64,000 bases of DNA from positions 1,980,501 to 2,044,500 of the forward strand of contig NZ_CP072309.1 in assembly GCF_017726655.1 (NCBI RefSeq), read 5' to 3'. The notes under the pieces are model-generated. The model ran no database searches, was not told the DNA's origin, and was given only the letters and a program-made list of their open reading frames with translations. This DNA is from Agrobacterium tumefaciens (GTDB lineage Bacteria > Pseudomonadota > Alphaproteobacteria > Rhizobiales > Rhizobiaceae). The translations under genes were made by a program, and so were the position numbers. Of the stretch, positions 1 through 64,000 are shown piece by piece. Positions within the stretch are counted from its first letter, which is position 1, and each line of letters begins with the position of its first letter.

Positions 1-165
1 GTTTTCGTCGCGCTCATCGTGCTGCAGCTCCTGTCGTCCGGCCTCAATCTTCTCGGCGCCAACCAGCATCTGGCCACCGCGCTGTGGGGCGTGCTGATGA
101 TCGTCGTCATGGCGGCGCGCGGTCTGTTTTCCAGTTACTTCGCATCTCTCAGAAAGAAGGTATGA
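1..165 (+). CDS. Sugar ABC transporter permease, C-terminal fragment
   Basis: The window opens inside this gene; 54 codons remain before a TGA at 163-165. The visible residues form one hydrophobic helix (around residues 28-40) and a short basic tail ending in RKKV, as at the C-terminus of RbsC-type (ribose/fructose family) permeases. The next gene starts one base after the stop, so they are very likely in one operon with the ketose epimerases and kinase that follow. The permease assignment rests on the hydrophobic tail and this context rather than on a signature motif, so it is an inference. The substrate would presumably be a ketose or a related sugar. Confidence 0.55.
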   Translation, partial: VFVALIVLQLLSSGLNLLGANQHLATALWGVLMIVVMAARGLFSSYFASLRKKV

Positions 166-166
166 C

Positions 167-1018
167 GTGAAAGGCCTCGGTGTTCACGCAATGATGTGGT
201 CTTTGAAATGGGACCACGAAAATGCCGCCCACGCCATAGCCGGTGCCGCTGCTTATGGTCAGGATTTCATCGAAATCCCGCTTGTCGATATTGCCTCCGT
301 CGATGCGGAACACACGCGCAGCTTGCTGGAACGGCATGATCTCAGCGCGGTCTGTTCGCTTGTGCTTCCAGAGCCGGCCTGGGCGTCCGTCCGTCCGCAA
401 GCCGCCGTCGAACATCTCAAGGCCGCACTCGACAAGGCTGCCGCCATGGGGGCGAAAGCGCTGACGGGTGTCACCTATGGCGGCACCAATGAGCGAACCG
501 GATTTCCGCCGACGCAGGGCGAATATGACAATCTGACGAGGGCGCTCTCCGCGGCCGCCACCCACGCAAAAGCGCTCGGCCTGCAATTCGGCATCGAGAC
601 CGTCAATCGCTACGAGAGCCATCTGCTCAACTCCGCCGAACAGGCGGTGGCGCTGGTGGAACGGATCGGTGCCGACAACGTCTTCATCCATCTCGATACC
701 TTCCATATGAATATGGAGGAAAAGGGCATCGCCAATGGCATCATCGCCGCCCGCAATCACCTGAAATACATGCATATGTCGGAAAGTGATCGCGGCACTC
801 CGGGCTTCGGCAACGTTGCCTGGGACGAGGTGTTTTCGGCGCTCGCGGCCATAAGGTTCAGTGGCGTCCTTGCCCTTGAGGGCTTTGCCGCGATGCCGGA
901 AGAGATGGCGGGCGCGATTTCGACGTGGCGGCCCGTCGCGGCCAGCGCCGAAGAGTCCCTCGCAAAGGGACTGGCCTTTCTACGCGACAAGGCAAATCAG
1001 TACCGGATTTTCGAGTAG
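167..1018 (+). CDS. Sugar phosphate isomerase/epimerase family (D-tagatose/D-psicose 3-epimerase-like)
   Basis: A 283-residue TIM-barrel protein of the AP-endonuclease-2-like sugar epimerase family, which inverts ketoses at C3 using a divalent metal and two glutamates. The four metal/catalytic residues of the D-psicose epimerase family are visible: E144 in GIETVNRYE, D177 in HLDTFHMN, H203 in YMHMSESDRG and E238 in LALEGF. The substrate-contact H180 and the Arg of SDRG are also present. It starts with GTG at 167, one base after the permease stop, so translational coupling is likely. It is clearly a diverged relative of the 289-residue epimerase at 1787-2656, and the pair may act on different ketoses or consecutive steps. 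The family is secure; the exact substrate cannot be read from the sequence. Confidence 0.85.
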   Translation: MKGLGVHAMMWSLKWDHENAAHAIAGAAAYGQDFIEIPLVDIASVDAEHTRSLLERHDLSAVCSLVLPEPAWASVRPQAAVEHLKAALDKAAAMGAKALTGVTYGGTNERTGFPPTQGEYDNLTRALSAAATHAKALGLQFGIETVNRYESHLLNSAEQAVALVERIGADNVFIHLDTFHMNMEEKGIANGIIAARNHLKYMHMSESDRGTPGFGNVAWDEVFSALAAIRFSGVLALEGFAAMPEEMAGAISTWRPVAASAEESLAKGLAFLRDKANQYRIFE

Positions 1019-1055
1019 CGGGTGGCGATAACCATTTTTCGAGGCGAGGGGCACC

Positions 1056-1721
1056 TTGGGTAAAATTGACGATAATGCCGGTGAAATTGCAGGCCTCGCG
1101 CTGAAACGGTTCGCCGGCTCGAATGGCCGGCGCGTGATGATTGCCATTACGGGCGCCCCCGGATCGGGAAAATCAACCATCGCCGAACGTGTGGTCGATG
1201 CCCTGAACGCGGGCAACAGTGTGTCCGCTGCGCTGTTTCCGATGGATGGCTTTCATTATGACGATGCCGTGCTTGAGGCGATGAACCGCCGCGCCTTCAA
1301 GGGCGCTATCGATACCTTTGACGCCCACGGCCTGCGCCATATGCTTGAGCGTCTGAAAGCCAATGAGGACGATGTCGTTGCCGTGCCGGTCTTTGATCGC
1401 GCCATCGAGATTGCCCGCGCCGGCGGCCGGCTGATCCCTCAATCCGTCGATATCATCGTCTGCGAGGGCAATTATCTCCTCGCCAGAGAAACGCCTTGGG
1501 ATCGTCTGAAACCGATCTTCGATCTCACTGTCTTCGTCGATGTCGAGGAGGACGATCTGCGTGCGCGGCTGCGGGACCGATGGCTTGGTTTCGGTCTCGG
1601 CGAGGAGGAGATCAACCGCAAGGTGGAGGAGAACGATCTTCCCAATGGCCGCTTCATCACGTCCACAAGCGCAGAGCCGGATATTCGCATCAGAAATCCG
1701 GGGAAAAGTGCGGCGTCCTGA
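1056..1721 (+). CDS. P-loop nucleoside/sugar kinase (FrcK-like)
   Basis: A 221-residue P-loop kinase of the pantothenate-kinase/uridine-kinase superfamily. The Walker A motif is GAPGSGKS at residues 33-40, followed by a PMDGFHYDD segment (substrate/Walker B region) and an EGNYLL strand typical of this kinase group. The same family includes FrcK, encoded beside the rhizobial fructose ABC transporter, and the location after a sugar permease and between two ketose epimerases fits a sugar-linked kinase. The start used is TTG at 1056; there is no ATG before residue 48 in this frame. The kinase fold is clear; whether it phosphorylates a sugar or a nucleoside is not. Confidence 0.75.
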   Translation: MGKIDDNAGEIAGLALKRFAGSNGRRVMIAITGAPGSGKSTIAERVVDALNAGNSVSAALFPMDGFHYDDAVLEAMNRRAFKGAIDTFDAHGLRHMLERLKANEDDVVAVPVFDRAIEIARAGGRLIPQSVDIIVCEGNYLLARETPWDRLKPIFDLTVFVDVEEDDLRARLRDRWLGFGLGEEEINRKVEENDLPNGRFITSTSAEPDIRIRNPGKSAAS

Positions 1722-1786
1722 GCCCGCCTGAATGACGGCGCCTCCCCATTCAAAGTCAAGCGAAACAGAAAAGCGAAAGAGACACC

Positions 1787-2656
1787 ATGAAACACGGCAT
1801 CTATTATTCTTACTGGGAACATGAGTGGAGCGCCAAGTTTGGCCCCTATATCGAAAAGGTCGCCAAGCTCGGTTTCGACATCATCGAAGTCGCCGCCCAC
1901 CACATCAATGAATATAGCGACGCCGAACTCGCGACCATCAGGCAGAGCGCCAGGGATAACGGCATCATGCTCACAGCCGGCATCGGCCCGTCGAAAACGA
2001 AGAACCTTTCGTCAGAGGATGCTTCGGTGCGTGCTGCCGGCAAGGCATTCTTTGAACGAACCCTTTCCAATGTCGCCAAGCTCGATATCCGCACCATTGG
2101 CGGGGCATTGCACTCCTATTGGCCTATCGATTATTCGCAGCCGGTCGACAAGGCAGGCGACTATGCGCGCGGCGTCGAAGGCATCAACGGCATTGCCGAT
2201 TTCGCCAACGATCTCGGTATCAACCTGTGCATTGAGGTTTTGAACAGGTTTGAAAACCATGTTCTTAACACTGCGGCCGAAGGCGTCGCTTTCGTGAAGG
2301 ATGTCGGCAAGAACAATGTGAAAGTCATGCTGGATACGTTCCACATGAATATCGAGGAAGACAGTTTTGGCGAGGCCATCCGGACGGCTGGGCCGTTGCT
2401 AGGCCATTTCCACACGGGCGAAAGCAATCGCCGCGTTCCCGGCAAGGGCAGGATGCCGTGGCATGAAATCGGTCAGGCTCTCCGCGAGATCAATTACAGC
2501 GGAGCGGTCGTCATGGAGCCTTTCGTCAAGACCGGAGGCACCATCGGGTCGGATATCAAGGTCTGGCGTGACCTCAGTGAAGGCGCCGACATCGCGAAAA
2601 TGGACGAGGATGCCCGCAATTCGCTGGCGTTCTCCCGCTTCGTCCTTGGTGGCTGA
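1787..2656 (+). CDS. dpe: D-psicose (D-allulose) 3-epimerase
   Basis: This 289-residue protein is almost identical, from memory, to the characterised Agrobacterium tumefaciens D-psicose 3-epimerase, which interconverts D-fructose and D-psicose and is strictly metal dependent (Mn/Co). Every known key residue falls at the same number: metal ligands E150, D183, H209 and E244, and the substrate residues H186 and R215. The N-terminus MKHGIYYSYWEHEW is the typical one, so the ATG at 1787 is secure. It is the last gene of the sugar block on this strand. With the upstream permease, paralogous epimerase and kinase it suggests uptake and conversion of rare ketoses into the fructose pool. Confidence 0.97.
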   Translation: MKHGIYYSYWEHEWSAKFGPYIEKVAKLGFDIIEVAAHHINEYSDAELATIRQSARDNGIMLTAGIGPSKTKNLSSEDASVRAAGKAFFERTLSNVAKLDIRTIGGALHSYWPIDYSQPVDKAGDYARGVEGINGIADFANDLGINLCIEVLNRFENHVLNTAAEGVAFVKDVGKNNVKVMLDTFHMNIEEDSFGEAIRTAGPLLGHFHTGESNRRVPGKGRMPWHEIGQALREINYSGAVVMEPFVKTGGTIGSDIKVWRDLSEGADIAKMDEDARNSLAFSRFVLGG

Positions 2657-2673
2657 TTTGCGATAATATGCTG

Positions 2674-2703
2674 CCCGGGCGGTCGCATCTGCGGTCGCCC
2701 GGC
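2674..2703 (+). terminator. Hairpin after the psicose epimerase gene
   Basis: Just 17 bases after the epimerase stop codon there is a 7-bp inverted repeat CCGGGCG/CGCCCGG (2675-2681 and 2696-2702), with an inner CGCA/TGCG pairing. No U-tract follows, so a Rho-independent terminator is only possible; a 3'-end stabilising hairpin is equally likely. Confidence 0.4.
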
Positions 2704-2833
2704 CCAAACAGTCATCGCTATGGGCGGATTGCCGCCCCAGCCGTCATTGGCGAGTTGAACAGACGATCGCTTGGGGCTAAAGCTCCAGCGTCTCTTCAGG
2801 ATCAGGACGATCCGCCAAAGGCCGCTGGTTTTT

Positions 2834-3823
2834 ATGATCCCTGTCGCACTCCCATCTGTAGAAGCGCTGCTTCTCCTCGCCTTCCTTCTCGTCACGACCT
2901 GCGGCTGGGTCGTCTGGACCTTAAGTCTTCTTGTTCGATATGCGGCAGGACGCTGGAAGCGCCCGATGGTCCTGCCCTATGGGCTGGTAACCGCTGTCGC
3001 CCTATTCACCCTGTGGCAGATCGGCGATTTTTACCTCCAGATGAATGCCTATGAAAACGAGAGGAGGGCAAGCTATCGGCCGGAGCTTTCGGCGCCCGCA
3101 CGGCTTGGCCAGATCGATATGCCCAAAGGCACGAAACTGGAACTTGCCATTGCGGATAACAGGGAGGCCTTCAGCCAGGCCGTGTTTCCGCATCCGGTGC
3201 GGATCGCCGATGTCGATGCTCTCGATATTGCCCGCTACATTGCGATCAAGACCAATGAGAATTACGAGACGGTTGGCTTTGCACCAGAGAGCATGCGGGT
3301 AACCGGTAATGGCGTGGCCATCCAGAGCGCATGGCGCTGTGACGCGACGCAGCCAGTGGAGTTCGACCTCAAACCAGATGGCGACATTTCCGCTTTCACG
3401 AGATGTGTTCTTGCCGATGGCAATGTCATCGATGGTATCCGCTTGCCAAAGGGCACGTCCGTCCGTTCATCCACCGGCAACGTCTATATCGACGGTTTTG
3501 TCGATCGAGACAGGTGGGTTGTTGATACGCCGGAAGGGCAGGTTGTCCACATCGACGATTTTGCCCTTGAAGATGTCACGTTAGCATTTGATGAAGGACG
3601 CAAGCTTTACGAAATTCGCAGTGCCAAGCTGTCGGAAGAGAAGAGCGTCGGCATGGATCGCTTCCCGCCCGGCACCGAGATCAACCTCAATTCCCGGCAA
3701 ATCCGAGGGGAGTATCCTGGTGCCTGGTGGCTGAGGCCGTCTGCTGGTCTCACAGCACCAGAGGCAGGCAGGTCAATGGTGTTGAGCCGCGACGGTAAGG
3801 TTCTTTCCATCCGACCGGATTGA
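2834..3823 (+). CDS. Membrane-anchored protein of unknown function
   Basis: I do not recognise this 329-residue protein. From the ATG at 2834 it has two N-terminal membrane helices (about residues 8-35 and 47-65) followed by a soluble domain of about 260 residues rich in short beta-strand-like segments. That domain contains two similar segments, LPKGTSV and MPKGTKLEL, and ends in a short beta-rich tail. An in-frame start 63 bases earlier is possible but lies in low-hydrophobicity sequence with no better ribosome site. Neighbours give no clue: it stands alone between the epimerase and the convergent ectoine transporter. It converges with ehuA with 27 bases between the stops. Confidence 0.75.
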   Translation: MIPVALPSVEALLLLAFLLVTTCGWVVWTLSLLVRYAAGRWKRPMVLPYGLVTAVALFTLWQIGDFYLQMNAYENERRASYRPELSAPARLGQIDMPKGTKLELAIADNREAFSQAVFPHPVRIADVDALDIARYIAIKTNENYETVGFAPESMRVTGNGVAIQSAWRCDATQPVEFDLKPDGDISAFTRCVLADGNVIDGIRLPKGTSVRSSTGNVYIDGFVDRDRWVVDTPEGQVVHIDDFALEDVTLAFDEGRKLYEIRSAKLSEEKSVGMDRFPPGTEINLNSRQIRGEYPGAWWLRPSAGLTAPEAGRSMVLSRDGKVLSIRPD

Positions 3824-3850
3824 AATTTCTGGCGACGGCGCCTGTTGCAT

Positions 3851-4630
3851 TCACCGCAGGACGGACGAAAGAAACTCGCGTGTCCGTTCTTCCCGAGGCT
3901 GGCCGAAGATTTCGTCCGGTTTTCCCTGTTCACAGATACGGCCCTTGTCGAAGAAACAGACGCGGTCCGAGACTTCGCGGGCGAACCGCATTTCGTGGGT
4001 GACGAGGAGCATGGTCAGATCATGCTCATGGGCAAGGTCGCGGATAACGGACAGCACCTCGCCGACCAGCTGCGGGTCAAGCGCCGAAGTGGGCTCGTCA
4101 AAAAGCAGGACACGCGGGCGCATCGCAAGCGAGCGGGCAATGGCGACACGCTGCTGTTGGCCACCAGAAAGCTGTACGGGATAATGATCTTTCTTGTCCG
4201 CAAGTCCGACCATCTTCAACAGTTCGAGCGCACGCGCCTCGGCCTCTCCCCGGCTGATGCCGAGAACCCGCACCGGCGCTTCCACGATGTTGCGCAGCAC
4301 GGTCATATGAGGGAAGAGATTGAAGCTCTGGAAAACCATGCCGACATGGTTCCTGATCTGGCGAAGATGCTTTTCAGAGGCTTTGAAAGGTCCTTTGCCT
4401 CCCGGCTCATGGTAGGACAGGTCGGCAAGGGTCAGCTTTCCCTCCTGGAATGGTTCCAGCGTCATGAGAATGCGCAGAACCGTTGACTTGCCGGAGCCGG
4501 AGGGACCTATGAGGGTGACCTTCTCGCCCTTCGCGACGTTGAAATTAAACTGATCGAGCACCGTCAGAATGCCGAAGCGTTTCGTGACGTCGGAAAATTC
4601 GATCAGTGGCTGATTGATGTGATTGGTCAT
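3851..4630 (-). CDS. ehuA: Ectoine/hydroxyectoine ABC transporter ATP-binding protein EhuA
   Basis: A 259-residue ATPase of the polar amino-acid ABC family. It shows Walker [10 protein letters not shown], signature [15 protein letters not shown], Walker [12 protein letters not shown] and the H-loop VTHEM. It pairs with EhuC and EhuD to drive import of ectoines bound by EhuB. It overlaps the end of ehuD by 4 bases and is the last gene of the minus-strand ectoine operon. The insertion around [18 protein letters not shown], between Walker A and the Q-loop, is the feature I associate with EhuA rather than generic GlnQ proteins. In Sinorhizobium meliloti ehuA comes first in its operon; here it comes last. 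Confidence 0.93.
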
Positions 4631-5319
4631 CGCAAGGGTATTCCTGCTTTTGGAAGCGCCCTTTGCAGGCGGCTGAGGCCTGCCGAGCAGATTATGGTCA
4701 GAAGGAGGAAGATCAGGCCGACAAGCGTCAGCGGTACCAGATATTCGAAAGTTCGCTCGCCGATCATGTTGGCAAGCCCCATCATTTCAAGAACCGTCAC
4801 GACTGAAAGCACAGGCGTCTCCTTGATCATGGCAACCAGATAGTTGCCCATGGCCGGAACGATGCGCGGAATGGCCTGCGGGATGATGATATCCCTGTAG
4901 GTCTGCATGCGTGTGAGATTAAGCGCCGTCGCTGCCTCCCATTGCCCGTGATGCACCGCCTCAATGCCGCCGCGATAGACCTCGGACGTATAGGCGGCAT
5001 ATTGCAGGCCGAGCGCCAGCGCGCCAGTCAGAAACGCCGGCAGGACAATGCCGAAATCCGGAAGCACGTAATAGAGAAAGAACAGCTGCACCAGAAGCGG
5101 CGTATCGCGCAGGAATTCAACCACAAGCGCGGTCGGCCAGGCGATCATCTTCACCCGGCTGCGGCGCAGCAGTGCAAAGACCAGCCCCAGAACCAGCGCA
5201 ATGGCAAAACCGGCGGCGGCGGCTTTCAGCGTCACCGTAAGCCCGATCAGAATGATGGGCAGGATCGAGGTGGTGTAGGTGAGCCAGGTGGTCGTGTCCC
5301 AATCGTAACCATACATCAT
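4627..5319 (-). CDS. ehuD: Ectoine/hydroxyectoine ABC transporter permease EhuD
   Basis: A 230-residue HisMQ-type inner-membrane permease with about five transmembrane helices and the cytoplasmic EAA loop ([19 protein letters not shown]), which docks on the ATPase. It forms the channel with EhuC. The gene is 12 bases after ehuC and overlaps ehuA by 4 bases, so all are co-transcribed. Identity as an EhuD rather than another amino-acid permease comes from its place between ehuC and ehuA in a locus with the ectoine catabolic enzymes. Confidence 0.92.
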
Positions 5320-5331
5320 GAGAAGATATCC

Positions 5332-5997
5332 TTACGAATGGCGCGTGCGCGGGAAGACGTTGCCACGGCGCACGAAGCGTTCGATCACCCGAATGACCAC
5401 CATCAGGATCAACGACATCGCGAAATAACAAAGCAGCGTGACCGAATAGATGCTGGCGCTATCGAGCGTCAGGTTGCGGATCGACTGCGCCGCGAAGGTG
5501 AGGTCGGCAATCGAGATTAGGGAGACGAGCGAAGAAAGCTTCAGCGTTTCAATGGCGAGATTTCCGAAAGCCGGCATCATTTCCACGACCGCCTGCGGCA
5601 GCGAAATGCGAAACAGTGTCTGCATCCGCGTGAAGTTCAGTGCGCGTGCGGCTTCCAGCTGCTGCACCGAGACGGAAGACAGCGCGCCACGAACGATTTC
5701 TGCCCCGTAACCTCCGGCGTGGGCGGCAAGGACCAAAACCCCCGTCGTGATCGGATCGAAGCTCAACCCGACCAGCGGCAGGGCATAATAAAACCAGAAG
5801 AGCTGAACCAGCAGCGAGGTGCCGCGGAACACTTCCGTATAACAGAGCGCGATTGCCGACAGGATCGGGCCGCCCTCGACGCGCAGAATCCCGAAGAAAA
5901 AAGCGAGCACCGTGCCGACGACAAGGGCTGCGAGCGTAATCGTCATGGTGACGACGGCGCCTTGCCACAACATCGGCAGATAGGCAGTCATGTCCAT
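5332..5997 (-). CDS. ehuC: Ectoine/hydroxyectoine ABC transporter permease EhuC
   Basis: A 221-residue HisMQ-family permease, partner of EhuD. It has the N-terminal membrane helix WQGAVVTMTITLAALVVGT, the family segment EVFRGTSLLVQLFWFYYALP, and an EAA loop (QLEAARALNFTRMQTLFRI). It lies 60 bases after ehuB and 12 bases before ehuD. As in other HisMQ transporters, the two permease subunits form a heterodimer in the inner membrane and accept ligand from the periplasmic protein EhuB. Confidence 0.92.
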   Translation of the reverse strand: MDMTAYLPMLWQGAVVTMTITLAALVVGTVLAFFFGILRVEGGPILSAIALCYTEVFRGTSLLVQLFWFYYALPLVGLSFDPITTGVLVLAAHAGGYGAEIVRGALSSVSVQQLEAARALNFTRMQTLFRISLPQAVVEMMPAFGNLAIETLKLSSLVSLISIADLTFAAQSIRNLTLDSASIYSVTLLCYFAMSLILMVVIRVIERFVRRGNVFPRTRHS

Positions 5998-6057
5998 CTG
6001 GAGTTTTCCCGAATTCCCGAGGAACGGCGCCCGGTTATGCCCAGGCGCCGGCTGGCA

Positions 6058-6909
6058 TTATTTGCCGGCGCAGAGATCGGCGACCTTCTTTTCGGCCGCT
6101 GCCGCGATACTCTGTTCGGAGAGGCCGTATTTGGCGAGGATTTTCTTGTAGTCGTCCGTCTTGCGGAATTCGACGAGGGCGGCGTTGAAGGCGTCACGCA
6201 GCTCCTTGTCTTCCGGGCGGAAAGCGAATCCGCCGTAATTGCGCACCGGCGCATCCTTCACGACCGGATCGGTGAAAGGCTCGACCTGTTCGACATTGGC
6301 CTGACCCTTGGCGAGTTCCGAAACCGTCAGCTCCGTGGCCGCATAGGCGTCGGCGCGGCTCTGGACGGTGGGAATGGCATCGGCATTGGCGGGGATGAAG
6401 ACGATCTGCTCTTCCTTGACGCCGACGGCGCGCAGGAAGTCGACATTGTTCGCGCCCGACACGACGGCCACCTTCAACGAAGGGTCCTTGGCGATGTCGG
6501 CATAGGTGGTCAGCTTTTTCGGGTTGCCCTTCTTCACCAGCAGGCCTTCGCCATAGGACGAATTCGGTTCGGTAAAGGCAACCTGCTTGCAGCGCTCGGG
6601 TGAGATGTTCTGTTCCGCGGCCGCAAAATCGAAGCGACGGGCCTTGAGGCCGGGGATCAGCGTGCCAAAGGGCGTCACTGTCCAGTTGACCTCTTCGATG
6701 CCCATCGATTTCAGGACCGCATTGGCCACATCCGGGCCGATACCGGCGGAGGTGCCATCCGGCTGCATGTAGGAATAGGGTACCTCATTGGCCGTGGCGG
6801 CCCGGATATAGCCCTGGCTTTTGACTTCTTCGACGGTCAGCGCACTGGCTGACGTCGCGCCGATGGTAAGGGCGAGGGCGGAAAGGCCGGCAAGTCTTGT
6901 CATACGCAT
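6058..6909 (-). CDS. ehuB: Ectoine/hydroxyectoine-binding periplasmic protein EhuB
   Basis: A 283-residue solute-binding protein of the amino-acid (SBP_bac_3) family. The signal peptide is MRMTRLAGLSALALTIGATSASA with cleavage near residue 23, followed by the usual opening lobe (VEEVKSQGYIRAATANEVPY). The start at 6909 has a good ribosome site (GAGGAG about 7 bases upstream). The longer open frame reaching 7356 is spurious because it runs through doeB in another frame. EhuB of Sinorhizobium binds ectoine and hydroxyectoine with high affinity through stacked aromatics. It is preceded by doeB with a 61-base gap that could hold an additional regulatory signal, but I see no clear promoter. Confidence 0.93.
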   Translation of the reverse strand: MRMTRLAGLSALALTIGATSASALTVEEVKSQGYIRAATANEVPYSYMQPDGTSAGIGPDVANAVLKSMGIEEVNWTVTPFGTLIPGLKARRFDFAAAEQNISPERCKQVAFTEPNSSYGEGLLVKKGNPKKLTTYADIAKDPSLKVAVVSGANNVDFLRAVGVKEEQIVFIPANADAIPTVQSRADAYAATELTVSELAKGQANVEQVEPFTDPVVKDAPVRNYGGFAFRPEDKELRDAFNAALVEFRKTDDYKKILAKYGLSEQSIAAAAEKKVADLCAGK

Positions 6910-6970
6910 GTTCTTACTCCTCTGGTTGGGTTGCGTGGTCCGTTTTCGGATCTCACGGTGTTTCTTCTGG

Positions 6971-7987
6971 CTAGGGATTCTCCGTGACCGTGGCGATGAC
7001 GGAAAGGCAGTCTCCGGCCTTGATAAGGCCTGGAACGTGGCGTGCAGCGAGCAGGCCACTGATGGAGGCGCGGTAATCGACAGGCGCAAGGCCGGTTTTG
7101 CCGATAGGGTAAACCCGGGCAATTGTTTCACCTGCCGTGACCGCGTCTCCCAGATCGCGGACGAAGACAACGAGACCGTCGTCTTCAGCAAAGGTGAAGC
7201 AGTCACTGGAGGGCATATCCAGCCAACGGCTTGGCGCGGGAACGGGCGAACCGGCCAATATGCCAGCGTGGCGCAGCAGATTGACGATGCCTTTCCGGGC
7301 GATATCGATCGATTTCGCGCTTGCCGTGCCGGCCCCGCCGAGTTCCGTGGTGACAAAGACCTTTCCCATCTCCTCGACGGTCGTGTCCAGCATGCCGACG
7401 GCGTCGATTTCCAGCATCTTCATCGAGTAAGGGGCGGCAAAAGCGGCTACCGCATCAAAACAACGGCTTTCCTGAGTTTTGTCGGGCAACTCGTGCGCCG
7501 CTGCATAGGGCAGGAAATCAAGCGTCCTGCCGCCGGAATGGAAATCGAGAACGATATCCGCGAGCGGTATCAAATGACGGGTGACGTAGTCGGCGATCTT
7601 CTCCGTCACGGTACCATCAGGGCGGCCGGGAAAGCTGCGGTTGAGGTTTCCCCGATCGATGGGCGAGGTGCGCGTTCCGACACGGAAGGCCGGGTAGTTG
7701 AGCGCTGGGACGATGATGATGCGGCCTTTCACCTCGGCTGGGTCGAGTGTCTGGGCGAGTTCGAAAAGCGCGGCCGGCCCTTCATATTCGTCACCATGAT
7801 TGGCGCCGGTCAAAAGGGCGGTCGGCCCCTCGCCATTGGCGATAACGCAGATCGGGATCATCACCGAGCCCCAGGCACTGTCATCGCGGCTGTAGGGCAG
7901 CCGCAGATGACCGTGTTGCACGCCCTTGCCATCGAAATCGACGGAGGGCGTGATCGGGGAGGGGCGAAGCGCGGTCTTCAACATCAT
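6971..7987 (-). CDS. doeB: N-alpha-acetyl-L-2,4-diaminobutyrate deacetylase
   Basis: A 338-residue zinc hydrolase of the succinylglutamate desuccinylase/aspartoacylase family (DoeB/EutE). It removes acetate from N-acetyl-2,4-diaminobutyrate made by DoeA, giving L-2,4-diaminobutyrate. The zinc site is visible: GANHGDEYEGP (H and E) and LDFHSGG (second His), with the general-base Glu in VTTELGGAGT. The ATG at 7987 is 2 bases from the doeA stop, so the genes are translationally coupled. A C-terminal beta domain of about 80 residues is present, as in the family. Confidence 0.93.
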   Translation of the reverse strand: MMLKTALRPSPITPSVDFDGKGVQHGHLRLPYSRDDSAWGSVMIPICVIANGEGPTALLTGANHGDEYEGPAALFELAQTLDPAEVKGRIIIVPALNYPAFRVGTRTSPIDRGNLNRSFPGRPDGTVTEKIADYVTRHLIPLADIVLDFHSGGRTLDFLPYAAAHELPDKTQESRCFDAVAAFAAPYSMKMLEIDAVGMLDTTVEEMGKVFVTTELGGAGTASAKSIDIARKGIVNLLRHAGILAGSPVPAPSRWLDMPSSDCFTFAEDDGLVVFVRDLGDAVTAGETIARVYPIGKTGLAPVDYRASISGLLAARHVPGLIKAGDCLSVIATVTENP

Positions 7988-7989
7988 CC

Positions 7990-9168
7990 TCAGCCTTTCA
8001 CGAAGAGTTGCCGCGGCACATTGGAAAGGCACTCGACACCGGTTTCGGTGATGGCGATGCTTTCGGTGATCTCGAGCCCCATGTCTTCCAGCCAAAGGCC
8101 GGTCATGAAATGGAACGTCATGCCGGGTTTCAGCTCCGTGCGGTCGCCGGGGCGAAGGCTCATGGTGCGCTCGCCCCAATCTGGCGGATAAGAAAGTCCG
8201 ATCGGATAGCCGGTGCGGTTGTCCTTGATGATCCCGTATTTTTTCAACACGGCAAAAAAGGCATTGGCGATGTCTTCGCAGGTATTGCCGGGCTTGGCTG
8301 CGGAAAGACCGGCCTCCATGCCCTCGAGCGTCGCTTTTTCCGCATCGAGGAATGCCTGTGTCGGCTTGCCGAGAAAGACAGTGCGCGACAGCGGGCAATG
8401 ATACCGCCTGTAAGCACCGGCGATTTCGAAGAAGGTGCCTTCGCCTGAGCGCATCGGCTTGTCGTCCCACGTCAGGTGCGGCGCGGAGGCGTCGGCACCG
8501 GAAGGAAGGAGCGGCACGATGGCGGGGTAATCGCCGCCGAATTCGGCGGTGCCACGAATGCCGGCATCGTATATTTCAGCCACGAGATCGCACTTGCGCA
8601 TGCCTGGTTCAATGACGTCGACGATACGCTTGTGCATCAGTTCCACGATCTTGCCGGCCTTGCGCATATAGTCGAGTTCGGTCGGGCTTTTGACAGCACG
8701 CTGCCAGTTCACGAGGCCGGCGGCATCCTTGAAACGTGCGTTTGGCAGATGTTTGTTCAGCGATGCGAAGGCTGCTGCCGAGAAATAATAATTGTCCATT
8801 TCGACGCCGACCGTCAGGCCGGACCAGCCCCGTTCCTCGATGATCTGCGACAACAGGTCCATCGGGTGCCGTTCGGTCGACTGAACGTAGTGATCGGGGT
8901 AGCCGATGATATTGTCGTGGCCGAGGTATGCCGTGCGCTTGGCTCCATTCGCATCCTGTTTGCGGCCGTACCAGATTGGTTCGCCTTCCGGCGGCACGAG
9001 CACACACTGATGGACATAGAAGGACCAGCCATCGTAACCTGTCAGCCAATGCATATTGGATGGATCAGTGACCACAAGCAGGTCAATACCGGCCTTTTCC
9101 ATGGCCTTGCGGGTTTTAGACAGGCGCGCGGCATATTCCTCGCGCGTAAAGTTCAGCGATACGCTCAC
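7990..9168 (-). CDS. doeA: Ectoine hydrolase DoeA (EutD)
   Basis: A 392-residue M24/creatinase-fold hydrolase that opens the ectoine ring to N-acetyl-2,4-diaminobutyrate in the cytoplasm. The length and the N-terminal creatinase domain (DPSNMHWLTGYDGWSFYVHQ) followed by the pita-bread domain fit DoeA. Several metal-ligand positions of true M24 peptidases are replaced here, consistent with a non-peptidase cyclic-amide hydrolase. The start is GTG at 9168, overlapping the stop of eutC by 4 bases (GTGA). One of the isomeric products of DoeA is known in other species to be the inducer of EnuR-controlled operons. Confidence 0.94.
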   Translation of the reverse strand: MSVSLNFTREEYAARLSKTRKAMEKAGIDLLVVTDPSNMHWLTGYDGWSFYVHQCVLVPPEGEPIWYGRKQDANGAKRTAYLGHDNIIGYPDHYVQSTERHPMDLLSQIIEERGWSGLTVGVEMDNYYFSAAAFASLNKHLPNARFKDAAGLVNWQRAVKSPTELDYMRKAGKIVELMHKRIVDVIEPGMRKCDLVAEIYDAGIRGTAEFGGDYPAIVPLLPSGADASAPHLTWDDKPMRSGEGTFFEIAGAYRRYHCPLSRTVFLGKPTQAFLDAEKATLEGMEAGLSAAKPGNTCEDIANAFFAVLKKYGIIKDNRTGYPIGLSYPPDWGERTMSLRPGDRTELKPGMTFHFMTGLWLEDMGLEITESIAITETGVECLSNVPRQLFVKG

Positions 9169-10178
9169 GCTGCGTCTCCCATTGTTACGCTGTTCTCGAT
9201 GATTTGGCCGCTGTCCGCGTCTTTGGCGCGGGCAAAGGCGAGATTGGCGATGGCTGTGTCCTGCACGCCGGTGCCGGTCAGATCGACAAAGGTGATGTCG
9301 TTGGCCGACAGACGGCCCCGCGCCTTGCCGGCAATCACGTGCCCAAGCTCGGCGAAAGGTTGATCCCGTTCGACGCGACCGGCGGCAATCGCGTGATGCA
9401 ATTCGCCGAGAATGCGGGTCTGCGTAAGCCTGTCCGCGACGTAGAGCGCCTTGGCGAAGACGGACGGATCGATCTCGTTCTTGTGTTCGGCATCCGATCC
9501 CATCGCGGTCAGATGTTGGCCGTCTTCCAGCCAGTCTGCGAGCAGGATCGGCTTTTCGGCCGGTGTCGTGGTGACGATAATGTCAGCGTTTCGCACGGCT
9601 GCCTGTGGATCAGCCACGGCGGAAACGTCGATGCCGTGCTCTCTGGTAAAATCGGTTGCGAGCTTTTCAGCCTTGTCATGGTTTCGTGCCCAGATCCGGG
9701 CCGATTTGATCGATCGCACCAGCGTCAAAGCCTCGAGCTGCAGACGCGCCTGCATGCCCGCCCCGAAAATCGTCGCGACGGACGCGTCCTTTCGCGCCAG
9801 ATGCCGCGCGGCGACTGCGCCAGCCGCAGCGGTGCGCACATCGGTGAGATAACCGTTGTCGAGAAGCAGGGCCTCTACCAGCCCCGTCCTTGCACTGAAA
9901 AGGATCATGAGACCGTTGAGGCTCGGCAGACCAAGCTTTGGATTGTCGAAGAAGCCGGGACTGACCTTGATGGCAAAACCGTCGAAGCCCGGCACGTAGG
10001 CAGTCTTCACATCCACTTCGCCGCGAAATTCGGGAACATCGAGCCGCATGATGGGCGGCATGGCAACAGCTTGCGTTGCAAGGGCGGCGAAGCCCTGCTC
10101 GACACAGTCAACCGCGGAAAGGTCGAGCTTCACGACGGCGCGCAGGTCTTTTTCCGTGAGAATGGTAATACGGTTCAT
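9165..10178 (-). CDS. eutC: Hydroxyectoine utilisation protein EutC (ornithine cyclodeaminase family)
   Basis: A 337-residue member of the ornithine cyclodeaminase/mu-crystallin family with the Rossmann motif TIFGAGMQARLQLEAL around residues 137-152. EutA, EutB and EutC are thought to convert 5-hydroxyectoine to ectoine before DoeA acts; EutC would do the NAD(P)-linked step. It overlaps eutB by 4 bases and doeA by 4 bases, so the whole set is tightly coupled. The substrate-specific call depends on this context. Confidence 0.9.
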   Translation of the reverse strand: MNRITILTEKDLRAVVKLDLSAVDCVEQGFAALATQAVAMPPIMRLDVPEFRGEVDVKTAYVPGFDGFAIKVSPGFFDNPKLGLPSLNGLMILFSARTGLVEALLLDNGYLTDVRTAAAGAVAARHLARKDASVATIFGAGMQARLQLEALTLVRSIKSARIWARNHDKAEKLATDFTREHGIDVSAVADPQAAVRNADIIVTTTPAEKPILLADWLEDGQHLTAMGSDAEHKNEIDPSVFAKALYVADRLTQTRILGELHHAIAAGRVERDQPFAELGHVIAGKARGRLSANDITFVDLTGTGVQDTAIANLAFARAKDADSGQIIENSVTMGDAA

Positions 10179-11194
10179 GCGACGCCTCCGTCGACGATAC
10201 TCTTGTGGAGCACGGGGTCGATGTTTCCGCCCGATACGATGATGGCGGTTGGGCCGCTGATCTTGACCTTGCCGGAGAGGATTGCGGCAAAACCAACGGC
10301 GCCAGCGCCTTCGACTGTCAGCCCCTCTTCGCGTGCCGCATGACGGATACCGTCTGCGATTTCATCTTCGGAGAGCAGCACGATCTCATCGAGGAGTTGC
10401 TGGCAAAGGGAAAATGTCACGCGGTTTGCCAGTCCGATCCCGCCGCCGAGCGAATCTGCCAGCGTCTCTTCCTCTCGGACCGAGACGGGCCGGCCGGCTT
10501 TGACCGACGCATGCATGGCCGCACCCCGCTCCATGGAAATGCCGATGACCCGCGCCTCCGGTTTCAGCGCTTTCACCGCGACGGCGATACCGCCCGCGAG
10601 ACCGCCGCCCGAGAGAGGAATGAGAATTGTTTCCAGGTTGGGCATGTCTTTAACGACCTCGAGGCCTATCGTGCCCTGGCCAGCCACGATGTCGGCATGA
10701 TCGAACGGGGGGATAGCGGTGAGGCCGCTGCTTCTGGTCAGGCGCTCCACTTCCTCCTGCGCGTCATCCTGCGACCTACCGACGATTCGGACCTCCGCAC
10801 CGAGCGCGCGGATCGCCTCAACCTTGTTCGCCGGCACCAGCGCCGACATGCAGATCGTGGCGGGAATACCGAGTTTCTCTGCTGCATAGGCGACGGCCCG
10901 GCCATGATTGCCAGTGGAGGCGGTGACGAGACCACGCCTGCGTGCCTCATCGTCAAGCGAGAGTATGGCGTTCATCGCACCGCGCAGCTTGAAAGCGCCG
11001 ATAGGCTGAAGGGTTTCAAGCTTGAGGTGAACGGGATAACCGACGCGTTCGGAAAGATTGTCTGAGCGAACCAACGGTGTTCGCTCAACTCTTCCCTCGA
11101 GCCGCTCCGCAGCCTGTTCTATCGCTTCCAGTGAGACCGGCAGCGGGTTCTTGTAAACCGACATGGACAGGTTTTCGCTCTTCATGATTGTCAT
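10175..11194 (-). CDS. eutB: Hydroxyectoine utilisation dehydratase EutB (threonine dehydratase family)
   Basis: A 339-residue fold-type II PLP enzyme. The PLP lysine lies in PIGAFKLRGA (about residue 69), the SxxNHG loop is TASTGNHGRA and the glycine-rich phosphate loop is LSGGGLAGG. It resembles threonine dehydratase without the regulatory ACT domain, as expected for EutB, proposed to dehydrate 5-hydroxyectoine or its product. It is the first gene after enuR, separated by a 68-base AT-rich gap that carries a perfect dyad. The start used is the ATG at 11194; Met4 or Met11 are alternatives. Confidence 0.9.
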   Translation of the reverse strand: MTIMKSENLSMSVYKNPLPVSLEAIEQAAERLEGRVERTPLVRSDNLSERVGYPVHLKLETLQPIGAFKLRGAMNAILSLDDEARRRGLVTASTGNHGRAVAYAAEKLGIPATICMSALVPANKVEAIRALGAEVRIVGRSQDDAQEEVERLTRSSGLTAIPPFDHADIVAGQGTIGLEVVKDMPNLETILIPLSGGGLAGGIAVAVKALKPEARVIGISMERGAAMHASVKAGRPVSVREEETLADSLGGGIGLANRVTFSLCQQLLDEIVLLSEDEIADGIRHAAREEGLTVEGAGAVGFAAILSGKVKISGPTAIIVSGGNIDPVLHKSIVDGGVA

Positions 11195-11208
11195 GTTGAG
11201 AGCGAAGT

Positions 11209-11250
11209 AAAATCATGTCAATTATTATATTGTAATGATTCAATGATTTT
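11209..11250 (-). promoter_or_regulatory. AT-rich dyad before eutB (candidate operator/promoter)
   Basis: The gap between enuR and eutB contains the perfect 8-bp inverted repeat AAAATCAT (11209-11216)/ATGATTTT (11243-11250). The space between is very AT-rich and on the minus strand contains TATAAT and TTGACA. This is far below local GC content. It is a plausible EnuR operator or an internal promoter for the catabolic and transport genes; the role is inferred from position only. Confidence 0.45.
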
Positions 11251-11262
11251 CGGGCGACGACC

Positions 11263-12711
11263 TCAGCCGATCGAGCCGATATCGTAGACGGGCGGCAGTT
11301 GTTCGAAGGTCTGCCGCACTGTGGTCAAAGCTCTGGTAAGAGTTGCATGATTGAGGCGGCCGCCGAGGCATATGCGGATGCCGCCGCCATGGCCGGGCCC
11401 GGCAATAAAGGGTTCCGATGGGGTTACAGCGACATTCTGGGTCGTCAGCGCGCGCACCAGGCCGTCCTCCGTCCAGCGCGTCGGAACCTTCAGCCAGGCG
11501 CAGAAGGAAAGGGGATGGGTCGAGGCGATATGCTGGCCTAGGATATCCAAGGCAATTTTCTGCCGCGCCCGTGCCTCGGCGCGCTGCACGTCCAGCAGCC
11601 GCAAGGCAGTGCCGTTTTCGACCCAGCGGGTCGCTATCTCGGCCGTGAGATAGGTTCCGCTCCAGCTCGATACCCGCAGGATGGACGCGGCGCGGATGGA
11701 GTAGGCCGGCGGCACGACTAGATAGCCGACGCGCAGCCCCGTCAGGACCGCTTTCGTGAAGCTGGTGACGAAAAAGCCGAGATCAGGCAGCATTTCAGTG
11801 ATGGATGGCAGATCATCCTCGATGATCGGCCGATAGACTTCGTCTTCAATGACAAAGATGCCATAGCGTTCAGCGATAGCGGCGATCGCCTGCCGTCGCG
11901 CCGGGCCCGATACATGTCCGGTGGGATTGTTGAGGGTGGGAATGAGCACCAGCGCGCGCACACCTCCGGCTGAGCACGCGGCCTCCAGCGCATCCGGCAA
12001 TATGCCCTCCTCATCCGTGGGCAGGCCCTTGAGGCTGAAGCCGAGGATGTTCGACAGGCCGATAATGCCATGGTCCGTCAGGCTTTCGCAGAGAACCACG
12101 TCGTTCGAGCGAATGATACAGCTCAGAGCGAGGAAAATACCGTGAGCTGCGCCATTGGTGACGAGGATACGTTCCGCCCCTGCGCTAACACCCATCATGC
12201 CAAGCCAGGAGCGCGCGGTTTCCCGGTGGCTCTCGAGGCCCGCGACGGGGCGGCACGGGCGCATGAAGCCTGAATTGTCCCCCTCTGCCATCTCCCGCAG
12301 AATGGCGCGCGAGGCGCTCTCATGCTCGTCGAGATAGACGCCCCTGATAATGGAGAGATCAAGTACCTCGGTAGGGCTGTGATCGAGCATCATGCGGCCC
12401 GCGCGGTCCGTCACCCGTGTCTTCACGAAGGTGCCTCGGCCGATCTCGCCGCTGAGATAACCCAGCCGTTCGGCCTCCTTGTAGGACAGGCTGACTGTCT
12501 GGACAGACAGCCCGAGTTCACGGGCCAGATCGCGGTGGGTCGGCATGCGATCCATCGGCTTCAGAACGCCGGCGTCGATATCGGCGATGATGCGTTCGGT
12601 CAGTGCCGAATGTTTCGTTTCGCCCTTCTGCTTGGCGAGAACGGGCCGCCACGCCACCGGTGCAGTCGCGGAAACCGGATTGAGGGTAGGTGAATTGGCT
12701 TGGCGGCGCAT
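11263..12711 (-). CDS. enuR: MocR/PdxR-type transcriptional regulator of ectoine catabolism (EnuR)
   Basis: A 482-residue GntR/MocR regulator. Residues 32-100 form a GntR winged helix (MPTHRDLARELGLSVQTVSLSYKEAERLGYL) and residues about 115-480 an aminotransferase-like domain. The PLP lysine is K320 in SFTKAVLTGLRVGY, with the NNPTGHVSGP and IEDEVYRP motifs of fold-type I. EnuR of Ruegeria binds PLP and responds to alpha-ADABA or diaminobutyrate, relieving repression of the uptake and breakdown operon. Here it is co-directional with and just upstream of eutB, and downstream of doeD, so it probably controls this locus and itself. Confidence 0.93.
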   Translation of the reverse strand: MRRQANSPTLNPVSATAPVAWRPVLAKQKGETKHSALTERIIADIDAGVLKPMDRMPTHRDLARELGLSVQTVSLSYKEAERLGYLSGEIGRGTFVKTRVTDRAGRMMLDHSPTEVLDLSIIRGVYLDEHESASRAILREMAEGDNSGFMRPCRPVAGLESHRETARSWLGMMGVSAGAERILVTNGAAHGIFLALSCIIRSNDVVLCESLTDHGIIGLSNILGFSLKGLPTDEEGILPDALEAACSAGGVRALVLIPTLNNPTGHVSGPARRQAIAAIAERYGIFVIEDEVYRPIIEDDLPSITEMLPDLGFFVTSFTKAVLTGLRVGYLVVPPAYSIRAASILRVSSWSGTYLTAEIATRWVENGTALRLLDVQRAEARARQKIALDILGQHIASTHPLSFCAWLKVPTRWTEDGLVRALTTQNVAVTPSEPFIAGPGHGGGIRICLGGRLNHATLTRALTTVRQTFEQLPPVYDIGSIG

Positions 12712-12791
12712 GAAATTGTCTCGTTTTAGACGAAGCGGATTTCATGACATTATGCACGGTTCGGCGAAAAGATGAAGCCTTATGCAGCGAA

Positions 12792-12828
12792 GACGGCAAC
12801 TGCGCTGCAAAGAGGCGCAGTTGCCGTC
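12792..12828. other. Perfect 14-bp hairpin between doeD and enuR
   Basis: A perfect inverted repeat GACGGCAACTGCGC (12792-12805)/GCGCAGTTGCCGTC (12815-12828) with a 9-base loop lies in the 180-base gap between the doeD stop and the enuR start. No U-tract follows it on either strand, so it is not a standard Rho-independent terminator. It could be an operator, a transcript-stabilising hairpin or a Rho-associated 3' end of doeD. Confidence 0.6.
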
Positions 12829-12862
12829 GAAATGAGCAGCAGTTGCCGTCGAAATGAGCAGC
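12819..12862. repeat. Two tandem 22-bp repeats, plus a partial third copy
   Basis: A 22-bp unit starting AGTTGCCGTCGAAATG occurs head-to-tail at 12819-12840 and 12841-12862. A third partial copy (AGTTGCAG) starts at 12863. The first unit shares its left half with the right arm of the hairpin at 12815-12828. Two exact copies suggest a recent tandem duplication or iterated protein-binding sites upstream of enuR. Confidence 0.8.
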
Positions 12863-12891
12863 AGTTGCAGCTGTTCAACGCCGATGCTGCG

Positions 12892-14295
12892 TCAGATTTT
12901 TTCTCCTGCCCTCACCAAATCGTCCATAACGCTGCGAACGGCGGATTCGGCGATGGCGATGATCTCGTCCACCTCCGCCTTTGTTGTCACCAGGGGCGGT
13001 GCGAAGCCCAGAATATCGCCATGTGGCATGGCCCGCGCAATGAGGCCACCATTGCGTGCTGCCTTCGAAACGCGTGCGCCAACCGCAAGACCCGGTGCAA
13101 AACGTGTCTTCTTTTCACGATCCGCCACGAATTCTATGGCGCCCATTAGGCCCACGCCACGCACTTCGCCGACGATTGGAAGTTGGGCGAACTTGGCCTT
13201 CAACTGCTCCTGAAAATAGCTGCCGACGGCGCGCGCGTTGCCGGGCAGATCTTCCTTTTCCACGATATCAAGCACGGCGTTTGCTGCAGCCGCGCCGATC
13301 GGGTGGCCGGAATAAGTATAGCCGTGGGAGAAGGCGCCGACGCGGTCAGCGCCGTCCTCCATCACCTTGTAGACTTTTTCTCCAACGATGGCGCCTGAGA
13401 GCGGGAAATAGGCCGAGGTGAGACCCTTGGCGACGGTGATGAGATCGGGTTCGATGCCGTAATGCTGACAACCGAACATGGAGCCCGTGCGACCAAAGCC
13501 GGTGATGACCTCGTCGGCGATCAACAGGACATCATATTTTTTGAGAACATCCTGTATCGCCGTCCAGTAGCCTTCCGGCGGTGGCGTGATGCCGCCCGTA
13601 CCGAGCACCGGTTCGGCAATGAAAGCGCCGATCGTGTCGGGGCCTTCGCGCAGAATGAGCTCTTCCAGTTCGTCGGCGCGCCGTTTTGAGAATTCCAGTT
13701 CGGTTTCACCGGCTTCAGCGCCCCAATAATGGTGGGGGACGCCGGTATGCAGCACGCCAGCGCGCGGCAGGTCCATGTGGTCATGATAAAAGCTCATGCC
13801 GGTCATGGAGCCGGAAACCACGCTGCAGCCGTGATATCCCCGCTCGCGGGAAATGATCTTCTTCTTCTTCGGCTTGCCGCGCAGGTTGTTGTAATACCAG
13901 ACGAGTTTGGCCTGGGTCTCGTTGGCGTCCGAGCCCGACATGCCGTAAAACACCTTGCTCATCTTGCCGGGAGCCATCTTCACCAGCCGGTCTGAAAGGA
14001 TCGCCAGTTCGTCCGTCGTGTGGGCGGCGTAAGAGTGATAGTAGGCGAGCCGATAAGCCTGACGGGAAATGGCTTCCGCCACCTCGGTGCGACCGTAGCC
14101 GACATTGACGCAATAAAGCCCGGCAAAGCCATCGATCAACTGCTTGCCATGCGCGTCCTGAATGCGGATGCCCTTACCGGTTTCAACGATGGTCGGTTCC
14201 CCTAGCTTGCCGCTGGCGAAGTCCTTCAGCTGCGTGAAGGGATGCAGAACCGCATTTCGATCCATTTCCGCGATATTTTTGATGTCGATGGTCAT
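12892..14295 (-). CDS. doeD: Diaminobutyrate aminotransferase DoeD
   Basis: A 467-residue class III aminotransferase. The PLP contacts are SGSDANETQAKL (phosphate loop), EPVLGTGG, LIADEVITGFGRTG (Asp) and the Schiff-base lysine in TVAKGLTSAYFPLSG. In ectoine catabolism DoeD transfers the 4-amino group of L-2,4-diaminobutyrate to give aspartate 4-semialdehyde, which DoeC oxidises. The start at 14295 has AAAGGAAC upstream; the longer frame to 14454 overlaps doeC and is not needed. It is the second gene of the doeCD pair, 13 bases after doeC. Confidence 0.9.
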   Translation of the reverse strand: MTIDIKNIAEMDRNAVLHPFTQLKDFASGKLGEPTIVETGKGIRIQDAHGKQLIDGFAGLYCVNVGYGRTEVAEAISRQAYRLAYYHSYAAHTTDELAILSDRLVKMAPGKMSKVFYGMSGSDANETQAKLVWYYNNLRGKPKKKKIISRERGYHGCSVVSGSMTGMSFYHDHMDLPRAGVLHTGVPHHYWGAEAGETELEFSKRRADELEELILREGPDTIGAFIAEPVLGTGGITPPPEGYWTAIQDVLKKYDVLLIADEVITGFGRTGSMFGCQHYGIEPDLITVAKGLTSAYFPLSGAIVGEKVYKVMEDGADRVGAFSHGYTYSGHPIGAAAANAVLDIVEKEDLPGNARAVGSYFQEQLKAKFAQLPIVGEVRGVGLMGAIEFVADREKKTRFAPGLAVGARVSKAARNGGLIARAMPHGDILGFAPPLVTTKAEVDEIIAIAESAVRSVMDDLVRAGEKI

Positions 14296-14308
14296 AGGCG
14301 GGTTCCTT

Positions 14309-15787
14309 TCAGGCAGCCAGATTGCCGAAGCAGACATATTTGGGTTCGAGGTATTCCAAGAGGCCGTGACGCGAGCCCTCGCGGCCAAGGCCGGATTGTT
14401 TCCAGCCGCCGAAGGGGATCGGCGCGCCGGTAAATTTCGGTGTGTTGACGGCAACCATGCCGTATTCCAGCTGGTCGGTCAGGCGCATCGCCCGGCCGAG
14501 ATCGTTGGTGTAAAGATAGGCAGCAAGGCCCATCTCCGTCGCATTGGCGCGTCTCACGACCTCCCGCTCATCATCAAAGGGCAGGATGGCGGCGACCGGC
14601 CCGAAGGTCTCCTCGCGCGCGATCAGCATCTCGTCCGTCACATCGGCGAGCACGGTGGGGGTGACGAAATTGCCGCCGAGCGGGCTGTCCTGGCCGCCGC
14701 AGACAAGGCGTGCGCCGGCAGAAAGCGCCTGCGCGATCTGCTGACGGCACTTTTCGGCGACGGACGGTCGTGTCATTGGCCCGATGTCGATGCCAGGCTC
14801 AAGACCATGGCCAACGGTCAGTCTGGAAGTCGCGTCGGCAAACCGCTCAATGAAGCGGTCATAAAGCCCGCGTTGAACATAGATGCGATTTGCCGCAAGG
14901 CAGTCCTGTCCCGATGTGGCGAATTTGGCTGCGAGGCAGCCCTTCACGGTCTGGGACAGGTCCGCATCGGCGAAGACGATGAAGGGAGCGTGGCCGCCAA
15001 GTTCCAGCGATGCTTTCTTGATAGTCGCCGCCGATTGCGTGAGGAGGAGCCGTCCCACCTCCGTCGAGCCGGTGAAGGAAAATGCCCTTACCTCCGTATG
15101 CTCCAGCAGGCGGCGCGCAAGTGGCGCGGCTTCTCCCGGCAAAACCTGCAATACGCCGGCCGGCATGCCCGCTTCCTGCGCGAGCTTCGCCAGGGCCAGT
15201 GCCGAAAGCGGTGTTTCCGGCGCGGGTTTGACAATCATCGTGCAGCCGGTAGCAAGGGCGGCGCCCGCCTTGCGAGCGATCATGGCCGAGGGAAAGTTCC
15301 AGGGGGTGATGGCCACCGTCACGCCGATCGGCTGCATCCGCACGGAAAGATTACCACCTTTGAGGTGGCTCGGAATAGTTTCGCCGTAGGATCTCTCACC
15401 TTCGCTCGCAAACCAGTCGAGAAAGGCGGCGGCGTAGGAAATTTCGCCGAGCGACTCAGAGTGCGGCTTTCCCTGCTCGGCAGTGATGATTACCGCTAGA
15501 TCGCCGGCGTTGTCGCGCAGCAGCCGGCCCCATGCCCGCAGAATGTCACCGCGTTCGACCGGCAGCATGTCCCGCCACGTCGCAAACGCCCTGCCAGCTG
15601 CTTCCACGGCAACCTCGACGTCATCTTCGGTGCAGGCGCAAACATCGAGCAGAGGCTCGCCATTTGCCGGATCGGTGACGAGAAGCGTTTTCCGCCGTTC
15701 TATCCATTGCCCATCCAGCAACGCGCGATGCTCCACGAGGTCTGGCCTTTTCAGGCTTCTAAGCGCAACGCCGGCGATGGCTTTCAT
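14309..15787 (-). CDS. doeC: Aspartate-semialdehyde dehydrogenase of ectoine catabolism (DoeC)
   Basis: A 492-residue NAD(P)-dependent aldehyde dehydrogenase closest to the succinate-semialdehyde dehydrogenase subgroup. The catalytic Cys is in TSGQDCLAANRIYV, the general-base Glu in LELGGHAPFIV, and the cofactor motif is FTGSTEVG. DoeC oxidises aspartate 4-semialdehyde to L-aspartate, the last step of ectoine breakdown. The ATG at 15787 has AAGGAG upstream. It is divergent from doeX with a 120-base shared promoter region. A GabD-type annotation is the alternative, but position beside doeD and doeX makes DoeC much more likely. Confidence 0.87.
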   Translation of the reverse strand: MKAIAGVALRSLKRPDLVEHRALLDGQWIERRKTLLVTDPANGEPLLDVCACTEDDVEVAVEAAGRAFATWRDMLPVERGDILRAWGRLLRDNAGDLAVIITAEQGKPHSESLGEISYAAAFLDWFASEGERSYGETIPSHLKGGNLSVRMQPIGVTVAITPWNFPSAMIARKAGAALATGCTMIVKPAPETPLSALALAKLAQEAGMPAGVLQVLPGEAAPLARRLLEHTEVRAFSFTGSTEVGRLLLTQSAATIKKASLELGGHAPFIVFADADLSQTVKGCLAAKFATSGQDCLAANRIYVQRGLYDRFIERFADATSRLTVGHGLEPGIDIGPMTRPSVAEKCRQQIAQALSAGARLVCGGQDSPLGGNFVTPTVLADVTDEMLIAREETFGPVAAILPFDDEREVVRRANATEMGLAAYLYTNDLGRAMRLTDQLEYGMVAVNTPKFTGAPIPFGGWKQSGLGREGSRHGLLEYLEPKYVCFGNLAA

Positions 15788-15907
15788 GGGCAGGCTCCTT
15801 TTCCGTTGCGGGAAGCTTACCGGCAAGGCATCATTGATCGGCAGCGTTTCTGCATGCCTTGGTGCAGGAATAATGCTCTTTATGGGATAAAGACGCAGGA
15901 ATTGTGC
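15788..15907. promoter_or_regulatory. Divergent doeC/doeX promoter region
   Basis: The 120 bases between the divergent doeC and doeX starts must hold both promoters. The segment near doeX is AT-richer (about 15867-15892) and contains GCAT/ATGC half-sites spaced about a helical turn apart, as expected for an Lrp/AsnC-type regulator. The exact sites cannot be assigned by eye. Confidence 0.5.
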
Positions 15908-16374
15908 ATGACCGATATCGATAGAGCCGACCGGGCGTTGCTCGAAGCCGTTCAGAAGAACAACCGTCTGACCTCGGAGGAGTTGGCGAAGATCGTCAAC
16001 CTCTCCCAACGGCGTGCCAGCGGCGCCTCAAACGCCTGCGTGAAGAGGGGGTGATCGAAGCAGATGTCGCCATCGTCTCGCCGAAGGCGGTGGGCCGAGG
16101 CATTACCATGATCGTACTCGTTTCACTTGAGCGCGAGCGCGCCGATATCGTCGATCGCTTCAAGGCGGCTATCCGCGCGACCCGCGAAGTCATGATCGGT
16201 TATTACGTCACGGGCGACGCGGATTTCATTCTGGTCATCACCGCCAGGGACATGGAGGACTACGAGGCTTTCACCCGCCGGTTCTTTTATGAGAACCACG
16301 ATATCAAGGGCTTCAAGACCATGGTCGTCATGGATCGTGTAAAGGCCGGATTTTCCTTTCCGATCGAGGTTTGA
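15908..16374 (+). pseudogene. doeX: Lrp/AsnC-type regulator DoeX, interrupted by a one-base frameshift
   Basis: The N-terminal part, from ATG 15908, encodes a typical AsnC helix-turn-helix start (DIDRADRALLEAVQKNNRLTSEELAKIVNLS). It then leaves frame at a run of three C's, 16005-16007. Restoring one C gives the expected NLSPTACQRRLKRLREEGVIEADVAIVSP and joins perfectly to the second frame (from 16051), which carries a complete RAM/ligand domain ending in KAGFSFPIEV at 16374. The repaired protein would have 155 residues, the normal length for AsnC proteins. DoeX is the second regulator of ectoine catabolic genes in Halomonas and rhizobia and is divergent from doeC here. The break is either a real inactivating mutation or a homopolymer sequencing error. 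Confidence 0.88.
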
Positions 16375-16434
16375 CGACTTGCGGTTCACAAGTCTCGCTA
16401 GCAGATGTCCGGGATTGCTAAAAAGGCCCGATGA

Positions 16435-16995
16435 ATGTTTCCTGAAACCTCTCTCCCCATCCAGACCGGGCGGCTGACCCTCCGCCCTTTCCAGTTTGCG
16501 GATTTCGATGCCTATGCCGAGTATCATAAGCGCAGCGACGTCTATCGATTCCTCTATTCTTCGCCGCCATCGGCCGAAGCTTTGGAAGCGCAGTTTTCAA
16601 AAGCCCTTTTGACTGCTTTCGAGAAGGACGGAGACACGCTGCGACTTGCTGTTGTGCGAGATGCGGATTCCGCACTCGTTGGTGAGGTTCTTCTAAAGAT
16701 TGCCAGCGTGAGCGCGCTGCAGGCCGAAATCGGCTATATCTTCAAGCCGGCATTTTCCGGACAAGGCTATGCCACGGAAGCAGTGAGAGCGATGATCACG
16801 CTCGGCTTCAAGGCGCTTGGTTACCACCGCATTTTTGCACGACTTGATGCCTTGAATCATGGATCGATCGGTGTCGTTGAGCGTTTGGGCATGCGCAAGG
16901 AAGCGCATCTCATCGAGAACGATCGGTTCGACGGTTTATGGGGTGACGAGTTCATCTATGCGGTGTTGAACAGAGAGTGGGCATCCACTTCGTGA
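16435..16995 (+). CDS. GNAT-family N-acetyltransferase (RimJ/RimL-like)
   Basis: A 186-residue GNAT acetyltransferase of the RimJ/RimL subfamily. The opening TGRLTLRPFQFADFDAYAEYH is characteristic, and the acetyl-CoA pyrophosphate loop FKPAFSGQGYATEAVRAMI lies at about residues 103-121. The segment NHGSIGVVERLGMRKEAH matches the family's conserved C-terminal motif. Members acetylate ribosomal proteins, antibiotics or small amines; the substrate cannot be told here. It lies just before the photolyase gene (47-base gap) and may be co-transcribed with it. Confidence 0.85.
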   Translation: MFPETSLPIQTGRLTLRPFQFADFDAYAEYHKRSDVYRFLYSSPPSAEALEAQFSKALLTAFEKDGDTLRLAVVRDADSALVGEVLLKIASVSALQAEIGYIFKPAFSGQGYATEAVRAMITLGFKALGYHRIFARLDALNHGSIGVVERLGMRKEAHLIENDRFDGLWGDEFIYAVLNREWASTS

Positions 16996-17042
16996 TCAGT
17001 TGCAGGGTGGCCTTAAGGTCGTCCGTTTTAAGGAAGTCGCGC

Positions 17043-18566
17043 GTGTCCCGTCTCATCTTGATCCTCGGGGATCAATTGTCGCCTTCGATTTCCTCGCTTG
17101 ATGGCGTTGATAAAGAGCAAGATACGCTACTGCTTTGTGAGGTGATGGCAGAGGCGACCTATGTTGGTCACCACAAGAAGAAGATTGCATTCATCTTTTC
17201 AGCGATGCGGCACTTTGCCGAAGAATTGCGCGAAGCAGGCTATCGGGTGCGCTACACGACAATCGATGATGAAGACAATGCGGGCTCCTTTACCGGCGAA
17301 GTCAAACGAGCGGTAACCGCCATCGATCCATTGGCAATTTGCGTGACCGAGGCCGGCGAATGGCGCGTCAAGTCCGAACTCGAGAGTTTAGAGGGTGCCG
17401 TCGGCGTGCCGGTCGAGATCAGGCCGGATACGCGGTTTCTCGCAACGCAGCGCGAGTTTCGAGACTGGGCCGAAGGTCGAAAAAGCCTGACGATGGAGTA
17501 TTTCTACCGCGAGATGCGGCGAAAGACAGGACTGTTGATGCAGGGTGACGAGCCTGTCGGCGGGCGCTGGAATTTCGACGCGGAGAACCGCAATCCGGCA
17601 AAGCCAGACCTACTGAGGCCCAAACATCTGGTCGTAGAGCCGGATGAGATCACCAATGAGGTCCTTGGAACAGTCGATGCCCTGTTTTCGAAGAATTTCG
17701 GCACGTTGAAAAATTTCCGTTTCGCCGTGACGCGCAAGGATGCGGAGCGCGTCATGACGTCCTTTATCGAGGATTTTCTTCCGAACTTCGGCGCGACACA
17801 GGACGCCATGCTGCAGGATGATCCCTATCTCAATCACTCTCTCCTGTCGTTCTACATCAATTCTGGCCTGCTCGACGCCTTGGACGTCTGCAAGGCTGCC
17901 GAGCGCGCCTATCGTAAGGGCGCAGCACCGCTTAACGCCGTCGAAGGTTTCATCCGCCAGATCATCGGCTGGCGGGAATATATGCGCGGGATTTACTGGT
18001 TTGCAGGACCGGACTATGTCGAAAGGAATTTCTTTGGCAACGACAGGCCGCTGCCGGGATTTTATTGGACGGGCAAGACGCACATGAACTGCATGGCGAC
18101 CGTGATCAGAGAAACCATGGAAAATGCTTATGCGCATCATATTCAGCGCCTGATGATCACAGGCAATTTTGCGCTGCTGGCCGGCATTGATCCGAAGGCC
18201 GTTCATCAATGGTATCTGGAGGTTTACGCAGATGCCTATGAATGGGTCGAACTGCCTAATGTGGTCGGCATGAGCCAGTTCGCCGACGGCGGGTTTCTCG
18301 GCACGAAACCCTATGCTGCCAGCGGAAACTACATCAATCGCATGTCTGACTATTGCAGCACCTGCCGCTACGATCCGAAAGAGCGTCTGGGGGAGAATGC
18401 CTGTCCGTTCAATGCGCTTTATTGGGATTTTCTCGCTCGCAACCGAGACAAGCTGAAATCGAACCATCGTCTCGCGCAGCCCTATGCCACCTGGGCCCGC
18501 ATGAGCGAGGATGTGCGCCATGATCTCAGGGCGAAAGCAGCGAGCTTCCTTGCCAGGCTGAGCTGA
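17043..18566 (+). CDS. phrB: Iron-sulfur bacterial (6-4) photolyase PhrB
   Basis: A 507-residue cryptochrome/photolyase of the FeS-BCP (bacterial cryptochrome and photolyase) group. The four 4Fe-4S cysteines sit at exactly the numbers known for Agrobacterium PhrB: C350, C438, C441 and C454 (HMNC, YCSTC and ENAC). PhrB repairs pyrimidine (6-4) lesions in DNA using blue light, with FAD and a ribolumazine antenna. I place the start at GTG 17043: it aligns with the PhrB N-terminus and gives the family's length. The longer frame from 16977 overlaps the acetyltransferase end. The FAD-binding part (LNHSLLSFYINSGLLD through GFIRQIIGWREYMRG) is intact. Confidence 0.96.
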   Translation: MSRLILILGDQLSPSISSLDGVDKEQDTLLLCEVMAEATYVGHHKKKIAFIFSAMRHFAEELREAGYRVRYTTIDDEDNAGSFTGEVKRAVTAIDPLAICVTEAGEWRVKSELESLEGAVGVPVEIRPDTRFLATQREFRDWAEGRKSLTMEYFYREMRRKTGLLMQGDEPVGGRWNFDAENRNPAKPDLLRPKHLVVEPDEITNEVLGTVDALFSKNFGTLKNFRFAVTRKDAERVMTSFIEDFLPNFGATQDAMLQDDPYLNHSLLSFYINSGLLDALDVCKAAERAYRKGAAPLNAVEGFIRQIIGWREYMRGIYWFAGPDYVERNFFGNDRPLPGFYWTGKTHMNCMATVIRETMENAYAHHIQRLMITGNFALLAGIDPKAVHQWYLEVYADAYEWVELPNVVGMSQFADGGFLGTKPYAASGNYINRMSDYCSTCRYDPKERLGENACPFNALYWDFLARNRDKLKSNHRLAQPYATWARMSEDVRHDLRAKAASFLARLS

Positions 18567-18619
18567 CGCCGTGCCTAAAGCGGCGGGCGATATCAGCTCA
18601 GGCCCGGTAATTCCATTCT

Positions 18620-19033
18620 TTACCAGCCATAGCTGAAGGTGAGGCCGCTGCCGTTGTCGCCATCCTGCACCACATTGGTGTCGGTATTCCGACCATATTG
18701 AAAGATGCCATAGGCATTGTTGTTGCCGTTCTGCTGCAGCGTTGCCGAATGGCCATTTCCGCGTTGACGGATAAAACCAAGGTTGCCACCACCGTTCTGG
18801 GCGATGCCCGCTGCATTGCCGCGACCGAGCTGTTTGATTTCGGCGTTCTTGAAGTTTCGATAGAGGGAGTAGGCCCGGATTCCTGTCGAGAGGAGGTCGC
18901 CGTTCGGCCCATCGGTTGGCGCAAGGTTGAAGGAGATGCTGCCGCCGGCATGGGCGGGCGTGGAAAGCAGCGCCGGCGTGAGGCCGCCGGCAAGCAGGGT
19001 AACGGCCATTATTTTCAACATGTTGCGAGCCAT
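18620..19033 (-). CDS. Curlin-repeat protein (CsgA/CsgB-like)
   Basis: A 137-residue secreted protein with a Sec signal peptide (MARNMLKIMAVTLLAGG... AHA, cleavage near residue 29) and four degenerate curlin-type repeats of about 20-23 residues in the C-terminal half. Typical repeat elements are IKQLGRGNAAGIAQNG, IRQRGNGHSATLQQNG and IFQYGRNTDTNVVQDG. Curlin subunits polymerise outside the cell into amyloid fibres. The start at 19033 has GGAG 7 bases upstream; an in-frame start 12 bases earlier is weaker. It may be the minor (nucleator) subunit. Confidence 0.75.
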   Translation of the reverse strand: MARNMLKIMAVTLLAGGLTPALLSTPAHAGGSISFNLAPTDGPNGDLLSTGIRAYSLYRNFKNAEIKQLGRGNAAGIAQNGGGNLGFIRQRGNGHSATLQQNGNNNAYGIFQYGRNTDTNVVQDGDNGSGLTFSYGW

Positions 19034-19146
19034 TGTTATCTCCATCTGTGAGCGGCCTGTCGATGGTCCGACTATTGCATTGTCTAACTGAACCCGACTG
19101 GAACCGGCCGTTCAGATGTCGTTCAGCGCTCGGTGGCGACAACACG

Positions 19147-19174
19147 AAAAGGACGCCGAAGCCGGCGTCCTTTT
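19147..19174 (-). terminator. Rho-independent terminator after csgH
   Basis: Perfect 11-bp stem AAAAGGACGCC (19147-19157)/GGCGTCCTTTT (19164-19174) with a 6-base loop. The A/T tails make it work in both directions. It lies between the csgH stop and the next curlin gene on the same strand, so the latter needs its own promoter. Confidence 0.75.
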
Positions 19175-19199
19175 CTGGTCATATTTGTGCGATGACTGA

Positions 19200-19598
19200 C
19201 TAATAGCCGCCGCCCGTGCTGGTGCAGGTGAAGGTCTTGCCATCGATTGTAAGATCCAGCACCGCTTTGTAACGCGATCCCGCGGCATCAAGCATCACTG
19301 AACTCAACAACTGCGAGCCTCCTGCTGCGGCGCTGAAATCACCGCCTTGACTGATGAGGGAACTGCCGCCGCCGCCTGATTTTTCAATGCGGAACGTGTA
19401 GGTGCCTGTTTCCTTGGGGTCTGCGTTGGCGAAAGCCTGCAGCTTCACCATGCCCGTCTGCGGCGTCGCCTTGATGGCGCAGACTTTATCAGCTGCGGGC
19501 TCCTTTGCTGTCGAGATTGCCGCAAGGGCGCCGACGGGGAGCATTGCGAGCGCAATGACTGCTGCCAGCGGGCTTGTACGTCTGACGCGATGGGGCAT
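19200..19598 (-). CDS. csgH: Curli-type amyloid chaperone CsgH
   Basis: A 132-residue exported protein with a signal peptide ending near ALAA (residue 27) and a small immunoglobulin-like beta domain. Two cysteines (KVCAIKA near the N-terminus of the domain and TFTCTST near the end) could form a disulfide. CsgH is the alphaproteobacterial member of the CsgC-like family that stops curlins aggregating in the periplasm. Position between two curlin-repeat genes supports the assignment; sequence similarity alone, read by eye, would not be decisive. Confidence 0.65.
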   Translation of the reverse strand: MPHRVRRTSPLAAVIALAMLPVGALAAISTAKEPAADKVCAIKATPQTGMVKLQAFANADPKETGTYTFRIEKSGGGGSSLISQGGDFSAAAGGSQLLSSVMLDAAGSRYKAVLDLTIDGKTFTCTSTGGGY

Positions 19599-19660
19599 GG
19601 TAGTCTCCCTGATGAGCGGGTGTTTTGATCTCGACCATTTTGACGTCGCTGCGGCTGCGG

Positions 19661-20098
19661 TTACGGGCAGGCCTGCACAAAAGCAGCCACATTGTCATTG
19701 CCGCCCTGGGCCACATTGGCGCTGCAGCCACGGCCTACCTGCACACCCGCCGCGATATTTCCATTGCCGTCCTGCGTCAGGATGGTGGTGTGATTGGAAC
19801 CGAACTGGCCGATACCAGCCACGTTGCGGTTACCCGTCTGATAGGTGGAGCCGTAGTTGTCATGGCCTTCCTGCCCGACGGCGGAAAGATTGTGACGACC
19901 GTATTGATGGCCGGTAATTCTGTTGTAGCCGCCATTCTGATAGGTGCGGATGCGGTTGCCATACCCTTCCTGCGCGCCGCCCGCCGAGTTGGACCAGCCG
20001 TATTGTTCGATGCGCACATCGTTGGCCATGACGGGAGACGTGGCGGTAATGCCAACGAGAGCGAAAAGTGCGATTGCAACAAAAGACGTACGGATCAT
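19661..20098 (-). CDS. Curlin-repeat protein (CsgA-like major subunit)
   Basis: A 145-residue secreted curlin. The signal peptide is MIRTSFVAIALFALVG... VMA, followed by about five repeats with a period near 22 residues built on Q-x-G-x-x-N (EQYGWSN, AQEGYGNRI, YQNGGYNRI, HQYGRHN, GQEGHDN, YQTGNRN, GQFGSN). The protein ends in a CP pair (VQACP) and contains a second Cys in GRGCSANV. The start at 20098 has GGAG 6 bases upstream; the longer frame to 20302 is spurious. No csgG, csgE or csgF secretion gene lies in the window. Confidence 0.8.
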   Translation of the reverse strand: MIRTSFVAIALFALVGITATSPVMANDVRIEQYGWSNSAGGAQEGYGNRIRTYQNGGYNRITGHQYGRHNLSAVGQEGHDNYGSTYQTGNRNVAGIGQFGSNHTTILTQDGNGNIAAGVQVGRGCSANVAQGGNDNVAAFVQACP

Positions 20099-20237
20099 GA
20101 CTGTCTCCTCAGGCGGATGGGACCGCGGTTGAACGTCTTTGTTGTAGACGGTCCCATCGGAATGGAAGCTGAAGAGACTATTCAGTCGCAGTTCATGCGC
20201 TGGTGCCGGCAGGGTGGTGTTGCCCAATGCGCAGGTT

Positions 20238-21047
20238 TCAGACCAGGGCGAGAATGCGCGCCGGTCCACCCGTTCCGCCACGATGCTTTGGTGCGCCGAC
20301 AACGATGGTCGCGCCCTTGACCGGCAGGGCCTCGAGATTATTCAGGCCCTCTATACCGTAGCGCCCGGCAGGCAGCCAGGAATTGTGAACGGCGAAATCC
20401 GCGGAGTTGCCTGGATCGAGCGAGAGAGTGTCGACGCCGATCGCAACCGCGTCGTGCTTCAACAGAAGATCGGTTGCCGATTTTCCGAAACCGGGGAACG
20501 CAAATTTTCCGGCATCGTCGGTTCTGAAGGCGGGCCTTTTCACCTTGGTCGCCCACCCGGAGCGCAGAGCGACGACCGCGCCTACGGGAATGTCACCGTT
20601 GGCGGATATCCAGCGCTCTATATCCTCGGCCTCGATCGTGGCGTTGGCATCCTCTTTCGCGCGGTCGGTAATGTCGATGATCGCCAGCGGCGCTACGAGC
20701 TTTTGTGGCTCCAACTGGTCGACACTCGCGCCGTCCGCGCTGAAGTGAAACGGGGCATCGATGTGCGTGCCGGTGTGCTCATAGATGGTGAGTTTGTGGA
20801 GCTGGTATCCGTCCTTGGCAATATCGGCGGCCCACTCGAACGCGATGCCCGGTTTTCCGTCAAATGTTGGAAATTCCGAATCATATGTGTGGGTCAGATC
20901 GACGACCCGCGTCGGTGCCTGGGCGAGCGCCGGGGCAGCAACGCTGCCCGCCGCCACCGCCGCGATACCGGCCGCCGCGCCCTTGAAGAGCAGGCGTCGC
21001 GAAAGCATGTTCTGTTTCACATTTTCGATCACGCAATGATTGCACAT
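20238..21047 (-). CDS. Exported cyclase-family protein (kynurenine formamidase-like hydrolase)
   Basis: A 269-residue member of the cyclase (PF04199) family of metal-dependent hydrolases. The family motif HTGTHIDAPFHF is clear, with a second site LDPGNSADFAVHNSWLPAG. It has a twin-arginine signal (SRRLLFKGAAAGIAAVAAGS) and an AxA cleavage site near residue 42, so it should act in the periplasm as a folded metalloenzyme. The start used is the ATG at 21047; an internal ATG at 21008 would leave the Tat motif right at the N-terminus. Substrate unknown: the family hydrolyses cyclic amides, formamides and esters. Confidence 0.82.
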   Translation of the reverse strand: MCNHCVIENVKQNMLSRRLLFKGAAAGIAAVAAGSVAAPALAQAPTRVVDLTHTYDSEFPTFDGKPGIAFEWAADIAKDGYQLHKLTIYEHTGTHIDAPFHFSADGASVDQLEPQKLVAPLAIIDITDRAKEDANATIEAEDIERWISANGDIPVGAVVALRSGWATKVKRPAFRTDDAGKFAFPGFGKSATDLLLKHDAVAIGVDTLSLDPGNSADFAVHNSWLPAGRYGIEGLNNLEALPVKGATIVVGAPKHRGGTGGPARILALV

Positions 21048-21143
21048 GCCTCGGTCCCTCGTTGAGAACTATTCCCCGCTGGAGAGGGTAGCGCAAACGG
21101 GACATGAAGCAAGGCGGGAAGGTTGCTGATTTTTGGCCCGTGT

Positions 21144-22256
21144 TTACATCGCGGTTTCGGCGAGCCTCTGTCCATAAGCGGCAATGGATCTGCCCACCGG
21201 CAGGCGGGCTCTCTGATAGTGTGAGAGGGCGCCGGGCAAATCCTCGGTTTGCCGCAGGGCATCGCGCAACGCCATTGCGTCGCCTGCGGCCTTGGAAACG
21301 CCCATGGCTGTGTGAGGTCGCACGACAAAGGCGGCATCTCCCAACAGCGCGATACGCTGCGACACCATCTGTTCGGCCTCATAGTCAAAAATGCCCTGGA
21401 TGGACGGGGTTTCCTCAGCTACCACCGCGAGCGCCAATTGCGGCGGCAGAAGCGAAAAGGCGTCTTCGCGCAATTGCTTTCGGCGGTACTCCGACAGTTC
21501 GCCGCGCGGCAAGGAATGTTGGAAAAGCCTGCCGTCACGGCCGGTGAAGGTTCGAGCAAGCTCATCCGCCGCTGTCGGACCATACCAGACCCAGTTGTAG
21601 CGGCGCTGTCCCTGCCGCGTTTCGCCACGTGGCCCCGGTACAAGATAACCGAGAACATGAACTCCGGGCGCGATGTAGAAGGCGAAACGGTCCAGCAGCA
21701 GGGCTGCATCGGCAGGCAATTTCGTTTCGGGGATCAGCCCGCGCCAGGCGACATAGCCTGCATAGGCATTTTCTGAATGACGGTTGACGGCACCTCGGAC
21801 TGCCGAACCCAAACCATCCGCGCCGATTACCAGATCGGCACATTCGTCCGTGCCGTCGGCGAATGACAATATCACCCCTTCGGGACCTTCCCGGACCGCA
21901 TTGACATGATGGCCGAGACGATAGGTGTCGGCAAGGAGGCGCGAGGACACGCGCTCAAAGAGGTAGTCCCACGACACTTGCATCTGCGGCGTGTTTTGGC
22001 GCCGGGCCACGCGGCCACCGGCATCGAGGTAGATGCGTTCCTTCGCGACCACACCGACATGGGCGACGTCTTCGCAGCCGATCTGGCCGAGAACCTCAAA
22101 CAGTTCCTGCTGAGGCACCAGTCCCGCGCCACGCCCGGCGAGGCCGGAGGATGAGCGTTCGTATAGTCTCACATCGTGCCCGTCCTCCTGAAGCAATATC
22201 GCCGTAAAGAGGCCGGCAAGCGAGCCGCCAGCGATCCGGATTGTCAATGGTTTCAT
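21144..22256 (-). CDS. FAD-dependent aromatic monooxygenase
   Basis: A 370-residue group A flavin monooxygenase. It shows the FAD dinucleotide motif IAGGSLAGLFTAILLQEDGHDVRLYERS at the N-terminus, the DG motif LVIGADGLGSAVR around residue 140, and the second FAD motif IALLGDAAFVVRPHTAMG near residue 305. The last stretch resembles 2,6-dihydroxypyridine and related N-heterocycle hydroxylases. Such enzymes use NADH and oxygen to hydroxylate an aromatic ring in the cytoplasm. It stands between the cyclase and the oxalate decarboxylase gene, all on the same strand. Substrate not identifiable. Confidence 0.85.
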   Translation of the reverse strand: MKPLTIRIAGGSLAGLFTAILLQEDGHDVRLYERSSSGLAGRGAGLVPQQELFEVLGQIGCEDVAHVGVVAKERIYLDAGGRVARRQNTPQMQVSWDYLFERVSSRLLADTYRLGHHVNAVREGPEGVILSFADGTDECADLVIGADGLGSAVRGAVNRHSENAYAGYVAWRGLIPETKLPADAALLLDRFAFYIAPGVHVLGYLVPGPRGETRQGQRRYNWVWYGPTAADELARTFTGRDGRLFQHSLPRGELSEYRRKQLREDAFSLLPPQLALAVVAEETPSIQGIFDYEAEQMVSQRIALLGDAAFVVRPHTAMGVSKAAGDAMALRDALRQTEDLPGALSHYQRARLPVGRSIAAYGQRLAETAM

Positions 22257-22336
22257 GGCCCGTTCCTATCTTTCGAGTTTTGTATTGGTGAGGAACGACC
22301 GGCGGATCGGGTCTGCCGAAACGCCGGTCGATTTCT

Positions 22337-23584
22337 TCAGCCGGGCATGATCGCAGGCTGGTTGGCGGGGAATTTCGCCACATCCTCAATGCTGACGTTC
22401 AGGTGCTGCGCCACCAGCGCCGGCGGGGTGTGCGTCAGCCAGGACGACAGGCTGACCTCCTGGTATTCGGCAGCCTTGAAGACCGCGACGAATTGCAGAT
22501 CGGTCTTCCCGGTGTTTTCGATGATGTGGCCCTGGCTTCTTTTCACGTAACCAATATCGCCGGCACGGAAATCGGCGGTCTGGCTGCGTGGCCCCGCGTC
22601 GAACACGGTCATCCGGCCTTCACCCTTGATCCAGTATTGCCATTCGTCCGCATTGGGGTGCCAGTGCATTTCACGCACGCCGCCCGGCTTGATCGTTTCG
22701 ATGGCGGCGGCAATGGTTTTGGAAACGGTAAAGGCGCTGCTATCCGCAAGGCGAATGAAGCCGGCTGCGTTTTCCTTCAGCGGTTTTGATGTCCCGAGTT
22801 TGTAGGTGAAAGGGAAAGGAGGGAGACCAGCTCCGGCAACGGCTTCCTGATCCCTGGAGAGCGGTCCCGGCTCCTTGCCCTGAAAAATCCAGAGATTCTG
22901 CAGCGGAATGTTGCGGAAGACGTCCGGCGCGACCCCGAAATTCTTGGCCAGCAGTTCAGGTGAGGTATGTGCCAGCCAGTCGGTCAGCAGCAAGGTGCCG
23001 TATTCGGACTGGTCGCCTTCATCGAATACGATGACGAATTCGCATCCGTCAGGCCCAAGCCCTTGCAGCGAATGGGGATAGCCGGCCGGAAAATACCAGA
23101 GATCGCCGGCCTCGACGTCCTGCACATAGGCGCGACCCTGCGTATCAAGCACAGTGATACGGCAACGCCCGTTGGTCATGATCGCCCATTCTGCCGCGCG
23201 GTGCCAGTGCATCTCGCGAATGCCGCCTGGTCCCAGCCGCATGTTGACGCCGGAGACGGCATCCGAAATCGCGAAGTCCGACTTGGTCACCTGGCGGGCC
23301 CAGCCGCCGTTCTGGATACGTTTGGCGGCGTTGTTGAACGAGCCCCAGAAAAGCTGCATGTCGCCGACATCGGTCGCCGGTGGGCTCTGGAAGGACGGAA
23401 ACTGGTCGTTCATCGCAGGGTTCTTCGGGCCGGGATCGCTGACGCTGGCGGCATTGGCATTGATTGCTCCCTCGGCAGGCAGATCGGGATTGCCGAACGA
23501 TGCTGCTCCGGCCGTGCTGGCGGCAAGGGCGGTGCCGCCGACGGCGCCGATTGCGAGGACTGCGCGTCTGGTCAACGTTTCCAT
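22337..23584 (-). CDS. oxdC: Bicupin oxalate decarboxylase
   Basis: A 415-residue bicupin with the length and two Mn sites of oxalate decarboxylase, which splits oxalate into formate and CO2. The first cupin has REMHWHRAAEWAIM and FPAGYPHSLQG, the second REMHWHPNADEWQYW and GHIIENTG. The mobile lid of Bacillus OxdC (SENST) corresponds to SEYGT here and keeps the catalytic Glu, so decarboxylase rather than oxidase activity is expected. An N-terminal Tat signal (LTRRAVLAIGAVGGTAL) suggests export. It starts one base after the stop of the upstream 151-residue gene, so translation is coupled. Confidence 0.9.
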   Translation of the reverse strand: METLTRRAVLAIGAVGGTALAASTAGAASFGNPDLPAEGAINANAASVSDPGPKNPAMNDQFPSFQSPPATDVGDMQLFWGSFNNAAKRIQNGGWARQVTKSDFAISDAVSGVNMRLGPGGIREMHWHRAAEWAIMTNGRCRITVLDTQGRAYVQDVEAGDLWYFPAGYPHSLQGLGPDGCEFVIVFDEGDQSEYGTLLLTDWLAHTSPELLAKNFGVAPDVFRNIPLQNLWIFQGKEPGPLSRDQEAVAGAGLPPFPFTYKLGTSKPLKENAAGFIRLADSSAFTVSKTIAAAIETIKPGGVREMHWHPNADEWQYWIKGEGRMTVFDAGPRSQTADFRAGDIGYVKRSQGHIIENTGKTDLQFVAVFKAAEYQEVSLSSWLTHTPPALVAQHLNVSIEDVAKFPANQPAIMPG

Positions 23585-23585
23585 T

Positions 23586-24041
23586 TCAGAACTCCTTGTT
23601 CATGGCGAGTTGGGAGGAGGTGTCGATAGGGTGGGGTTGCGATGCGACCTGGAGCACCGCGATGCGGTCGATCAGCTCGGCATTGAAGAGGCGGTGTTGC
23701 AACTGACAAAAGGCTCTGGGATCGAACGTGTCGTGCCGGTCCGTCTTCTGGGCGGCGCGAGTGGCGACGCAGGACGTCCTGTCCATTACCGGAACAGCCA
23801 CGCCTTCGGGCGCATCGCTGTCGGCCGCGGAAAGTCCGGCGAGCCCGCCAATCGTCTGCGGCGTGACGATGCGGAAGCCGCTCGCCGATGCGACCTCTTC
23901 GGAGGCCGCAAGCGCCGGTTCGGTATTCCTGATCAGGAGAGCGTTGCCACCGAGCACTGCAATCGCACCCAATGCCAACACCGTTGCGACTTTGAGATGA
24001 CGAGGTCTGCGCTCGTCTGCATTCTGACTGATGGAGGTCAT
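23586..24041 (-). CDS. Membrane-anchored protein coupled to oxalate decarboxylase
   Basis: I do not recognise this 151-residue protein. It has one N-terminal membrane helix (about residues 20-40, VATVLALGAIAVLGGNALL) and then a polar, cysteine-containing tail. The stop is followed by one base and then the ATG of oxdC. The start at 24041 has GGAG 6 bases upstream; a longer frame to 24110 is less likely. The context suggests a role with exported oxalate decarboxylase, for example anchoring or metal supply, but nothing in the sequence proves it. Confidence 0.65.
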   Translation of the reverse strand: MTSISQNADERRPRHLKVATVLALGAIAVLGGNALLIRNTEPALAASEEVASASGFRIVTPQTIGGLAGLSAADSDAPEGVAVPVMDRTSCVATRAAQKTDRHDTFDPRAFCQLQHRLFNAELIDRIAVLQVASQPHPIDTSSQLAMNKEF

Positions 24042-24185
24042 GCCCTGCTCCACAAATAGGGTGATGGTGTCGCAAGGACCGTCCACAAGGGAGGCGCTTG
24101 ACTGGAACAAAGGCTACGGCGGGGTGGATGCGCCGGCATCTATACAGAGGTCTAGTTCGTATACCGGAAGGTGTTGGCGGCAGGA

Positions 24186-24205
24186 CAAATGCCGAAAGGC
24201 ATTTG
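24186..24205. other. 8-bp hairpin upstream of the oxdC operon
   Basis: CAAATGCC/GGCATTTG (24186-24193 and 24198-24205) form a perfect hairpin closed by GAAA on the plus strand. It lies in the 295-base gap between the single-domain response regulator and the oxdC operon. No U-tract follows. The rest of this gap shows no gene. Confidence 0.4.
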
Positions 24206-24336
24206 CTCAACGGCAAAATAGGCTCGGACGGCATGGCGTCGGAGCATGAAGTCGTCACGGATGTTCATCGGATGGGAGCGGTCAGCGCGATGGAAGGTTG
24301 TCCAGTCGCCGATTGCGGCCGAGCGGCATGCTGCGG

Positions 24337-24711
24337 TCAGGGCCGCTGGCCGAGAACGGATTCCAGGCATCCGATCAGATTGCCGATATTGACCGGCTTG
24401 CGAAGAAAGGCCAAAGCGCCGCCGCTCAGGGCAGCATTCCGGGTGCGTTCATCCTCGTAGGAGGTTACGAAGATCATCGGCGGATGGCTGCCGCGCCGAT
24501 TGAGCTCGCTCTGCAGCTCGATGCCGGACAGACCGGGCATTTTCACATCCACGACGATGCAGTCGATGCCCGCCTGCTGCTGCGACTCCAAAAAATGCTC
24601 GGCGGATGCGAACAGGCGGCATTCGTAACCGAAGGACATGATGAGATCATCCATGGCTTCACGGATGGCTGGATCGTCGTCGACGACGGCAATGACGGGA
24701 ACGGGGGGCAA
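24337..24711 (-). CDS. Single-domain response regulator
   Basis: A 124-residue CheY-like receiver with no output domain. The acidic pair is VVDDDPA, the phospho-acceptor Asp is in CIVVDVKMPGLSG, the conserved Thr/Ser is in FVTSYEDE and the Lys in FLRKPV. It lies 65 bases after the FixJ-type regulator and its kinase, on the same strand. It probably works as a phosphate sink or as a modulator of that system, as single-domain regulators beside FixLJ-like pairs do. Confidence 0.88.
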   Translation of the reverse strand: MPPVPVIAVVDDDPAIREAMDDLIMSFGYECRLFASAEHFLESQQQAGIDCIVVDVKMPGLSGIELQSELNRRGSHPPMIFVTSYEDERTRNAALSGGALAFLRKPVNIGNLIGCLESVLGQRP

Positions 24712-24776
24712 TGAAAGCGACCTTTTCTGTTATCTTTCTTCCTCTATGCGCTCAGGCCCCTTTGAAAGATACCATA

Positions 24777-25433
24777 CTAAGATACAGGTGGTCGGAACTT
24801 CTCGCCGATCAGTTCCGCTTTCCGCACGAGGTCGGCGACCGATCTGGCCTCCATTTTGCGCATGACATTGCCCCTGTGCAATTTCACGGTGACTTCGCTG
24901 ATACCGAGTTCGTAAGCGATCTGTTTGTTCATCAGGCCGCGGACAACGGCCCCCATGACCTCGCGCTCCCTTGGCGTCAGCTGCTCGGCAAGGGAACTGA
25001 CGGCCTCGTTCTGGGCGCTTTCGCGGCGTCGCGACGCGTCCCGCTCCATCGCCTGCGCGACGGCATCCAGAATGTCCTGTTCCTTGAACGGCTTGGTCAG
25101 AAAATCGACGGCTCCCGCTTTCATTGCTCGCACGCTCATCGGAATATCACCGAAGCCGGTCATGAAAATGATCGGCATCCTGTTACCCACGCGTTCCAGC
25201 TGCATCTGGAAATCAAGACCGCTCGTGCCCGGGAGCCGCACGTCCAGCAGCAGGCAGCCGTGCCGGTCCAGATTGGCTTTTTCCAGGAAAGCGGCGGCGC
25301 TGTCGAAAGCTTCGACGTCGAATTTCATGGAGCGGAAAAGATCGGTAAGGGCTTCCCGCATCGACACGTCGTCATCGACGATGAAGACGATGGGTGAGGG
25401 CGGCTCCTTTGTCGTCTTGCGTGGCTCAGGCAT
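24777..25433 (-). CDS. FixJ-family response regulator (receiver plus LuxR-type HTH)
   Basis: A 218-residue response regulator with a receiver (phospho-Asp in LLLDVRLPGTSG, conserved Thr in FMTGFGD, Lys in FLTKPF) and a C-terminal LuxR/FixJ helix-turn-helix (LTPREREVMGAVVRGLMNKQIAYELGISEVTVKLHRGNVMRKM). It overlaps the histidine kinase gene by 8 bases and must be its partner. Likely targets are neighbouring genes: the oxalate decarboxylase operon downstream and the FdhF-like oxidoreductase upstream. That link is inferred from position. Confidence 0.9.
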   Translation of the reverse strand: MPEPRKTTKEPPSPIVFIVDDDVSMREALTDLFRSMKFDVEAFDSAAAFLEKANLDRHGCLLLDVRLPGTSGLDFQMQLERVGNRMPIIFMTGFGDIPMSVRAMKAGAVDFLTKPFKEQDILDAVAQAMERDASRRRESAQNEAVSSLAEQLTPREREVMGAVVRGLMNKQIAYELGISEVTVKLHRGNVMRKMEARSVADLVRKAELIGEKFRPPVS

Positions 25434-27006
25434 GTTCCATCTCCTGGCTGATCGGCATGGAAATGATAAAGACCGCCCCGCCGAGAGGATGATTGTCTCC
25501 GGTAAGCCTGCCGCCCCGTGCTTCCAGTGTCGTGCGGCAGATGGAAAGCCCCATGCCCATTCCCGTCTCCTTCGTCGTGAAAAAGGGTGAAAACAGCTTG
25601 TCTTTCATGTGAAGGGGGAAACCAGGCCCGTTGTCGCGAACCGCAATCCGAATATTGTCGCTGTCTTCACGTTCCTTCCGTACCGTGATGGTGCGATTGC
25701 CGATGCCTGCCTCGTCCATGGCCTGAATGGCATTGGTGAAGAGGTTGATGAGAACCTGCTGCAATTCGATCCTGACGGCCGTTATCGGCGGTGTGGCCTG
25801 TTTTTCCACATGGACCGTGGTCCCACTGCGTTCCAGCTCATGTTCGAGAAGGCTGAGTGTTTCATCTATGAATTCATCGAGGTCGAAGGTTTCCACTTTG
25901 CCGCTGGTATGGGCGAGCAGGCTACGCGTGTTCTGGATGATGTCACTCGCCCTCTGGCCGTCGCGGATCATGCGTTCGGCCGAGCGGCGGGCGGCCGCGA
26001 GATCGGGCGGATCGCGATCGAGCCAGCGCAGCAATGTCTGCGCATTGACGATGATGGCGCCGAGCGGCTGGTTCAATTCGTGGGAGAGCGATGCAGACAT
26101 CGCGCCGACAGCCGCTGCCTTGGAAGCCTTTGTCAGTTCCGCCTGTGCTTCTGCCAGCGCCTTCAGCTCCATTTCGCGTTGGGTGATATCCACCATGCTG
26201 ACCACCACGCGGTTGAAGGACGCCGCTTCCGCAGGAAAACTGATGGAAAGAAGTACCAGCTTATCTACGCCGCTGTCGGTCCGCACCATAACCTTGTCTT
26301 CAAAGACACGCCGGTTGTCGATAATCGCCTGCAACACATCAACGAACTTGCCGGTGGATGAAACGATCGATTGCTGAAGGGTGCCGCGGATCGAGGAGTC
26401 GTAGCCGAGCATTTCCCTGCCGGCTTCGTTCGAAGCAACGACAGTGATGAGATCGATGCATTGCTGCGTAAAACCCGGATTGGCGCGGGCATGGGCCCGC
26501 ATGTCGGTGATGCCCCGCTGCTTGAGGCTCATCAGCAAGGCGTGAAGCTTCGAATAGTCGCGTTCCCAAAGTGCAACGCGCGTACGGTCGAAAATGGAGC
26601 GATAACGCTCCTCGCTTTCCTTCAGCGCCGCATTGGCTGACAACATTGCCAGCCGGGCGGTCTCGGTTTTCAAAAGCAGCACGGTCGTGACGGCAAGTGC
26701 TGCAAGGGCGACGACCAACCGAAGCGCCGATTGAAAATCCGCGTCATCTGCGTGTGTCGCGGCATAGGACAACAGGGACAGAATGGCACAGGTACAGGAG
26801 ATTGCGATCAGTCCCGACCAGCTTACAGTCTGCGCGGCCAAAAGGACCGTGATGACATAAAGCACCGCGATCGCGCCTTCTATGTCGGTATAGGTATCGA
26901 CGTAAAATACCGCGGCCGCCAGCGCCAGCGCCCCAACGCCAAAAGCCAGATGGTGCGCTCTACCTTCAGGTTCGCGCGCGCGAAACATCCTTGACGCAAT
27001 CGACAT
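25426..27006 (-). CDS. Membrane sensor histidine kinase (FixL-like, PAS)
   Basis: A 526-residue kinase. Four membrane helices occupy about residues 20-115, then a PAS-like domain (ERYRSIFDRTRVALWERDYSKL to about residue 300), then a dimerisation domain with the phospho-His in SASLSHELNQPLGAI and an ATPase domain (NLFTNAIQAMDEA, DNGPGFP, GMGMGLSICR). The H-box ELNQPL is the FixL/DctB-type (HPK4) version. No heme-PAS histidine is evident, so an oxygen sensor is not supported. The start at 27006 has GGGGGAAC upstream. Signal unknown; the neighbourhood suggests weak acid or oxalate/formate. Confidence 0.88.
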   Translation of the reverse strand: MSIASRMFRAREPEGRAHHLAFGVGALALAAAVFYVDTYTDIEGAIAVLYVITVLLAAQTVSWSGLIAISCTCAILSLLSYAATHADDADFQSALRLVVALAALAVTTVLLLKTETARLAMLSANAALKESEERYRSIFDRTRVALWERDYSKLHALLMSLKQRGITDMRAHARANPGFTQQCIDLITVVASNEAGREMLGYDSSIRGTLQQSIVSSTGKFVDVLQAIIDNRRVFEDKVMVRTDSGVDKLVLLSISFPAEAASFNRVVVSMVDITQREMELKALAEAQAELTKASKAAAVGAMSASLSHELNQPLGAIIVNAQTLLRWLDRDPPDLAAARRSAERMIRDGQRASDIIQNTRSLLAHTSGKVETFDLDEFIDETLSLLEHELERSGTTVHVEKQATPPITAVRIELQQVLINLFTNAIQAMDEAGIGNRTITVRKEREDSDNIRIAVRDNGPGFPLHMKDKLFSPFFTTKETGMGMGLSICRTTLEARGGRLTGDNHPLGGAVFIISMPISQEMEHA

Positions 27007-27206
27007 TGTTCCCCCGATGCGATTTTTGCCGACAATACGGTTTTTTCAGCACAACCTGACCTGTACATAGGTCTTGGTTGCCACCGTCGTCGAAACATCA
27101 GGATAGCGGGAAATGGATGCGGCGCTATATGCAAAAATCAGCATGTACGACCCTCGTCCACAGGCCATGACTATGGCCCGATAAGACATCTGATAAAGGC
27201 GACAGC

Positions 27207-27237
27207 AAAAAACGCGCAACGACCGCTGCGTTGCGCG
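27207..27237 (-). terminator. Rho-independent terminator of the FdhF-like gene
   Basis: On the minus strand, 15 bases after the stop of the molybdoenzyme gene, a perfect 9-bp stem CGCGCAACG/CGTTGCGCG (27229-27237 and 27213-27221) with a 7-base loop is followed by six T's (27212-27207). This is a textbook terminator, so the downstream kinase operon has its own promoter in 27007-27206. Confidence 0.88.
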
Positions 27238-27252
27238 CCGGTGTTTCGCGCC

Positions 27253-29547
27253 TCAGATTGCTGCTGCACTTACCGTAATGGGCACGCCCTTGTACGAGGG
27301 CGTTCCCGAAAGGCGGTCGTAATGGCCGAGCGCCACCACCGCATTCATCTCGGGGTAGTAACCAGCGGCGGAACCCTTCGGTATGTTATATTCCACAACC
27401 GTGAAACCCTTCACGAGGTCGCGTTCCTCACTTTCTTTGCCGATGCCGCTGATATCGATGCGGTCGCCATCTTTCAGGCCGCGTGCGGCGAGGTCTTGCC
27501 TGTTCATGAAGATGATGTCTCTTCGGCCAAAGACGCCGCGGTAACGATCGTCCATGCCATAGATCGTCGTATTGTACTGATCATGGCTGCGGATGGTGGT
27601 CAGAATCAGGGCTTCCGGATTGGAGATGAGTGGATCCTCTTCCAGCCCGGTGGCCACAAGGAAATTGGCCTTGCCGCTCTCCGTATTCCATCGACGGAAG
27701 GAAGCGGCGACATCGAGGCGGAAGCCACCTTTGACACGGACACGCCTGTTGAAATCCCTGAAGTCCGGAAAAACCTCTTCAATCTTGTCACGGATGCGGT
27801 CGTAATCGGCAATCAGCCAGTCCCAGTCGATGCCATGGCGGTTTCCAACGGTCGCCTTGGCGATACCGGCGATGATGGCTGGTTCAGACCGCACCAATTC
27901 GCTCGGGGGTTTAAGGAAACCGCGCGACGCATGCACCATCGACATGGAGTCTTCCACTGTCACCGCCTGCGGGCCAGAGGCCTGCGTATCCAGATCGGTG
28001 CGGCCAAAACAGGGCAGGATCAACGATGTCCGTGCGGTCAAAAGGTGGGAGCGGTTCAGCTTTGTCGCGATGTGGACAGCAAGATCGAGTTTGCGCATGC
28101 CCTCGAAAGTCGCGCCAGTATCCGACATGGCGACAGCGAGGTTTCCACCAAGGCAGATGAGGGCCCGGGATTTTCCGGCGATGATTGCCTCCACGGCCTC
28201 AATCGCATTGTGTCCCTTTTCTTCAGGGGGCCGGAATCCGAAAGCCCGTTCCATTCCTTCTAACAGCGCCTTGTTCGGGATTTCGGTGATGCCGACGGTG
28301 CGATCTCCCTGGACATTGGAGTGGCCACGAATGGGCGCTATCCCCGCGCCCGGGCGGCCCATATTGCCGCGCAGTAGCAGGAGATTGGCAATTTGCTGCA
28401 CATTGCTCGTCCCCTTGGCGTGCTGCGTGATGCCCATGCCGTAACAGATGATGACATTCGAGGCGTTGACATAAATCCTTGCGACGCTCTCTATCGCCTC
28501 CTTCGTCAGCCCGCTGACGGAGCAGATCGTATCCCACGAGGTTGCGTCAATGTCGGCGCGCAGTGCGTCCAGGCCCGTGGTGTGTTCTTCAATGAAATCG
28601 CGGTCCAGTAAACCAGTCTGGCCGGCCTGAAGGTTCTCTGCATCGAGGTCAAACACGGCCTTCATGATACCCTTAAGGGCTGCAAGATCGCCGCCGGTGC
28701 GCAGCTGGTGATAGGCGGAGGCGATCGGCGTGGAGGAAAGCGTCGCCATTTCGACCGGGTCCTGCGGCGCAGCGAAACGTTCCAGCGCCCGTTCCTTCAA
28801 AGGGTTAAAGACGACGATCGGTACGCCGCGTTTTGCGGCATTATGCAGCGTCGTCATCATGCGTGGATGATTGGTGCCCGGATTATGGCCAAAACTGAAG
28901 ATCGCATCGGCATGATCGAAATCCTCGAGCGTCACCGTGCCCTTCCCAACGCCGATGGACTTCGGAAGGCCAACGCTGGTGGCCTCGTGGCACATGTTGG
29001 AACAGTCAGGAAAATTATTCGTCCCATAGGCACGAACGAAAAGCTGATAGAGAAACGCAGCCTCGTTGGACGCCCGGCCGGAAGTGTAGAATTCCGCCTT
29101 GTTGGGGTCATCTAGCCTGTTGAGTTCCTGCGCGATCAGAAGGAAGGCGTCGTCCCAGGCTATGGGCTCATAGCGATCGCTCGCGGCATTGTAATGAAGG
29201 GGAAGGGTCAGCCGACCGGCATCCTCAAGCTTGTGATCCGTCCATTGCCACAATTCGGAAACCGTATGTTGCGCGAAGAACTCCGGGCCGGATCGTTTTG
29301 CGGTCGATTCCCAGGTGATGGCCTTGGCGCCGTTCTCACAGAATTCGAAGGATGAGGTGTGTTTGGGGTCTGGCCAGGCGCAGCCGGGACAGTCAAAACC
29401 CTCGGGCTGATTGGCCTTGAGCAGCGTCTTGGTGCCCTGCGCGATGATCTGCTGGTGGGCGAGAGTTTTCGCGACTGCTTTTAACGCATCCCAGCCGCCA
29501 GCAGGATGATCGTATCTTTCAATACCTTCAGGCCGTTCTTCCGCCAT
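27253..29547 (-). CDS. FdhF/YdeP-family molybdopterin oxidoreductase
   Basis: A 764-residue molybdopterin-binding oxidoreductase of the YdeP branch of formate-dehydrogenase-like proteins. Signs are the short N-terminal CPGCAWPDP in place of a full ferredoxin-type cluster, DCSNMCHEATSVGL (region of the Mo-ligand), SFGHNPGTNHPRMMTTL, RGHSNVQGDRTVG and a C-terminal molybdopterin-dinucleotide domain (TTIRSHDQYNTTIYG). YdeP of E. coli is linked to acid resistance; formate oxidation by this branch is not established. The start at 29547 has AGGA upstream and gives the family length; the extension to 29877 is spurious. It sits upstream of the kinase and oxalate decarboxylase genes on the same strand. 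Confidence 0.88.
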   Translation of the reverse strand: MAEERPEGIERYDHPAGGWDALKAVAKTLAHQQIIAQGTKTLLKANQPEGFDCPGCAWPDPKHTSSFEFCENGAKAITWESTAKRSGPEFFAQHTVSELWQWTDHKLEDAGRLTLPLHYNAASDRYEPIAWDDAFLLIAQELNRLDDPNKAEFYTSGRASNEAAFLYQLFVRAYGTNNFPDCSNMCHEATSVGLPKSIGVGKGTVTLEDFDHADAIFSFGHNPGTNHPRMMTTLHNAAKRGVPIVVFNPLKERALERFAAPQDPVEMATLSSTPIASAYHQLRTGGDLAALKGIMKAVFDLDAENLQAGQTGLLDRDFIEEHTTGLDALRADIDATSWDTICSVSGLTKEAIESVARIYVNASNVIICYGMGITQHAKGTSNVQQIANLLLLRGNMGRPGAGIAPIRGHSNVQGDRTVGITEIPNKALLEGMERAFGFRPPEEKGHNAIEAVEAIIAGKSRALICLGGNLAVAMSDTGATFEGMRKLDLAVHIATKLNRSHLLTARTSLILPCFGRTDLDTQASGPQAVTVEDSMSMVHASRGFLKPPSELVRSEPAIIAGIAKATVGNRHGIDWDWLIADYDRIRDKIEEVFPDFRDFNRRVRVKGGFRLDVAASFRRWNTESGKANFLVATGLEEDPLISNPEALILTTIRSHDQYNTTIYGMDDRYRGVFGRRDIIFMNRQDLAARGLKDGDRIDISGIGKESEERDLVKGFTVVEYNIPKGSAAGYYPEMNAVVALGHYDRLSGTPSYKGVPITVSAAAI

Positions 29548-29660
29548 GTCAGATTTCCTTCGATTTCGCTGATTGACTGTTGCCGTGCCCGATGACGCTA
29601 ACGCAACTGCGCAAGCGTAAACATCATACTCAGGCATAGGTTGCCTCAACAGCCGAGGGC

Positions 29661-29699
29661 AAAATGAAAAAGGCCGCCTCCTGTGACAGGGGCGGCCTT
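29661..29699 (-). terminator. Orphan minus-strand Rho-independent terminator
   Basis: AAGGCCGCC (29670-29678) and GGCGGCCTT (29691-29699) form a 9-bp stem; on the minus strand it is followed by TTTTTCATTTT. No annotated minus-strand gene lies upstream of it before 32222, and dps is on the other strand. It therefore ends an unannotated transcript, or is a leader attenuator for the FdhF-like gene that starts at 29547. Confidence 0.8.
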
Positions 29700-29830
29700 G
29701 GCGGATCGGGAGGGGAGATCCGCGCCTCTGGGGAGGGGACACCGGAGGCTTCTGGCTTCTGCGAGCCAATCGCCGTGGGGCGGGGCGATTGGCAAACCCT
29801 ATCTCGGGGACCACCTGACCGAAACTACAC
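29700..29830 (-). ncRNA. Candidate structured small RNA or leader RNA
   Basis: The bases read into the orphan terminator on the minus strand contain two further perfect inverted repeats. These are GCCAATCGCC/GGCGATTGGC (29765-29774 and 29784-29793) and GCGGATC/GATCCGC (29701-29707 and 29717-29723). The loops and linkers carry C-rich stretches (CCCCTCCC). This is what alphaproteobacterial trans-acting small RNAs often look like (C-rich, anti-Shine-Dalgarno loops, terminal hairpin). The promoter and exact 5' end are not identified. The whole gap 29548-29958 holds no open reading frame I would support. Confidence 0.4.
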
Positions 29831-29958
29831 TTAGGTATCGGGTGGACTGTACCAGCAGCCGATTTCTCCGGACCCATTCTTCTCCCTATTCTCCGTGTCG
29901 ATCATACAGCCGCAACAGGGGCGCTCAACAACGGGCGGTCGATTGCAAAAGGAGAACG

Positions 29959-30480
29959 ATGATGGACACGACCACAGCTACCAAGAACCGCAAGCTTCCA
30001 CTCGCAACCCCGACCGATCTCGGCGCCGAAGCGAGCCGCGACATCGCCGCTGCGCTGACCGCGCTTCTAGCGGATGTCTTCACGCTCTACATCAAGACCA
30101 AGAACTTCCACTGGCATGTTTCCGGCCCGCATTTCCGGGACTATCACACGCTGCTGGACGAGCAGGGTGCCCAAATCTTTGCGATGACCGACGACATTGC
30201 CGAAAGGGCGCGCAAGATCGGCGGTACAACCATCCGCTCAATCGGTCAGATCGGACGCCTCCAGCGCCTTCTTGATAATGACGCCGACTTCGTCACGCCG
30301 GAGGACATGCTGGCCGAACTGCGCGAGGACAACAAGCAACTGACCGCCATCCTGCGGCAAACGCACAGCCTGACCTCCGATCTCAATGACCACGCCACGA
30401 CCAGCCTGATTGAAAACTGGATCGACGAGACGGAGCGCCGCACCTGGTTCCTATTCGAAACCACCCGACGCGCGCGCTGA
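29959..30480 (+). CDS. dps: Dps-family ferritin-like DNA protection protein
   Basis: A 173-residue Dps/miniferritin that forms a dodecamer, binds DNA and oxidises Fe(II) with hydrogen peroxide in starved or stressed cells. The inter-subunit ferroxidase residues are seen in KNFHWHVSGPHFRDYHTLLDEQ (His, Asp and Glu). Helices are uninterrupted to the C-terminus. Two adjacent Met codons (29959 and 29962) follow GGAG at 29951; the second has the better spacing. It is followed by a haloperoxidase gene 18 bases later, probably the same transcript. Confidence 0.93.
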   Translation: MMDTTTATKNRKLPLATPTDLGAEASRDIAAALTALLADVFTLYIKTKNFHWHVSGPHFRDYHTLLDEQGAQIFAMTDDIAERARKIGGTTIRSIGQIGRLQRLLDNDADFVTPEDMLAELREDNKQLTAILRQTHSLTSDLNDHATTSLIENWIDETERRTWFLFETTRRAR

Positions 30481-30498
30481 AGCCGACAGGAAAACGAA

Positions 30499-31479
30499 AT
30501 GACCGACAATCCCATCGAGCTCGCAATTTCCAGACGGCATGTCCTGCTGGCCGGCGCCGCGTTTTCCACTGCAATGGCCATGCCGACGCTCGCATTTTCA
30601 AAATCCATCCCAACCCGCAATGAAGGAGCATTTCCAATGACCGAATCATTCGTAAAGACCAAGGACGGCGTCGATATCTATTTCAAGGACTGGGGTTCGA
30701 AGGATGCCCAGCCGATCGTCTTCCATCACGGCTGGCCGCTATCCTCCGACGACTGGGATGCGCAGATGCTGTTCTTCGTTCAGAACGGCTACCGCGTCGT
30801 GGCGCATGATCGTCGCGGTCACGGACGTTCTCAGCAGGTGAGCGACGGCCACGACATGGATCATTATGCCGCCGATGCATCCGCTGTTGCCGAACATCTT
30901 GATCTCAGGAACGCTGTTCATATCGGACACTCGACTGGCGGTGGTGAGGTCGCGCGTTACGTCGCAAAATTTGGCGAGCCGCAGGGCCGTGTCGCCAAGG
31001 CCGTCCTCGTCTCCGCGGTTCCGCCGCTGATGCTAAAGACGCCCTCCAACCCCGGTGGCCTGGCGATCGAAGTCTTCGACAGCTTCCGCAAGGGTGTGGC
31101 CGAAAACCGCGCCCAGTTCTTCCTCGACGTGCCGACCGGGCCGTTCTACGGTTTCAACCGTCCGGACGCCAAAATCTATCCCGGTGTTATCCAGAACTGG
31201 TGGCGTCAGGGCATGATGGGCAGCGCCAAGGCCCATTACGACGGCGTGAAGGCCTTTTCGGAAACCGATCAGACGGAAGACCTGAAGGCGATCACGGTGC
31301 CGACGCTCGTTCTCCACGGCGATGACGACCAGGTCGTGCCGATCGCAGATTCGGCCGAATTGTCAGTCAAGCTTCTGAAAAACGGCACGCTGAAGGTTTA
31401 CAAGGGTTATCCGCATGGCATGCTGACAACCCATGCCGACATCATCAATCCCGATCTGCTGGCCTTCGTGAAGGGCTGA
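30499..31479 (+). CDS. Tat-exported alpha/beta hydrolase (cofactor-free haloperoxidase type)
   Basis: A 326-residue alpha/beta hydrolase of the non-heme chloroperoxidase/arylesterase group. The catalytic Ser is in [14 protein letters not shown], the Asp in [10 protein letters not shown] and the His in [10 protein letters not shown]; the oxyanion strand is [12 protein letters not shown]. The N-terminal [14 protein letters not shown] is a twin-arginine signal. An internal start (ATG 30637, [11 protein letters not shown]) after a GGAG site would give the usual cytoplasmic form, so two products are conceivable. It is co-directional with dps. Most relatives act as esterases or perhydrolases. Confidence 0.87.
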
Positions 31480-31544
31480 TCGTGTAAGCGGCCGCTAGCT
31501 GAAGAAGAGGTTGGCGGCCACTATCTTGCAAGCAGGAGATTTCG

Positions 31545-31715
31545 ATGCCTTTCAAGCCATCTCATGAAAACGCTGCCCTTCGCGACGGCATCGCAAGCCT
31601 GCCCGAGATGGAGAATATTCAGCTTGAGCTTCCTCTGTCGCAGCAAGCCGAGGCGGAAAATCACGTCGATGCGAAGCCGGATCCTTCGAATAACGAAACG
31701 AATTTTCAGGATTGA
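31545..31715 (+). CDS. Small protein of unknown function (56 aa)
   Basis: A 56-codon frame starts at ATG 31545 with a strong ribosome site (AGGAG 8 bases before). It ends with TGA at 31713-31715. The product is hydrophilic and acidic (residues such as EMENIQLELPLSQQAEAENH), with no membrane segment. I know no family. The good ribosome site and spacing after the haloperoxidase gene are the only support. Confidence 0.5.
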   Translation: MPFKPSHENAALRDGIASLPEMENIQLELPLSQQAEAENHVDAKPDPSNNETNFQD

Positions 31716-31865
31716 TCGATGCGATTGCCGTCCTCGACCGTAGCTTATTGTATCAGCAATTAGAGAGGCTACATCGAGGTACCGTTTTCGGTTTCGGTGG
31801 AAAACTCTCGACACAACGCTTCTCCATCAAGTGGCGCAATATCGTATTCATGATGGAGATCCGAG

Positions 31866-32069
31866 ATGACCAACGCAGTGTCGCTTCTGTCGATCCGCAG
31901 GGTTTTGAATGAGTTCTGCGAAGAGAACCGCCTGCCGATCAGCTGCTCGACAGCCGTCGACGCCGCAAAATACCTGATGAGGATCGCCTCCTCGGAGGCT
32001 GTGCCGGGATCAATGTTGCGATCTGCGCTGGATCAGTGGATGGCGGAACGCGTCCCGGTTGCGGCCTGA
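31866..32069 (+). CDS. Small helical protein of unknown function (67 aa)
   Basis: A 67-residue frame starting at ATG 31866 with GGAG 8 bases upstream. The sequence is mostly helical and ends in DQWMAERVPVAA. No known family is recognised. A bidirectional terminator follows 23 bases after the stop, which supports a real 3' end here. Confidence 0.55.
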   Translation: MTNAVSLLSIRRVLNEFCEENRLPISCSTAVDAAKYLMRIASSEAVPGSMLRSALDQWMAERVPVAA

Positions 32070-32091
32070 AATCTCCTGGCCTCAGATATGG

Positions 32092-32132
32092 AAAAAGCCG
32101 TTCCTCGACTGGCGTCGAGCGACGGCTTTTTT
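32092..32132. terminator. Bidirectional terminator between convergent genes
   Basis: AAAAGCCGT (32093-32101) pairs with ACGGCTTTT (32122-32130), with an inner CTCGAC/GTCGAG stem, and T/A tracts on both sides. It separates the plus-strand small gene from the minus-strand epoxide hydrolase and can serve both. Confidence 0.82.
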
Positions 32133-32221
32133 GGTGCAGAAATGCCCAAGCGTTAAATCGGACAGCAAGACGAGGATGTGAGGAAGCGCGGTCGGGAACC
32201 GCGCTTCCAGACTGACGTCTC

Positions 32222-33544
32222 TCAGCGCAGTTTTCTGAAGGCGTCACGAAGCTCGCTCGAGAAAATCCCGGGCTGCTCCCAGGCGGCGAAATGTCCGCCA
32301 TGATCGACCTGATGATAATAGGTCAGCGATGGATAGGCCTGCCTGCTCCAGCTCTCCGGCGCTTGGTAGATTTCCTTCGGGAAGACGGTGATGCCGACTG
32401 GGATCTTGATGTCCTTCGTCTTCTGTGCTTCCGCGCTGAAGTTGTTGTTGTTGTTTTCCCAATAGAAGCGCGCGCCGGACGCGCCGCTGTTGGTCAACCA
32501 GTAGAGAGTGATGTCGTTGAGCATTTCATCCCTGGACAGCACGCTTTCGGGCTCGCCATTGCTGTCGCTCCATTGCGCGAATTTCTCGTAGATGAAAGAT
32601 GCAAGACCGACAGGTGAATCCGACAAGGAATAGCCGATCGTCTGCGGTCTAGTGACCATCATTGCGCCATAAGCAGCGTTCCTGCCGAAAAACTCTTTGA
32701 GCGAGTCATAGGCATTTCGTTCCGGCGCAGACAGGTGCGCAGGGGCCGGATCACCGCTGTTGATGCCTTTCATGAGTGCGCCGGGAACGGTGGCCGGCAT
32801 ATTGAGATGGATGCCGAGCAGACCCTTTGGCGCCTGCCGGGCAAGCGCATCGGAAATGACCGAACCATGATCGCCGCCCTGGGAAACGTATCGCGTGTAG
32901 CCGAGGCGCTTCACAAGGGTGTCCCAGGCCCGCGCAACACGGTCCGGTCCCCAGCCCAGATCGGTCGGATGGCCTGAAAAACCATAGCCGGGGATGGAGG
33001 GGATGATCACGTCGAACGCGTCTTCGACTTTGCCGCCATAAGCGGTCGGGTCCGTCAACGGGCCGATGACTTTTGTGAACTCGAAGATTGAACCCGGCCA
33101 GCCGTGGGTGAGGATGACAGGCAAGGCGTTGGGATGGCGTGAGCGGACATGAATGAAGTGGATGTCGACGCCGTCGATCCTGGTGATGAACTGCGGCAAG
33201 GCGTTGAGTTCCTTCTCGGCATTCCGCCAGTCATAGTCGCTGCCCCAGTATCGGACGAGATCCTGAACCCGCGCCAGCTGGATGCCCTGGGAAATATCGC
33301 CAACGGTTTCCTTATCCGGCCAGCGCGCATTCCTGATCCTCGCCTTGAGGTCGTCGACCTGCGACTGATCGACATGAACTTGGAACGGCCGAATGCTGTC
33401 GTCGGCAGAGGCGGTTTCGGATTGGGTTGGTTTGACAGTCTCAACCGCCAAGGCAGGGGTGAAGGCCATCAATACCGCCATTGCAGACCCAAGGACAATC
33501 GCGGTGCCGTGCCCGCCTTTTGCAGGGTGAAGGACGTCGGTCAT
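32222..33544 (-). CDS. Exported epoxide hydrolase (EHN-domain alpha/beta hydrolase)
   Basis: A 440-residue epoxide hydrolase. The N-terminal EHN domain (RPFQVHVDQSQVDDLKARIRNARWP) precedes the alpha/beta core with the HGWPGS oxyanion motif, the nucleophilic Asp in QGGDHGS and the catalytic His in DHGGHFAAWEQP. A Sec-type signal (IVLGSAMAVLMAFTPALA) predicts a periplasmic location. The start at 33544 has GGAGAG upstream; the frame to 33577 is longer without support. The promoter region carries the shared GGATAC/GxxxC motif found before four other genes nearby. Confidence 0.88.
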   Translation of the reverse strand: MTDVLHPAKGGHGTAIVLGSAMAVLMAFTPALAVETVKPTQSETASADDSIRPFQVHVDQSQVDDLKARIRNARWPDKETVGDISQGIQLARVQDLVRYWGSDYDWRNAEKELNALPQFITRIDGVDIHFIHVRSRHPNALPVILTHGWPGSIFEFTKVIGPLTDPTAYGGKVEDAFDVIIPSIPGYGFSGHPTDLGWGPDRVARAWDTLVKRLGYTRYVSQGGDHGSVISDALARQAPKGLLGIHLNMPATVPGALMKGINSGDPAPAHLSAPERNAYDSLKEFFGRNAAYGAMMVTRPQTIGYSLSDSPVGLASFIYEKFAQWSDSNGEPESVLSRDEMLNDITLYWLTNSGASGARFYWENNNNNFSAEAQKTKDIKIPVGITVFPKEIYQAPESWSRQAYPSLTYYHQVDHGGHFAAWEQPGIFSSELRDAFRKLR

Positions 33545-33606
33545 ATTTCTCTCCATATCGATGTGTTCCGCGACCATTTCGCGTCCGAAACAGGTGGATG
33601 TTGACT

Positions 33607-33654
33607 GTATCCCGGCTGTTTCTTTCGACCTGCTGTTGCGTCACGAAACGTCGG
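33607..33654 (-). promoter_or_regulatory. Shared regulatory motif, epoxide hydrolase promoter
   Basis: Minus strand: GGATAC at 33612-33607, 63 bases before the start codon. Upstream of it CCGAC-GTTTC-GTGAC (33654-33640) lies at the common 33-base offset. A further TGTATCCAGA lies upstream at 33683-33674. This is the weakest copy of the direct-repeat half but has the same spacing as the other four sites. Confidence 0.55.
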
Positions 33655-33741
33655 TTTTCGCACGGCTGACACTTCTGGATACAAAGTCGGCCTGAAGCAG
33701 AACGGAGAGTGCGCCGGGACCGGCGCTGCGGACTCCTCGCG

Positions 33742-35160
33742 TTACGGGGTGAGCACGGCTCGCGGTTCGAGCATGCCGTCGAGACCGAAGGCACCGATCT
33801 CCCGGCCTATACCGGACTGCTTGAAACCGCCGAAGGGCGCGCGGGGATCATGCGGTGCGCCGTTGATGACGACGCGGCCGGCCATCAGCCTCTCGGCGAT
33901 GCGTTCGGCACGTCTGAGGTCGGATCCAAGCACATAGGCTTGCAATCCGTAGTCGCTATCATTGGCGATTTTGACGGCCTCATCTTCGTCCTCATAGGCG
34001 AGAAGACACAGGACGGGACCAAAGATTTCTTCGCGGGCGATACGCATTTCGTTCGTGACATCTGCGAAGATTGTCGGGCGGGCGAACCATCCTTTTTCAA
34101 TCCCGGCTGGTCGTCCGGTTCCGCCTGTCAGCAGGGTTGCTCCTTCTTCGACACCAAGCCGGATGTAAGTCTGGATCCTCTCCCACTGGGCAAGGCTGGC
34201 GAGAGGGCCTATCCGAACCTCCGGATCACGGGGATCGCCGACTTTGAATGTTTCAGCCGCCATCCTCAACCGCTCGGCAATCTCGGGGAGACGGGACCTT
34301 GGAGCAAGGATACGGGTACCCGCGACGCAGGCCTGGCCGCTGTTTGCAAAGCCCGACATCAGGGCGACAGGTATAGCCTTGTCGAGGTCGGCATCCGGCA
34401 GGATAATGGTGGGTGCTTTGCCTCCCAGCTCCAGAACCACCCTTTTCATGCCGTCGATCGCCGCGCGCTGAATGATCTTTGCAGCCTGGGTGGAACCGGT
34501 GAAACTGACGGTCGCCACGTCGGGATCCTGCGTCAGCGCCGCACCGACCACCGGACCCGTGCCGTTGACAATGTTGAAAACCCCTGCAGGCAGGCCGGCC
34601 CGATGCAGCCTTCTCACCAGAATATCCGTCTGAAATGCACTCTGTTCGGCCGGTTTGATGACGAGGGACGAGCCTGAACCGATTGCATGCGCAAGCTTGG
34701 TGGCGATAAAACCGAAATTGCTGTTCCAGGGCGTGATGGCGGCGAGAACGCCGCGCGGCAGCATCCTGACCGTGCTTTTGCCCACGACCCGGTCAAAGTC
34801 GTAGTTCGCGACGGTCTCAGCCATAACATCAAAAATCGACGCTGCATTTTGAACGGAGAAAGCCGTGAAATAAGCGGGCGCGCCGTATTCTTCGGTCATG
34901 ACCTGCGTGAGCTCATCCGGTCGCTCTTCGATCGTATCGCGCAGGCTGCGCAGCATATCGATACGCTGCGCCTTGGTGGATGTTGCCATGGCGGGAAAAG
35001 CCCGTTTCGCGGCTGCCACTGCGGCCCTTGCATCATCAGCATTGCCAAAACGGACATCGCCGATTTTTTCTTCCGTTGCCGGATTGAAAAGGTCCATCCG
35101 TTCATTGCCGTCTGGCACCACAAATTTACCGTCAATATAGATGTGTTCGATTGATCGCAT
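33742..35160 (-). CDS. Aldehyde dehydrogenase
   Basis: A 472-residue NAD(P)-dependent aldehyde dehydrogenase. The catalytic Cys is in FANSGQACVAGTRI, the general-base Glu in VLELGGKAPTII, the cofactor motif is FTGSTQAAK and the N-terminus is MRSIEHIYIDGKFV. It would oxidise an aldehyde, possibly one produced by neighbouring hydrolases. The start at 35160 gives the family length; the open frame upstream to 35337 is a shadow. Its promoter lacks the shared GGATAC motif seen in its neighbours. Confidence 0.87.
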   Translation of the reverse strand: MRSIEHIYIDGKFVVPDGNERMDLFNPATEEKIGDVRFGNADDARAAVAAAKRAFPAMATSTKAQRIDMLRSLRDTIEERPDELTQVMTEEYGAPAYFTAFSVQNAASIFDVMAETVANYDFDRVVGKSTVRMLPRGVLAAITPWNSNFGFIATKLAHAIGSGSSLVIKPAEQSAFQTDILVRRLHRAGLPAGVFNIVNGTGPVVGAALTQDPDVATVSFTGSTQAAKIIQRAAIDGMKRVVLELGGKAPTIILPDADLDKAIPVALMSGFANSGQACVAGTRILAPRSRLPEIAERLRMAAETFKVGDPRDPEVRIGPLASLAQWERIQTYIRLGVEEGATLLTGGTGRPAGIEKGWFARPTIFADVTNEMRIAREEIFGPVLCLLAYEDEDEAVKIANDSDYGLQAYVLGSDLRRAERIAERLMAGRVVINGAPHDPRAPFGGFKQSGIGREIGAFGLDGMLEPRAVLTP

Positions 35161-35333
35161 TGATCTGGCCTCGTTTAAGATGGTTGGAAATCCGGCTCGT
35201 CTCGACGCCGCGGAACGCGCTGGAGGCGCGCCGGATGGGTCCAAGAAGACTTCACTGCGTTGATCAGAGGGATGGCAGGAAGAAGTGGAAAAGCGAAAAC
35301 GGCTGCGGCGGGCGCCGAGCCGTTCCCTTGGGG

Positions 35334-35492
35334 TCACATCGATGAGACCGCGCCCAGAAGTCCCGCAAGCGGCGAGGGCTCGTCGGATGTTGCATCATAT
35401 ACGCACGGTGCTGCAAATATCGCCGCAAACACGATGGCGATGACAAGCGCACGGGCGGAAACAACAGGCTTAAGCGAGCTTGAGCGTAACAT
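35334..35492 (-). CDS. Possible small membrane protein overlapping the end of ohr
   Basis: A 52-codon frame begins with ATG at 35492, 23 bases inside the 3' end of ohr in another frame, after a GGGGGA ribosome site 8 bases away. It has one membrane-spanning stretch (SARALVIAIVFAAIFAAP) and a short polar tail. Translational coupling to ohr is possible. The length is small and no family is recognised. Confidence 0.38.
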   Translation of the reverse strand: MLRSSSLKPVVSARALVIAIVFAAIFAAPCVYDATSDEPSPLAGLLGAVSSM

Positions 35493-35886
35493 CGATGTTC
35501 CCCCTGGTGGCCTTCGAATAGGGGCAGATCTGGTGGGCATCCTCGATGATGGCCTGTGCTACGGGACGATCGATCCCGGGCAGGCTTACCGACAGGCGAG
35601 CCTGCAGGAAGAACTCGCCGCCCGTCGTGCCGAGGTCGACTTCCGCATCGACGGCGGTGTCGGCGGGAAGCCGGAGCTGGCGTTTCGCCGCCGCCTTTGT
35701 CATGGCGCCGATAAAACATGCCGACCAGCCGGCCGCAAAAAGCTGTTCGGGATTCGTGCCCGGCTTGCCGCTGCCCGGAGGGGAGAGCTTGATGCCGAGC
35801 GCACCGTCGTCGCTTTGCGCCGATCCGTCACGGCCGCCCCTCGTGTGGGTCTTGCCGGTATAAAGAACAGTCTCGATCTTGGTCAT
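35470..35886 (-). CDS. ohr: Organic hydroperoxide resistance protein (Ohr/OsmC family)
   Basis: A 138-residue OsmC/Ohr thiol peroxidase. The two active-site cysteines are in WSACFIGAM and HQICPYSKATRGN; the opening YTGKTHTRGGRDG and the LSPPGSGKPGTNPEQLFAAG loop with the conserved Glu are typical of Ohr. It reduces organic hydroperoxides using lipoylated or dithiol partners. A usual OhrR regulator is not adjacent. Instead the gene follows the two-component kinase gene by 140 bases, and a copy of the shared GGATAC motif lies in that gap. Confidence 0.93.
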   Translation of the reverse strand: MTKIETVLYTGKTHTRGGRDGSAQSDDGALGIKLSPPGSGKPGTNPEQLFAAGWSACFIGAMTKAAAKRQLRLPADTAVDAEVDLGTTGGEFFLQARLSVSLPGIDRPVAQAIIEDAHQICPYSKATRGNIDVTLKLA

Positions 35887-35950
35887 GGGAGGCTCCTTTC
35901 ATTTGCCGTTGCTGCGGCGTTTCGTGATAGGAGCTTTGTGATGGATCAGC

Positions 35951-35997
35951 GTATCCGGCATGTTTCCGGAAAATGCTATACTGTATCGAAACGTAGC
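35951..35997 (-). promoter_or_regulatory. Shared regulatory motif, ohr promoter
   Basis: Minus strand: GCTAC-GTTTC-GATAC (35997-35983), then GGATAC at 35956-35951, 65 bases before the ohr start codon. The segment ACATGCCGGATAC is identical to the copy before cytochrome P460 at 42718-42765, and both direct-repeat halves match it as well. Confidence 0.72.
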
Positions 35998-36026
35998 GGC
36001 CGACAGGATCATTGGCCGCCGTCCGT

Positions 36027-37343
36027 TTAGGGGAAGGTCACTTCGGCCGCGAGCCCGCCACCGTGCCTGTTATAGAGGCGCACCGAGCCGCCGATCGTTC
36101 CGGCGAGCTGCTGCGCAATTGCAAGTCCGAGACCTGTTCCGCCTGTGTCGCGGTTCCTCGACGTTTCAATTCGGAAGAAGGGCTGCATGGCATTTTGCAG
36201 CATCTGGTCAGGAATACCCGGTCCACGATCCAGCACGGTTATGACCACGGCACCTTCAGCGCGTCGGTCCACCGTGATTTCGGCGCCACCGGCAAATTTG
36301 AGGGCGTTATCTATGAAGTTCGTCAATATTCTGCGCAATGCATGCGGTTTGGTCGACGCCGTGCCGCGGACAATGCCGGAGACCGTGACGGCCTTTCCGG
36401 TATCCTGATAGTCGTAGGCGATGCTGTCGATGAAGGAAGCCAGGTCGATACGCGATGTTTTCTCGCCGTTGCCGTGAGCGCTGCGCGCATAAGCGATCCC
36501 GTCCTGCACCAGACGTTCAATTTCACGCAGGTCGCTGACCAGTTTTTCCTTTTCCGGCGTTTCGTCGGCCATATCGGCCCTCAATCGCATGCGGGTGATG
36601 GGCGTCTGCAGGTCGTGCGAGATCGCCGCCAGAATCTGGACGCGTTCTTCAAGATATTGCGCGACGCGATCACGCATGGCGTTGAAAGCGCGGGCGGCAT
36701 GCGCAACTTCGCTTGGGCCGTTCTCGCTCATCGGCAAACCCTTCTCGCCCGGATCGAGCGCTTCCGCTGCCGCAGCAAGCGCACTGAGGGGCCGGGTCGT
36801 TTGCCGCACCGCAAGCCAGGTCAACAGCAGCAGAACCACCATTTGCGCAGCGAAGACATAAGGCAGCCATTCCGCCAAAGGCATCACGCCGCGTGGGGTA
36901 ACATTGATCGTCAATGGCGAACCGTCGGATAACGTCAGATGTGCCTGAAGCCTCTTGCCGTCGCCGGGGATAGACTCCACCCTGACGGGAAACCTGTGTC
37001 CTACGGCTTCTTCGATCCTCTGCGCGATTTCCGCGCCGCGTCCGGACAAGTCGGAAACGCCGGGAAGGCCGGGCCCGAGGACGAGTTGATAGTTGCTGCG
37101 GCTGAGACGATTGACCCAGTCGGCCCGCTCACCCGCAGGCAGGCGGTCGACGATGGCAATCGAAACCGCAAGGTCTTGCTCCAGCGTGCCGAGCATGACC
37201 GCCTTGGCCGACATGTATCGTTCGGCAAAAAGGATGCTGAACGACAGGCCATAGGCAATGGCGAGGCCGGCGAAAAGAATGAGAAAGAGCCTGGACCGCA
37301 ACGAGCGTGGCCACCAGCCAGCCAGCAGGTGCCGATCGTTCAT
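36027..37343 (-). CDS. OmpR-family sensor histidine kinase (EnvZ-like)
   Basis: A 438-residue sensor kinase. The first membrane helix (about residues 19-40) is followed by a periplasmic domain of about 120 residues, a second helix (WLPYVFAAQMVVLLLLTWLAV), HAMP, then phospho-His in AAISHDLQTPITRMRLR and ATPase motifs NALKFA, DRGPGIP and GGTGLGLAIAQQL. It overlaps its partner regulator by 4 bases. The gene order regulator-kinase-ohr and the surrounding regulatory motifs suggest that it monitors envelope or redox stress; the actual signal is unknown. Confidence 0.92.
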   Translation of the reverse strand: MNDRHLLAGWWPRSLRSRLFLILFAGLAIAYGLSFSILFAERYMSAKAVMLGTLEQDLAVSIAIVDRLPAGERADWVNRLSRSNYQLVLGPGLPGVSDLSGRGAEIAQRIEEAVGHRFPVRVESIPGDGKRLQAHLTLSDGSPLTINVTPRGVMPLAEWLPYVFAAQMVVLLLLTWLAVRQTTRPLSALAAAAEALDPGEKGLPMSENGPSEVAHAARAFNAMRDRVAQYLEERVQILAAISHDLQTPITRMRLRADMADETPEKEKLVSDLREIERLVQDGIAYARSAHGNGEKTSRIDLASFIDSIAYDYQDTGKAVTVSGIVRGTASTKPHALRRILTNFIDNALKFAGGAEITVDRRAEGAVVITVLDRGPGIPDQMLQNAMQPFFRIETSRNRDTGGTGLGLAIAQQLAGTIGGSVRLYNRHGGGLAAEVTFP

Positions 37344-38080
37344 GTCCTTGGCTCCGAAATCTCCACCGGTACGGAAAAGACATAACCCTCCGCCCGCACC
37401 GTCTTGATGTAGGTGGGTTCCCGCGCATCATCCCCCAGCCGCTGGCGCACGCGGCTCACGAGAAGATCGATCGACCGGTCGAAGATCTCGGCATCGCGTC
37501 CTTGGGTGAGGTTCAAGAGCTGGTCGCGGTTGAGGACGCGCTGGGGATGATCGATGAAGACCCTGAGAAGCCGATACTCAGCCCCGCTCAATGCAACGGT
37601 CGTGCCCTCCCTGTCGAGCAGGTGGCGGCCCACGGTGTCGAGGCGCCAATCACCAAAGGTCAGGAGCTGCCCGGCCTCGCTGATCTGCAGATTGGGAGGC
37701 AGCATCCGCGTGCGGCGCAGGATGGCCTTGATCCGCGCAAGAAGCTCCCGGGCCGCGAAGGGTTTCGACAGATAGTCGTCGGCACCCATTTCGAGCCCGA
37801 TGATCCGATCCATCTCGTCATCGCGTGCGGTGAGCATCAGCACCGGCGTGGCCTTGTGCTTGCCTGCTCGCAACTCTCGGCAGAGAACCAGCCCGTCATC
37901 ACCGGGCATCATCACGTCGAGCACGATCAGATCGACGGCGTTACCATCGAGAAAACTTCTCATCTGCCGCCCATCGGCCGCCACGCTCGTGCGCAGGCCG
38001 TTCTTCTTCAGGTAGCTGGAGACCAGTTCCCGGATTTCCCTGTCGTCGTCAACGACAAGAATGTGATCGATATGTTCCAT
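37340..38080 (-). CDS. OmpR/PhoB-family response regulator
   Basis: A 246-residue winged-helix response regulator. Receiver residues are VDDD (acidic pocket), phospho-Asp in LIVLDVMMPGDDG, Thr in MLTARDDE and Lys in LSKPFAARELLARI. The DNA-binding domain has the family's LSGAEYRLLRVFIDHPQRVLNRDQLLNLTQGRD. It is the best local candidate to bind the 10-bp-phased boxes shared by five nearby promoters, because OmpR-type regulators bind direct repeats about 10-11 bp apart. Its own upstream region lacks the motif. Confidence 0.92.
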   Translation of the reverse strand: MEHIDHILVVDDDREIRELVSSYLKKNGLRTSVAADGRQMRSFLDGNAVDLIVLDVMMPGDDGLVLCRELRAGKHKATPVLMLTARDDEMDRIIGLEMGADDYLSKPFAARELLARIKAILRRTRMLPPNLQISEAGQLLTFGDWRLDTVGRHLLDREGTTVALSGAEYRLLRVFIDHPQRVLNRDQLLNLTQGRDAEIFDRSIDLLVSRVRQRLGDDAREPTYIKTVRAEGYVFSVPVEISEPRT

Positions 38081-38174
38081 TGGGTGCCTTCGTCGTTCGG
38101 ACGGTTCGAGTGGCCCGCTACCGCGTCCCCTGCGTTACAGGCAGTAAGACAACGGTTCGCGGGCTTCGGCAAGC

Positions 38175-39221
38175 CTAAAGCTTTGCGACGTCGAGAACCG
38201 CCTTAGCAAATGCCTCCGGCGCCTCCTGCGCAAGGTTATGGCCGATTCCGCCGCTGATATTGCGGTGCTGGTACTTGCCGGAAAACTTCGATGCATAGGC
38301 GGAAGGGTCCGGATGCGGCGCGCCATTGGCGTCACCTTCCAGCGTTATCGTGGGAACGGTGATGACCGGAAGTTTTGCAAGCTGGCGCTCGTAATCATCA
38401 TATTTGGCTTCGCCTTCGGCCAGTGCCAGTCGCCAGCGGTAATTGTGGATAGTGATCGCCACATGGTCGGGGTTGTCGAATGCGGGGGCAGAACGATCAA
38501 AGGTCTCGTCGCTGAATTTCCAGGTCGGAGATGCCATCTGCCAGATCAGGCGAACGAAGTCGCGGGTGTTGGCGGCATAGCCCGCACGGCCGCGTTCCGT
38601 CGCGAAATAGAACTGGTACCACCAGGAGAGTTCCGCCTTGGGCGGAAGCGGCTTCCTGTTGATTTCCTGACTGCCGATAAGGTAGCCGCTGACCGATACG
38701 AGTCCGATGCAACGCTCTGGCCAGAGCGCCGCCATGATGTCGGCAGTGCGTGCGCCCCAGTCGTATCCAGCCACTATGGCCTGTTTGACGCCGAGCGCGT
38801 CGAGAAAGGCGATCATGTCGACCGCAAGTGCTGCCTGCTGCCCGTTGCGCGCGGTTTCGTCCGAGAGAAAGCGGGTCGTGCCATATCCGCGCAGATAGGG
38901 GACAAGCACCCGATATCCTGCCGAAGCAAGGATGGGCGCGACATCGACATAGCTGTAGATGTCATACGGCCAGCCGTGCAGCAGCAGCGCGACCGGGCCG
39001 TCTGCGGGGCCAGCTTCGGCATAACCGACATTGAGAACGCCCGCCTTGACCTGCTTCAGGGCGCCAAAGGAGGTGGCTGCACCGCTTGGCGCTGAGGGTT
39101 GAGTCGAAGCGGGTTCGCCTTTGGCGTGCGCCAGGCCTACCGCACCGAATTCGACTGCGGCAACCGTCATTGCGGCAATGCCGAAGAAGCGGCGGCGCTG
39201 GAAATTGATCTCGGAATTCAT
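38175..39221 (-). CDS. Tat-exported alpha/beta hydrolase with Asp nucleophile
   Basis: A 348-residue alpha/beta hydrolase. The nucleophile position reads VAGYDWGARTADI, so an Asp as in epoxide hydrolases and dehalogenases rather than a Ser; the oxyanion motif is LLHGWPYDIYSY and the catalytic His is in GIGHNLAQEAP. The N-terminus RRRFFGIAAMTVAAVEFG is a twin-arginine signal. The start at 39221 is followed by this signal; the upstream extension to 39347 is not needed. The promoter carries the shared motif and an extra GATAC-N5-GATAC direct repeat. Confidence 0.87.
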   Translation of the reverse strand: MNSEINFQRRRFFGIAAMTVAAVEFGAVGLAHAKGEPASTQPSAPSGAATSFGALKQVKAGVLNVGYAEAGPADGPVALLLHGWPYDIYSYVDVAPILASAGYRVLVPYLRGYGTTRFLSDETARNGQQAALAVDMIAFLDALGVKQAIVAGYDWGARTADIMAALWPERCIGLVSVSGYLIGSQEINRKPLPPKAELSWWYQFYFATERGRAGYAANTRDFVRLIWQMASPTWKFSDETFDRSAPAFDNPDHVAITIHNYRWRLALAEGEAKYDDYERQLAKLPVITVPTITLEGDANGAPHPDPSAYASKFSGKYQHRNISGGIGHNLAQEAPEAFAKAVLDVAKL

Positions 39222-39270
39222 TGCTGTCTCTCCTGTCCATGTTGGATGATGGGCAGGTAACGCCGTGCGT

Positions 39271-39317
39271 GTATCCTCGATGTGTCGAGGGGGCACGAAT
39301 GTGAATGGTTTTGTAGC
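39271..39317 (-). promoter_or_regulatory. Shared regulatory motif, exported hydrolase promoter
   Basis: Minus strand: GCTAC at 39317-39313, then 5 bases, then a degenerate CATTC (39307-39303), and GGATAC at 39276-39271, 50 bases before the start codon. The bases CGACACAT before GGATAC match the P460 copy. On the plus strand GATACAGACTGATACA (39331-39346) is an additional 10-bp direct repeat, and TCTGGATACA (39327-39336) also occurs before the epoxide hydrolase. Confidence 0.6.
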
Positions 39318-39425
39318 AGCGACGGCTCTGGATACAGACTGATACATTCGGTCTGCCCTCTGAACGCAAATCAGCCGCCCCCGGTGCCGGGAGCGGCTAT
39401 ATCAGAACCTCAAAATTGGCGCTGT

Positions 39426-40184
39426 TTATTGCGCGGATTGGCGGGCGGCCTGTTCAATGACATCCGCGACCTTTTCGGGCTGGGAGGCGAAGACCGCGTG
39501 GCTCGCCGCAATCTCGGTCACCGCACTACCGGCGCGCTTTGCCATGTCACGTTCGAGATCGGGGTTGATCGACCGGTCCTGCGTTGCGACGATCGACCAG
39601 CTCTTCTTTGTTTTCCAGGCTGGTTCGTCGGCCTTGGCGGCAAAGGCGGCCTTGGCAGCGAAGACCTGGCTTTTTGCCATAAAAGCCGCTTCCTCACGGG
39701 GCAGGTCGGCTGCGAAATCTTGGGCAAAGGCGGCCGGATCGAGATAGAGGAATGCGTTATCCTTCGTCTGCTTGATGCCTTTGCCAGCCGGTGGTTTCGA
39801 TCCCGCGAGGTCGAGAAGGCTCTCTCCCTTCTCCGGCTGGAAGGCGGCGACATAAACGAGACCTGCCACATCCGGTCGGTTACCGGCTTCCGAGATCACC
39901 ATTCCACTGTAGCTGTGCCCGACCAGTAGGCTTGGGCCTTGCTGAAGATCAAGGACGCGGTTTGTTGCCGCGACGTCATCGGCAAGGGAGGTGATGGGCT
40001 CCTGCACGATCGTGACGTTGAACCCACGGCTTTCGAGGATATCCGTCGCCTTGCGCCAAGCCGAGCCATCGGCGAGCGCGCCGTGGACTATAACGATATT
40101 CTTGACCTCTGCCGCCTGCGCGGCAAATGCGATCAGGGCGGTCGCGACGGCGAGCGCAAATTTTGGCATGAGACGGTGGTGCAT
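39426..40184 (-). CDS. Secreted alpha/beta hydrolase (EstC-like)
   Basis: A 252-residue alpha/beta hydrolase with a Sec signal peptide (MPKFALAVATALIAFAAQA). The catalytic Ser is in LLVGHSYSGMVI, the Asp in TQDRSINPDLE and the His in AASHAVFAS. The oxyanion loop is IVHGALADGSAW. The family contains small esterases and polyneuridine-aldehyde-esterase-like proteins. It is 45 bases after dipZ, with no motif in between, so the two probably form one operon controlled by the motif before dipZ. Confidence 0.85.
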   Translation of the reverse strand: MHHRLMPKFALAVATALIAFAAQAAEVKNIVIVHGALADGSAWRKATDILESRGFNVTIVQEPITSLADDVAATNRVLDLQQGPSLLVGHSYSGMVISEAGNRPDVAGLVYVAAFQPEKGESLLDLAGSKPPAGKGIKQTKDNAFLYLDPAAFAQDFAADLPREEAAFMAKSQVFAAKAAFAAKADEPAWKTKKSWSIVATQDRSINPDLERDMAKRAGSAVTEIAASHAVFASQPEKVADVIEQAARQSAQ

Positions 40185-40229
40185 CGTGTTTCTCCTTTGG
40201 TGTTCCTGCGGGCGGGACGAAGATTGGGG

Positions 40230-42008
40230 TCAGCCGAAGGTGAAGGCATAGGCCTGCACGCCGGGATCCAGAAAACGAATGGCGAAGGTTCTGGCTTGAA
40301 CGGTGCCGGACTGGCGGACGAGCTGGTAAAGGCGGGTTGACGTGACGACGCCATTGCCATCGACATCCGTATCGGCTCCATGATCCGCGCCTGGCGGGTG
40401 GCCGTCGATGCTCACCTGGAAACGGACCGGTTTTCCGGCACCATCAGGCCCAAGCACCAGATGCAGGTCACGGGCGCTGAAGCGGTAGGTTATGCCGCCA
40501 TTTGCCATATCAAGGGTCGCCGCTTCCGCGCCAACGGTCCATTTTCCGGAAAGTCCCCATTCATTCAGGGACGGTGTCTTGACGGAGTAATCGCGGGGCG
40601 TGTCTGCGCGCATCGCCTCGTTTGACGCAAAGCCCTGCGCCTGCCTGTAACCTATATAGGTTTCACCCGAGAGCATGTGCCTGATATCCGCGCCGGCTTC
40701 CGCGCCGTTTGCCTCGGGGCTCACGGTGTCGCTGGCGGAAGCGCTGCTGCCGGCCTCGCGCAGCAGATTCTGGATCGCCTCTTCGGTCTCCCGGTAGTTG
40801 CCCTCGCCGAAATGGTGGTAGCGGATCTGACCCCGGGCATCGATCAGGTAATGTGCCGGCCAATAGCTGTTATCAAAGGCGCGCCAGATTTTGTAATCAT
40901 TGTCGATTGCTACCGGATAGTTGATCTTGAAGTCGGCTACGGCCTGCCTGACATTGTCGATCTTCTTTTCGAAGGCGAATTCGGGCGCGTGGACGCCGAT
41001 GACGACGAGCCCCTGATCCCCGTATTTCTCCGCCCAGGCACGCACATAAGGAATGGTGCGAATGCAATTGATGCAGGAATAGGTCCAGAAGTCGATGAGC
41101 ACGACCTTACCACGCAGTTGTTCACGCGTGAGCGGTGGCGAGTTCAGCCATTCGACGGCGCCATCGAGGGACGGGGCCCGGCCTTCAGCCGGTAGTTCCG
41201 ACCTGAACGGCGTAGCGCTGGAGCCTGCTGCCGGGGCGTCGGCTTCGCCCGCCGACGCTATCTTCTGCTCAGGGGCTTTGGCGGTATGGAGCCGATCGAG
41301 GACCTGCTGTTCGAAGGATGCCGTGCTCGCATAGGAAAGCTGCGACAGGAAGCCCGTATCGAGCCCGAGCGCGATGACGGCGACCCCGGCAAGAACCGCT
41401 GCGCCAAGCCCCTGCCGGATCCGCTCGCTGAAACCGAGAGACCGCTTCATGGCCGCAAATACCCGGCTTCCGACGAGGAGGGCTACGGCAAGCGAGGTCG
41501 CGGCACCCGTGGCATAAGCGGCAAGCAGCAGGCTGGTCCCCAGATTGGCGCCCTTCAGGGCCGCACCGGTCAGCACCAGTCCAAGGATCGGTCCGGCGCA
41601 GGGCGCCCATAAGAGGCCGGTGGCGATGCCGAGCATCAGGGAACCCACGACCGTTGGAACAGCCCCCGGCTTCCCGGCGGCATTGGCAAGGCGGTTGCCG
41701 AGTTCGACGACCGGGCGGCTGATGACGCTGGCCGCGCGCGGCGAGATCAGCCCCACGCCGAAAACGGCGAGCAGCGCGAGAGCGGCAAGCCGACCATATT
41801 CATTGGCATTGATGGCCCAGCTGCCGCCCAGTGCGGCGAGCGTCGCGACCGCGGAAAAGGTTGCCGCCATGCCAACGAGCAGGGGGAGTGTGCTGCGCAG
41901 GAACGGTTGTCCCGCCCGCGCAAAAACGAAGGGCAGGATGGGTAGGATACAGGGGCTGAGAATCGTCAGCACCCCTCCGAGATAGGCAATGATCAGCAGC
42001 GTCATCAT
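40230..42008 (-). CDS. dipZ: DipZ-type fused CcdA/thioredoxin membrane protein
   Basis: A 592-residue fusion. Residues 1-220 are a CcdA/DsbD-type membrane domain with six or so helices and two cysteines (LSPCILPILPF and WAPCAGPILGL). A TlpA/thioredoxin-like domain has CINC (FWTYSCINCIRTIPY) at about residue 313. A C-terminal beta-sandwich follows, as in mycobacterial DipZ. It should carry electrons from cytoplasmic thioredoxin to periplasmic thiols. The promoter bears the shared motif. It is followed by a secreted hydrolase, and cytochrome P460 lies upstream. Confidence 0.9.
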   Translation of the reverse strand: MMTLLIIAYLGGVLTILSPCILPILPFVFARAGQPFLRSTLPLLVGMAATFSAVATLAALGGSWAINANEYGRLAALALLAVFGVGLISPRAASVISRPVVELGNRLANAAGKPGAVPTVVGSLMLGIATGLLWAPCAGPILGLVLTGAALKGANLGTSLLLAAYATGAATSLAVALLVGSRVFAAMKRSLGFSERIRQGLGAAVLAGVAVIALGLDTGFLSQLSYASTASFEQQVLDRLHTAKAPEQKIASAGEADAPAAGSSATPFRSELPAEGRAPSLDGAVEWLNSPPLTREQLRGKVVLIDFWTYSCINCIRTIPYVRAWAEKYGDQGLVVIGVHAPEFAFEKKIDNVRQAVADFKINYPVAIDNDYKIWRAFDNSYWPAHYLIDARGQIRYHHFGEGNYRETEEAIQNLLREAGSSASASDTVSPEANGAEAGADIRHMLSGETYIGYRQAQGFASNEAMRADTPRDYSVKTPSLNEWGLSGKWTVGAEAATLDMANGGITYRFSARDLHLVLGPDGAGKPVRFQVSIDGHPPGADHGADTDVDGNGVVTSTRLYQLVRQSGTVQARTFAIRFLDPGVQAYAFTFG

Positions 42009-42083
42009 CTTTTCCTTTCAGGCGGGAGTTCGGGCTGCGGGTGGTAAGGCGGCCCGGTAATGAGGCCATTCTCCCGGCCTCGC

Positions 42084-42131
42084 GTATCCCTGATATGTCG
42101 GGACTTCCGTGGATTTGTATTCGAGTGTAAA
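42084..42131 (-). promoter_or_regulatory. Shared regulatory motif, dipZ promoter
   Basis: Minus strand: TTTAC-ACTCG-AATAC (42131-42117), then GGATAC at 42089-42084, 76 bases before the dipZ start. CGACATAT precedes GGATAC at the same offset as in the P460 and exported-hydrolase copies. Confidence 0.6.
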
Positions 42132-42157
42132 AGCTGGCCGCGGGGCCTTGTCATTCG

Positions 42158-42667
42158 TCAGGGCGCGTAGCGCGTAAACACAAAATCGTGGTCCTTGACG
42201 TTGCCCACGTGGCAGGAGAGACAGGTCTCATGCTGCGCGACATCGACCGGTTTTCCGTTGACGAACCGCCCGAAACCCCAGCCATGGCTGTCGGGATATT
42301 TTTGGGAGTCCTTGACCATTACCTGCACGGTGGTCGCTGCGCCAGGCACCGTGGCCGGGGGAAATTCCGTCGATTGCTGCCGCTTGTAAGCAAGCTTCAC
42401 CAATATCGAGCCATCGGGAAAGGGCAGGGTTCCGTTCTTGTAGGCGTTAACGGCGATATCGTTTGCAAGAACCGCACGAAGCTCGTCGAGCGGCGGAGCC
42501 TCCTGTGCGGGGGCGATGAACCGCCAGTCACGATATCCTTCGGGAAGCGTGACGCCGTAGATGGGAGAGGCGTTTTCCGGCCGCGTGTCCGCATGGCTCG
42601 AATAAACGGCCCCAAAGCCTGCTCCCGCAACCGAGAGAGCGACGGCGAAAAAAATCTGGCTCTTCAT
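42158..42667 (-). CDS. Cytochrome P460-family c-type heme protein
   Basis: A 169-residue periplasmic protein with a signal peptide and one c-type heme motif, CLSCH, near residue 152. It ends in NVKDHDFVFTRYAP, typical of the cytochrome P460 family. The Lys in ILVKLAYKRQQ may be the cross-link lysine of P460 hemes. Known members oxidise hydroxylamine or handle nitric oxide; others are of unknown role. It lies upstream of dipZ, whose thiol-redox function would help heme c maturation. Its promoter carries the best copy of the shared motif. Confidence 0.87.
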   Translation of the reverse strand: MKSQIFFAVALSVAGAGFGAVYSSHADTRPENASPIYGVTLPEGYRDWRFIAPAQEAPPLDELRAVLANDIAVNAYKNGTLPFPDGSILVKLAYKRQQSTEFPPATVPGAATTVQVMVKDSQKYPDSHGWGFGRFVNGKPVDVAQHETCLSCHVGNVKDHDFVFTRYAP

Positions 42668-42717
42668 GAGAAATCCTGCCTGATCCGAAAATGATCAGGC
42701 ATTGATCTGCGCCGCAG

Positions 42718-42765
42718 GTATCCGGCATGTGTCGTGAAACCCGCATTTATGTATCAGATCGTAGC
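42718..42765 (-). promoter_or_regulatory. Shared regulatory motif, cytochrome P460 promoter
   Basis: Minus strand: GCTAC-GATCT-GATAC (42765-42751), then CGACACATGCC immediately before GGATAC at 42723-42718, 51 bases before the start codon. This copy agrees with the ohr copy at GCTAC, GATAC and ACATGCCGGATAC. Confidence 0.72.
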
Positions 42766-42806
42766 ACGGCGCGTTGCCGCTCCGCTTCGGGCGGGCCACA
42801 TCGTCT

Positions 42807-43247
42807 TCAGATGCCGGCGAGCCCGCTCACGTCATCGTCCTTTGGGGCTTCCATCGCGGTCCTGATAGCCTTCTGGATATCGTCCTCGATGGCCTTCCTT
42901 TCGTCGGGTGGCATGGCGGCGAGATCGCCTTCCGACAATCCCCGCGCTTCCAAATATTGCGCCCGGATTTTCTCACCAAGGCTCATATGAGCCCACTTGC
43001 TCAATTCTTTCTCCTCCGCGCTCGGGCCGCCGCCCTGCAAGGTAGCTTCCTCGATGGATCCGCCCTGCTGCCTCTGGAGCAACCAGAGCGCATTGGCCAA
43101 GTTGGAGGGAATGGAAGGTGCAGACCCCGCTGAGTTCAGCGAAACAGACCGTTCGGGTGTCTGGCCCACCGCCGGTTGAGAAACGTCCTGAGGCCGTCCG
43201 CGGGTATAGAGCATGGCGGCGGAGCCAATGCGATCGATGCTAGACAT
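42807..43247 (-). CDS. Conserved protein of unknown function
   Basis: A 146-residue cytoplasmic-looking protein I cannot name. The N-terminus is polar and low in structure; the C-terminal 70 residues are charged helix with MSLGEKIRAQYLEARGLSEGDLAAMPPDERKAIEDDIQKAI. This resembles short helical tails seen in many rhizobial hypotheticals. There is no signal peptide. It stands alone, and the 440-base region on its 5' side (43248-43687) contains no gene; a perfect GCCGCCGCG/CGCGGCGGC hairpin at 43490-43509 is all I see there. Confidence 0.65.
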   Translation of the reverse strand: MSSIDRIGSAAMLYTRGRPQDVSQPAVGQTPERSVSLNSAGSAPSIPSNLANALWLLQRQQGGSIEEATLQGGGPSAEEKELSKWAHMSLGEKIRAQYLEARGLSEGDLAAMPPDERKAIEDDIQKAIRTAMEAPKDDDVSGLAGI

Positions 43248-43687
43248 GGTGTATCTCCTTCGCCCGCAATCTGGCGTAGGTCGCTTGCGTCTGGCTTGCG
43301 GCCATGATTACCCGCGTTCACGGAGCTGCGTCCGGACATTCCAGAACCAGCCTCTGGGGAGACCTCATTCAATCCGTCGATATCGACTGGCGCCATTTTC
43401 GCAATCAAGTGATGACAAACAAATAAATGGGCCCGGACCGTGCCGGAAACACCCGCTGATGCGAACTACAGTCTTCGTGCACTGACACGGCCGCCGCGCA
43501 CGCGGCGGCATTCCCCATAGCTGTCGCGTAATCAGAGATTATCGCAGTATCTTTCTTCTGTATCGAGCAGACGTGAAACTTTTTCGCCTGAGACGAGTTT
43601 GGTGAGGGAGCAACGAGCTCGCATTTCTCACTGCATGCAATCAGCCGCTACGCGGAGGATTTGTCGTCCTTTCGGAGGAGATTCCGT

Positions 43688-43762
43688 ATGAATTCCATTA
43701 TCTATCTTGTCGGGCTTGTCGTCGTCGTCCTGTTCATTCTCTCATTGCTGGGGCTACGCTGA
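43688..43762 (+). CDS. 24-residue single-helix membrane peptide
   Basis: A very short frame from ATG 43688 to TGA 43760-43762 encodes 24 residues, nearly all hydrophobic (IIYLVGLVVVVLFILSLLGLR). It follows a strong ribosome site (GGAGGAG, 43675-43681). The stop overlaps the start of the next gene by one base (TGATG), so translation is coupled. Such peptides occur upstream of membrane proteins in rhizobia and are usually missed by gene callers. Function unknown; a partner or regulator of the downstream membrane protein is a reasonable guess. Confidence 0.75.
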   Translation: MNSIIYLVGLVVVVLFILSLLGLR

Positions 43763-44850
43763 TGGTTGATCCGACAGGTATTGAAACAAATCCTAACCGC
43801 AGCTACGTGGACTGGCCGGCAATCTTCGCGGGCGCGGTGATCGCATCTGGCGCAATGGCCGTCCTTACCGCCTTCGCCGGCGGACTTGGTCTCAGCTCGA
43901 TTTCCGTGGATGATGGAGGCGAGATCAGCACGGTCTGGCTTATCCTCACCGGTCTGTTCGTCATCCTGTCGATGGTGGGCTCCTACATGCTAGGTGGCTA
44001 TATTGCCGGCCGCATGCGTCGCCCGGCTGGTGCTTCCGATCGTAACGAGCTGACAGTTCGCGATGGCGTTAACGGCCTCGTCGTCTGGGGCCTCGGCACC
44101 GTCGTTTCGGCATTTCTCGCACTTGGTGTCCTCTCGGGTGGCGCAAGAGCTGTCGGTAGCGTCGCCCAGACGGCTGTCGAAGCAACGGGTTCTGCTGTCG
44201 GAGGCGCGGTGCAGGGTGCTGGCCAGTTGGCCGGCGGGATCATTTCCGGCGCTGGCAGTGCTGCAGGCGGCCTCGCCCAGGGTGCAGGTCAGGCGGCGGC
44301 TCCCAGCATCGAGCAGATGCTTCCGCAGGGCATGAAGTCCAATCCGATCGACTACTTCACCGATACGCTTCTGCGGACCGATACGCTTTCAACCCCGGTT
44401 CCGGGTGACCAGACTGCCGGCGACTATCAGCGGCAGATCAGTGGCATCCTCGGTAACCTGCTTGCGACTGGGGAAATCTCGGACGCAGACAAGACATGGC
44501 TCACCAACCAGATTGCTGCCCGCACGAACATCAGCCAGACTGATGCTCAAAACCGGGTAAACGAGACGGTGGAACGCGTGCAGGCTGTCCGGGCAGAAGC
44601 TCAGAAGAAGGTCGACGAGGCTCAGAAACAGGTCGAGACCATGAAGGCTGAAGCCCAGAAGGCAGTCGAAGACGCCAAGAACAAAGCCGCCGATGCTGCT
44701 GAAAAGGCTCGTATCGCAGGCATTCTCAGCGCATTCCTGCTCGCTGCTTCCGCACTTGTCTCTGCTGCCGCTGCTTACATCGGGGCCGTGCATGGCGGTC
44801 GCCACAGAGATGAAGGCCGCATCTGGGGTGGACTTGCCTACCGCAAGTGA
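43762..44850 (+). CDS. Membrane and coiled-coil protein of unknown function
   Basis: A 362-residue protein with three membrane helices in the first 130 residues, a Gly/Ala-rich linker (residues about 135-180, with repeated AGGxxxGAG-like turns), a mixed region, a long Lys/Glu/Gln coiled coil (about 255-315: EAQKKVDEAQKQVETMKAEAQ and so on) and a last membrane helix. It resembles PhnA-like or general-stress membrane proteins of rhizobia, without an assigned role. A clear terminator follows, so the 24-residue peptide and this gene form a two-gene unit. Confidence 0.8.
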   Translation: MVDPTGIETNPNRSYVDWPAIFAGAVIASGAMAVLTAFAGGLGLSSISVDDGGEISTVWLILTGLFVILSMVGSYMLGGYIAGRMRRPAGASDRNELTVRDGVNGLVVWGLGTVVSAFLALGVLSGGARAVGSVAQTAVEATGSAVGGAVQGAGQLAGGIISGAGSAAGGLAQGAGQAAAPSIEQMLPQGMKSNPIDYFTDTLLRTDTLSTPVPGDQTAGDYQRQISGILGNLLATGEISDADKTWLTNQIAARTNISQTDAQNRVNETVERVQAVRAEAQKKVDEAQKQVETMKAEAQKAVEDAKNKAADAAEKARIAGILSAFLLAASALVSAAAAYIGAVHGGRHRDEGRIWGGLAYRK

Positions 44851-44878
44851 TCGACCGGATCGCTTCACACGAATTCGG

Positions 44879-44910
44879 AACCGCCATCCCTCCGGTGGCG
44901 GTTTCTTTTT
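44879..44910 (+). terminator. Rho-independent terminator
   Basis: AACCGCCA (44879-44886) and TGGCGGTT (44896-44903) form an 8-bp stem with a 9-base loop, followed by TCTTTTT. It ends the 43688-44850 transcript. Confidence 0.88.
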
Positions 44911-44969
44911 ACATCATTTGGGTCGGAAAGTTTCTAGTTCCGCGTCTCCACACATCTTACGGTCCTGAT

Positions 44970-47066
44970 TCAGGTGCGGAACATCAGGGAAACACGGGTT
45001 CCGCGCCCTGGCTGAGAGGTGATCTTGGCGTCGCCGCCGCTCTGGCGCATGAAACCGTAGACAATGGCAAGGCCAAGGCCGGTGCCGCCCTGCTGGCTGC
45101 GGGTGGTAAAGTAAGGCTCGAATGCCCTGTCGACCGCATCCTGATCCATCCCGCACCCCGTGTCTTCGACCGAGATTTCGACGCTGCCCTCCGAGTGCGT
45201 GGCTTCGATGATAATTGTGCCGCCCACGGGCATGGCAGCAGCGGCGTTGAGGCACAGGTTTAGGATCGATTGCTCGAAAAGGGCAGCATCCAAAGCGAGC
45301 CGGGGCAAATCGCTGCCGACGCGCAATGTGATCTGGTTGCGCGCACCAACGGCAATTTCGAGGACGTCCACCATGCCCTTCAGCACAGAACCAACATCCA
45401 CGGACGCTGGATGTATCGGCTGCTGGCTGCCGATGGACAGCATGCTGCTGGCAAGCTGGCGGCCGCGATCGGCTGCCTTGCGGATGCGCTTGATATTGCG
45501 TTGCTGGCGGTCGCTGAAGCCTGTCTCTCGCTCCAGAAGGCCAAGGCTTCCGGTGATGATGCCGATCATGTTGCCGACTTCGTGGCTGAGCTGATGCGTC
45601 ATGCGCATGATACCGTCAAGCCGCTGCGCCTTCGCTGACTCTGCCTCCTGCCGGTCGAGAGCTGTTACGTCCCGGGCCAGAAGGACAATCCCGCCGTCGG
45701 GCTGACGGGAAACCGCGATTTCCGTCACCCGCTGATCCGCTGTGCGGTGGCGCACCGTGAGCCGGTTGGCAAGCGTCCCGGTTTCGTCGTTCGCAGGCAC
45801 AAGGATGGGGTCGATTTCCGGTATGGTTTCAATGAAGGATCGTAACGGCAATTTCCGCGAAGACCCGCCGCGACGGCCAACAAGCTCAATGATGCGCCTG
45901 TTCATGGTAATGGGCTGTCCCCGGGTGTCGAATAGCGCAATTCCCTCGTTCATCGTTCGGAATGTCGAGCGGATCGTTCGAGCCGCGGCTTCGGCCGTGC
46001 GACGAAGACGTGAAACGCGGTCGACGCTTTCCTTGAAAGCGTGGAATGCATCGGAAAGACGGATGAGTTCGGTTTCGGAACCGCGATACGTGGGGAGGCT
46101 GACATTCTGCTCCCCGTTCGCGAGGGCATTCATGCCGCGTGACAGGGCGGTCACGCCTTTCGAAACACGCATGACCGAGCGGATCGACAGCGTCGAGAGA
46201 ATGACAACGACGACAAAAGCGATCGCGACCATCACGATCAGCCGCGTCAATGCAGCCGAGGCGGAGGCAAGGCCCTGCGTCAATCGATGGGCGACCGCCT
46301 CGCTCTGGGTTTCTGTTGCATGGGAAAGGTTGCGGGAGACAGTGTGAAGTTTGGATACGGAAGATTGGATGGCGAACATTTCCAGAAGATATTGCGTCTG
46401 GGCGTCGAATACGCGTTTGTAGGGTGCCAGACCGACCGCCTTCTTGTCATCAGGCGCCACCTCCTCGTTCATGAAATAACCGGTTTCCGAAGTGAAGCGG
46501 CGTTGCAATTCTCCAAGCTGAAAAAGACTGGCGGAATTGGCAGCGGCCTGAACAATAGCATTCAGGCGCTGGCGAAGCGCGTCTTCCGTAACGGACTGGC
46601 TTGTCGCAATTTCCCCCAATGCCGCTGCGGCCTCTGCCTTGTGTTGCTGGGCCGCATCCGCGTCCGCCGCCAGGGACAGGGTCTGCTGGCGAATGGCCTG
46701 GAGCAACTGCACGATATCGTCGCTCGGCACATTATTCGGCGTTTCCGCGTTCTTGTCTTGGCCGATCGTATCGAGAAGGCTGTCCACCTGCGCAACGACG
46801 GCGCGACTTTCGCTCGACACTCTATAGGGCGATGTCGCGTTCATCAGCAGCGGCGCACTCGAAACCAGATCGGCGACCTGCCGCGATACCAGTGAGGCGC
46901 GGGCAAGGCTCGAAAAGGCCTGCAGGCTGTAGGTCGCCATCTCCGTTCTGGCCTTCTGCAGGCCATAGATTGCGACCGCCGAGAGAATAAAGACCGACGA
47001 GCAGATAAAGACGATGGCAAATGGCAGCCTGAACGCAATAGACTGGAGAAAGAGCCTGTTGATCAC
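44970..47066 (-). CDS. Hybrid-length sensor histidine kinase (TorS-like periplasmic sensor)
   Basis: A 698-residue kinase. A membrane helix at the N-terminus is followed by a large, mostly helical periplasmic domain (residues about 40-275), a second helix (LIVMVAIAFVVVVILS), HAMP, a PAS-like region, then phospho-His in HQLSHEVGNMIGII and ATPase motifs NLCLNAAAAM, DTGCGMD and GGTGLGLAIVYG. There is no receiver domain. It overlaps its partner regulator by 4 bases. The big helical sensor domain is TorS/NIT-like, the type that reads out a periplasmic binding protein; the AfuA-like gene at 48026 fits that part. Confidence 0.9.
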   Translation of the reverse strand: MINRLFLQSIAFRLPFAIVFICSSVFILSAVAIYGLQKARTEMATYSLQAFSSLARASLVSRQVADLVSSAPLLMNATSPYRVSSESRAVVAQVDSLLDTIGQDKNAETPNNVPSDDIVQLLQAIRQQTLSLAADADAAQQHKAEAAAALGEIATSQSVTEDALRQRLNAIVQAAANSASLFQLGELQRRFTSETGYFMNEEVAPDDKKAVGLAPYKRVFDAQTQYLLEMFAIQSSVSKLHTVSRNLSHATETQSEAVAHRLTQGLASASAALTRLIVMVAIAFVVVVILSTLSIRSVMRVSKGVTALSRGMNALANGEQNVSLPTYRGSETELIRLSDAFHAFKESVDRVSRLRRTAEAAARTIRSTFRTMNEGIALFDTRGQPITMNRRIIELVGRRGGSSRKLPLRSFIETIPEIDPILVPANDETGTLANRLTVRHRTADQRVTEIAVSRQPDGGIVLLARDVTALDRQEAESAKAQRLDGIMRMTHQLSHEVGNMIGIITGSLGLLERETGFSDRQQRNIKRIRKAADRGRQLASSMLSIGSQQPIHPASVDVGSVLKGMVDVLEIAVGARNQITLRVGSDLPRLALDAALFEQSILNLCLNAAAAMPVGGTIIIEATHSEGSVEISVEDTGCGMDQDAVDRAFEPYFTTRSQQGGTGLGLAIVYGFMRQSGGDAKITSQPGRGTRVSLMFRT

Positions 47067-47812
47067 AGGTGCGGCTCTGCATTGTCAGTATGAAGGACGT
47101 AGCCTTTGCCCCTGCGCGTCTGGATGTGCTGCGGCAGGTCAGGGTTGCGTTCTATCTTGCGGCGCAGGCGAAGCACAAGCACATCGACGTTGCGGTCAAT
47201 GAAGCGGTCGCTTTCCGCGCCGAGGCGATCAAGGATATGGGATCGGCTGACCGGTTTATTCGGCGTTTCTGCAAGCACCTCAAGAAGCGCAAATTCCGCG
47301 GTTGTCAGCGTTTTGCTCCGGTCGGCAAGGCAGATCGCCCGCCGCGCGGACAGATCAACAGCCCAGTCTCCAAGCCTCAGTGCATTCGTTTCGTGTTCCC
47401 GTTCCGGCTCTTTCTCGACCCGAAGCGACGGTGCAATGCGCCGCAGAACCGCCTTTATACGGGCCGTCAGCTCAATGGGTTCAAAGGGTTTGACGACATA
47501 GTCGTCGGCTGCTGTTTCAAGGCCCAGCACCCGCTCGGTCGCGCTGCCGGCCGCCGTTACCATGACGATGCCGACATTCAGCCCCAGTTCCGTGCGGATG
47601 CGCTGGGCAAAGGTTCTGCCGGAGATGCCGGGAAGATTGTGGTCCAGGAGCACAAGGTGGATGTCTTCCTGCGCCAGTGTCGTGGCGGCTTCTTCGGCTG
47701 AGTGCACGACGACGGGTGCCCAGCCCTCCGCCTCCACCAGATCCGCTACCAACTCAGCCATATCCGGATCGTCTTCGACGATCAGTATTCCGATCCTCTG
47801 TTTTTGCACCAT
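47063..47812 (-). CDS. OmpR-family response regulator
   Basis: A 249-residue winged-helix regulator. The phospho-Asp is in LVLLDHNLPGISG, conserved Thr in VMVTAAGSATE, Lys in VVKPFEPIELTARI. The C-terminal domain has LTTAEFALLEVLAETPNKPVSRSHIL. The start at 47812 has GGGAGG upstream. It is divergent from an AfuA-like binding protein gene, and repeated GTAAC boxes lie in the shared 213-base region. Confidence 0.92.
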   Translation of the reverse strand: MVQKQRIGILIVEDDPDMAELVADLVEAEGWAPVVVHSAEEAATTLAQEDIHLVLLDHNLPGISGRTFAQRIRTELGLNVGIVMVTAAGSATERVLGLETAADDYVVKPFEPIELTARIKAVLRRIAPSLRVEKEPEREHETNALRLGDWAVDLSARRAICLADRSKTLTTAEFALLEVLAETPNKPVSRSHILDRLGAESDRFIDRNVDVLVLRLRRKIERNPDLPQHIQTRRGKGYVLHTDNAEPHL

Positions 47813-47881
47813 GAAGTCCTCCCGTCGACAATCATATGCAAGAGTATCGGAATATTCAAAAGGTCGATGATGACCAAGTCC

Positions 47882-47950
47882 GTTACATTTGTAATATTCG
47901 TAACCGTTCTTGCCCGCAGGCATCTGCCGTTGAAAAATCGGTAACCATTC
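47882..47950. promoter_or_regulatory. Repeated GTAAC boxes in the divergent promoter region
   Basis: GTTAC (47882-47886) and GTAAC (47900-47904) form an inverted repeat. CGTAACCGTTC and CGGTAACCATTC lie about 40 bases apart (47899-47909 and 47939-47950), near four helical turns. They lie in the 213-base divergent region between the response regulator and the AfuA-like gene and are good candidates for the regulator's sites. Confidence 0.45.
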
Positions 47951-48025
47951 ATAGGATTGCTCTAATCAAGAGTTCTGTCATGCTTGACCTCAAGAATGGA
48001 ACGGGGAGGTTCCAGGGAGGAAGCG

Positions 48026-49054
48026 GTGAAAGTATGGCTTGCGGCGTTCAGCGCCGGTTTGGCGCTTGCGCCCTGTGCCGTTGCCACGGCGCAGGAGAAT
48101 GGAAAGCTGAACATTCTTTGCGCGGCGGATGACGCCTGGTGCGCTGCGATGCAGCTGGCATACGAGAGCAGATCCGGTGTGCAGACCACCATGGTGCGCA
48201 AGAGCACTGGCGAAATTCTCGAGCAGGTCAGAAGAGAGAAGGACGCGCCGACGGTTGATGTCTGGTGGGGCGGCACGGGGGACACGCATCTGCAAGCCGC
48301 CTCCGAGGGGCTGCTGGAGGCCTATGCCTCAAAAAACGAGGCCGAGCTGCTTCCCTGGGCGCAGAATTTCTTCACCATGTCGGGCGGCCAATCGGCTGGC
48401 ATTTATGCGGGGGCCCTGGGCTTCGCCTATAACAGCGACCTTTTGCAGCGGCAGGGTCTTGCTGTCCCCAGTTGCTGGAAAGACCTTATCGGTCACGCTT
48501 ACCGCGGAAAGATCCTGGCCGGGAATCCAAATTCGTCCGGGACTGCCTTCACCATGCTCGCGACCCTCGTACAGCTTTTTGGCGAGGAAGAGGCGTTCAG
48601 CTACATGAAGGCGCTGGATCAGAACGTTGCGCAGTATACGAAGGCTGGCTCAGCCCCGGTCAAGGCAGCTGCACGAGGTGAGGCTGTGATCGGCATTTCT
48701 TTCATGCATGATGCGGTCACGCAAAAGGAGGCGGGTGCTCCCCTCGTCATCGTCGCACCTTGCGAAGGGACGGGATACGAGATCGGCGCGGTCAGCATCA
48801 TCAGGGGTATGAAAAATCGGGAGGAGGCCCGCAAGTTTGTGGATTTTGCGCTAAGCCCAGAAGGTCAGGCCACCGGCGCTGCTGCGGGACAGAACCAGGT
48901 GCCGTCAAATGCGAAGGCAGCCTTGCCTTCGGGCGCGCCGGACCTCTCGCTGATAAAGATGGTCGATTACGACTTTGCGACCTTTGGCAGACCGGAAGAA
49001 CGGGGACGGCTCTTGAGCCGTTTTGACACGGACATCCATCCGCCCAGCCAATGA
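48026..49054 (+). CDS. AfuA-like periplasmic binding protein, partner of a two-component system
   Basis: A 342-residue binding protein with a signal peptide ending in ATAQ near residue 23. It is homologous to AfuA along its whole length: the DVWWGGTGDTHLQAASEG loop, NPNSSGTAFTMLATLVQLFG, PCEGTGYEIGAVSIIRG and MVDYDFATFGRPEERGRLL. AfuA binds hexose and heptose phosphates. The second copy at 49153 is the likely transport protein; this one is divergent from the response regulator and kinase and may be the sensing subunit. GTG 48026 with GGGAGG is the chosen start. Confidence 0.85.
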   Translation: MKVWLAAFSAGLALAPCAVATAQENGKLNILCAADDAWCAAMQLAYESRSGVQTTMVRKSTGEILEQVRREKDAPTVDVWWGGTGDTHLQAASEGLLEAYASKNEAELLPWAQNFFTMSGGQSAGIYAGALGFAYNSDLLQRQGLAVPSCWKDLIGHAYRGKILAGNPNSSGTAFTMLATLVQLFGEEEAFSYMKALDQNVAQYTKAGSAPVKAAARGEAVIGISFMHDAVTQKEAGAPLVIVAPCEGTGYEIGAVSIIRGMKNREEARKFVDFALSPEGQATGAAAGQNQVPSNAKAALPSGAPDLSLIKMVDYDFATFGRPEERGRLLSRFDTDIHPPSQ

Positions 49055-49152
49055 AAACACGACTCTAAGCGGATCACGACGGCGGCCACCGGCACGTCGA
49101 ATGGCGAAGCCATGTCCGCAAAACGCATTCAGACGCAACAATGGAGGAAATC

Positions 49153-50178
49153 ATGCGACTGACGATCATGTCCAGCCTGCTTCTGGCAGGCACCACTCTT
49201 CTTGGTGTTCCGGCCCACGCCGCAGGCGATCTCAACCTCATCTGCGCCGCCGATGTGGTCATCTGCGAACAGATGAAAGGCGATTTCGAAAAGAGCCACG
49301 ACATCAAGGTCAACATGGTTCGCATGTCCTCAGGCGAGGCCTACGCCAAGATCCGCGCAGAAGCCCGCAACCCGAAAACCGACGTATGGTGGGCTGGCAC
49401 CGGCGACCCGCATCTTCAGGCAGCTTCCGAGAACCTGACGCTGGAGTACAAGTCGAAGATGCTCGACCAGTTGCAGGACTGGGCAAAAAATCAGGCCGAA
49501 AGCGCCGGTTACAAAACTGTCGGCGTCTATGCCGGTGCGCTGGGCTGGGGGTACAATACCGATATTTTCAAGAAAAAGGGCTACAAGGAACCCAAGTGCT
49601 GGGCAGACTTGCTGGCGCCCGAGTTGAAGGGCGAAATCCAGATCGCCAACCCGAACTCGTCAGGCACCGCCTATACGGCGCTGGCCTCTCTGGTCCAGAT
49701 CATGGGCGAGGATCAGGCCTATGATTATCTGAAGAAGCTGAACGGCAACATCTCGCAATATACCAAGTCGGGTTCCGCCCCCGTCAAGGCGGCGGCTCGT
49801 GGCGAAACGGCCCTTGGAATCGTCTTCATGCATGACGCCGTTGCGCAGACGGCAGAAGGCTTTCCGGTGAAGTCGATCGCGCCTTGCGAAGGCACCGGCT
49901 ATGAAATCGGCTCCATGTCCATCGTCAAGGGCGCTCGCAATCTCGAGAACGCCAAGACCTGGTACGACTGGGCATTGCAGCCCGACGTTCAGTCGCGGAT
50001 GAAGGATGCCAAATCCTTCCAGCTACCCTCCAACAAGACGGCGGAAATTCCGAAGGAAGCACCACGCTTTGAGGATATCAAGCTGATCAACTACGACTTC
50101 AAAACCTATGGCGATCCAGCCAAGCGCAAAGCCCTGCTGGAGCGCTGGGACAAGGAGATTGGCGCCGTCGCCAACTAA
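49153..50178 (+). CDS. afuA: Sugar-phosphate ABC transporter binding protein AfuA
   Basis: A 341-residue periplasmic binding protein with signal peptide MRLTIMSSLLLAGTTLLGVPAHA. It strongly resembles AfuA of Actinobacillus (binder of glucose-6-phosphate, fructose-6-phosphate and sedoheptulose-7-phosphate) from memory, including DVWWAGTGDPHLQAA, ANPNSSGTAYTALASLVQI, PCEGTGYEIGSMSIVKGARN and LINYDFKTYGDPAKRKALLERW. The start at 49153 has GGAGG 5 bases upstream. Earlier databases call such proteins iron(III)-binding, but the operon phosphatase favours phosphorylated sugars. A strong hairpin separates it from the permease. Confidence 0.88.
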   Translation: MRLTIMSSLLLAGTTLLGVPAHAAGDLNLICAADVVICEQMKGDFEKSHDIKVNMVRMSSGEAYAKIRAEARNPKTDVWWAGTGDPHLQAASENLTLEYKSKMLDQLQDWAKNQAESAGYKTVGVYAGALGWGYNTDIFKKKGYKEPKCWADLLAPELKGEIQIANPNSSGTAYTALASLVQIMGEDQAYDYLKKLNGNISQYTKSGSAPVKAAARGETALGIVFMHDAVAQTAEGFPVKSIAPCEGTGYEIGSMSIVKGARNLENAKTWYDWALQPDVQSRMKDAKSFQLPSNKTAEIPKEAPRFEDIKLINYDFKTYGDPAKRKALLERWDKEIGAVAN

Positions 50179-50189
50179 CCTCCCGTGCC

Positions 50190-50221
50190 GGTTGCCTTCG
50201 TTCCTGATGACGAAGGCAACC
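50190..50221 (+). other. Intercistronic hairpin between afuA and afuB
   Basis: GGTTGCCTTCGT (50190-50201) and ACGAAGGCAACC (50210-50221) form a perfect 12-bp stem with an 8-base loop, 11 bases after the afuA stop. No U-tract. Such hairpins stabilise the upstream mRNA, giving more binding protein than permease; partial termination is an alternative. Confidence 0.7.
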
Positions 50222-50255
50222 TCTTTCGACACACCTAAATCTTGTGAGGTTGACC

Positions 50256-52487
50256 ATGACCCATGGCAATCGCAGGCTGGACATTGTTCTGGCCTTGGGC
50301 GTCGCTGCCCTGGTGCTGGTGCCGTGGTACCGCATCGAAAATGGCTTTTTTGGCCTGAGCTGGCTTTCGGATTTTCCGATGTCGGCGCAAGCTGCGCCCG
50401 GCATCCTGCAGATGGCAACCGAAGGTCGCGTGTGGCTCGCCGGCGTTATGGTTTTCTTCCTGGTGGGTGCCCTTGCACGGACGCTGTCTGACCCTGCAAT
50501 GCGCGGCCGGCTCCTCGTGACCGCAGGCGTTCTCGGCCTTGGCTTTCTCGTGCTTCAGGGACTTGCAATCGGTTTTACGGGATGGACCTGGCAGGCGAGC
50601 GAGAGCATTTTTGGCCCGATGGCCGACGGCCAGCCCTCGATGGGCGCCGGTGCCGTGACGATGGCTTTCGTTTTTGTGCTCTATATTTCGTTCGGATTGG
50701 CAGAGCGCGGCTTCATGAAGGGCGATGTCTTCGTCGTCTCCTGTATTTCGCTTCTCGTCTTCCTTGTCTGTGTCTTCGTCTTCTACCCCATCGGCAGCAT
50801 GATGGCTGGAGCCGTGCAGGATATAGACGGCTCCTTCAATCCCGACGGATTTATCCGCAACATGCAGGATCCGGGCATCTGGAGCCTCGATTGTGTTGTC
50901 GGTGCCGGCCGCTGTGGCGTTGCCTGGCGGACACTTTTCCTGGCCATCATGACGGCAGCGGGATCGACCATTCTTGGCCTCGCTTTCGCACTTGTCGCCA
51001 CTCGCACGCGCTTTCCATTCAAGAAGGGCCTGCGTCTGCTGACAATCCTGCCAATCATCACGCCGCCATTCGTCATCGGCCTTGCCCTGACGCTGCTTTT
51101 CGGCCGGGCGGGTGTTGTCACCGAATTCATGTCGAGCGTCTTCGGCATCGAGCCGGGCCGCTGGCTATACGGCCTGACGGGTATATGGATTGCCCAGGTC
51201 CTGTCCTTTACGCCGATTTCGTTCCTCGTCCTGATCGGCGTTGTCGAGGGTGTCAGCCCATCGATGGAAGAAGCGTCGCAGACGCTGCGTGCCGACCGGT
51301 GGCGCACCTTCTGGCGCGTTTCGCTTCCGCTGATGAAGCCGGGCCTCGCCAATGCCTTCCTGATCGGCTTCATCGAAAGCATGGCGGATTTCGGTAATCC
51401 TCTGGTACTCGGCGGCAGCCACGGCGTTCTCTCGACGGAAATATTCTTCGCTGTCGTGGGCTCGCAGAATGACCCCTCCCGCGCGGCAGTGCTCGCCATC
51501 GTGTTGCTCTGCTTTACGCTGTCAGCCTTTATCGCCCAGCGTTTTTGGCTGGCGGGCAAGAATTTTGCGACGGTGACGGGTAAAGGAGACAGCGGTGCGC
51601 ACGCCGCTCTTCCGAAGTCCATGTCGATTGCGGTTCATGCGCTGGTTGTTCCCTGGATGATCTTCACCATCGTCGTGTACGGCATGATCCTTGTCGGCGG
51701 CTTCGTGAAGACGTGGGGTCTGGATAATACCCTGACAATCGAGCACTATGTTCGGGCCTTCTCCGTCAGCGTCAGCAACGGTTCGATTGCCTGGACGGGC
51801 GTTGCCTGGAATTCCTTCTGGACAACGATGGAAATCGCTTTGATTTCCGCCCCACTCACTGCCGCCGTCGGATTGCTGACAGCCTATATCATCGTCAGGC
51901 AGAAGTTTGCCGGCCGCAATCTTTTCGAGTTTGCCTTGATGATGAGTTTTGCAATTCCCGGTACGGTCATCGGTGTCAGCTATATCATGGCGTTCAACCT
52001 GCCGCCGCTTGAGATGACGGGCTCGGCGCTGATCCTCATAGCCTGCTTCGTGTTCCGCAATATGCCCGTTGGCGTTCGCGGCGGCATCGCGGCCATGAGC
52101 CAGTTGGACAAAAGCCTGGACGAAGCCTCGCTCACGCTCAGGGCAAACAGCTTCCGTACCATAAGGCTTGTGGTGCTGCCGCTCCTGCGCCCGGCGATCA
52201 GGGCTGCACTGGTCTATTCGTTCGTCCGGGCCATCACATCCATCAGCGCGGTGATCTTCCTCGTCAGCGCCCAGTACAACATGGCGACGTCCTATATCGT
52301 CGGCCTCGTTGAAAACGGCGAATATGGTGTTGCAATCGCTTATTCCTCGATGCTGATCGTCGTGATGATCACTGTCATCGCTGGCTTCCAGCTCCTCGTT
52401 GGCGAACGACGTCTGCGCCGCGAAAACCGCGTCGCCGGGCTCGACGACGTCAAACCCGTTTCTCATCCCCAGGAGAAAATCGCATGA
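50256..52487 (+). CDS. afuB: Sugar-phosphate ABC transporter fused permease AfuB
   Basis: A 743-residue permease with two MetI-type halves in one chain, as in AfuB and FbpB. Each half carries an EAA loop (SPSMEEASQTLRADRWRTFWRVSLPLMKPG and DKSLDEASLTLRANSFRTIRLVVLPLLRPA). About 14-16 membrane helices are seen, with an extra N-terminal bundle of about 5 helices. The ATG at 50256 has GAGG 6 bases upstream; a GTG 12 bases earlier is an alternative. It overlaps afuC by 4 bases (ATGA). Confidence 0.9.
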   Translation: MTHGNRRLDIVLALGVAALVLVPWYRIENGFFGLSWLSDFPMSAQAAPGILQMATEGRVWLAGVMVFFLVGALARTLSDPAMRGRLLVTAGVLGLGFLVLQGLAIGFTGWTWQASESIFGPMADGQPSMGAGAVTMAFVFVLYISFGLAERGFMKGDVFVVSCISLLVFLVCVFVFYPIGSMMAGAVQDIDGSFNPDGFIRNMQDPGIWSLDCVVGAGRCGVAWRTLFLAIMTAAGSTILGLAFALVATRTRFPFKKGLRLLTILPIITPPFVIGLALTLLFGRAGVVTEFMSSVFGIEPGRWLYGLTGIWIAQVLSFTPISFLVLIGVVEGVSPSMEEASQTLRADRWRTFWRVSLPLMKPGLANAFLIGFIESMADFGNPLVLGGSHGVLSTEIFFAVVGSQNDPSRAAVLAIVLLCFTLSAFIAQRFWLAGKNFATVTGKGDSGAHAALPKSMSIAVHALVVPWMIFTIVVYGMILVGGFVKTWGLDNTLTIEHYVRAFSVSVSNGSIAWTGVAWNSFWTTMEIALISAPLTAAVGLLTAYIIVRQKFAGRNLFEFALMMSFAIPGTVIGVSYIMAFNLPPLEMTGSALILIACFVFRNMPVGVRGGIAAMSQLDKSLDEASLTLRANSFRTIRLVVLPLLRPAIRAALVYSFVRAITSISAVIFLVSAQYNMATSYIVGLVENGEYGVAIAYSSMLIVVMITVIAGFQLLVGERRLRRENRVAGLDDVKPVSHPQEKIA

Positions 52488-53545
52488 TCAAGGTCAAACC
52501 CGGCTCCGTTGTTTTTCAGAATGTTCGCAAGACCTTCGGCGCCTTTACCGCCATCCCGGATCTGTCATTGACGATCGAGCCAGGGACACTCGTCACGCTT
52601 CTTGGCCCCTCAGGCTGCGGAAAGACGACGACACTTCGCATGCTCGCGGGGCTTGAACATCCCAACTCCGGTCGGATCCTGATTGGTGGCAAAGACGTGA
52701 CGATGCTTCCCGCCAATGAGCGCGACGTATCCATGGTCTTCCAGTCCTATGCGCTCTTTCCGCATATGAGTGCCTTGGACAACGTTGCATACGGGCTGCA
52801 ATCGTCCGGGTTGAAAAAGGCCGAGGCGCGGGAGAAGGCGGAGGAAGGCCTGAAGCTCGTCGGTCTTTCCGGCATGGGCCACCGCCTGCCAGCGGAGCTC
52901 TCCGGCGGACAGCAGCAACGCGTGGCGGTCGCCCGCGCGCTGGTGCTGGAACCTCAGGTCCTGCTGCTCGACGAACCGCTGTCTAACCTTGATGCGCGCC
53001 TTCGGCGGCGTGTGCGCACCGATATTCGCGAACTTCAGCAAAGGATCGGTTTCACGGCGGTTTACGTGACGCACGATCAGGATGAAGCGCTTGCGGTTTC
53101 GGACCGCATCATTGTCATGAAAGACGGAGAAATCGCCCAGTCGGGTGCGCCGCGAGAGCTTTACGAGGCTCCCGCTTCCGCCTTCATCGCCGACTTCATG
53201 GGAGAGGCGAATGTCGTGCCCTGTGAAGTCGTTTCGCAAACGGGTGACGAGTCAGTCGTTCGGGTTGGAGCCATGGAGCATCGCATCCGAAGCAGGGGCG
53301 TCCGGTCTGGCGCTGCAAAGCTCGCGGTGAGACCGGGCGCGATCACCATCGACGCGCCTGGCAGCGCCGGCATGCCGGGGCGCGTGCTGCACACCGCCTA
53401 TCTCGGTGGACACATCGAATACGAAGTCGAAACCGAGGTTGGCACCCTCTTCATTGTCGACCACGATATGAAAAATACGCAACTTGAAACAAGCGATGTC
53501 ACAATCAATTTCAAAAACCGTGGCATAGCCCTCATCGACGCTTGA
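52484..53545 (+). CDS. afuC: Sugar-phosphate ABC transporter ATPase AfuC
   Basis: A 353-residue ABC ATPase: Walker A GPSGCGKTT, signature [15 protein letters not shown], Walker B LLLDEPLSNLD, H-loop VTHDQDEALAV, and a C-terminal TOBE domain (about residues 250-350). It energises the AfuB permease. Its stop codon is 26 bases before the phosphatase start, so all four genes are one operon. Confidence 0.92.
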   Translation: MIKVKPGSVVFQNVRKTFGAFTAIPDLSLTIEPGTLVTLLGPSGCGKTTTLRMLAGLEHPNSGRILIGGKDVTMLPANERDVSMVFQSYALFPHMSALDNVAYGLQSSGLKKAEAREKAEEGLKLVGLSGMGHRLPAELSGGQQQRVAVARALVLEPQVLLLDEPLSNLDARLRRRVRTDIRELQQRIGFTAVYVTHDQDEALAVSDRIIVMKDGEIAQSGAPRELYEAPASAFIADFMGEANVVPCEVVSQTGDESVVRVGAMEHRIRSRGVRSGAAKLAVRPGAITIDAPGSAGMPGRVLHTAYLGGHIEYEVETEVGTLFIVDHDMKNTQLETSDVTINFKNRGIALIDA

Positions 53546-53571
53546 TGGGTCTGAGATTTGAGGAAATGGAA

Positions 53572-54381
53572 ATGACAGGAATGAATAACGGCCTTGAACA
53601 ACGCTTCGCACTGGCAAAAGCCCTGGCGGAGGAGGCCGGTGCCATGGCGCTCGACTATTTCAACAAGCGCGACAGCCTCGTGATCGAGACCAAGCGCGAT
53701 CTTCAGGACGTCGTCTCGATCGCAGACCGCAATGTCGAGATGTTGTTGCGCGAGCGCGTTGCTGCCGCTTTCGGAGATGACGGCTTTCTCGGGGAGGAGC
53801 ATGGCTACAAGGACGGAGATTCCGGTTACACCTGGGTCGTCGACCCGATCGACGGAACCGCCCCGTTTGTCAACGGCATGCCGAGCTGGTGTGTTTCTAT
53901 TGCCGTCGTCCGCGATGGCGCACCGGTCATCGGTATCATCAATGTTCCCTGTTCGAAGGAAATCTACGCTTCAGCGGAAGGCCACGGCGCAACATTGAAT
54001 GGGACCCGCCTGAAACTCGATCCGTCAAGGAACCTGCAAAACGCTCTGACGGGCATCGGCTGCAATAACTATGTCACGCCGCAGCGGGTGGGACGCATCA
54101 TCAGCGACGTGATGGGGCGCGGCGGCAATTTTATCCGAAACGGCTCAGGTGCGTTGATGCTCGCCTATGTCGCGGCAGGTCGTCTTGTCGGTTATTATGA
54201 GCCGCATATGCGCGCATGGGATTGCATGGCAGGCTTTTGCCTCGTCAAGGAGGCTGGTGGCCGCTTTATGCCGTTTTCGCTCGAGGGCGAAAAGCTGTTT
54301 GAAGGACAGCCTGTTCTGGCGGGGAATACCTCTTGCTATGACGAACTCATCGACATCCATCAGGCCGCTCTGGCGGCGTGA
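53572..54381 (+). CDS. Inositol-monophosphatase-family phosphatase
   Basis: A 269-residue Mg-dependent phosphatase of the IMPase/HisN superfamily. Metal-site motifs are GEEHGY (E), WVVDPIDGTAPFVNGMP (D and D) and AWDCMAGFCLVKEAGG (D). It ends the afu operon. Plausible work: dephosphorylating imported sugar or inositol phosphates in the cytoplasm. The start is uncertain among ATGs at 53545, 53566, 53572 and 53581; 53572 has the best spacing from AGGAA. HisN (histidinol phosphatase) is an alternative identity, but the operon makes a sugar-phosphate role more likely. Confidence 0.85.
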   Translation: MTGMNNGLEQRFALAKALAEEAGAMALDYFNKRDSLVIETKRDLQDVVSIADRNVEMLLRERVAAAFGDDGFLGEEHGYKDGDSGYTWVVDPIDGTAPFVNGMPSWCVSIAVVRDGAPVIGIINVPCSKEIYASAEGHGATLNGTRLKLDPSRNLQNALTGIGCNNYVTPQRVGRIISDVMGRGGNFIRNGSGALMLAYVAAGRLVGYYEPHMRAWDCMAGFCLVKEAGGRFMPFSLEGEKLFEGQPVLAGNTSCYDELIDIHQAALAA

Positions 54382-54389
54382 GGTAATGG

Positions 54390-54421
54390 ACATTCCGGCG
54401 GCTGGAAAGCCGCCGGAGTGT
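54390..54421. terminator. Hairpin between convergent phosphatase and MFS genes
   Basis: ACATTCCGGCGGCT (54390-54403) pairs with AGCCGCCGGAGTGT (54408-54421) with one G-T wobble and a 4-base loop. It lies between two convergent genes and may end both transcripts, though there is no T-tract. Confidence 0.5.
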
Positions 54422-54427
54422 CGCTGG

Positions 54428-55636
54428 TCATTCAGCGCGCTGCGACAGAGCGAGTGCGACCGTCAGTCCGGCGAGAACAGCAGTGAGCACCAGCGGCGCG
54501 GTCGCGCCGTAGGAATCGACGATGTAACCGCCCAGAACCGCTCCGATGCTGATCGCCACCTGAAAAGAGACAACCATCAGGCTGCCCGCTGCTTCCAGCG
54601 CATCGGGTGCACCGCGCGACAGATTTGTCGGCAGAACGACCGGACCCATGCCGAAGGCAAGGCCCCAGAGCGCGACAAGTGCAAAAGCAGCGCCGGTATG
54701 AACGCCCCAGATGACGAGAGCGATCGTTGCGAACCCCATCAGTGCCGCCGTGACGATGAGGGCGACGCGAATGCTGGCATCAGCCATCCGGCCGCCCACG
54801 ACGTTACCGATCACGGAAGCCACGCCGAAACCCAGCAAAGCGAGGGCGATTGGCGTGGTATCGAGTAGCGTCACCTTCTCGAGGAAGGGGCGAACATAGA
54901 CCGAGCCGGCAAAATGTCCCGTCATCAGCAGGAGGATCGCAAGCATCCCCAGCTGAACGCTACGCCGCTTGGTCAAACCCAATACGTCCGACAGACTGTT
55001 GCTCGTGCTCGCCGGCAACGTGGGGAGGCTGATGATCTGTAAAAGCATGGCGATGACCGCCAGTCCCGCCGTCAACGCCATGGCGGTGCGCCATCCCAGC
55101 CAGTCGCTGATCAAGGCGCCCATGGAGGGCGCTGCTATCGTCGCTAGCGACACGCCGAGGGTGACGATCGCCATGCCGCGGCCGGTCGCATTCGTACCGA
55201 CGAGGCGCGCCACGACGGCAACCGAAAGCGCCCAGAAACCGCTGAGCGCGATACCAAGGCCTGCGCGACCTAGCAACAAAAGCCAGAAATCAGCTGCAAA
55301 CGCCGCCAGAATGTTGGATGCGATAGCGAGCGCGCTGAGGCCGACGAGGACCGTTTTTCTGTTAAGCTTACCGATGAGGACGTTGCTTAACAGTGCCGTC
55401 ACGGCCCCGACGGAGGCGGTCGCCGTCACGACCTGACCGGCGGTGCCCTCACTGATACCGAGATCGCGTGCCATCGGTGTTAGCAGTCCCGCCGGTAAAA
55501 ACTCCGCCGATACCAGCGCAAAGCTGGTTGCAGCCATTGAAAGGACGGCAAACCAGGTGGCGGCGGTCCACGCCGGTTCGTCTACCGTCTCCAGCGCGAT
55601 CGCCGGCCCATCAAACTGTGTCGTCGTGTCCGTCAT
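54428..55636 (-). CDS. MFS exporter (DHA1/AraJ-NepI type)
   Basis: A 402-residue major facilitator protein with 12 membrane helices. The DHA1 hallmarks are the N-terminal EFLPAGLLTPMARDLGISEGTAGQ, the motif A loop SNVLIGKLNRKTVLVG and a Gly/Pro-rich helix 5 (VSLATIAAPSMGALISDWLGWRTAM). Such proteins export sugars, purine nucleosides or drugs by proton antiport. It is a single gene, convergent with the phosphatase and divergent from the ABC transporter at 55860. Confidence 0.88.
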   Translation of the reverse strand: MTDTTTQFDGPAIALETVDEPAWTAATWFAVLSMAATSFALVSAEFLPAGLLTPMARDLGISEGTAGQVVTATASVGAVTALLSNVLIGKLNRKTVLVGLSALAIASNILAAFAADFWLLLLGRAGLGIALSGFWALSVAVVARLVGTNATGRGMAIVTLGVSLATIAAPSMGALISDWLGWRTAMALTAGLAVIAMLLQIISLPTLPASTSNSLSDVLGLTKRRSVQLGMLAILLLMTGHFAGSVYVRPFLEKVTLLDTTPIALALLGFGVASVIGNVVGGRMADASIRVALIVTAALMGFATIALVIWGVHTGAAFALVALWGLAFGMGPVVLPTNLSRGAPDALEAAGSLMVVSFQVAISIGAVLGGYIVDSYGATAPLVLTAVLAGLTVALALSQRAE

Positions 55637-55859
55637 GGTGTCTCTCCTTAAGATGGCAGAGTTTTAGACGATTTTCTCTGGATGATATGTATCTAAAAAT
55701 CCGAATTTCATGCCTATTTGTCCGAATTTGTGCGGCGCACAAGCCGCGAAAGGGCATCAAGCGGCGCAGGCGGGAAAGAGCGGCGAGGGGCCAATTTCAG
55801 GCCAGTGCGAATCTTTTTCGGATCAGCAACTTTTCAAATCGCTGATCGTTATTGCGGCT

Positions 55860-57803
55860 ATGATCGATCCTGATGCAAAACCGCACCCCTCCGACGACAC
55901 CAGCCAGAATGACATCAACAATGATCATTCCGAGGATGCCCCTGAAGAGCCTCTTCCGCCGGAGGAGATAGAACCCGACCCCGGTTTGACAACGGAGGAG
56001 GCGGCCGAAGCGCGCAAGAAATATCTGCTTAAACGCTTCTGGATCAGCGCGCGGGGATTCTGGAGTCGACGTGGCGACGCGCTCGCCTGGCCCTTCTGCA
56101 TCGGGCTTCTGGCGATGATCGGCATCAACGTCGCGTTTCAGTACGGCATCAACGTCTGGAACCGCGGTATCTTCGACGCGATCGAGAAGCGTGACGCATC
56201 GACTGTCTATTTCCTGGCTTCCATTTTCCCGCCGCTTGTTCTGGGAAGCGTCTTTATCGTCACGTCGCAGGTCTATGTCAGAATGCGGGTCCAACGCCGT
56301 TGGCGTTCGTGGTTGACCAAACTCATGGTGTCGCGATGGATCGCAAATGGCCGCTATTACCAGCTCAATCTGATTGACGGAGACCACCAGAACCCTGAGG
56401 CCAGACTTTCTGAGGATCTGCGGATCGCCACCGAGGCACCCGTCGATTTCGTGGCCGGGGTCATCGCTGCCTTTGTATCCGCTTCCACCTTCATCGTCGT
56501 CCTTTGGACTATCGGCGGTGCGCTGACGCTTCCCATCGGCGGAGTGTCTATTACGATTCCCGGATTCCTTGTGATCGCGGCGGTCATATACGCCTTTATC
56601 ACCTCTACCTCGATCGCTTTGATTGGTAGAAATTTCGTCCGGGTCTCCGAGGTCAAGAACCAGCTGGAGGCTGAATTCCGTTATACGCTGACCCGCGTCA
56701 GGGAAAATGGCGAGAGTATTGCGCTTCTTGGTGGTGAAGAGGAAGAGCGCAGCGACCTCGACAAGAGATTCCGCAACGTCCGGCATCAATGGAAGCAGAT
56801 GGCGCAGCAATATATGCGGACCACCGTTGTCTCGCATGGATCGATGTTGATAGCGCCCGTGGTCCCTGTTCTTCTCTGTGCTCCCAAATTTCTCGATGGA
56901 AGCATGTCGCTTGGCCAGGTCATGCAGGCTGCCTCCGCCTTCACCATCGTTCAATCCGCCTTTGGCTGGCTTGTCGACAACTATCCGCGCCTTGCCGACT
57001 GGAACGCCTGCGCGCGCCGTGTCGCATCTCTCATGATGTCGCTGGATGGTCTGGAGCGCGCCGAGCAGAGCGATAAGCTCGGCCGAATTGCGCGCGGCAA
57101 GACCCAAGGCGAAACGATGCTGAGCCTGAAGGATGTCTCCGTTTCCCTTGGAGACGGAACCGCTGTCGTCAAGGAAACCGATGTCGAGATCGGCCGGGGA
57201 GAGAGGGTTCTGGTTGCCGGCGAATCCGGCTCCGGCAAAAGTACGCTGGTTCGGGCCATTGCCGGCCTGTGGCCATGGGGCGGCGGCAACATCAGTTTTG
57301 GGGCTGACAGCCGGCTCTTCATGCTGCCGCAACGGCCTTATATCCCATCCGGCACGTTGCGCCGGGCCGTCAGCTATCCTCAGGCCGCCGAGAGCTGGTC
57401 CTTTGAAGAGATCGGAGACGCCCTCGAGAAGGTGGGTCTCGGTCATCTCAAGGACAAGGTCGAGGAAGACGCTCCCTGGGACCAGACGCTGTCAGGCGGC
57501 GAGAAGCAGCGACTTACCTTCGCAAGGCTATTGCTGAACGATCCCGATATTATCGTGATGGACGAAGCGACGGCGGCTCTCGACGAGAAGAGCCAGGATA
57601 AGATGATGCAGACCGTCATCGACGAATTGCCCGATGCGACGATCGTCAGCGTGGCGCATCGCGCCGAACTTGAGGCTTTTCACACCCGCAAGATAACGCT
57701 GGAACGCCGCGACGGCGGCGCAAAACTGGTAAGCGACGTCGATCTCGTTCCCCGAAAGGCCAGATCGGGTTCGCTTCTCCGACGCATGGTCAAACGGAGG
57801 TAG
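55860..57803 (+). CDS. ABCD/SbmA-type ABC transporter (fused membrane and ATPase domains)
   Basis: A 647-residue half-transporter. A 50-residue acidic, proline-rich N-terminus precedes the SbmA/BacA-like membrane domain (residues 60-350, five or six helices, with the typical ISARGFWSRRGDALAWPF and EARLSEDLRIATEAPVDFV). The C-terminal ATPase has Walker A GESGSGKST, signature LSGGEKQRLTFARLL and Walker B IIVMDEATAALD. Relatives transport peptides, antimicrobial peptides, cobalamin or long fatty acids. I choose the ATG at 55860; the ribosome site is weak and the true start could be slightly different. Confidence 0.85.
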   Translation: MIDPDAKPHPSDDTSQNDINNDHSEDAPEEPLPPEEIEPDPGLTTEEAAEARKKYLLKRFWISARGFWSRRGDALAWPFCIGLLAMIGINVAFQYGINVWNRGIFDAIEKRDASTVYFLASIFPPLVLGSVFIVTSQVYVRMRVQRRWRSWLTKLMVSRWIANGRYYQLNLIDGDHQNPEARLSEDLRIATEAPVDFVAGVIAAFVSASTFIVVLWTIGGALTLPIGGVSITIPGFLVIAAVIYAFITSTSIALIGRNFVRVSEVKNQLEAEFRYTLTRVRENGESIALLGGEEEERSDLDKRFRNVRHQWKQMAQQYMRTTVVSHGSMLIAPVVPVLLCAPKFLDGSMSLGQVMQAASAFTIVQSAFGWLVDNYPRLADWNACARRVASLMMSLDGLERAEQSDKLGRIARGKTQGETMLSLKDVSVSLGDGTAVVKETDVEIGRGERVLVAGESGSGKSTLVRAIAGLWPWGGGNISFGADSRLFMLPQRPYIPSGTLRRAVSYPQAAESWSFEEIGDALEKVGLGHLKDKVEEDAPWDQTLSGGEKQRLTFARLLLNDPDIIVMDEATAALDEKSQDKMMQTVIDELPDATIVSVAHRAELEAFHTRKITLERRDGGAKLVSDVDLVPRKARSGSLLRRMVKRR

Positions 57804-57843
57804 ACGCCGCTTTCCGCAGGATTCAGGGAGAACGATCACCACG

Positions 57844-59637
57844 TCAACGCGTGTCGAGTGACACCCACTTGTTGCGGCCGCCCTGTTTAGCGCTCAGCAG
57901 GGCAGCGTCGGCGCGCTCCAGGACGCTGCTGACGGTACCGCCGGCGGGCGCGGCTGCGATACCGACAGAAATCGTGACCGGGTCAAGCAGGCGGCCGCGG
58001 TAGTTGAACGGCGCTTTCTCGACGGCGCGTCTCAGTTTTTCCGCAATCTCTTTCGCGGCCTCAATATCCACTCCCGGCATCAGCACCGTGAATTCTTCGC
58101 CGCCGAACCGGAACAGGTCTCCCGCGCCGCCGAGAGCTTCGGAGAGAACCTGGGCCACATATTGCATCACGGCGTCGCCGGCATCATGGCCGAAGCGGTC
58201 GTTGAAACGCTTGAAATGATCGATATCGAGCATCAAGCAGGCGATCGGCTCCTCCGGCTTTTCAACATGTCTGTTCAGAGCCTCATCCAGAGAGCGGCGG
58301 TTTGCAAGCCCTGTCAGCGCATCCTGTCGGGCCATGGAAACCAGCCGCTGTCGCAGTTGCAGGTTGGCGACGGCAAGGCCGATATTTTCCGCGAGAAGCT
58401 CCAGATATAGTCGCTCTGTCTCGAGCGTATCGTTTCGCATCGGGATTTCGAGATACAGCAGGCCAACGGTTTCGCCGAGCGCCGTCAGCGGAATGCAAAG
58501 CCCGGTGCCGGAATTCTCCTTCAGGTGGTGGCAGACGACATCGTCGCCGTCGGGATTGCTGACGTGGGGTCGTCCGCGGCGCAGCGCCCAGCAATCGTCG
58601 ATCAAGAAATCCGGAGCGGAGAAGGCAGGATCGGACCATTGGCCGCTGGACTGAAGAAGCGAACTGTTTTCCTTCAACACGAGCAGGCGTCCGGCGATGC
58701 CGGGAAAAATCTGCGGCATGAACCTCGACACCACATCGGATAGCTCAGCCTGGTTCTGGCATGCCTGAATCCGATGCATCATCTGCAGGATCAAGTCTTT
58801 GATGCGTTGGTTTTTACGATGTTCCGCGTCGAGGCGCTCCCGCTCAAGCCCGTTGCTGCGGAAAATCCTGATGGCCTGGTTCATCTCGCCAATTTCGTCA
58901 CGACGCCCTTCGTCGGGCACATCGATGCTGTAATCCTGTCTGGCAAGACGCATGACGATGTTGCTCATCCTGATTAAGGGGGCGGCCACCCGTCTGCTCA
59001 GGACAAAATAGAGCACGGCCAAAAACATCAGCGCCGTCAGCGCCAGCATGACTTTCGCAATCGATCCGTAGAAGTCGCTACGGCTCTTCGCCTCATCAAC
59101 AGCTGCCTGCGTGCGTGCCGACACTGTTTCTCTAAGGTCTGCAACGCTCTTCAAAAGGCCGGTGTGGAGCTGATAATGGTCATCACCGAAAAGGATCTGT
59201 TGCGCATCGGCCTGACGACCAGAGCGGTATTGGCCGATGGCGTCGCGCTCCTTGCTGTCCAGTGCGTCGGCGTCTTTTCGTATGGTCGCGAAAAGAGCCT
59301 CCTCCTGAGGCGACGCACCGCGCTTGGCGAGTTTGTCCAGGGCCGTTTCGAGGTGGTTTTCCTGGTCTTCCTCGACGTAGAATCTGGCCAGATGTCGCTC
59401 GTCGCCGCGCATGACGTAGAGCCGCGCTTCCTCGGTACGCTCGTCCGCTATGATTGCAATCTCTTCAGCGAGATCATCCAAAATAAGATGATCCTCGATT
59501 GCCGCGCGCTCTTGAGATGCGCTTCTTGCCGACAGAATGAATGTGGTCGCCGACACTGTCGTGAGTATCAGGGTCACAGCATATGCGAGGTTTGTGATGG
59601 TGCTAAGCCGCATGATGGCGCCAAATGCTCGCCGCAT
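57844..59637 (-). CDS. Membrane diguanylate cyclase (HAMP-GAF-GGDEF)
   Basis: A 597-residue protein that makes the second messenger c-di-GMP. The order is membrane helix (residues about 18-38), helical periplasmic domain, second helix (around 200), HAMP, GAF-like domain (about residues 300-430) and GGDEF domain with the intact active site FRFGGEEFTVLMPG. The usual inhibitory RxxD site five residues before GGEEF is not present (GGAGDLF instead), so product feedback is doubtful. It is a single gene with no EAL domain. Confidence 0.88.
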   Translation of the reverse strand: MRRAFGAIMRLSTITNLAYAVTLILTTVSATTFILSARSASQERAAIEDHLILDDLAEEIAIIADERTEEARLYVMRGDERHLARFYVEEDQENHLETALDKLAKRGASPQEEALFATIRKDADALDSKERDAIGQYRSGRQADAQQILFGDDHYQLHTGLLKSVADLRETVSARTQAAVDEAKSRSDFYGSIAKVMLALTALMFLAVLYFVLSRRVAAPLIRMSNIVMRLARQDYSIDVPDEGRRDEIGEMNQAIRIFRSNGLERERLDAEHRKNQRIKDLILQMMHRIQACQNQAELSDVVSRFMPQIFPGIAGRLLVLKENSSLLQSSGQWSDPAFSAPDFLIDDCWALRRGRPHVSNPDGDDVVCHHLKENSGTGLCIPLTALGETVGLLYLEIPMRNDTLETERLYLELLAENIGLAVANLQLRQRLVSMARQDALTGLANRRSLDEALNRHVEKPEEPIACLMLDIDHFKRFNDRFGHDAGDAVMQYVAQVLSEALGGAGDLFRFGGEEFTVLMPGVDIEAAKEIAEKLRRAVEKAPFNYRGRLLDPVTISVGIAAAPAGGTVSSVLERADAALLSAKQGGRNKWVSLDTR

Positions 59638-60052
59638 GGCTTGGCAACCGGGTGCGGCGGGTCCAGTTTCAGGGTCGGATCCTCGCCATTCGTTGTAGTC
59701 GAGTAGCCCGAAAAGTCCAACGCAAGCTGCCGTTTAAATTACCAAATCTTTAGTTGTGTGTCTTTTCGCGAATACCTAGCTTGTTGGTGAGGCCGCAGCC
59801 GATTTCAGATAAGGGCAGGAACCGGCAAGCCCGTCTCCTGTTCTTGTCCCGAATAGACCCTTTCCCACGGTCGAGATTTGCAAGATGATCTTTCAGTTCC
59901 GCAACAGCCTTCACCTTCTTCCGTGTAATCTGCTTGCCGCGAAACTGTGTGCAACTTGTCTGTCGGATCGCGGAGGTGTCGAGGGTCAAGAACTTTCGCG
60001 TTCGCCCCGGCGAATGAACTAGCAGCAATGAATGCACAAAAGGAATGTCAGC
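59638..60052. other. 415-base intergenic region before gnd
   Basis: I see no gene here with codon use or a ribosome site I would trust. The gnd promoter should lie near its right end. An AT-rich segment at about 59737-59760 could be a promoter of either neighbour. The 124-residue minus-strand frame at 59750-60124 overlaps the start of gnd and is not supported. Confidence 0.5.
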
Positions 60053-61057
60053 ATGCAGATCGGAATGGTTGGGCTTGGTCGGATGGGCGCAAATATGGTG
60101 CGCCGCCTTTTGAGGCAGGGTCACGAGTGCGTGGTTTTCGACGTCAATCCCGGGAATGTCGACGCATTGGTGAAGGAGGGAGCAACCGGTGCGACCTCCC
60201 CGGACGACCTCGTCGGCAAGCTGTCTTCCCCACGTGCCGTCTGGCTGATGCTGCCCGCCGCCATCACGCCAAGGATTGCCCGCGACTTCGCCGGAAAACT
60301 CCAGGCCGGCGATGCGATCATCGATGGCGGGAACTCGTTTTACCGTGATGCGATTGATCTTGCCGCTGAATTCGCGCCTATTGGCGTCGATTTCATCGAT
60401 GCCGGCACATCCGGAGGCGTCTGGGGACTCGAGCGCGGTTATTCATTGATGATCGGTGGACCCGTTGATGCGGTGAAGCGGCTCGATCCGATATTCGCCT
60501 CTCTTGCACCTGGAGCCGGTCTTGGCATAGCAGCCGATCCCGTTACGGGAACATCGCCGATGGGCTATCTGCATTGCGGTCCATCAGGGGCAGGGCATTT
60601 CGTCAAAATGGTCCATAATGGTATCGAATACGGCGTCATGGCTGCGTATGCGGAAGGTCTGAATATCCTGAAGGCTGCCAATGCCGGCACTCAGCATCGT
60701 GAGGCGGATGCCGAAACGGCACCGCTTGCCCATCCGCAATATTACCAGTTCGACTTTGATCTTCCCGCCGTGACCGAGGTGTGGCGGCACGGCTCCGTCA
60801 TCAGCTCCTGGCTGCTCGACCTGACGGCGGAGGCGCTGAAACAGGACCCTCATCTTGACCAGTACGGCGGCCGGGTGTCCGATTCAGGCGAGGGGCGCTG
60901 GACATTGCAGGCGGCAGTCGAAACAGGCGTGCCGGCGCCCGTTCTGGCATCCGCGCTGTTTGAACGCTTTTCGTCACGTGGGGAGGCGGAGTTTGCTGGC
61001 AAGGTGCTCTCGGCGATGCGCAATGCCTTCGGCGGCCATCTCGAAAAATCCAAATGA
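60053..61057 (+). CDS. gnd: 6-phosphogluconate dehydrogenase (decarboxylating, short NAD type)
   Basis: A 334-residue 6-phosphogluconate dehydrogenase of the shorter GntZ/YqeC type. It shows the nucleotide-binding motif [28 protein letters not shown], the catalytic Lys region [14 protein letters not shown], and [12 protein letters not shown]. It oxidises 6-phosphogluconate to ribulose-5-phosphate with NAD(P). It overlaps zwf by 4 bases, so both enzymes of the oxidative pentose phosphate pathway are co-translated; the lactonase pgl is not here. The start at 60053 follows AGGA at 60040. Confidence 0.94.
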
Positions 61058-62439
61058 GAGTACCTGCGATGAACAAGCAGCGATCTGACGTCCTTGTGGT
61101 GTTCGGCGCCACGGGCGATCTCGCCTACAAGATGATCTTTCCCTCCCTCTACGCCATGGTCAATCGTGGCGCACTGGCAACGCCCATCATCGGTGTTGCT
61201 TTCGATGACTGGTCGCGCGACCAGCTGTTAGAGCGTGCGCGTGACGCGGTCGCGAGCCATGTCGACAAGATCGATGAGGCTGTCTTCGCAAAATTTGCGT
61301 CGCAACTGGATTATGTCTCTGGCGATTACCGCAATGACGCAACGTTCGAAAAGCTGCGGTCGGCTCTGAAGGATCACCATCGCCCACTTTATTACCTCGC
61401 CATTCCGCCATCGCTGTTTGAAACCGTCGTGACTGGCCTCGATCGAGCCGGGATAGCGGCCTCGGCAAGGTTGATGGTGGAAAAGCCATTTGGCCGCGAC
61501 CTCGGCACAGCTGAGGCGCTGAACGAGGCGTTACACAAGGTGTTCGACGAGGATGCAATTTTCCGCATCGATCATTTTCTGGGCAAGGAGGCTATTCAGA
61601 ACCTTCTTTATTTCCGGTTTGCCAATGCCTTTCTGGAACCGGTCTGGAATCGCAATTACGTTGAGAGCGTGCAGATCACCATGGCCGAGGATTTCGGCAT
61701 CAAGGGGCGTGGCAAATTTTATGACGAGGTCGGGTGTATTCGCGACGTGATACAGAACCATCTGATCAATGTCCTGCTTTTGCTAGCGATGGAGCCGCCG
61801 GCCACAAGCGCGTCAGATGATCTGGTCGATGAAAAAGTGCAGATACTGAAGGCCATGCCCCCGCTTGGTCCCGCCGACGTCGTGCGTGGACAATTCAAGG
61901 GATATCTTGACGAGCCGGGTGTCGCGCCCACATCCAGCCGCGAGACCTTTGCCGCCGTCCGGTTTCGTGTGGCGACGTGGCGATGGAACGGCGTGCCATT
62001 CTACATCCGAGCCGGGAAGAACCTGCCTGCCCACGCAACCGAAGTCGTGGTCCGGTTCAAGCGCCCGCCGATCTCCCTTTTTAATGATGTCGAAACAGCA
62101 CCCGCCAATTACCTCCGTTTCCGGTTGGGCCCCGACATCGCAATTGGTATCGGCGCCCGTCGCAAGGCCGCCGGGGATGGCATGCTGGGCGAGGCAGTGG
62201 AGCTGGCCGCTGTCGATGACGGCGCCGGCGACATGGCGCCGTATGAGCGGCTGATTGGCGATGCGATGGCCGGTGAGCGGCAACTTTTCACCCGCCAGGA
62301 TGCCGCGGAATTGGCATGGAAGATTGTCGAACCCATTCTCGATGATCCCGCCATACCCCCATCTTACGATGTCGGGAGCTGGGGACCGGCCGAAATGGCA
62401 GATTTTGCTCCCCCGGGTGGCTGGGTCGATCCGGAGTGA
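61054..62439 (+). CDS. zwf: Glucose-6-phosphate dehydrogenase
   Basis: A 461-residue glucose-6-phosphate dehydrogenase. The coenzyme motif is [12 protein letters not shown], the active-site signature RIDHFLGKE and the conserved EKPFGRDL stretch are intact. It gives 6-phosphogluconolactone with NADP. The start overlaps the gnd stop (ATGA); a second ATG lies at 61069. The canonical rhizobial zwf operon is zwf-pgl-edd, so this gnd-linked, slightly divergent copy may be a second, specialised isozyme. Confidence 0.92.
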
Positions 62440-62556
62440 CGGCGGGGCAGACACTAAACCCGCTCGATCATAAGCATGATGGCCTTTCCACCTATCCGTT
62501 TATTCGGAATAACTAAAAAATAGGATTTACCCGGGATATTGATGTCACCGAAATAG

Positions 62557-63990
62557 ATGATCGGCACGACAGAGAAGAATCCCGACATGCAAGCAGCCCA
62601 CGACGACCCGACCCGTGGAATTTGGCGGAATACACTGTTTTTCGTGACGTTCCTCTATTTCACGGTCGGTTTCTCGCCCTATATGTCGCTGTCGACGACT
62701 TACCAGGGTACCGCGGCGTCGGAGGGCTCAAATCTTCTGAACCAGCTCACCGCAGTCATCCTCCTCGTCAGTTTCCTTGTCTTTATGATCAAGGAGCAGT
62801 CCTTCTCCCTGGTGTTCACGCCGCGTCTGCTTATGGCTGCGATCTTCGGCTGGTACGCGTTTACGTCGTTGACTGGTAACGCACCCGTTTTCTCTCTGCG
62901 GCGTCTCGTCATGTGCGCCATCATATGTGTGCTTGCGGGCTGCTTTCTGCAGTTGCCACGCACGGAAAGGCATTTCGCCACGCTGCTGGCCATCGGTGTG
63001 TCGTTTATCCTTTTGCTTTGTTATTTCGGTGTCCTCGTCCTGCCGTCGCGCTCGATCCATCAGGCCAGCGATGCGCTCGAGCCGCTTCTGGCGGGTAACT
63101 GGCGCGGCGTCTTCCAGCACAAGAACGAAGCTGCCTCCGTCATGGCAGTGTTGATCATCGCAGCCATTTATCTCGCCAAACGCTGGTCATTCATCGGCGG
63201 TGTGGTGATGTTGATCCTCTCGATGATCTTTCTTGTCAAATCGGGAGGTAAGACAGTGCTCGGTCTGGTTCCCATCATCGTCGGAACCGGCTGGTTCATC
63301 GTGGGGTGGCCCCGCTGGCGCTACATCACGGTGACGCTGCTTCTGGTTGTCTTCACCGTCGTCGTGATGGGTACAACGATCGATCCGGTGTTTAATCAAA
63401 TGCTGACGAATATGGGGATCGACGCGAGCTTCACCGGCAGAACGGATGTCTGGAACGTCGCGATCGATTATATGAAGCTGCGACCGATGCTGGGTTATGG
63501 CTACCAGGCCTTCTGGCGCAGTGACACCTTGCTATCAAGCCTGACAGAGAACACCTGGGCAACGACCGCGCCATCGGCACATAATGGATATTTCGACCTA
63601 GTGCTCATGGGAGGTATTCCCGGCCTCGCGCTGGTGATGGTGTGGATTTACATCCTGCCGCTCCATTATCTTGGCAAAATGGATGAGGATACCCGCAAAA
63701 GCCCGCTGACAAAGCTATATGTCGGCATCTGGCTCTATGTGTTGCTCTATGGCTTTCTGGAGACCCTTTTCCTGCTCAGCGCGGGTTTCGTCTGGTTCTT
63801 CCTTGTGGTGGCGATCATGGGCCTGCGTCTGCAAGCGAATGCCAGCCTCGTCGAAGTCGAGGCAAAGCCACGGTCTTTTGGGGTTGCGGGCGCTGCGGGC
63901 AGGGCTCTGTTACCGGCCCTCCAATTACCGATCTCGCGAAAGACGCTCGAAAATGCGCGGCCACCGGGCAACTGGACGCGGAAAAAATGA
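62557..63990 (+). CDS. O-antigen ligase/polymerase-like membrane protein
   Basis: A 477-residue protein with about 11 membrane helices and the Wzy_C/O-antigen ligase features: HKNEAASVMAVLII, GRTDVWNVAIDYMKLRPMLGYGYQAFW and a periplasmic loop ending in SAHNGYFDLVLMGGIPGL. It belongs to the WaaL/ExoQ-like group that polymerises or ligates surface polysaccharide. The start could be 62557 or 62587; neither has a strong ribosome site. Its stop overlaps a possible next gene. Confidence 0.87.
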   Translation: MIGTTEKNPDMQAAHDDPTRGIWRNTLFFVTFLYFTVGFSPYMSLSTTYQGTAASEGSNLLNQLTAVILLVSFLVFMIKEQSFSLVFTPRLLMAAIFGWYAFTSLTGNAPVFSLRRLVMCAIICVLAGCFLQLPRTERHFATLLAIGVSFILLLCYFGVLVLPSRSIHQASDALEPLLAGNWRGVFQHKNEAASVMAVLIIAAIYLAKRWSFIGGVVMLILSMIFLVKSGGKTVLGLVPIIVGTGWFIVGWPRWRYITVTLLLVVFTVVVMGTTIDPVFNQMLTNMGIDASFTGRTDVWNVAIDYMKLRPMLGYGYQAFWRSDTLLSSLTENTWATTAPSAHNGYFDLVLMGGIPGLALVMVWIYILPLHYLGKMDEDTRKSPLTKLYVGIWLYVLLYGFLETLFLLSAGFVWFFLVVAIMGLRLQANASLVEVEAKPRSFGVAGAAGRALLPALQLPISRKTLENARPPGNWTRKK

Positions 63991-64000
63991 AGTCTGGAAT
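63987..64000 (+). CDS. Start of a further coupled gene, truncated by the window
   Basis: An ATG at 63987 overlaps the stop of the preceding gene (ATGA) and opens a frame starting MKSG that runs out of the window. Only four codons are visible, so nothing more can be said. Coupling suggests another polysaccharide gene. Confidence 0.4.

What the first reader, a model, noticed from the sequence alone, without database searches (positions are those of the whole stretch)
33607..42765. Five nearby promoters share an uncharacterised two-part motif: a candidate local regulon
Read on the coding (minus) strand, the promoters of the epoxide hydrolase, ohr, the exported hydrolase at 38175, dipZ and cytochrome P460 all have GGATAC 50, 51, 63, 65 or 76 bases before the start codon. 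In all five, a pair of 5-base boxes ten bases apart lies 32-33 bases upstream of GGATAC. The best copies are GCTAC-GATCT-GATAC (42765-42751) and GCTAC-GTTTC-GATAC (35997-35983). The others are TTTAC-ACTCG-AATAC, GCTAC-AAAAC-CATTC and CCGAC-GTTTC-GTGAC. Bases CGACAyAT precede GGATAC in three copies and ACATGCC in two. A ten-base direct repeat at about -45/-55 relative to a GGATAC -10 region is how an OmpR/PhoB-type activator would sit. An OmpR-type pair (36027-38080) lies in the middle, and the targets form a theme of exported hydrolases, thiol redox and peroxide defence. I know of no described regulon with this motif.
Basis: partly seen in the sequence, partly recalled or inferred. Interest (0 to 1): 0.82.

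Follow-up and report, generated by a model that had tools for sequence, protein, structure and literature searches.

The report
Two-component regulon with shared operator
Five neighbouring promoters in an Agrobacterium-like genome carry the same long DNA operator, which comparative genomics ties to the two-component regulator encoded between them and which recurs in a minority of Rhizobiaceae in front of exported hydrolase, thiol-redox and peroxide-defence genes.

Summary
All five copies are as stated and intergenic. The motif is longer than described: four GNNAC half-sites on one helix face, [G/C]CTAC-N5-GATACA-N16/17-GAmACAT-N4-GATAC. Two promoters add a reversed pair exactly 13 bases upstream. 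GANACA-N5-GATAC occurs five times in the 5.08-Mb genome, four in these promoters. Half-sites are conserved in orthologous promoters. Among 297 Rhizobiaceae genomes a strict form occurs in 18, all among the 27 with the regulator, none of 270 without. Linkage explains part of this, but four of the 18 have it on another contig. Unlinked copies precede dipZ, a second ohr, epoxide hydrolase (EH), P460 and an exported cupin. Best explanation: the OmpR-type regulator at 37340-38080 (RR) binds two tandem pairs and activates dipZ-hyd2, ohr, EH, P460 and its own hyd-RR-HK operon. GGATAC may be the promoter-proximal half-site rather than the -10; this is unsettled. Binding, activation and signal are untested. 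Nine searches of an open-paper library found no description. New member of a known kind.

The parts
33607..33654 (-). Operator of the EH promoter: A pair CCGAC-GTTTC-GTGAC (33640-33654), gap 17, B pair GAAAC-AGCCGG-GATAC (33607-33622)
   Evidence: aligned with 4 orthologous EH promoters, of which the L032 copy has decayed (18.9 bits)
33668..33682 (-). Reversed pair GTATC-CAGAA-GTGTC, 13 bases upstream of the EH A pair
   Evidence: kept in 3 of the 4 orthologous EH promoters aligned
35951..35997 (-). Operator of the ohr promoter: A pair GCTAC-GTTTC-GATAC (35983-35997), gap 16, B pair GAAAC-ATGCCG-GATAC (35951-35966)
   Evidence: 48.4 bits
39271..39317 (-). Operator of the hyd-RR-HK promoter (proposed autoregulation): A pair GCTAC-AAAAC-CATTC (39303-39317), gap 16, B pair GACAC-ATCGAG-GATAC (39271-39286)
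   Evidence: 40.0 bits
39331..39345 (-). Reversed pair GTATC-AGTCT-GTATC, 13 bases upstream of the hyd A pair
   Evidence: at the same 13-base distance in 79 of 79 hyd promoters of the named loci, 75 without mismatch
42084..42131 (-). Operator of the dipZ-hyd2 promoter: A pair TTTAC-ACTCG-AATAC (42117-42131), gap 17, B pair GACAT-ATCAGG-GATAC (42084-42099)
   Evidence: 38.0 bits
42718..42765 (-). Operator of the P460 promoter: A pair GCTAC-GATCT-GATAC (42751-42765), gap 17, B pair GACAC-ATGCCG-GATAC (42718-42733)
   Evidence: 47.4 bits
37340..38080 (-). RR: OmpR/PhoB-family response regulator, proposed to bind the operators
   Evidence: PF00072 + PF00486; best NCBIfam model OmpR, below cut-off; DNA-binding domain closest to AmgR, OmpR and RstA among solved chains
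36027..37343 (-). HK: EnvZ-like membrane sensor kinase, overlapping the 3' end of RR
   Evidence: PF00672, PF00512, PF02518 above cut-off; EnvZ model best, below cut-off
38175..39221 (-). hyd: alpha/beta hydrolase with a Tat-type RRRFFG motif (read by eye); first gene of the proposed hyd-RR-HK operon
   Evidence: PF00561; hyd+ RR+ HK+ in this order in 79 of 80 named loci
35470..35886 (-). ohr: Ohr-family peroxiredoxin, target
   Evidence: TIGR03561 above cut-off
40230..42008 (-). dipZ: membrane and thioredoxin-like protein, target
   Evidence: PF17991 and PF00578 above cut-off; DsbD_TM (PF02683) 25.5 bits, just below its 27.1
39426..40184 (-). hyd2: alpha/beta hydrolase with a signal-peptide-like start (by eye), 45 bases downstream of dipZ, probably the same operon
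   Evidence: PF12697; coordinates
42158..42667 (-). Cytochrome P460-family protein, target (lineage-specific)
   Evidence: PF16694
32222..33544 (-). EH: epoxide-hydrolase-like protein, target (lineage-specific)
   Evidence: PF06441 + PF00561

Best explanation
The five sites are operators of one OmpR-type two-component system, the regulator at 37340-38080 and its EnvZ-like kinase at 36027-37343. [quoted passage not shown] When the kinase senses an envelope signal, the phosphorylated regulator would bind as two tandem dimers directly upstream of a weak -10, replace the missing -35 contact and activate transcription. Targets are hyd-RR-HK (positive autoregulation), dipZ-hyd2 and ohr, with EH and P460 recruited in this lineage. 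A reversed pair upstream of the hyd promoter adds a third dimer site. The signal is probably an oxidant or electrophile damaging the envelope. Shown: the motif, its conservation, its co-occurrence with the regulator, and its presence at target genes unlinked to it. Inferred: binding by this regulator, activation rather than repression, operon structure, promoter position and signal.
For: 1; 4 of 5 genome-wide core matches lie in these promoters. (gap 17): P460 0, dipZ 1 and EH 2 mismatches; one other place reaches 2. (gap 16): ohr and hyd 0 mismatches; five other places reach 2, four of them one repeated sequence; with gap 18, 26 matches, none in the cluster.
2; half-site columns mostly carry 1-2.3 bits; columns further upstream are mostly 0-0.5. 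ohr keeps its operator in L035 and L038, where extra DNA separates it from HK.
3; 250 sites of 14 bits or more in 1.62 Mb, 80 of 80 loci; hyd 79, dipZ 79, ohr 77, EH 6, P460 5, unassigned 3, labelled RR 1.
4; strict motif in 18 of 297 genomes, all 18 among the 27 with RR, 0 of 270 without (hypergeometric 1.6e-22, ignoring relatedness and linkage).
5. The 9 RR genomes that lack the strict form all have a site of 17 bits or more near RR.
6. Copies unlinked to RR: dipZ-hyd2 and a second ohr in G026 (43.9, 40.8 bits), P460 in G028 (27.3), EH in G306 and a cupin in G122, G207 and G186.
7. The DNA-binding domain resembles OmpR and RstA. RstA reads TACANNNNNNTACA and gains base specificity mainly through Arg200, Ser201, Val204 and Arg208 (PMC4117788, passages). 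The aligned residues here, R202, S203, L206 and R210, are invariant in 80 of 80 orthologs; that alignment is mine.
Against: No binding or expression data. In 14 of the 18 motif genomes the hit lies on the RR contig, so co-occurrence is partly co-inheritance of one gene block; no target gene kept without RR was available as a converse test for dipZ or P460. The core alone is not specific: GANACAYNNNNGATAC occurs in 47 of 61 genomes, many without RR. Matrix and patterns were built after seeing the sites; in leave-one-class-out, EH, hyd and dipZ only narrowly exceed the best of 5 Mb of random DNA. EH box pairs depart from consensus and the EH operator of L032 has decayed. Expected -10 hexamers are weak in this genome (EH CACCTG, -5.2), and only for dipZ is the best hexamer at the predicted place. 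No site of 17 bits or more lies near the 68%-identical regulator of G689 (15 kb held).
Confidence: 0.87

Rival explanations
1. The sites are operators of a different regulator (another OmpR-type response regulator or an ECF sigma factor), and the two-component genes are one more target.
For: The hyd-RR-HK promoter itself carries the motif. The genome has other response regulators: one search found 64 first-look candidates for RR-like proteins and scored 45, of which only RR itself reached 1e-60.
Against: The strict motif occurs in none of 270 genomes without this RR, and the unlinked copies found all lie in RR genomes. GNNAC half-sites with a 10-11-base period fit an OmpR/RstA-like DNA-binding domain. 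No ECF-type -35/-10 spacing is shared by the promoters (read by eye).
Confidence: 0.08
2. One reading: GGATAC is the -10 and only the upstream box pair is the operator.
For: GATAC plus the next base scores as a -10 about as well (-0.24 to 0.35 by class) as the best downstream offset (mean 0.39). In this genome the best downstream hexamer is at +11 for dipZ only (+29, +22, +20 and +22 for EH, ohr, hyd and P460). GGATAC lies 50-76 bases before the start codons, an acceptable leader length.
Against: GATAC forms an 11-base repeat with GAmACAT, the same half-site as the upstream pair and in helical phase with it. A weak A..AT signature shared by the classes stands at +12, +15 and +16, and +11 is the best of 45 offsets over the related promoters.
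Confidence: 0.35
3. The regulator represses rather than activates at these sites.
For: The B pair would cover the promoter region if GGATAC is the -10; OmpR-family regulators can do either.
Against: No -35-like sequence stands in front of either -10 candidate (by eye), the usual sign of an activator-dependent promoter, and the operator is placed like a class II activator site.
Confidence: 0.12
4. The similarity is only recent copying of one promoter fragment, without regulatory function.
For: The promoters lie close together on one strand, and ohr and P460 share ACATGCCGGATAC.
Against: Spacers and flanks differ between promoters (by eye), while half-sites are held over 80 loci in many genera.
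Confidence: 0.02

Closest known systems
OmpR/EnvZ of Escherichia coli and relatives
   Same: Receiver plus winged-helix regulator with an EnvZ-like membrane kinase; best NCBIfam models for both proteins. Tandem 10-base half-sites (PMC7380067, passages) with a GxxxC motif and AC pairs (PMC4403819, passages).
   Different: Both score below the curated equivalog cut-offs (249.2 vs 331; 179.4 vs 415 bits). The targets seen are hydrolases, thiol-redox and peroxide genes, not porins.
RstA/RstB
   Same: RstA box TACATNTNGTTACA, that is TACANNNNNNTACA (PMC4117788, passages), has the spacing of the A pair; RstA is among the closest solved DNA-binding domains.
   Different: Here a second, 11-base pair follows at a fixed distance, and the target genes differ; the RstA model scores below its cut-off (179 vs 330).
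HprSR and CusSR of E. coli (reactive chlorine and copper response, msrPQ)
   Same: Two-component systems that defend the envelope against reactive chlorine species or copper (PMC9302797, passages); that they are OmpR-family is recalled.
   Different: Their shared box CATTACAAAATTGTAATG is an inverted repeat, and msrPQ is not among the targets seen here.
AgrR of Cupriavidus metallidurans
   Same: OmpR-family activator with autoregulation and additional in-phase half-sites near the core (PMC7380067, passages).
   Different: Its core is an inverted repeat, ATKACANNNNTGTMAT.
OhrR-controlled ohr of Agrobacterium and Sinorhizobium
   Same: Same target enzyme family (cited in PMC3557214, passages).
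   Different: There the regulator is OhrR, a MarR-family repressor (recalled); this ohr copy is tied to a two-component system.

Membership tests
OmpR/PhoB-family response regulator | Receiver domain plus winged-helix Trans_reg_C domain | tested here: met
   PF00072 and PF00486 above cut-off; D55 invariant in 5 aligned sequences, its role as phospho-acceptor inferred
OmpR/PhoB-family operator | Tandem half-sites repeated every 10-11 bases on one DNA face | tested here: met
   Starts at 0, 10, 31-32, 42-43; 244 of 297 sites of 22 bits or more over gaps 10-24 fall at gap 16 or 17
OmpR (equivalog) | NCBIfam NF007005 score of 331 or more | tested here: not met
   249.2 bits
EnvZ (equivalog) | NCBIfam NF007004 score of 415 or more | tested here: not met
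   179.4 bits
RstA (equivalog) | NCBIfam NF007977 score of 330 or more | tested here: not met
   179 bits
Local regulon of the two-component pair | Sites in promoters, not spread through genes | tested here: met
   5 of 5 sites outside the 10 genes checked; 4 of 5 genome-wide core matches here; where the fifth match lies relative to genes was not examined
Local regulon of the two-component pair | Sites conserved with the regulator in relatives | tested here: met
   80 of 80 named loci; 18 of 18 strict-motif genomes carry RR; partly explained by linkage
Local regulon of the two-component pair | The regulator binds the sites and changes expression | not testable with these tools
   Needs binding assay, footprint and deletion strain
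Class II activator promoter | Operator ends about 10 bases before a -10 and replaces the -35 | tested here: inconclusive
   Weak A..AT signature at +12, +15, +16, but GATAC itself scores similarly and the hexamers in this genome are weak

The most novel reading that the evidence does not exclude
An envelope oxidant- and electrophile-defence regulon scattered through the Rhizobiaceae, run by an undescribed OmpR-type system that reads a rigid one-face operator of four half-sites as two stacked dimers, with a third, opposed dimer at its own promoter setting a positive-feedback switch. Its sensor may detect oxidants through invariant periplasmic methionines (M50 and M154 in all 73 kinases aligned; no Cys in the periplasmic part of this kinase). 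New enzymes such as P460, epoxide hydrolase and cupins join by acquiring the operator.
Probability: 0.35. Interest if true: 0.68.

Novelty: new member of a known kind. Interest (0 to 1): 0.57.

Why it matters
It gives a sharply defined, testable regulon and operator to a two-component system found in 27 of 297 sampled Rhizobiaceae genomes, for which nine searches of an open-paper library gave no description. It groups enzymes of unclear role (alpha/beta hydrolases, epoxide hydrolase, P460, cupin) with DipZ and Ohr, which points to a shared kind of envelope damage. The long, fixed operator makes it a good model for how an OmpR-type regulator uses stacked dimers and how a small regulon recruits genes.

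Tried and rejected
Box pair alone as evidence: rejected; with up to 2 mismatches it is as common as in shuffles.

Core motif in genomes without RR: one search found core matches in 47 of 61 genomes. I fetched 20 stretches: the G026 locus L137 and 19 around other core matches (15 from genomes without RR, 4 from genomes with it; not all such matches). Of those 19, one exceeded 11 bits by the full matrix (13.3, L152), so I read them as chance.

Four-box pattern with an 18-base gap: my spacing error; kept as a spacing control. No cluster hit.

A sixth site at 31740-31814: similar layout, but -3.4 bits; not counted.

Paralogous regulators at 54-57% identity (L041-L045) and the 68% one of G689 (L287): no site of 17 bits or more nearby (L045 has one 12.2-bit match).

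ECF-sigma promoter: considered by eye and dropped; no shared -35 at a fitting distance.

From papers I saw search listings and passages only, no whole paper. RhizoBindingSites (PMC7674921) holds predicted motifs; its database itself was not available to me.

Not done: structure prediction, fold search, the large protein search, and any tree-based correction of the counts.
Full report
WHAT WAS CHECKED. The window lies in contig C2 of a 5.08-Mb, two-contig genome. These are same-genus genomes, so the host is Agrobacterium-like.

THE MOTIF. Aligning 42 promoters of the five genes from ten genomes, the window's included, gives [G/C]CTAC-N5-GATAC(A), a gap of 16 or 17, then GAmACAT-N4-GATAC. Half-sites start at 0, 10, 31-32 and 42-43. 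Each half-site is GNNAC, often followed by A, so GGATAC can be read as the fourth half-site of one operator. In the hyd and EH promoters a reversed pair GTATC-N5-GTRTC ends exactly 13 bases before the first box (33668-33682, 39331-39345). In the window 2 such pairs are found and 0.09 are expected. Across the 80 named loci the reversed pair with at most 2 mismatches stands before 79 of 79 hyd, 40 of 79 dipZ, 14 of 77 ohr, 1 of 6 EH and 0 of 5 P460 promoters.

CHANCE. GANACANNNNNGATAC occurs 5 times in the genome, 4 in the EH, ohr, hyd and P460 promoters. dipZ has GACAT and so falls outside that pattern; the four-box pattern finds it with one mismatch. Counting places with at most 2 mismatches, the four-box pattern gives 4 at gap 17 (3 of them targets) and 7 at gap 16 (2 of them targets; 4 of the other 5 are one repeated sequence). 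The remaining matches have 3 mismatches, and total matches do not exceed the backwards control (34 against 99, and 25 against 29). With a gap of 18 none of 26 matches is in the cluster. These patterns were made after seeing the sites. The leave-one-class-out matrix is fairer: all five held-out sites rank in the top five of the 64 kb (EH 19.7, ohr 44.2, hyd 23.3, dipZ 23.1, P460 41.8 bits; best non-site 8.5). The three weaker ones, EH, hyd and dipZ, only just pass the best score of 5 Mb of random DNA (17.2, 18.3, 21.7).

CONSERVATION. The regulator has orthologs at 93-99% identity in 9 of 36 same-genus genomes, with most of the same gene block around it. In each of the nine loci operators stand in front of the target genes present. 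In two genomes (L035, L038) ohr is separated from HK by extra DNA, yet its operator is intact. In it, 250 sites of 14 bits or more occur in 1.62 Mb, against 3 per 5 Mb of random DNA. Every locus has at least one. Targets are hyd 79, dipZ 79, ohr 77, EH 6, P460 5; 3 were unassigned and 1 was labelled RR. Half-site columns mostly carry 1-2.3 bits and columns further upstream mostly 0-0.5. Downstream columns are conserved too, but differently in each promoter class, some strongly (up to 2.3 bits in ohr). The commonest gene order is hyd2- dipZ- hyd+ RR+ HK+ ohr+ (46 of 80), and RR lies behind hyd with a median gap of 117 bases, so three promoters look ancestral. In three genomes of another family (L288-L290), where no hyd was found, a hyd-type site stands upstream of RR instead.

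REGULATOR AND MOTIF GO TOGETHER. In 297 Rhizobiaceae genomes a strict four-box pattern occurs in 18 and the regulator at E 1e-100 or better in 27. All 18 are among the 27, and none of the other 270 has it (hypergeometric 1.6e-22, not corrected for relatedness). The backwards control is 0 in every genome listed. The 9 RR genomes without a strict match each have a matrix site of 17 bits or more near RR (L291-L299). The caveat is linkage: in 14 of the 18 the match is on the RR contig. The core half of the motif alone is not specific (47 of 61 genomes). The stronger evidence is the unlinked copies: G306 (EH), and G122, G207 and G186 (an exported 132-133-residue protein, a cupin by PF07883 for the one of G207), all on other contigs than RR. 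In G026, dipZ-hyd2 and a second ohr sit divergently on another contig with 43.9- and 40.8-bit sites. In G028, P460 sits on another contig with a 27.3-bit site. Within the 37 same-genus genomes, full-length dipZ orthologs occur in exactly the 10 with RR (three others give partial 63-65% matches), and P460 in 9 of those 10 and in none of the other 27. The converse test, a target gene kept in a genome without RR, was therefore not available for these two genes.

WHY THIS REGULATOR. It is an OmpR/PhoB-family protein whose DNA-binding domain matches AmgR, OmpR and RstA best among solved chains (the name AmgR for chain 6zwt is recalled, the entry is titled only 'two-component response regulator'). 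RstA reads TACANNNNNNTACA, and base specificity is put down mainly to Arg200, Ser201, Val204 and Arg208 (PMC4117788, passages; the passage also uses a numbering lower by one). The corresponding R202, S203, L206 and R210 are identical in 80 of 80 orthologs; this correspondence is my own, by the shared RSID motif. OmpR binds tandem 10-base half-sites (PMC7380067, passages). The A pair with TACA-N6-TACA is what such a domain could read.

HOW IT PROBABLY WORKS. Inferred: the kinase senses a periplasmic signal, and the phosphorylated regulator fills the four half-sites and activates. Where the promoter lies is open. Averaged over promoter classes, positions +12, +15 and +16 after GATAC lean to A, A and T, and +11 to +16 is the best-scoring -10 hexamer of 45 offsets (mean 0.39), but GATAC plus one base scores -0.24 to 0.35. 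In this genome the +11 hexamers are weak (dipZ GAGAAT 3.8, ohr 0.1, P460 0, hyd -0.3, EH -5.2), and only for dipZ is it the best hexamer nearby. I lean to the operator reading because GAmACAT and GATAC repeat the half-site in phase. The signal is a guess from the targets: Ohr reduces organic hydroperoxides, and DipZ-like proteins carry reducing power across the membrane (family knowledge). The periplasmic part of this kinase has no Cys; M50, H135 and M154 are invariant in 73 aligned kinases. HprSR of E. coli, a system for reactive chlorine species (PMC9302797, passages), is the nearest functional parallel I know.

KNOWN OR NEW. Regulator and kinase fall below the curated cut-offs for OmpR, RstA and EnvZ, so they may work like these but are not filed as members. 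Nine paper searches found no description of this gene set as a regulon; subscription papers are mostly outside that library, and predicted-motif databases could list the motif without naming it. I file it as a new member of a known kind: an OmpR-type regulon with an unusually long, rigid operator.

Noticed in passing
window 31740-31814 (+): GTAGC-N5-GTATC, 13 bases, then GCTAC-N5-GGTAC: the same reversed-plus-forward layout as at hyd, upstream of a 67-codon open frame with a ribosome-binding-like sequence (31867-32070, by eye). Largely kept in L034, but it scores only -3.4 bits; perhaps a decayed sixth site.
   Followed up: partly
window 42678-42700: Eight-base inverted repeat GCCTGATC/GATCAGGC just before the P460 start codon, largely conserved in the 8 aligned P460 leaders; it may mask the ribosome-binding site.
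   Followed up: no
L137 (G026:C19:268000-284000): The gene block is split over two contigs in this genome: dipZ-hyd2, a second ohr, the hydrolase like that of window 30499-31479 and a Dps-like gene (by eye) sit away from RR, with two divergent operators.
   Followed up: yes
L304, L305, L253, L295, L297, L299: A small exported protein, a cupin where tested, carries the operator in several genomes; in G122, G207 and G186 it is on another contig than RR.
   Followed up: partly
window 36027-37343: Kinase periplasmic part without Cys but with Met50, His135 and Met154 invariant in 73 aligned kinases.
   Followed up: partly
window 33742-35160: The aldehyde dehydrogenase gene within the cluster shows no operator of this kind upstream in the alignments, so it is not counted as a member.
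   Followed up: partly
L287 (G689): A 68%-identical regulator in another family has none of the target genes and no site of 17 bits in the 15 kb held; possibly a related system with its own operator.
   Followed up: no
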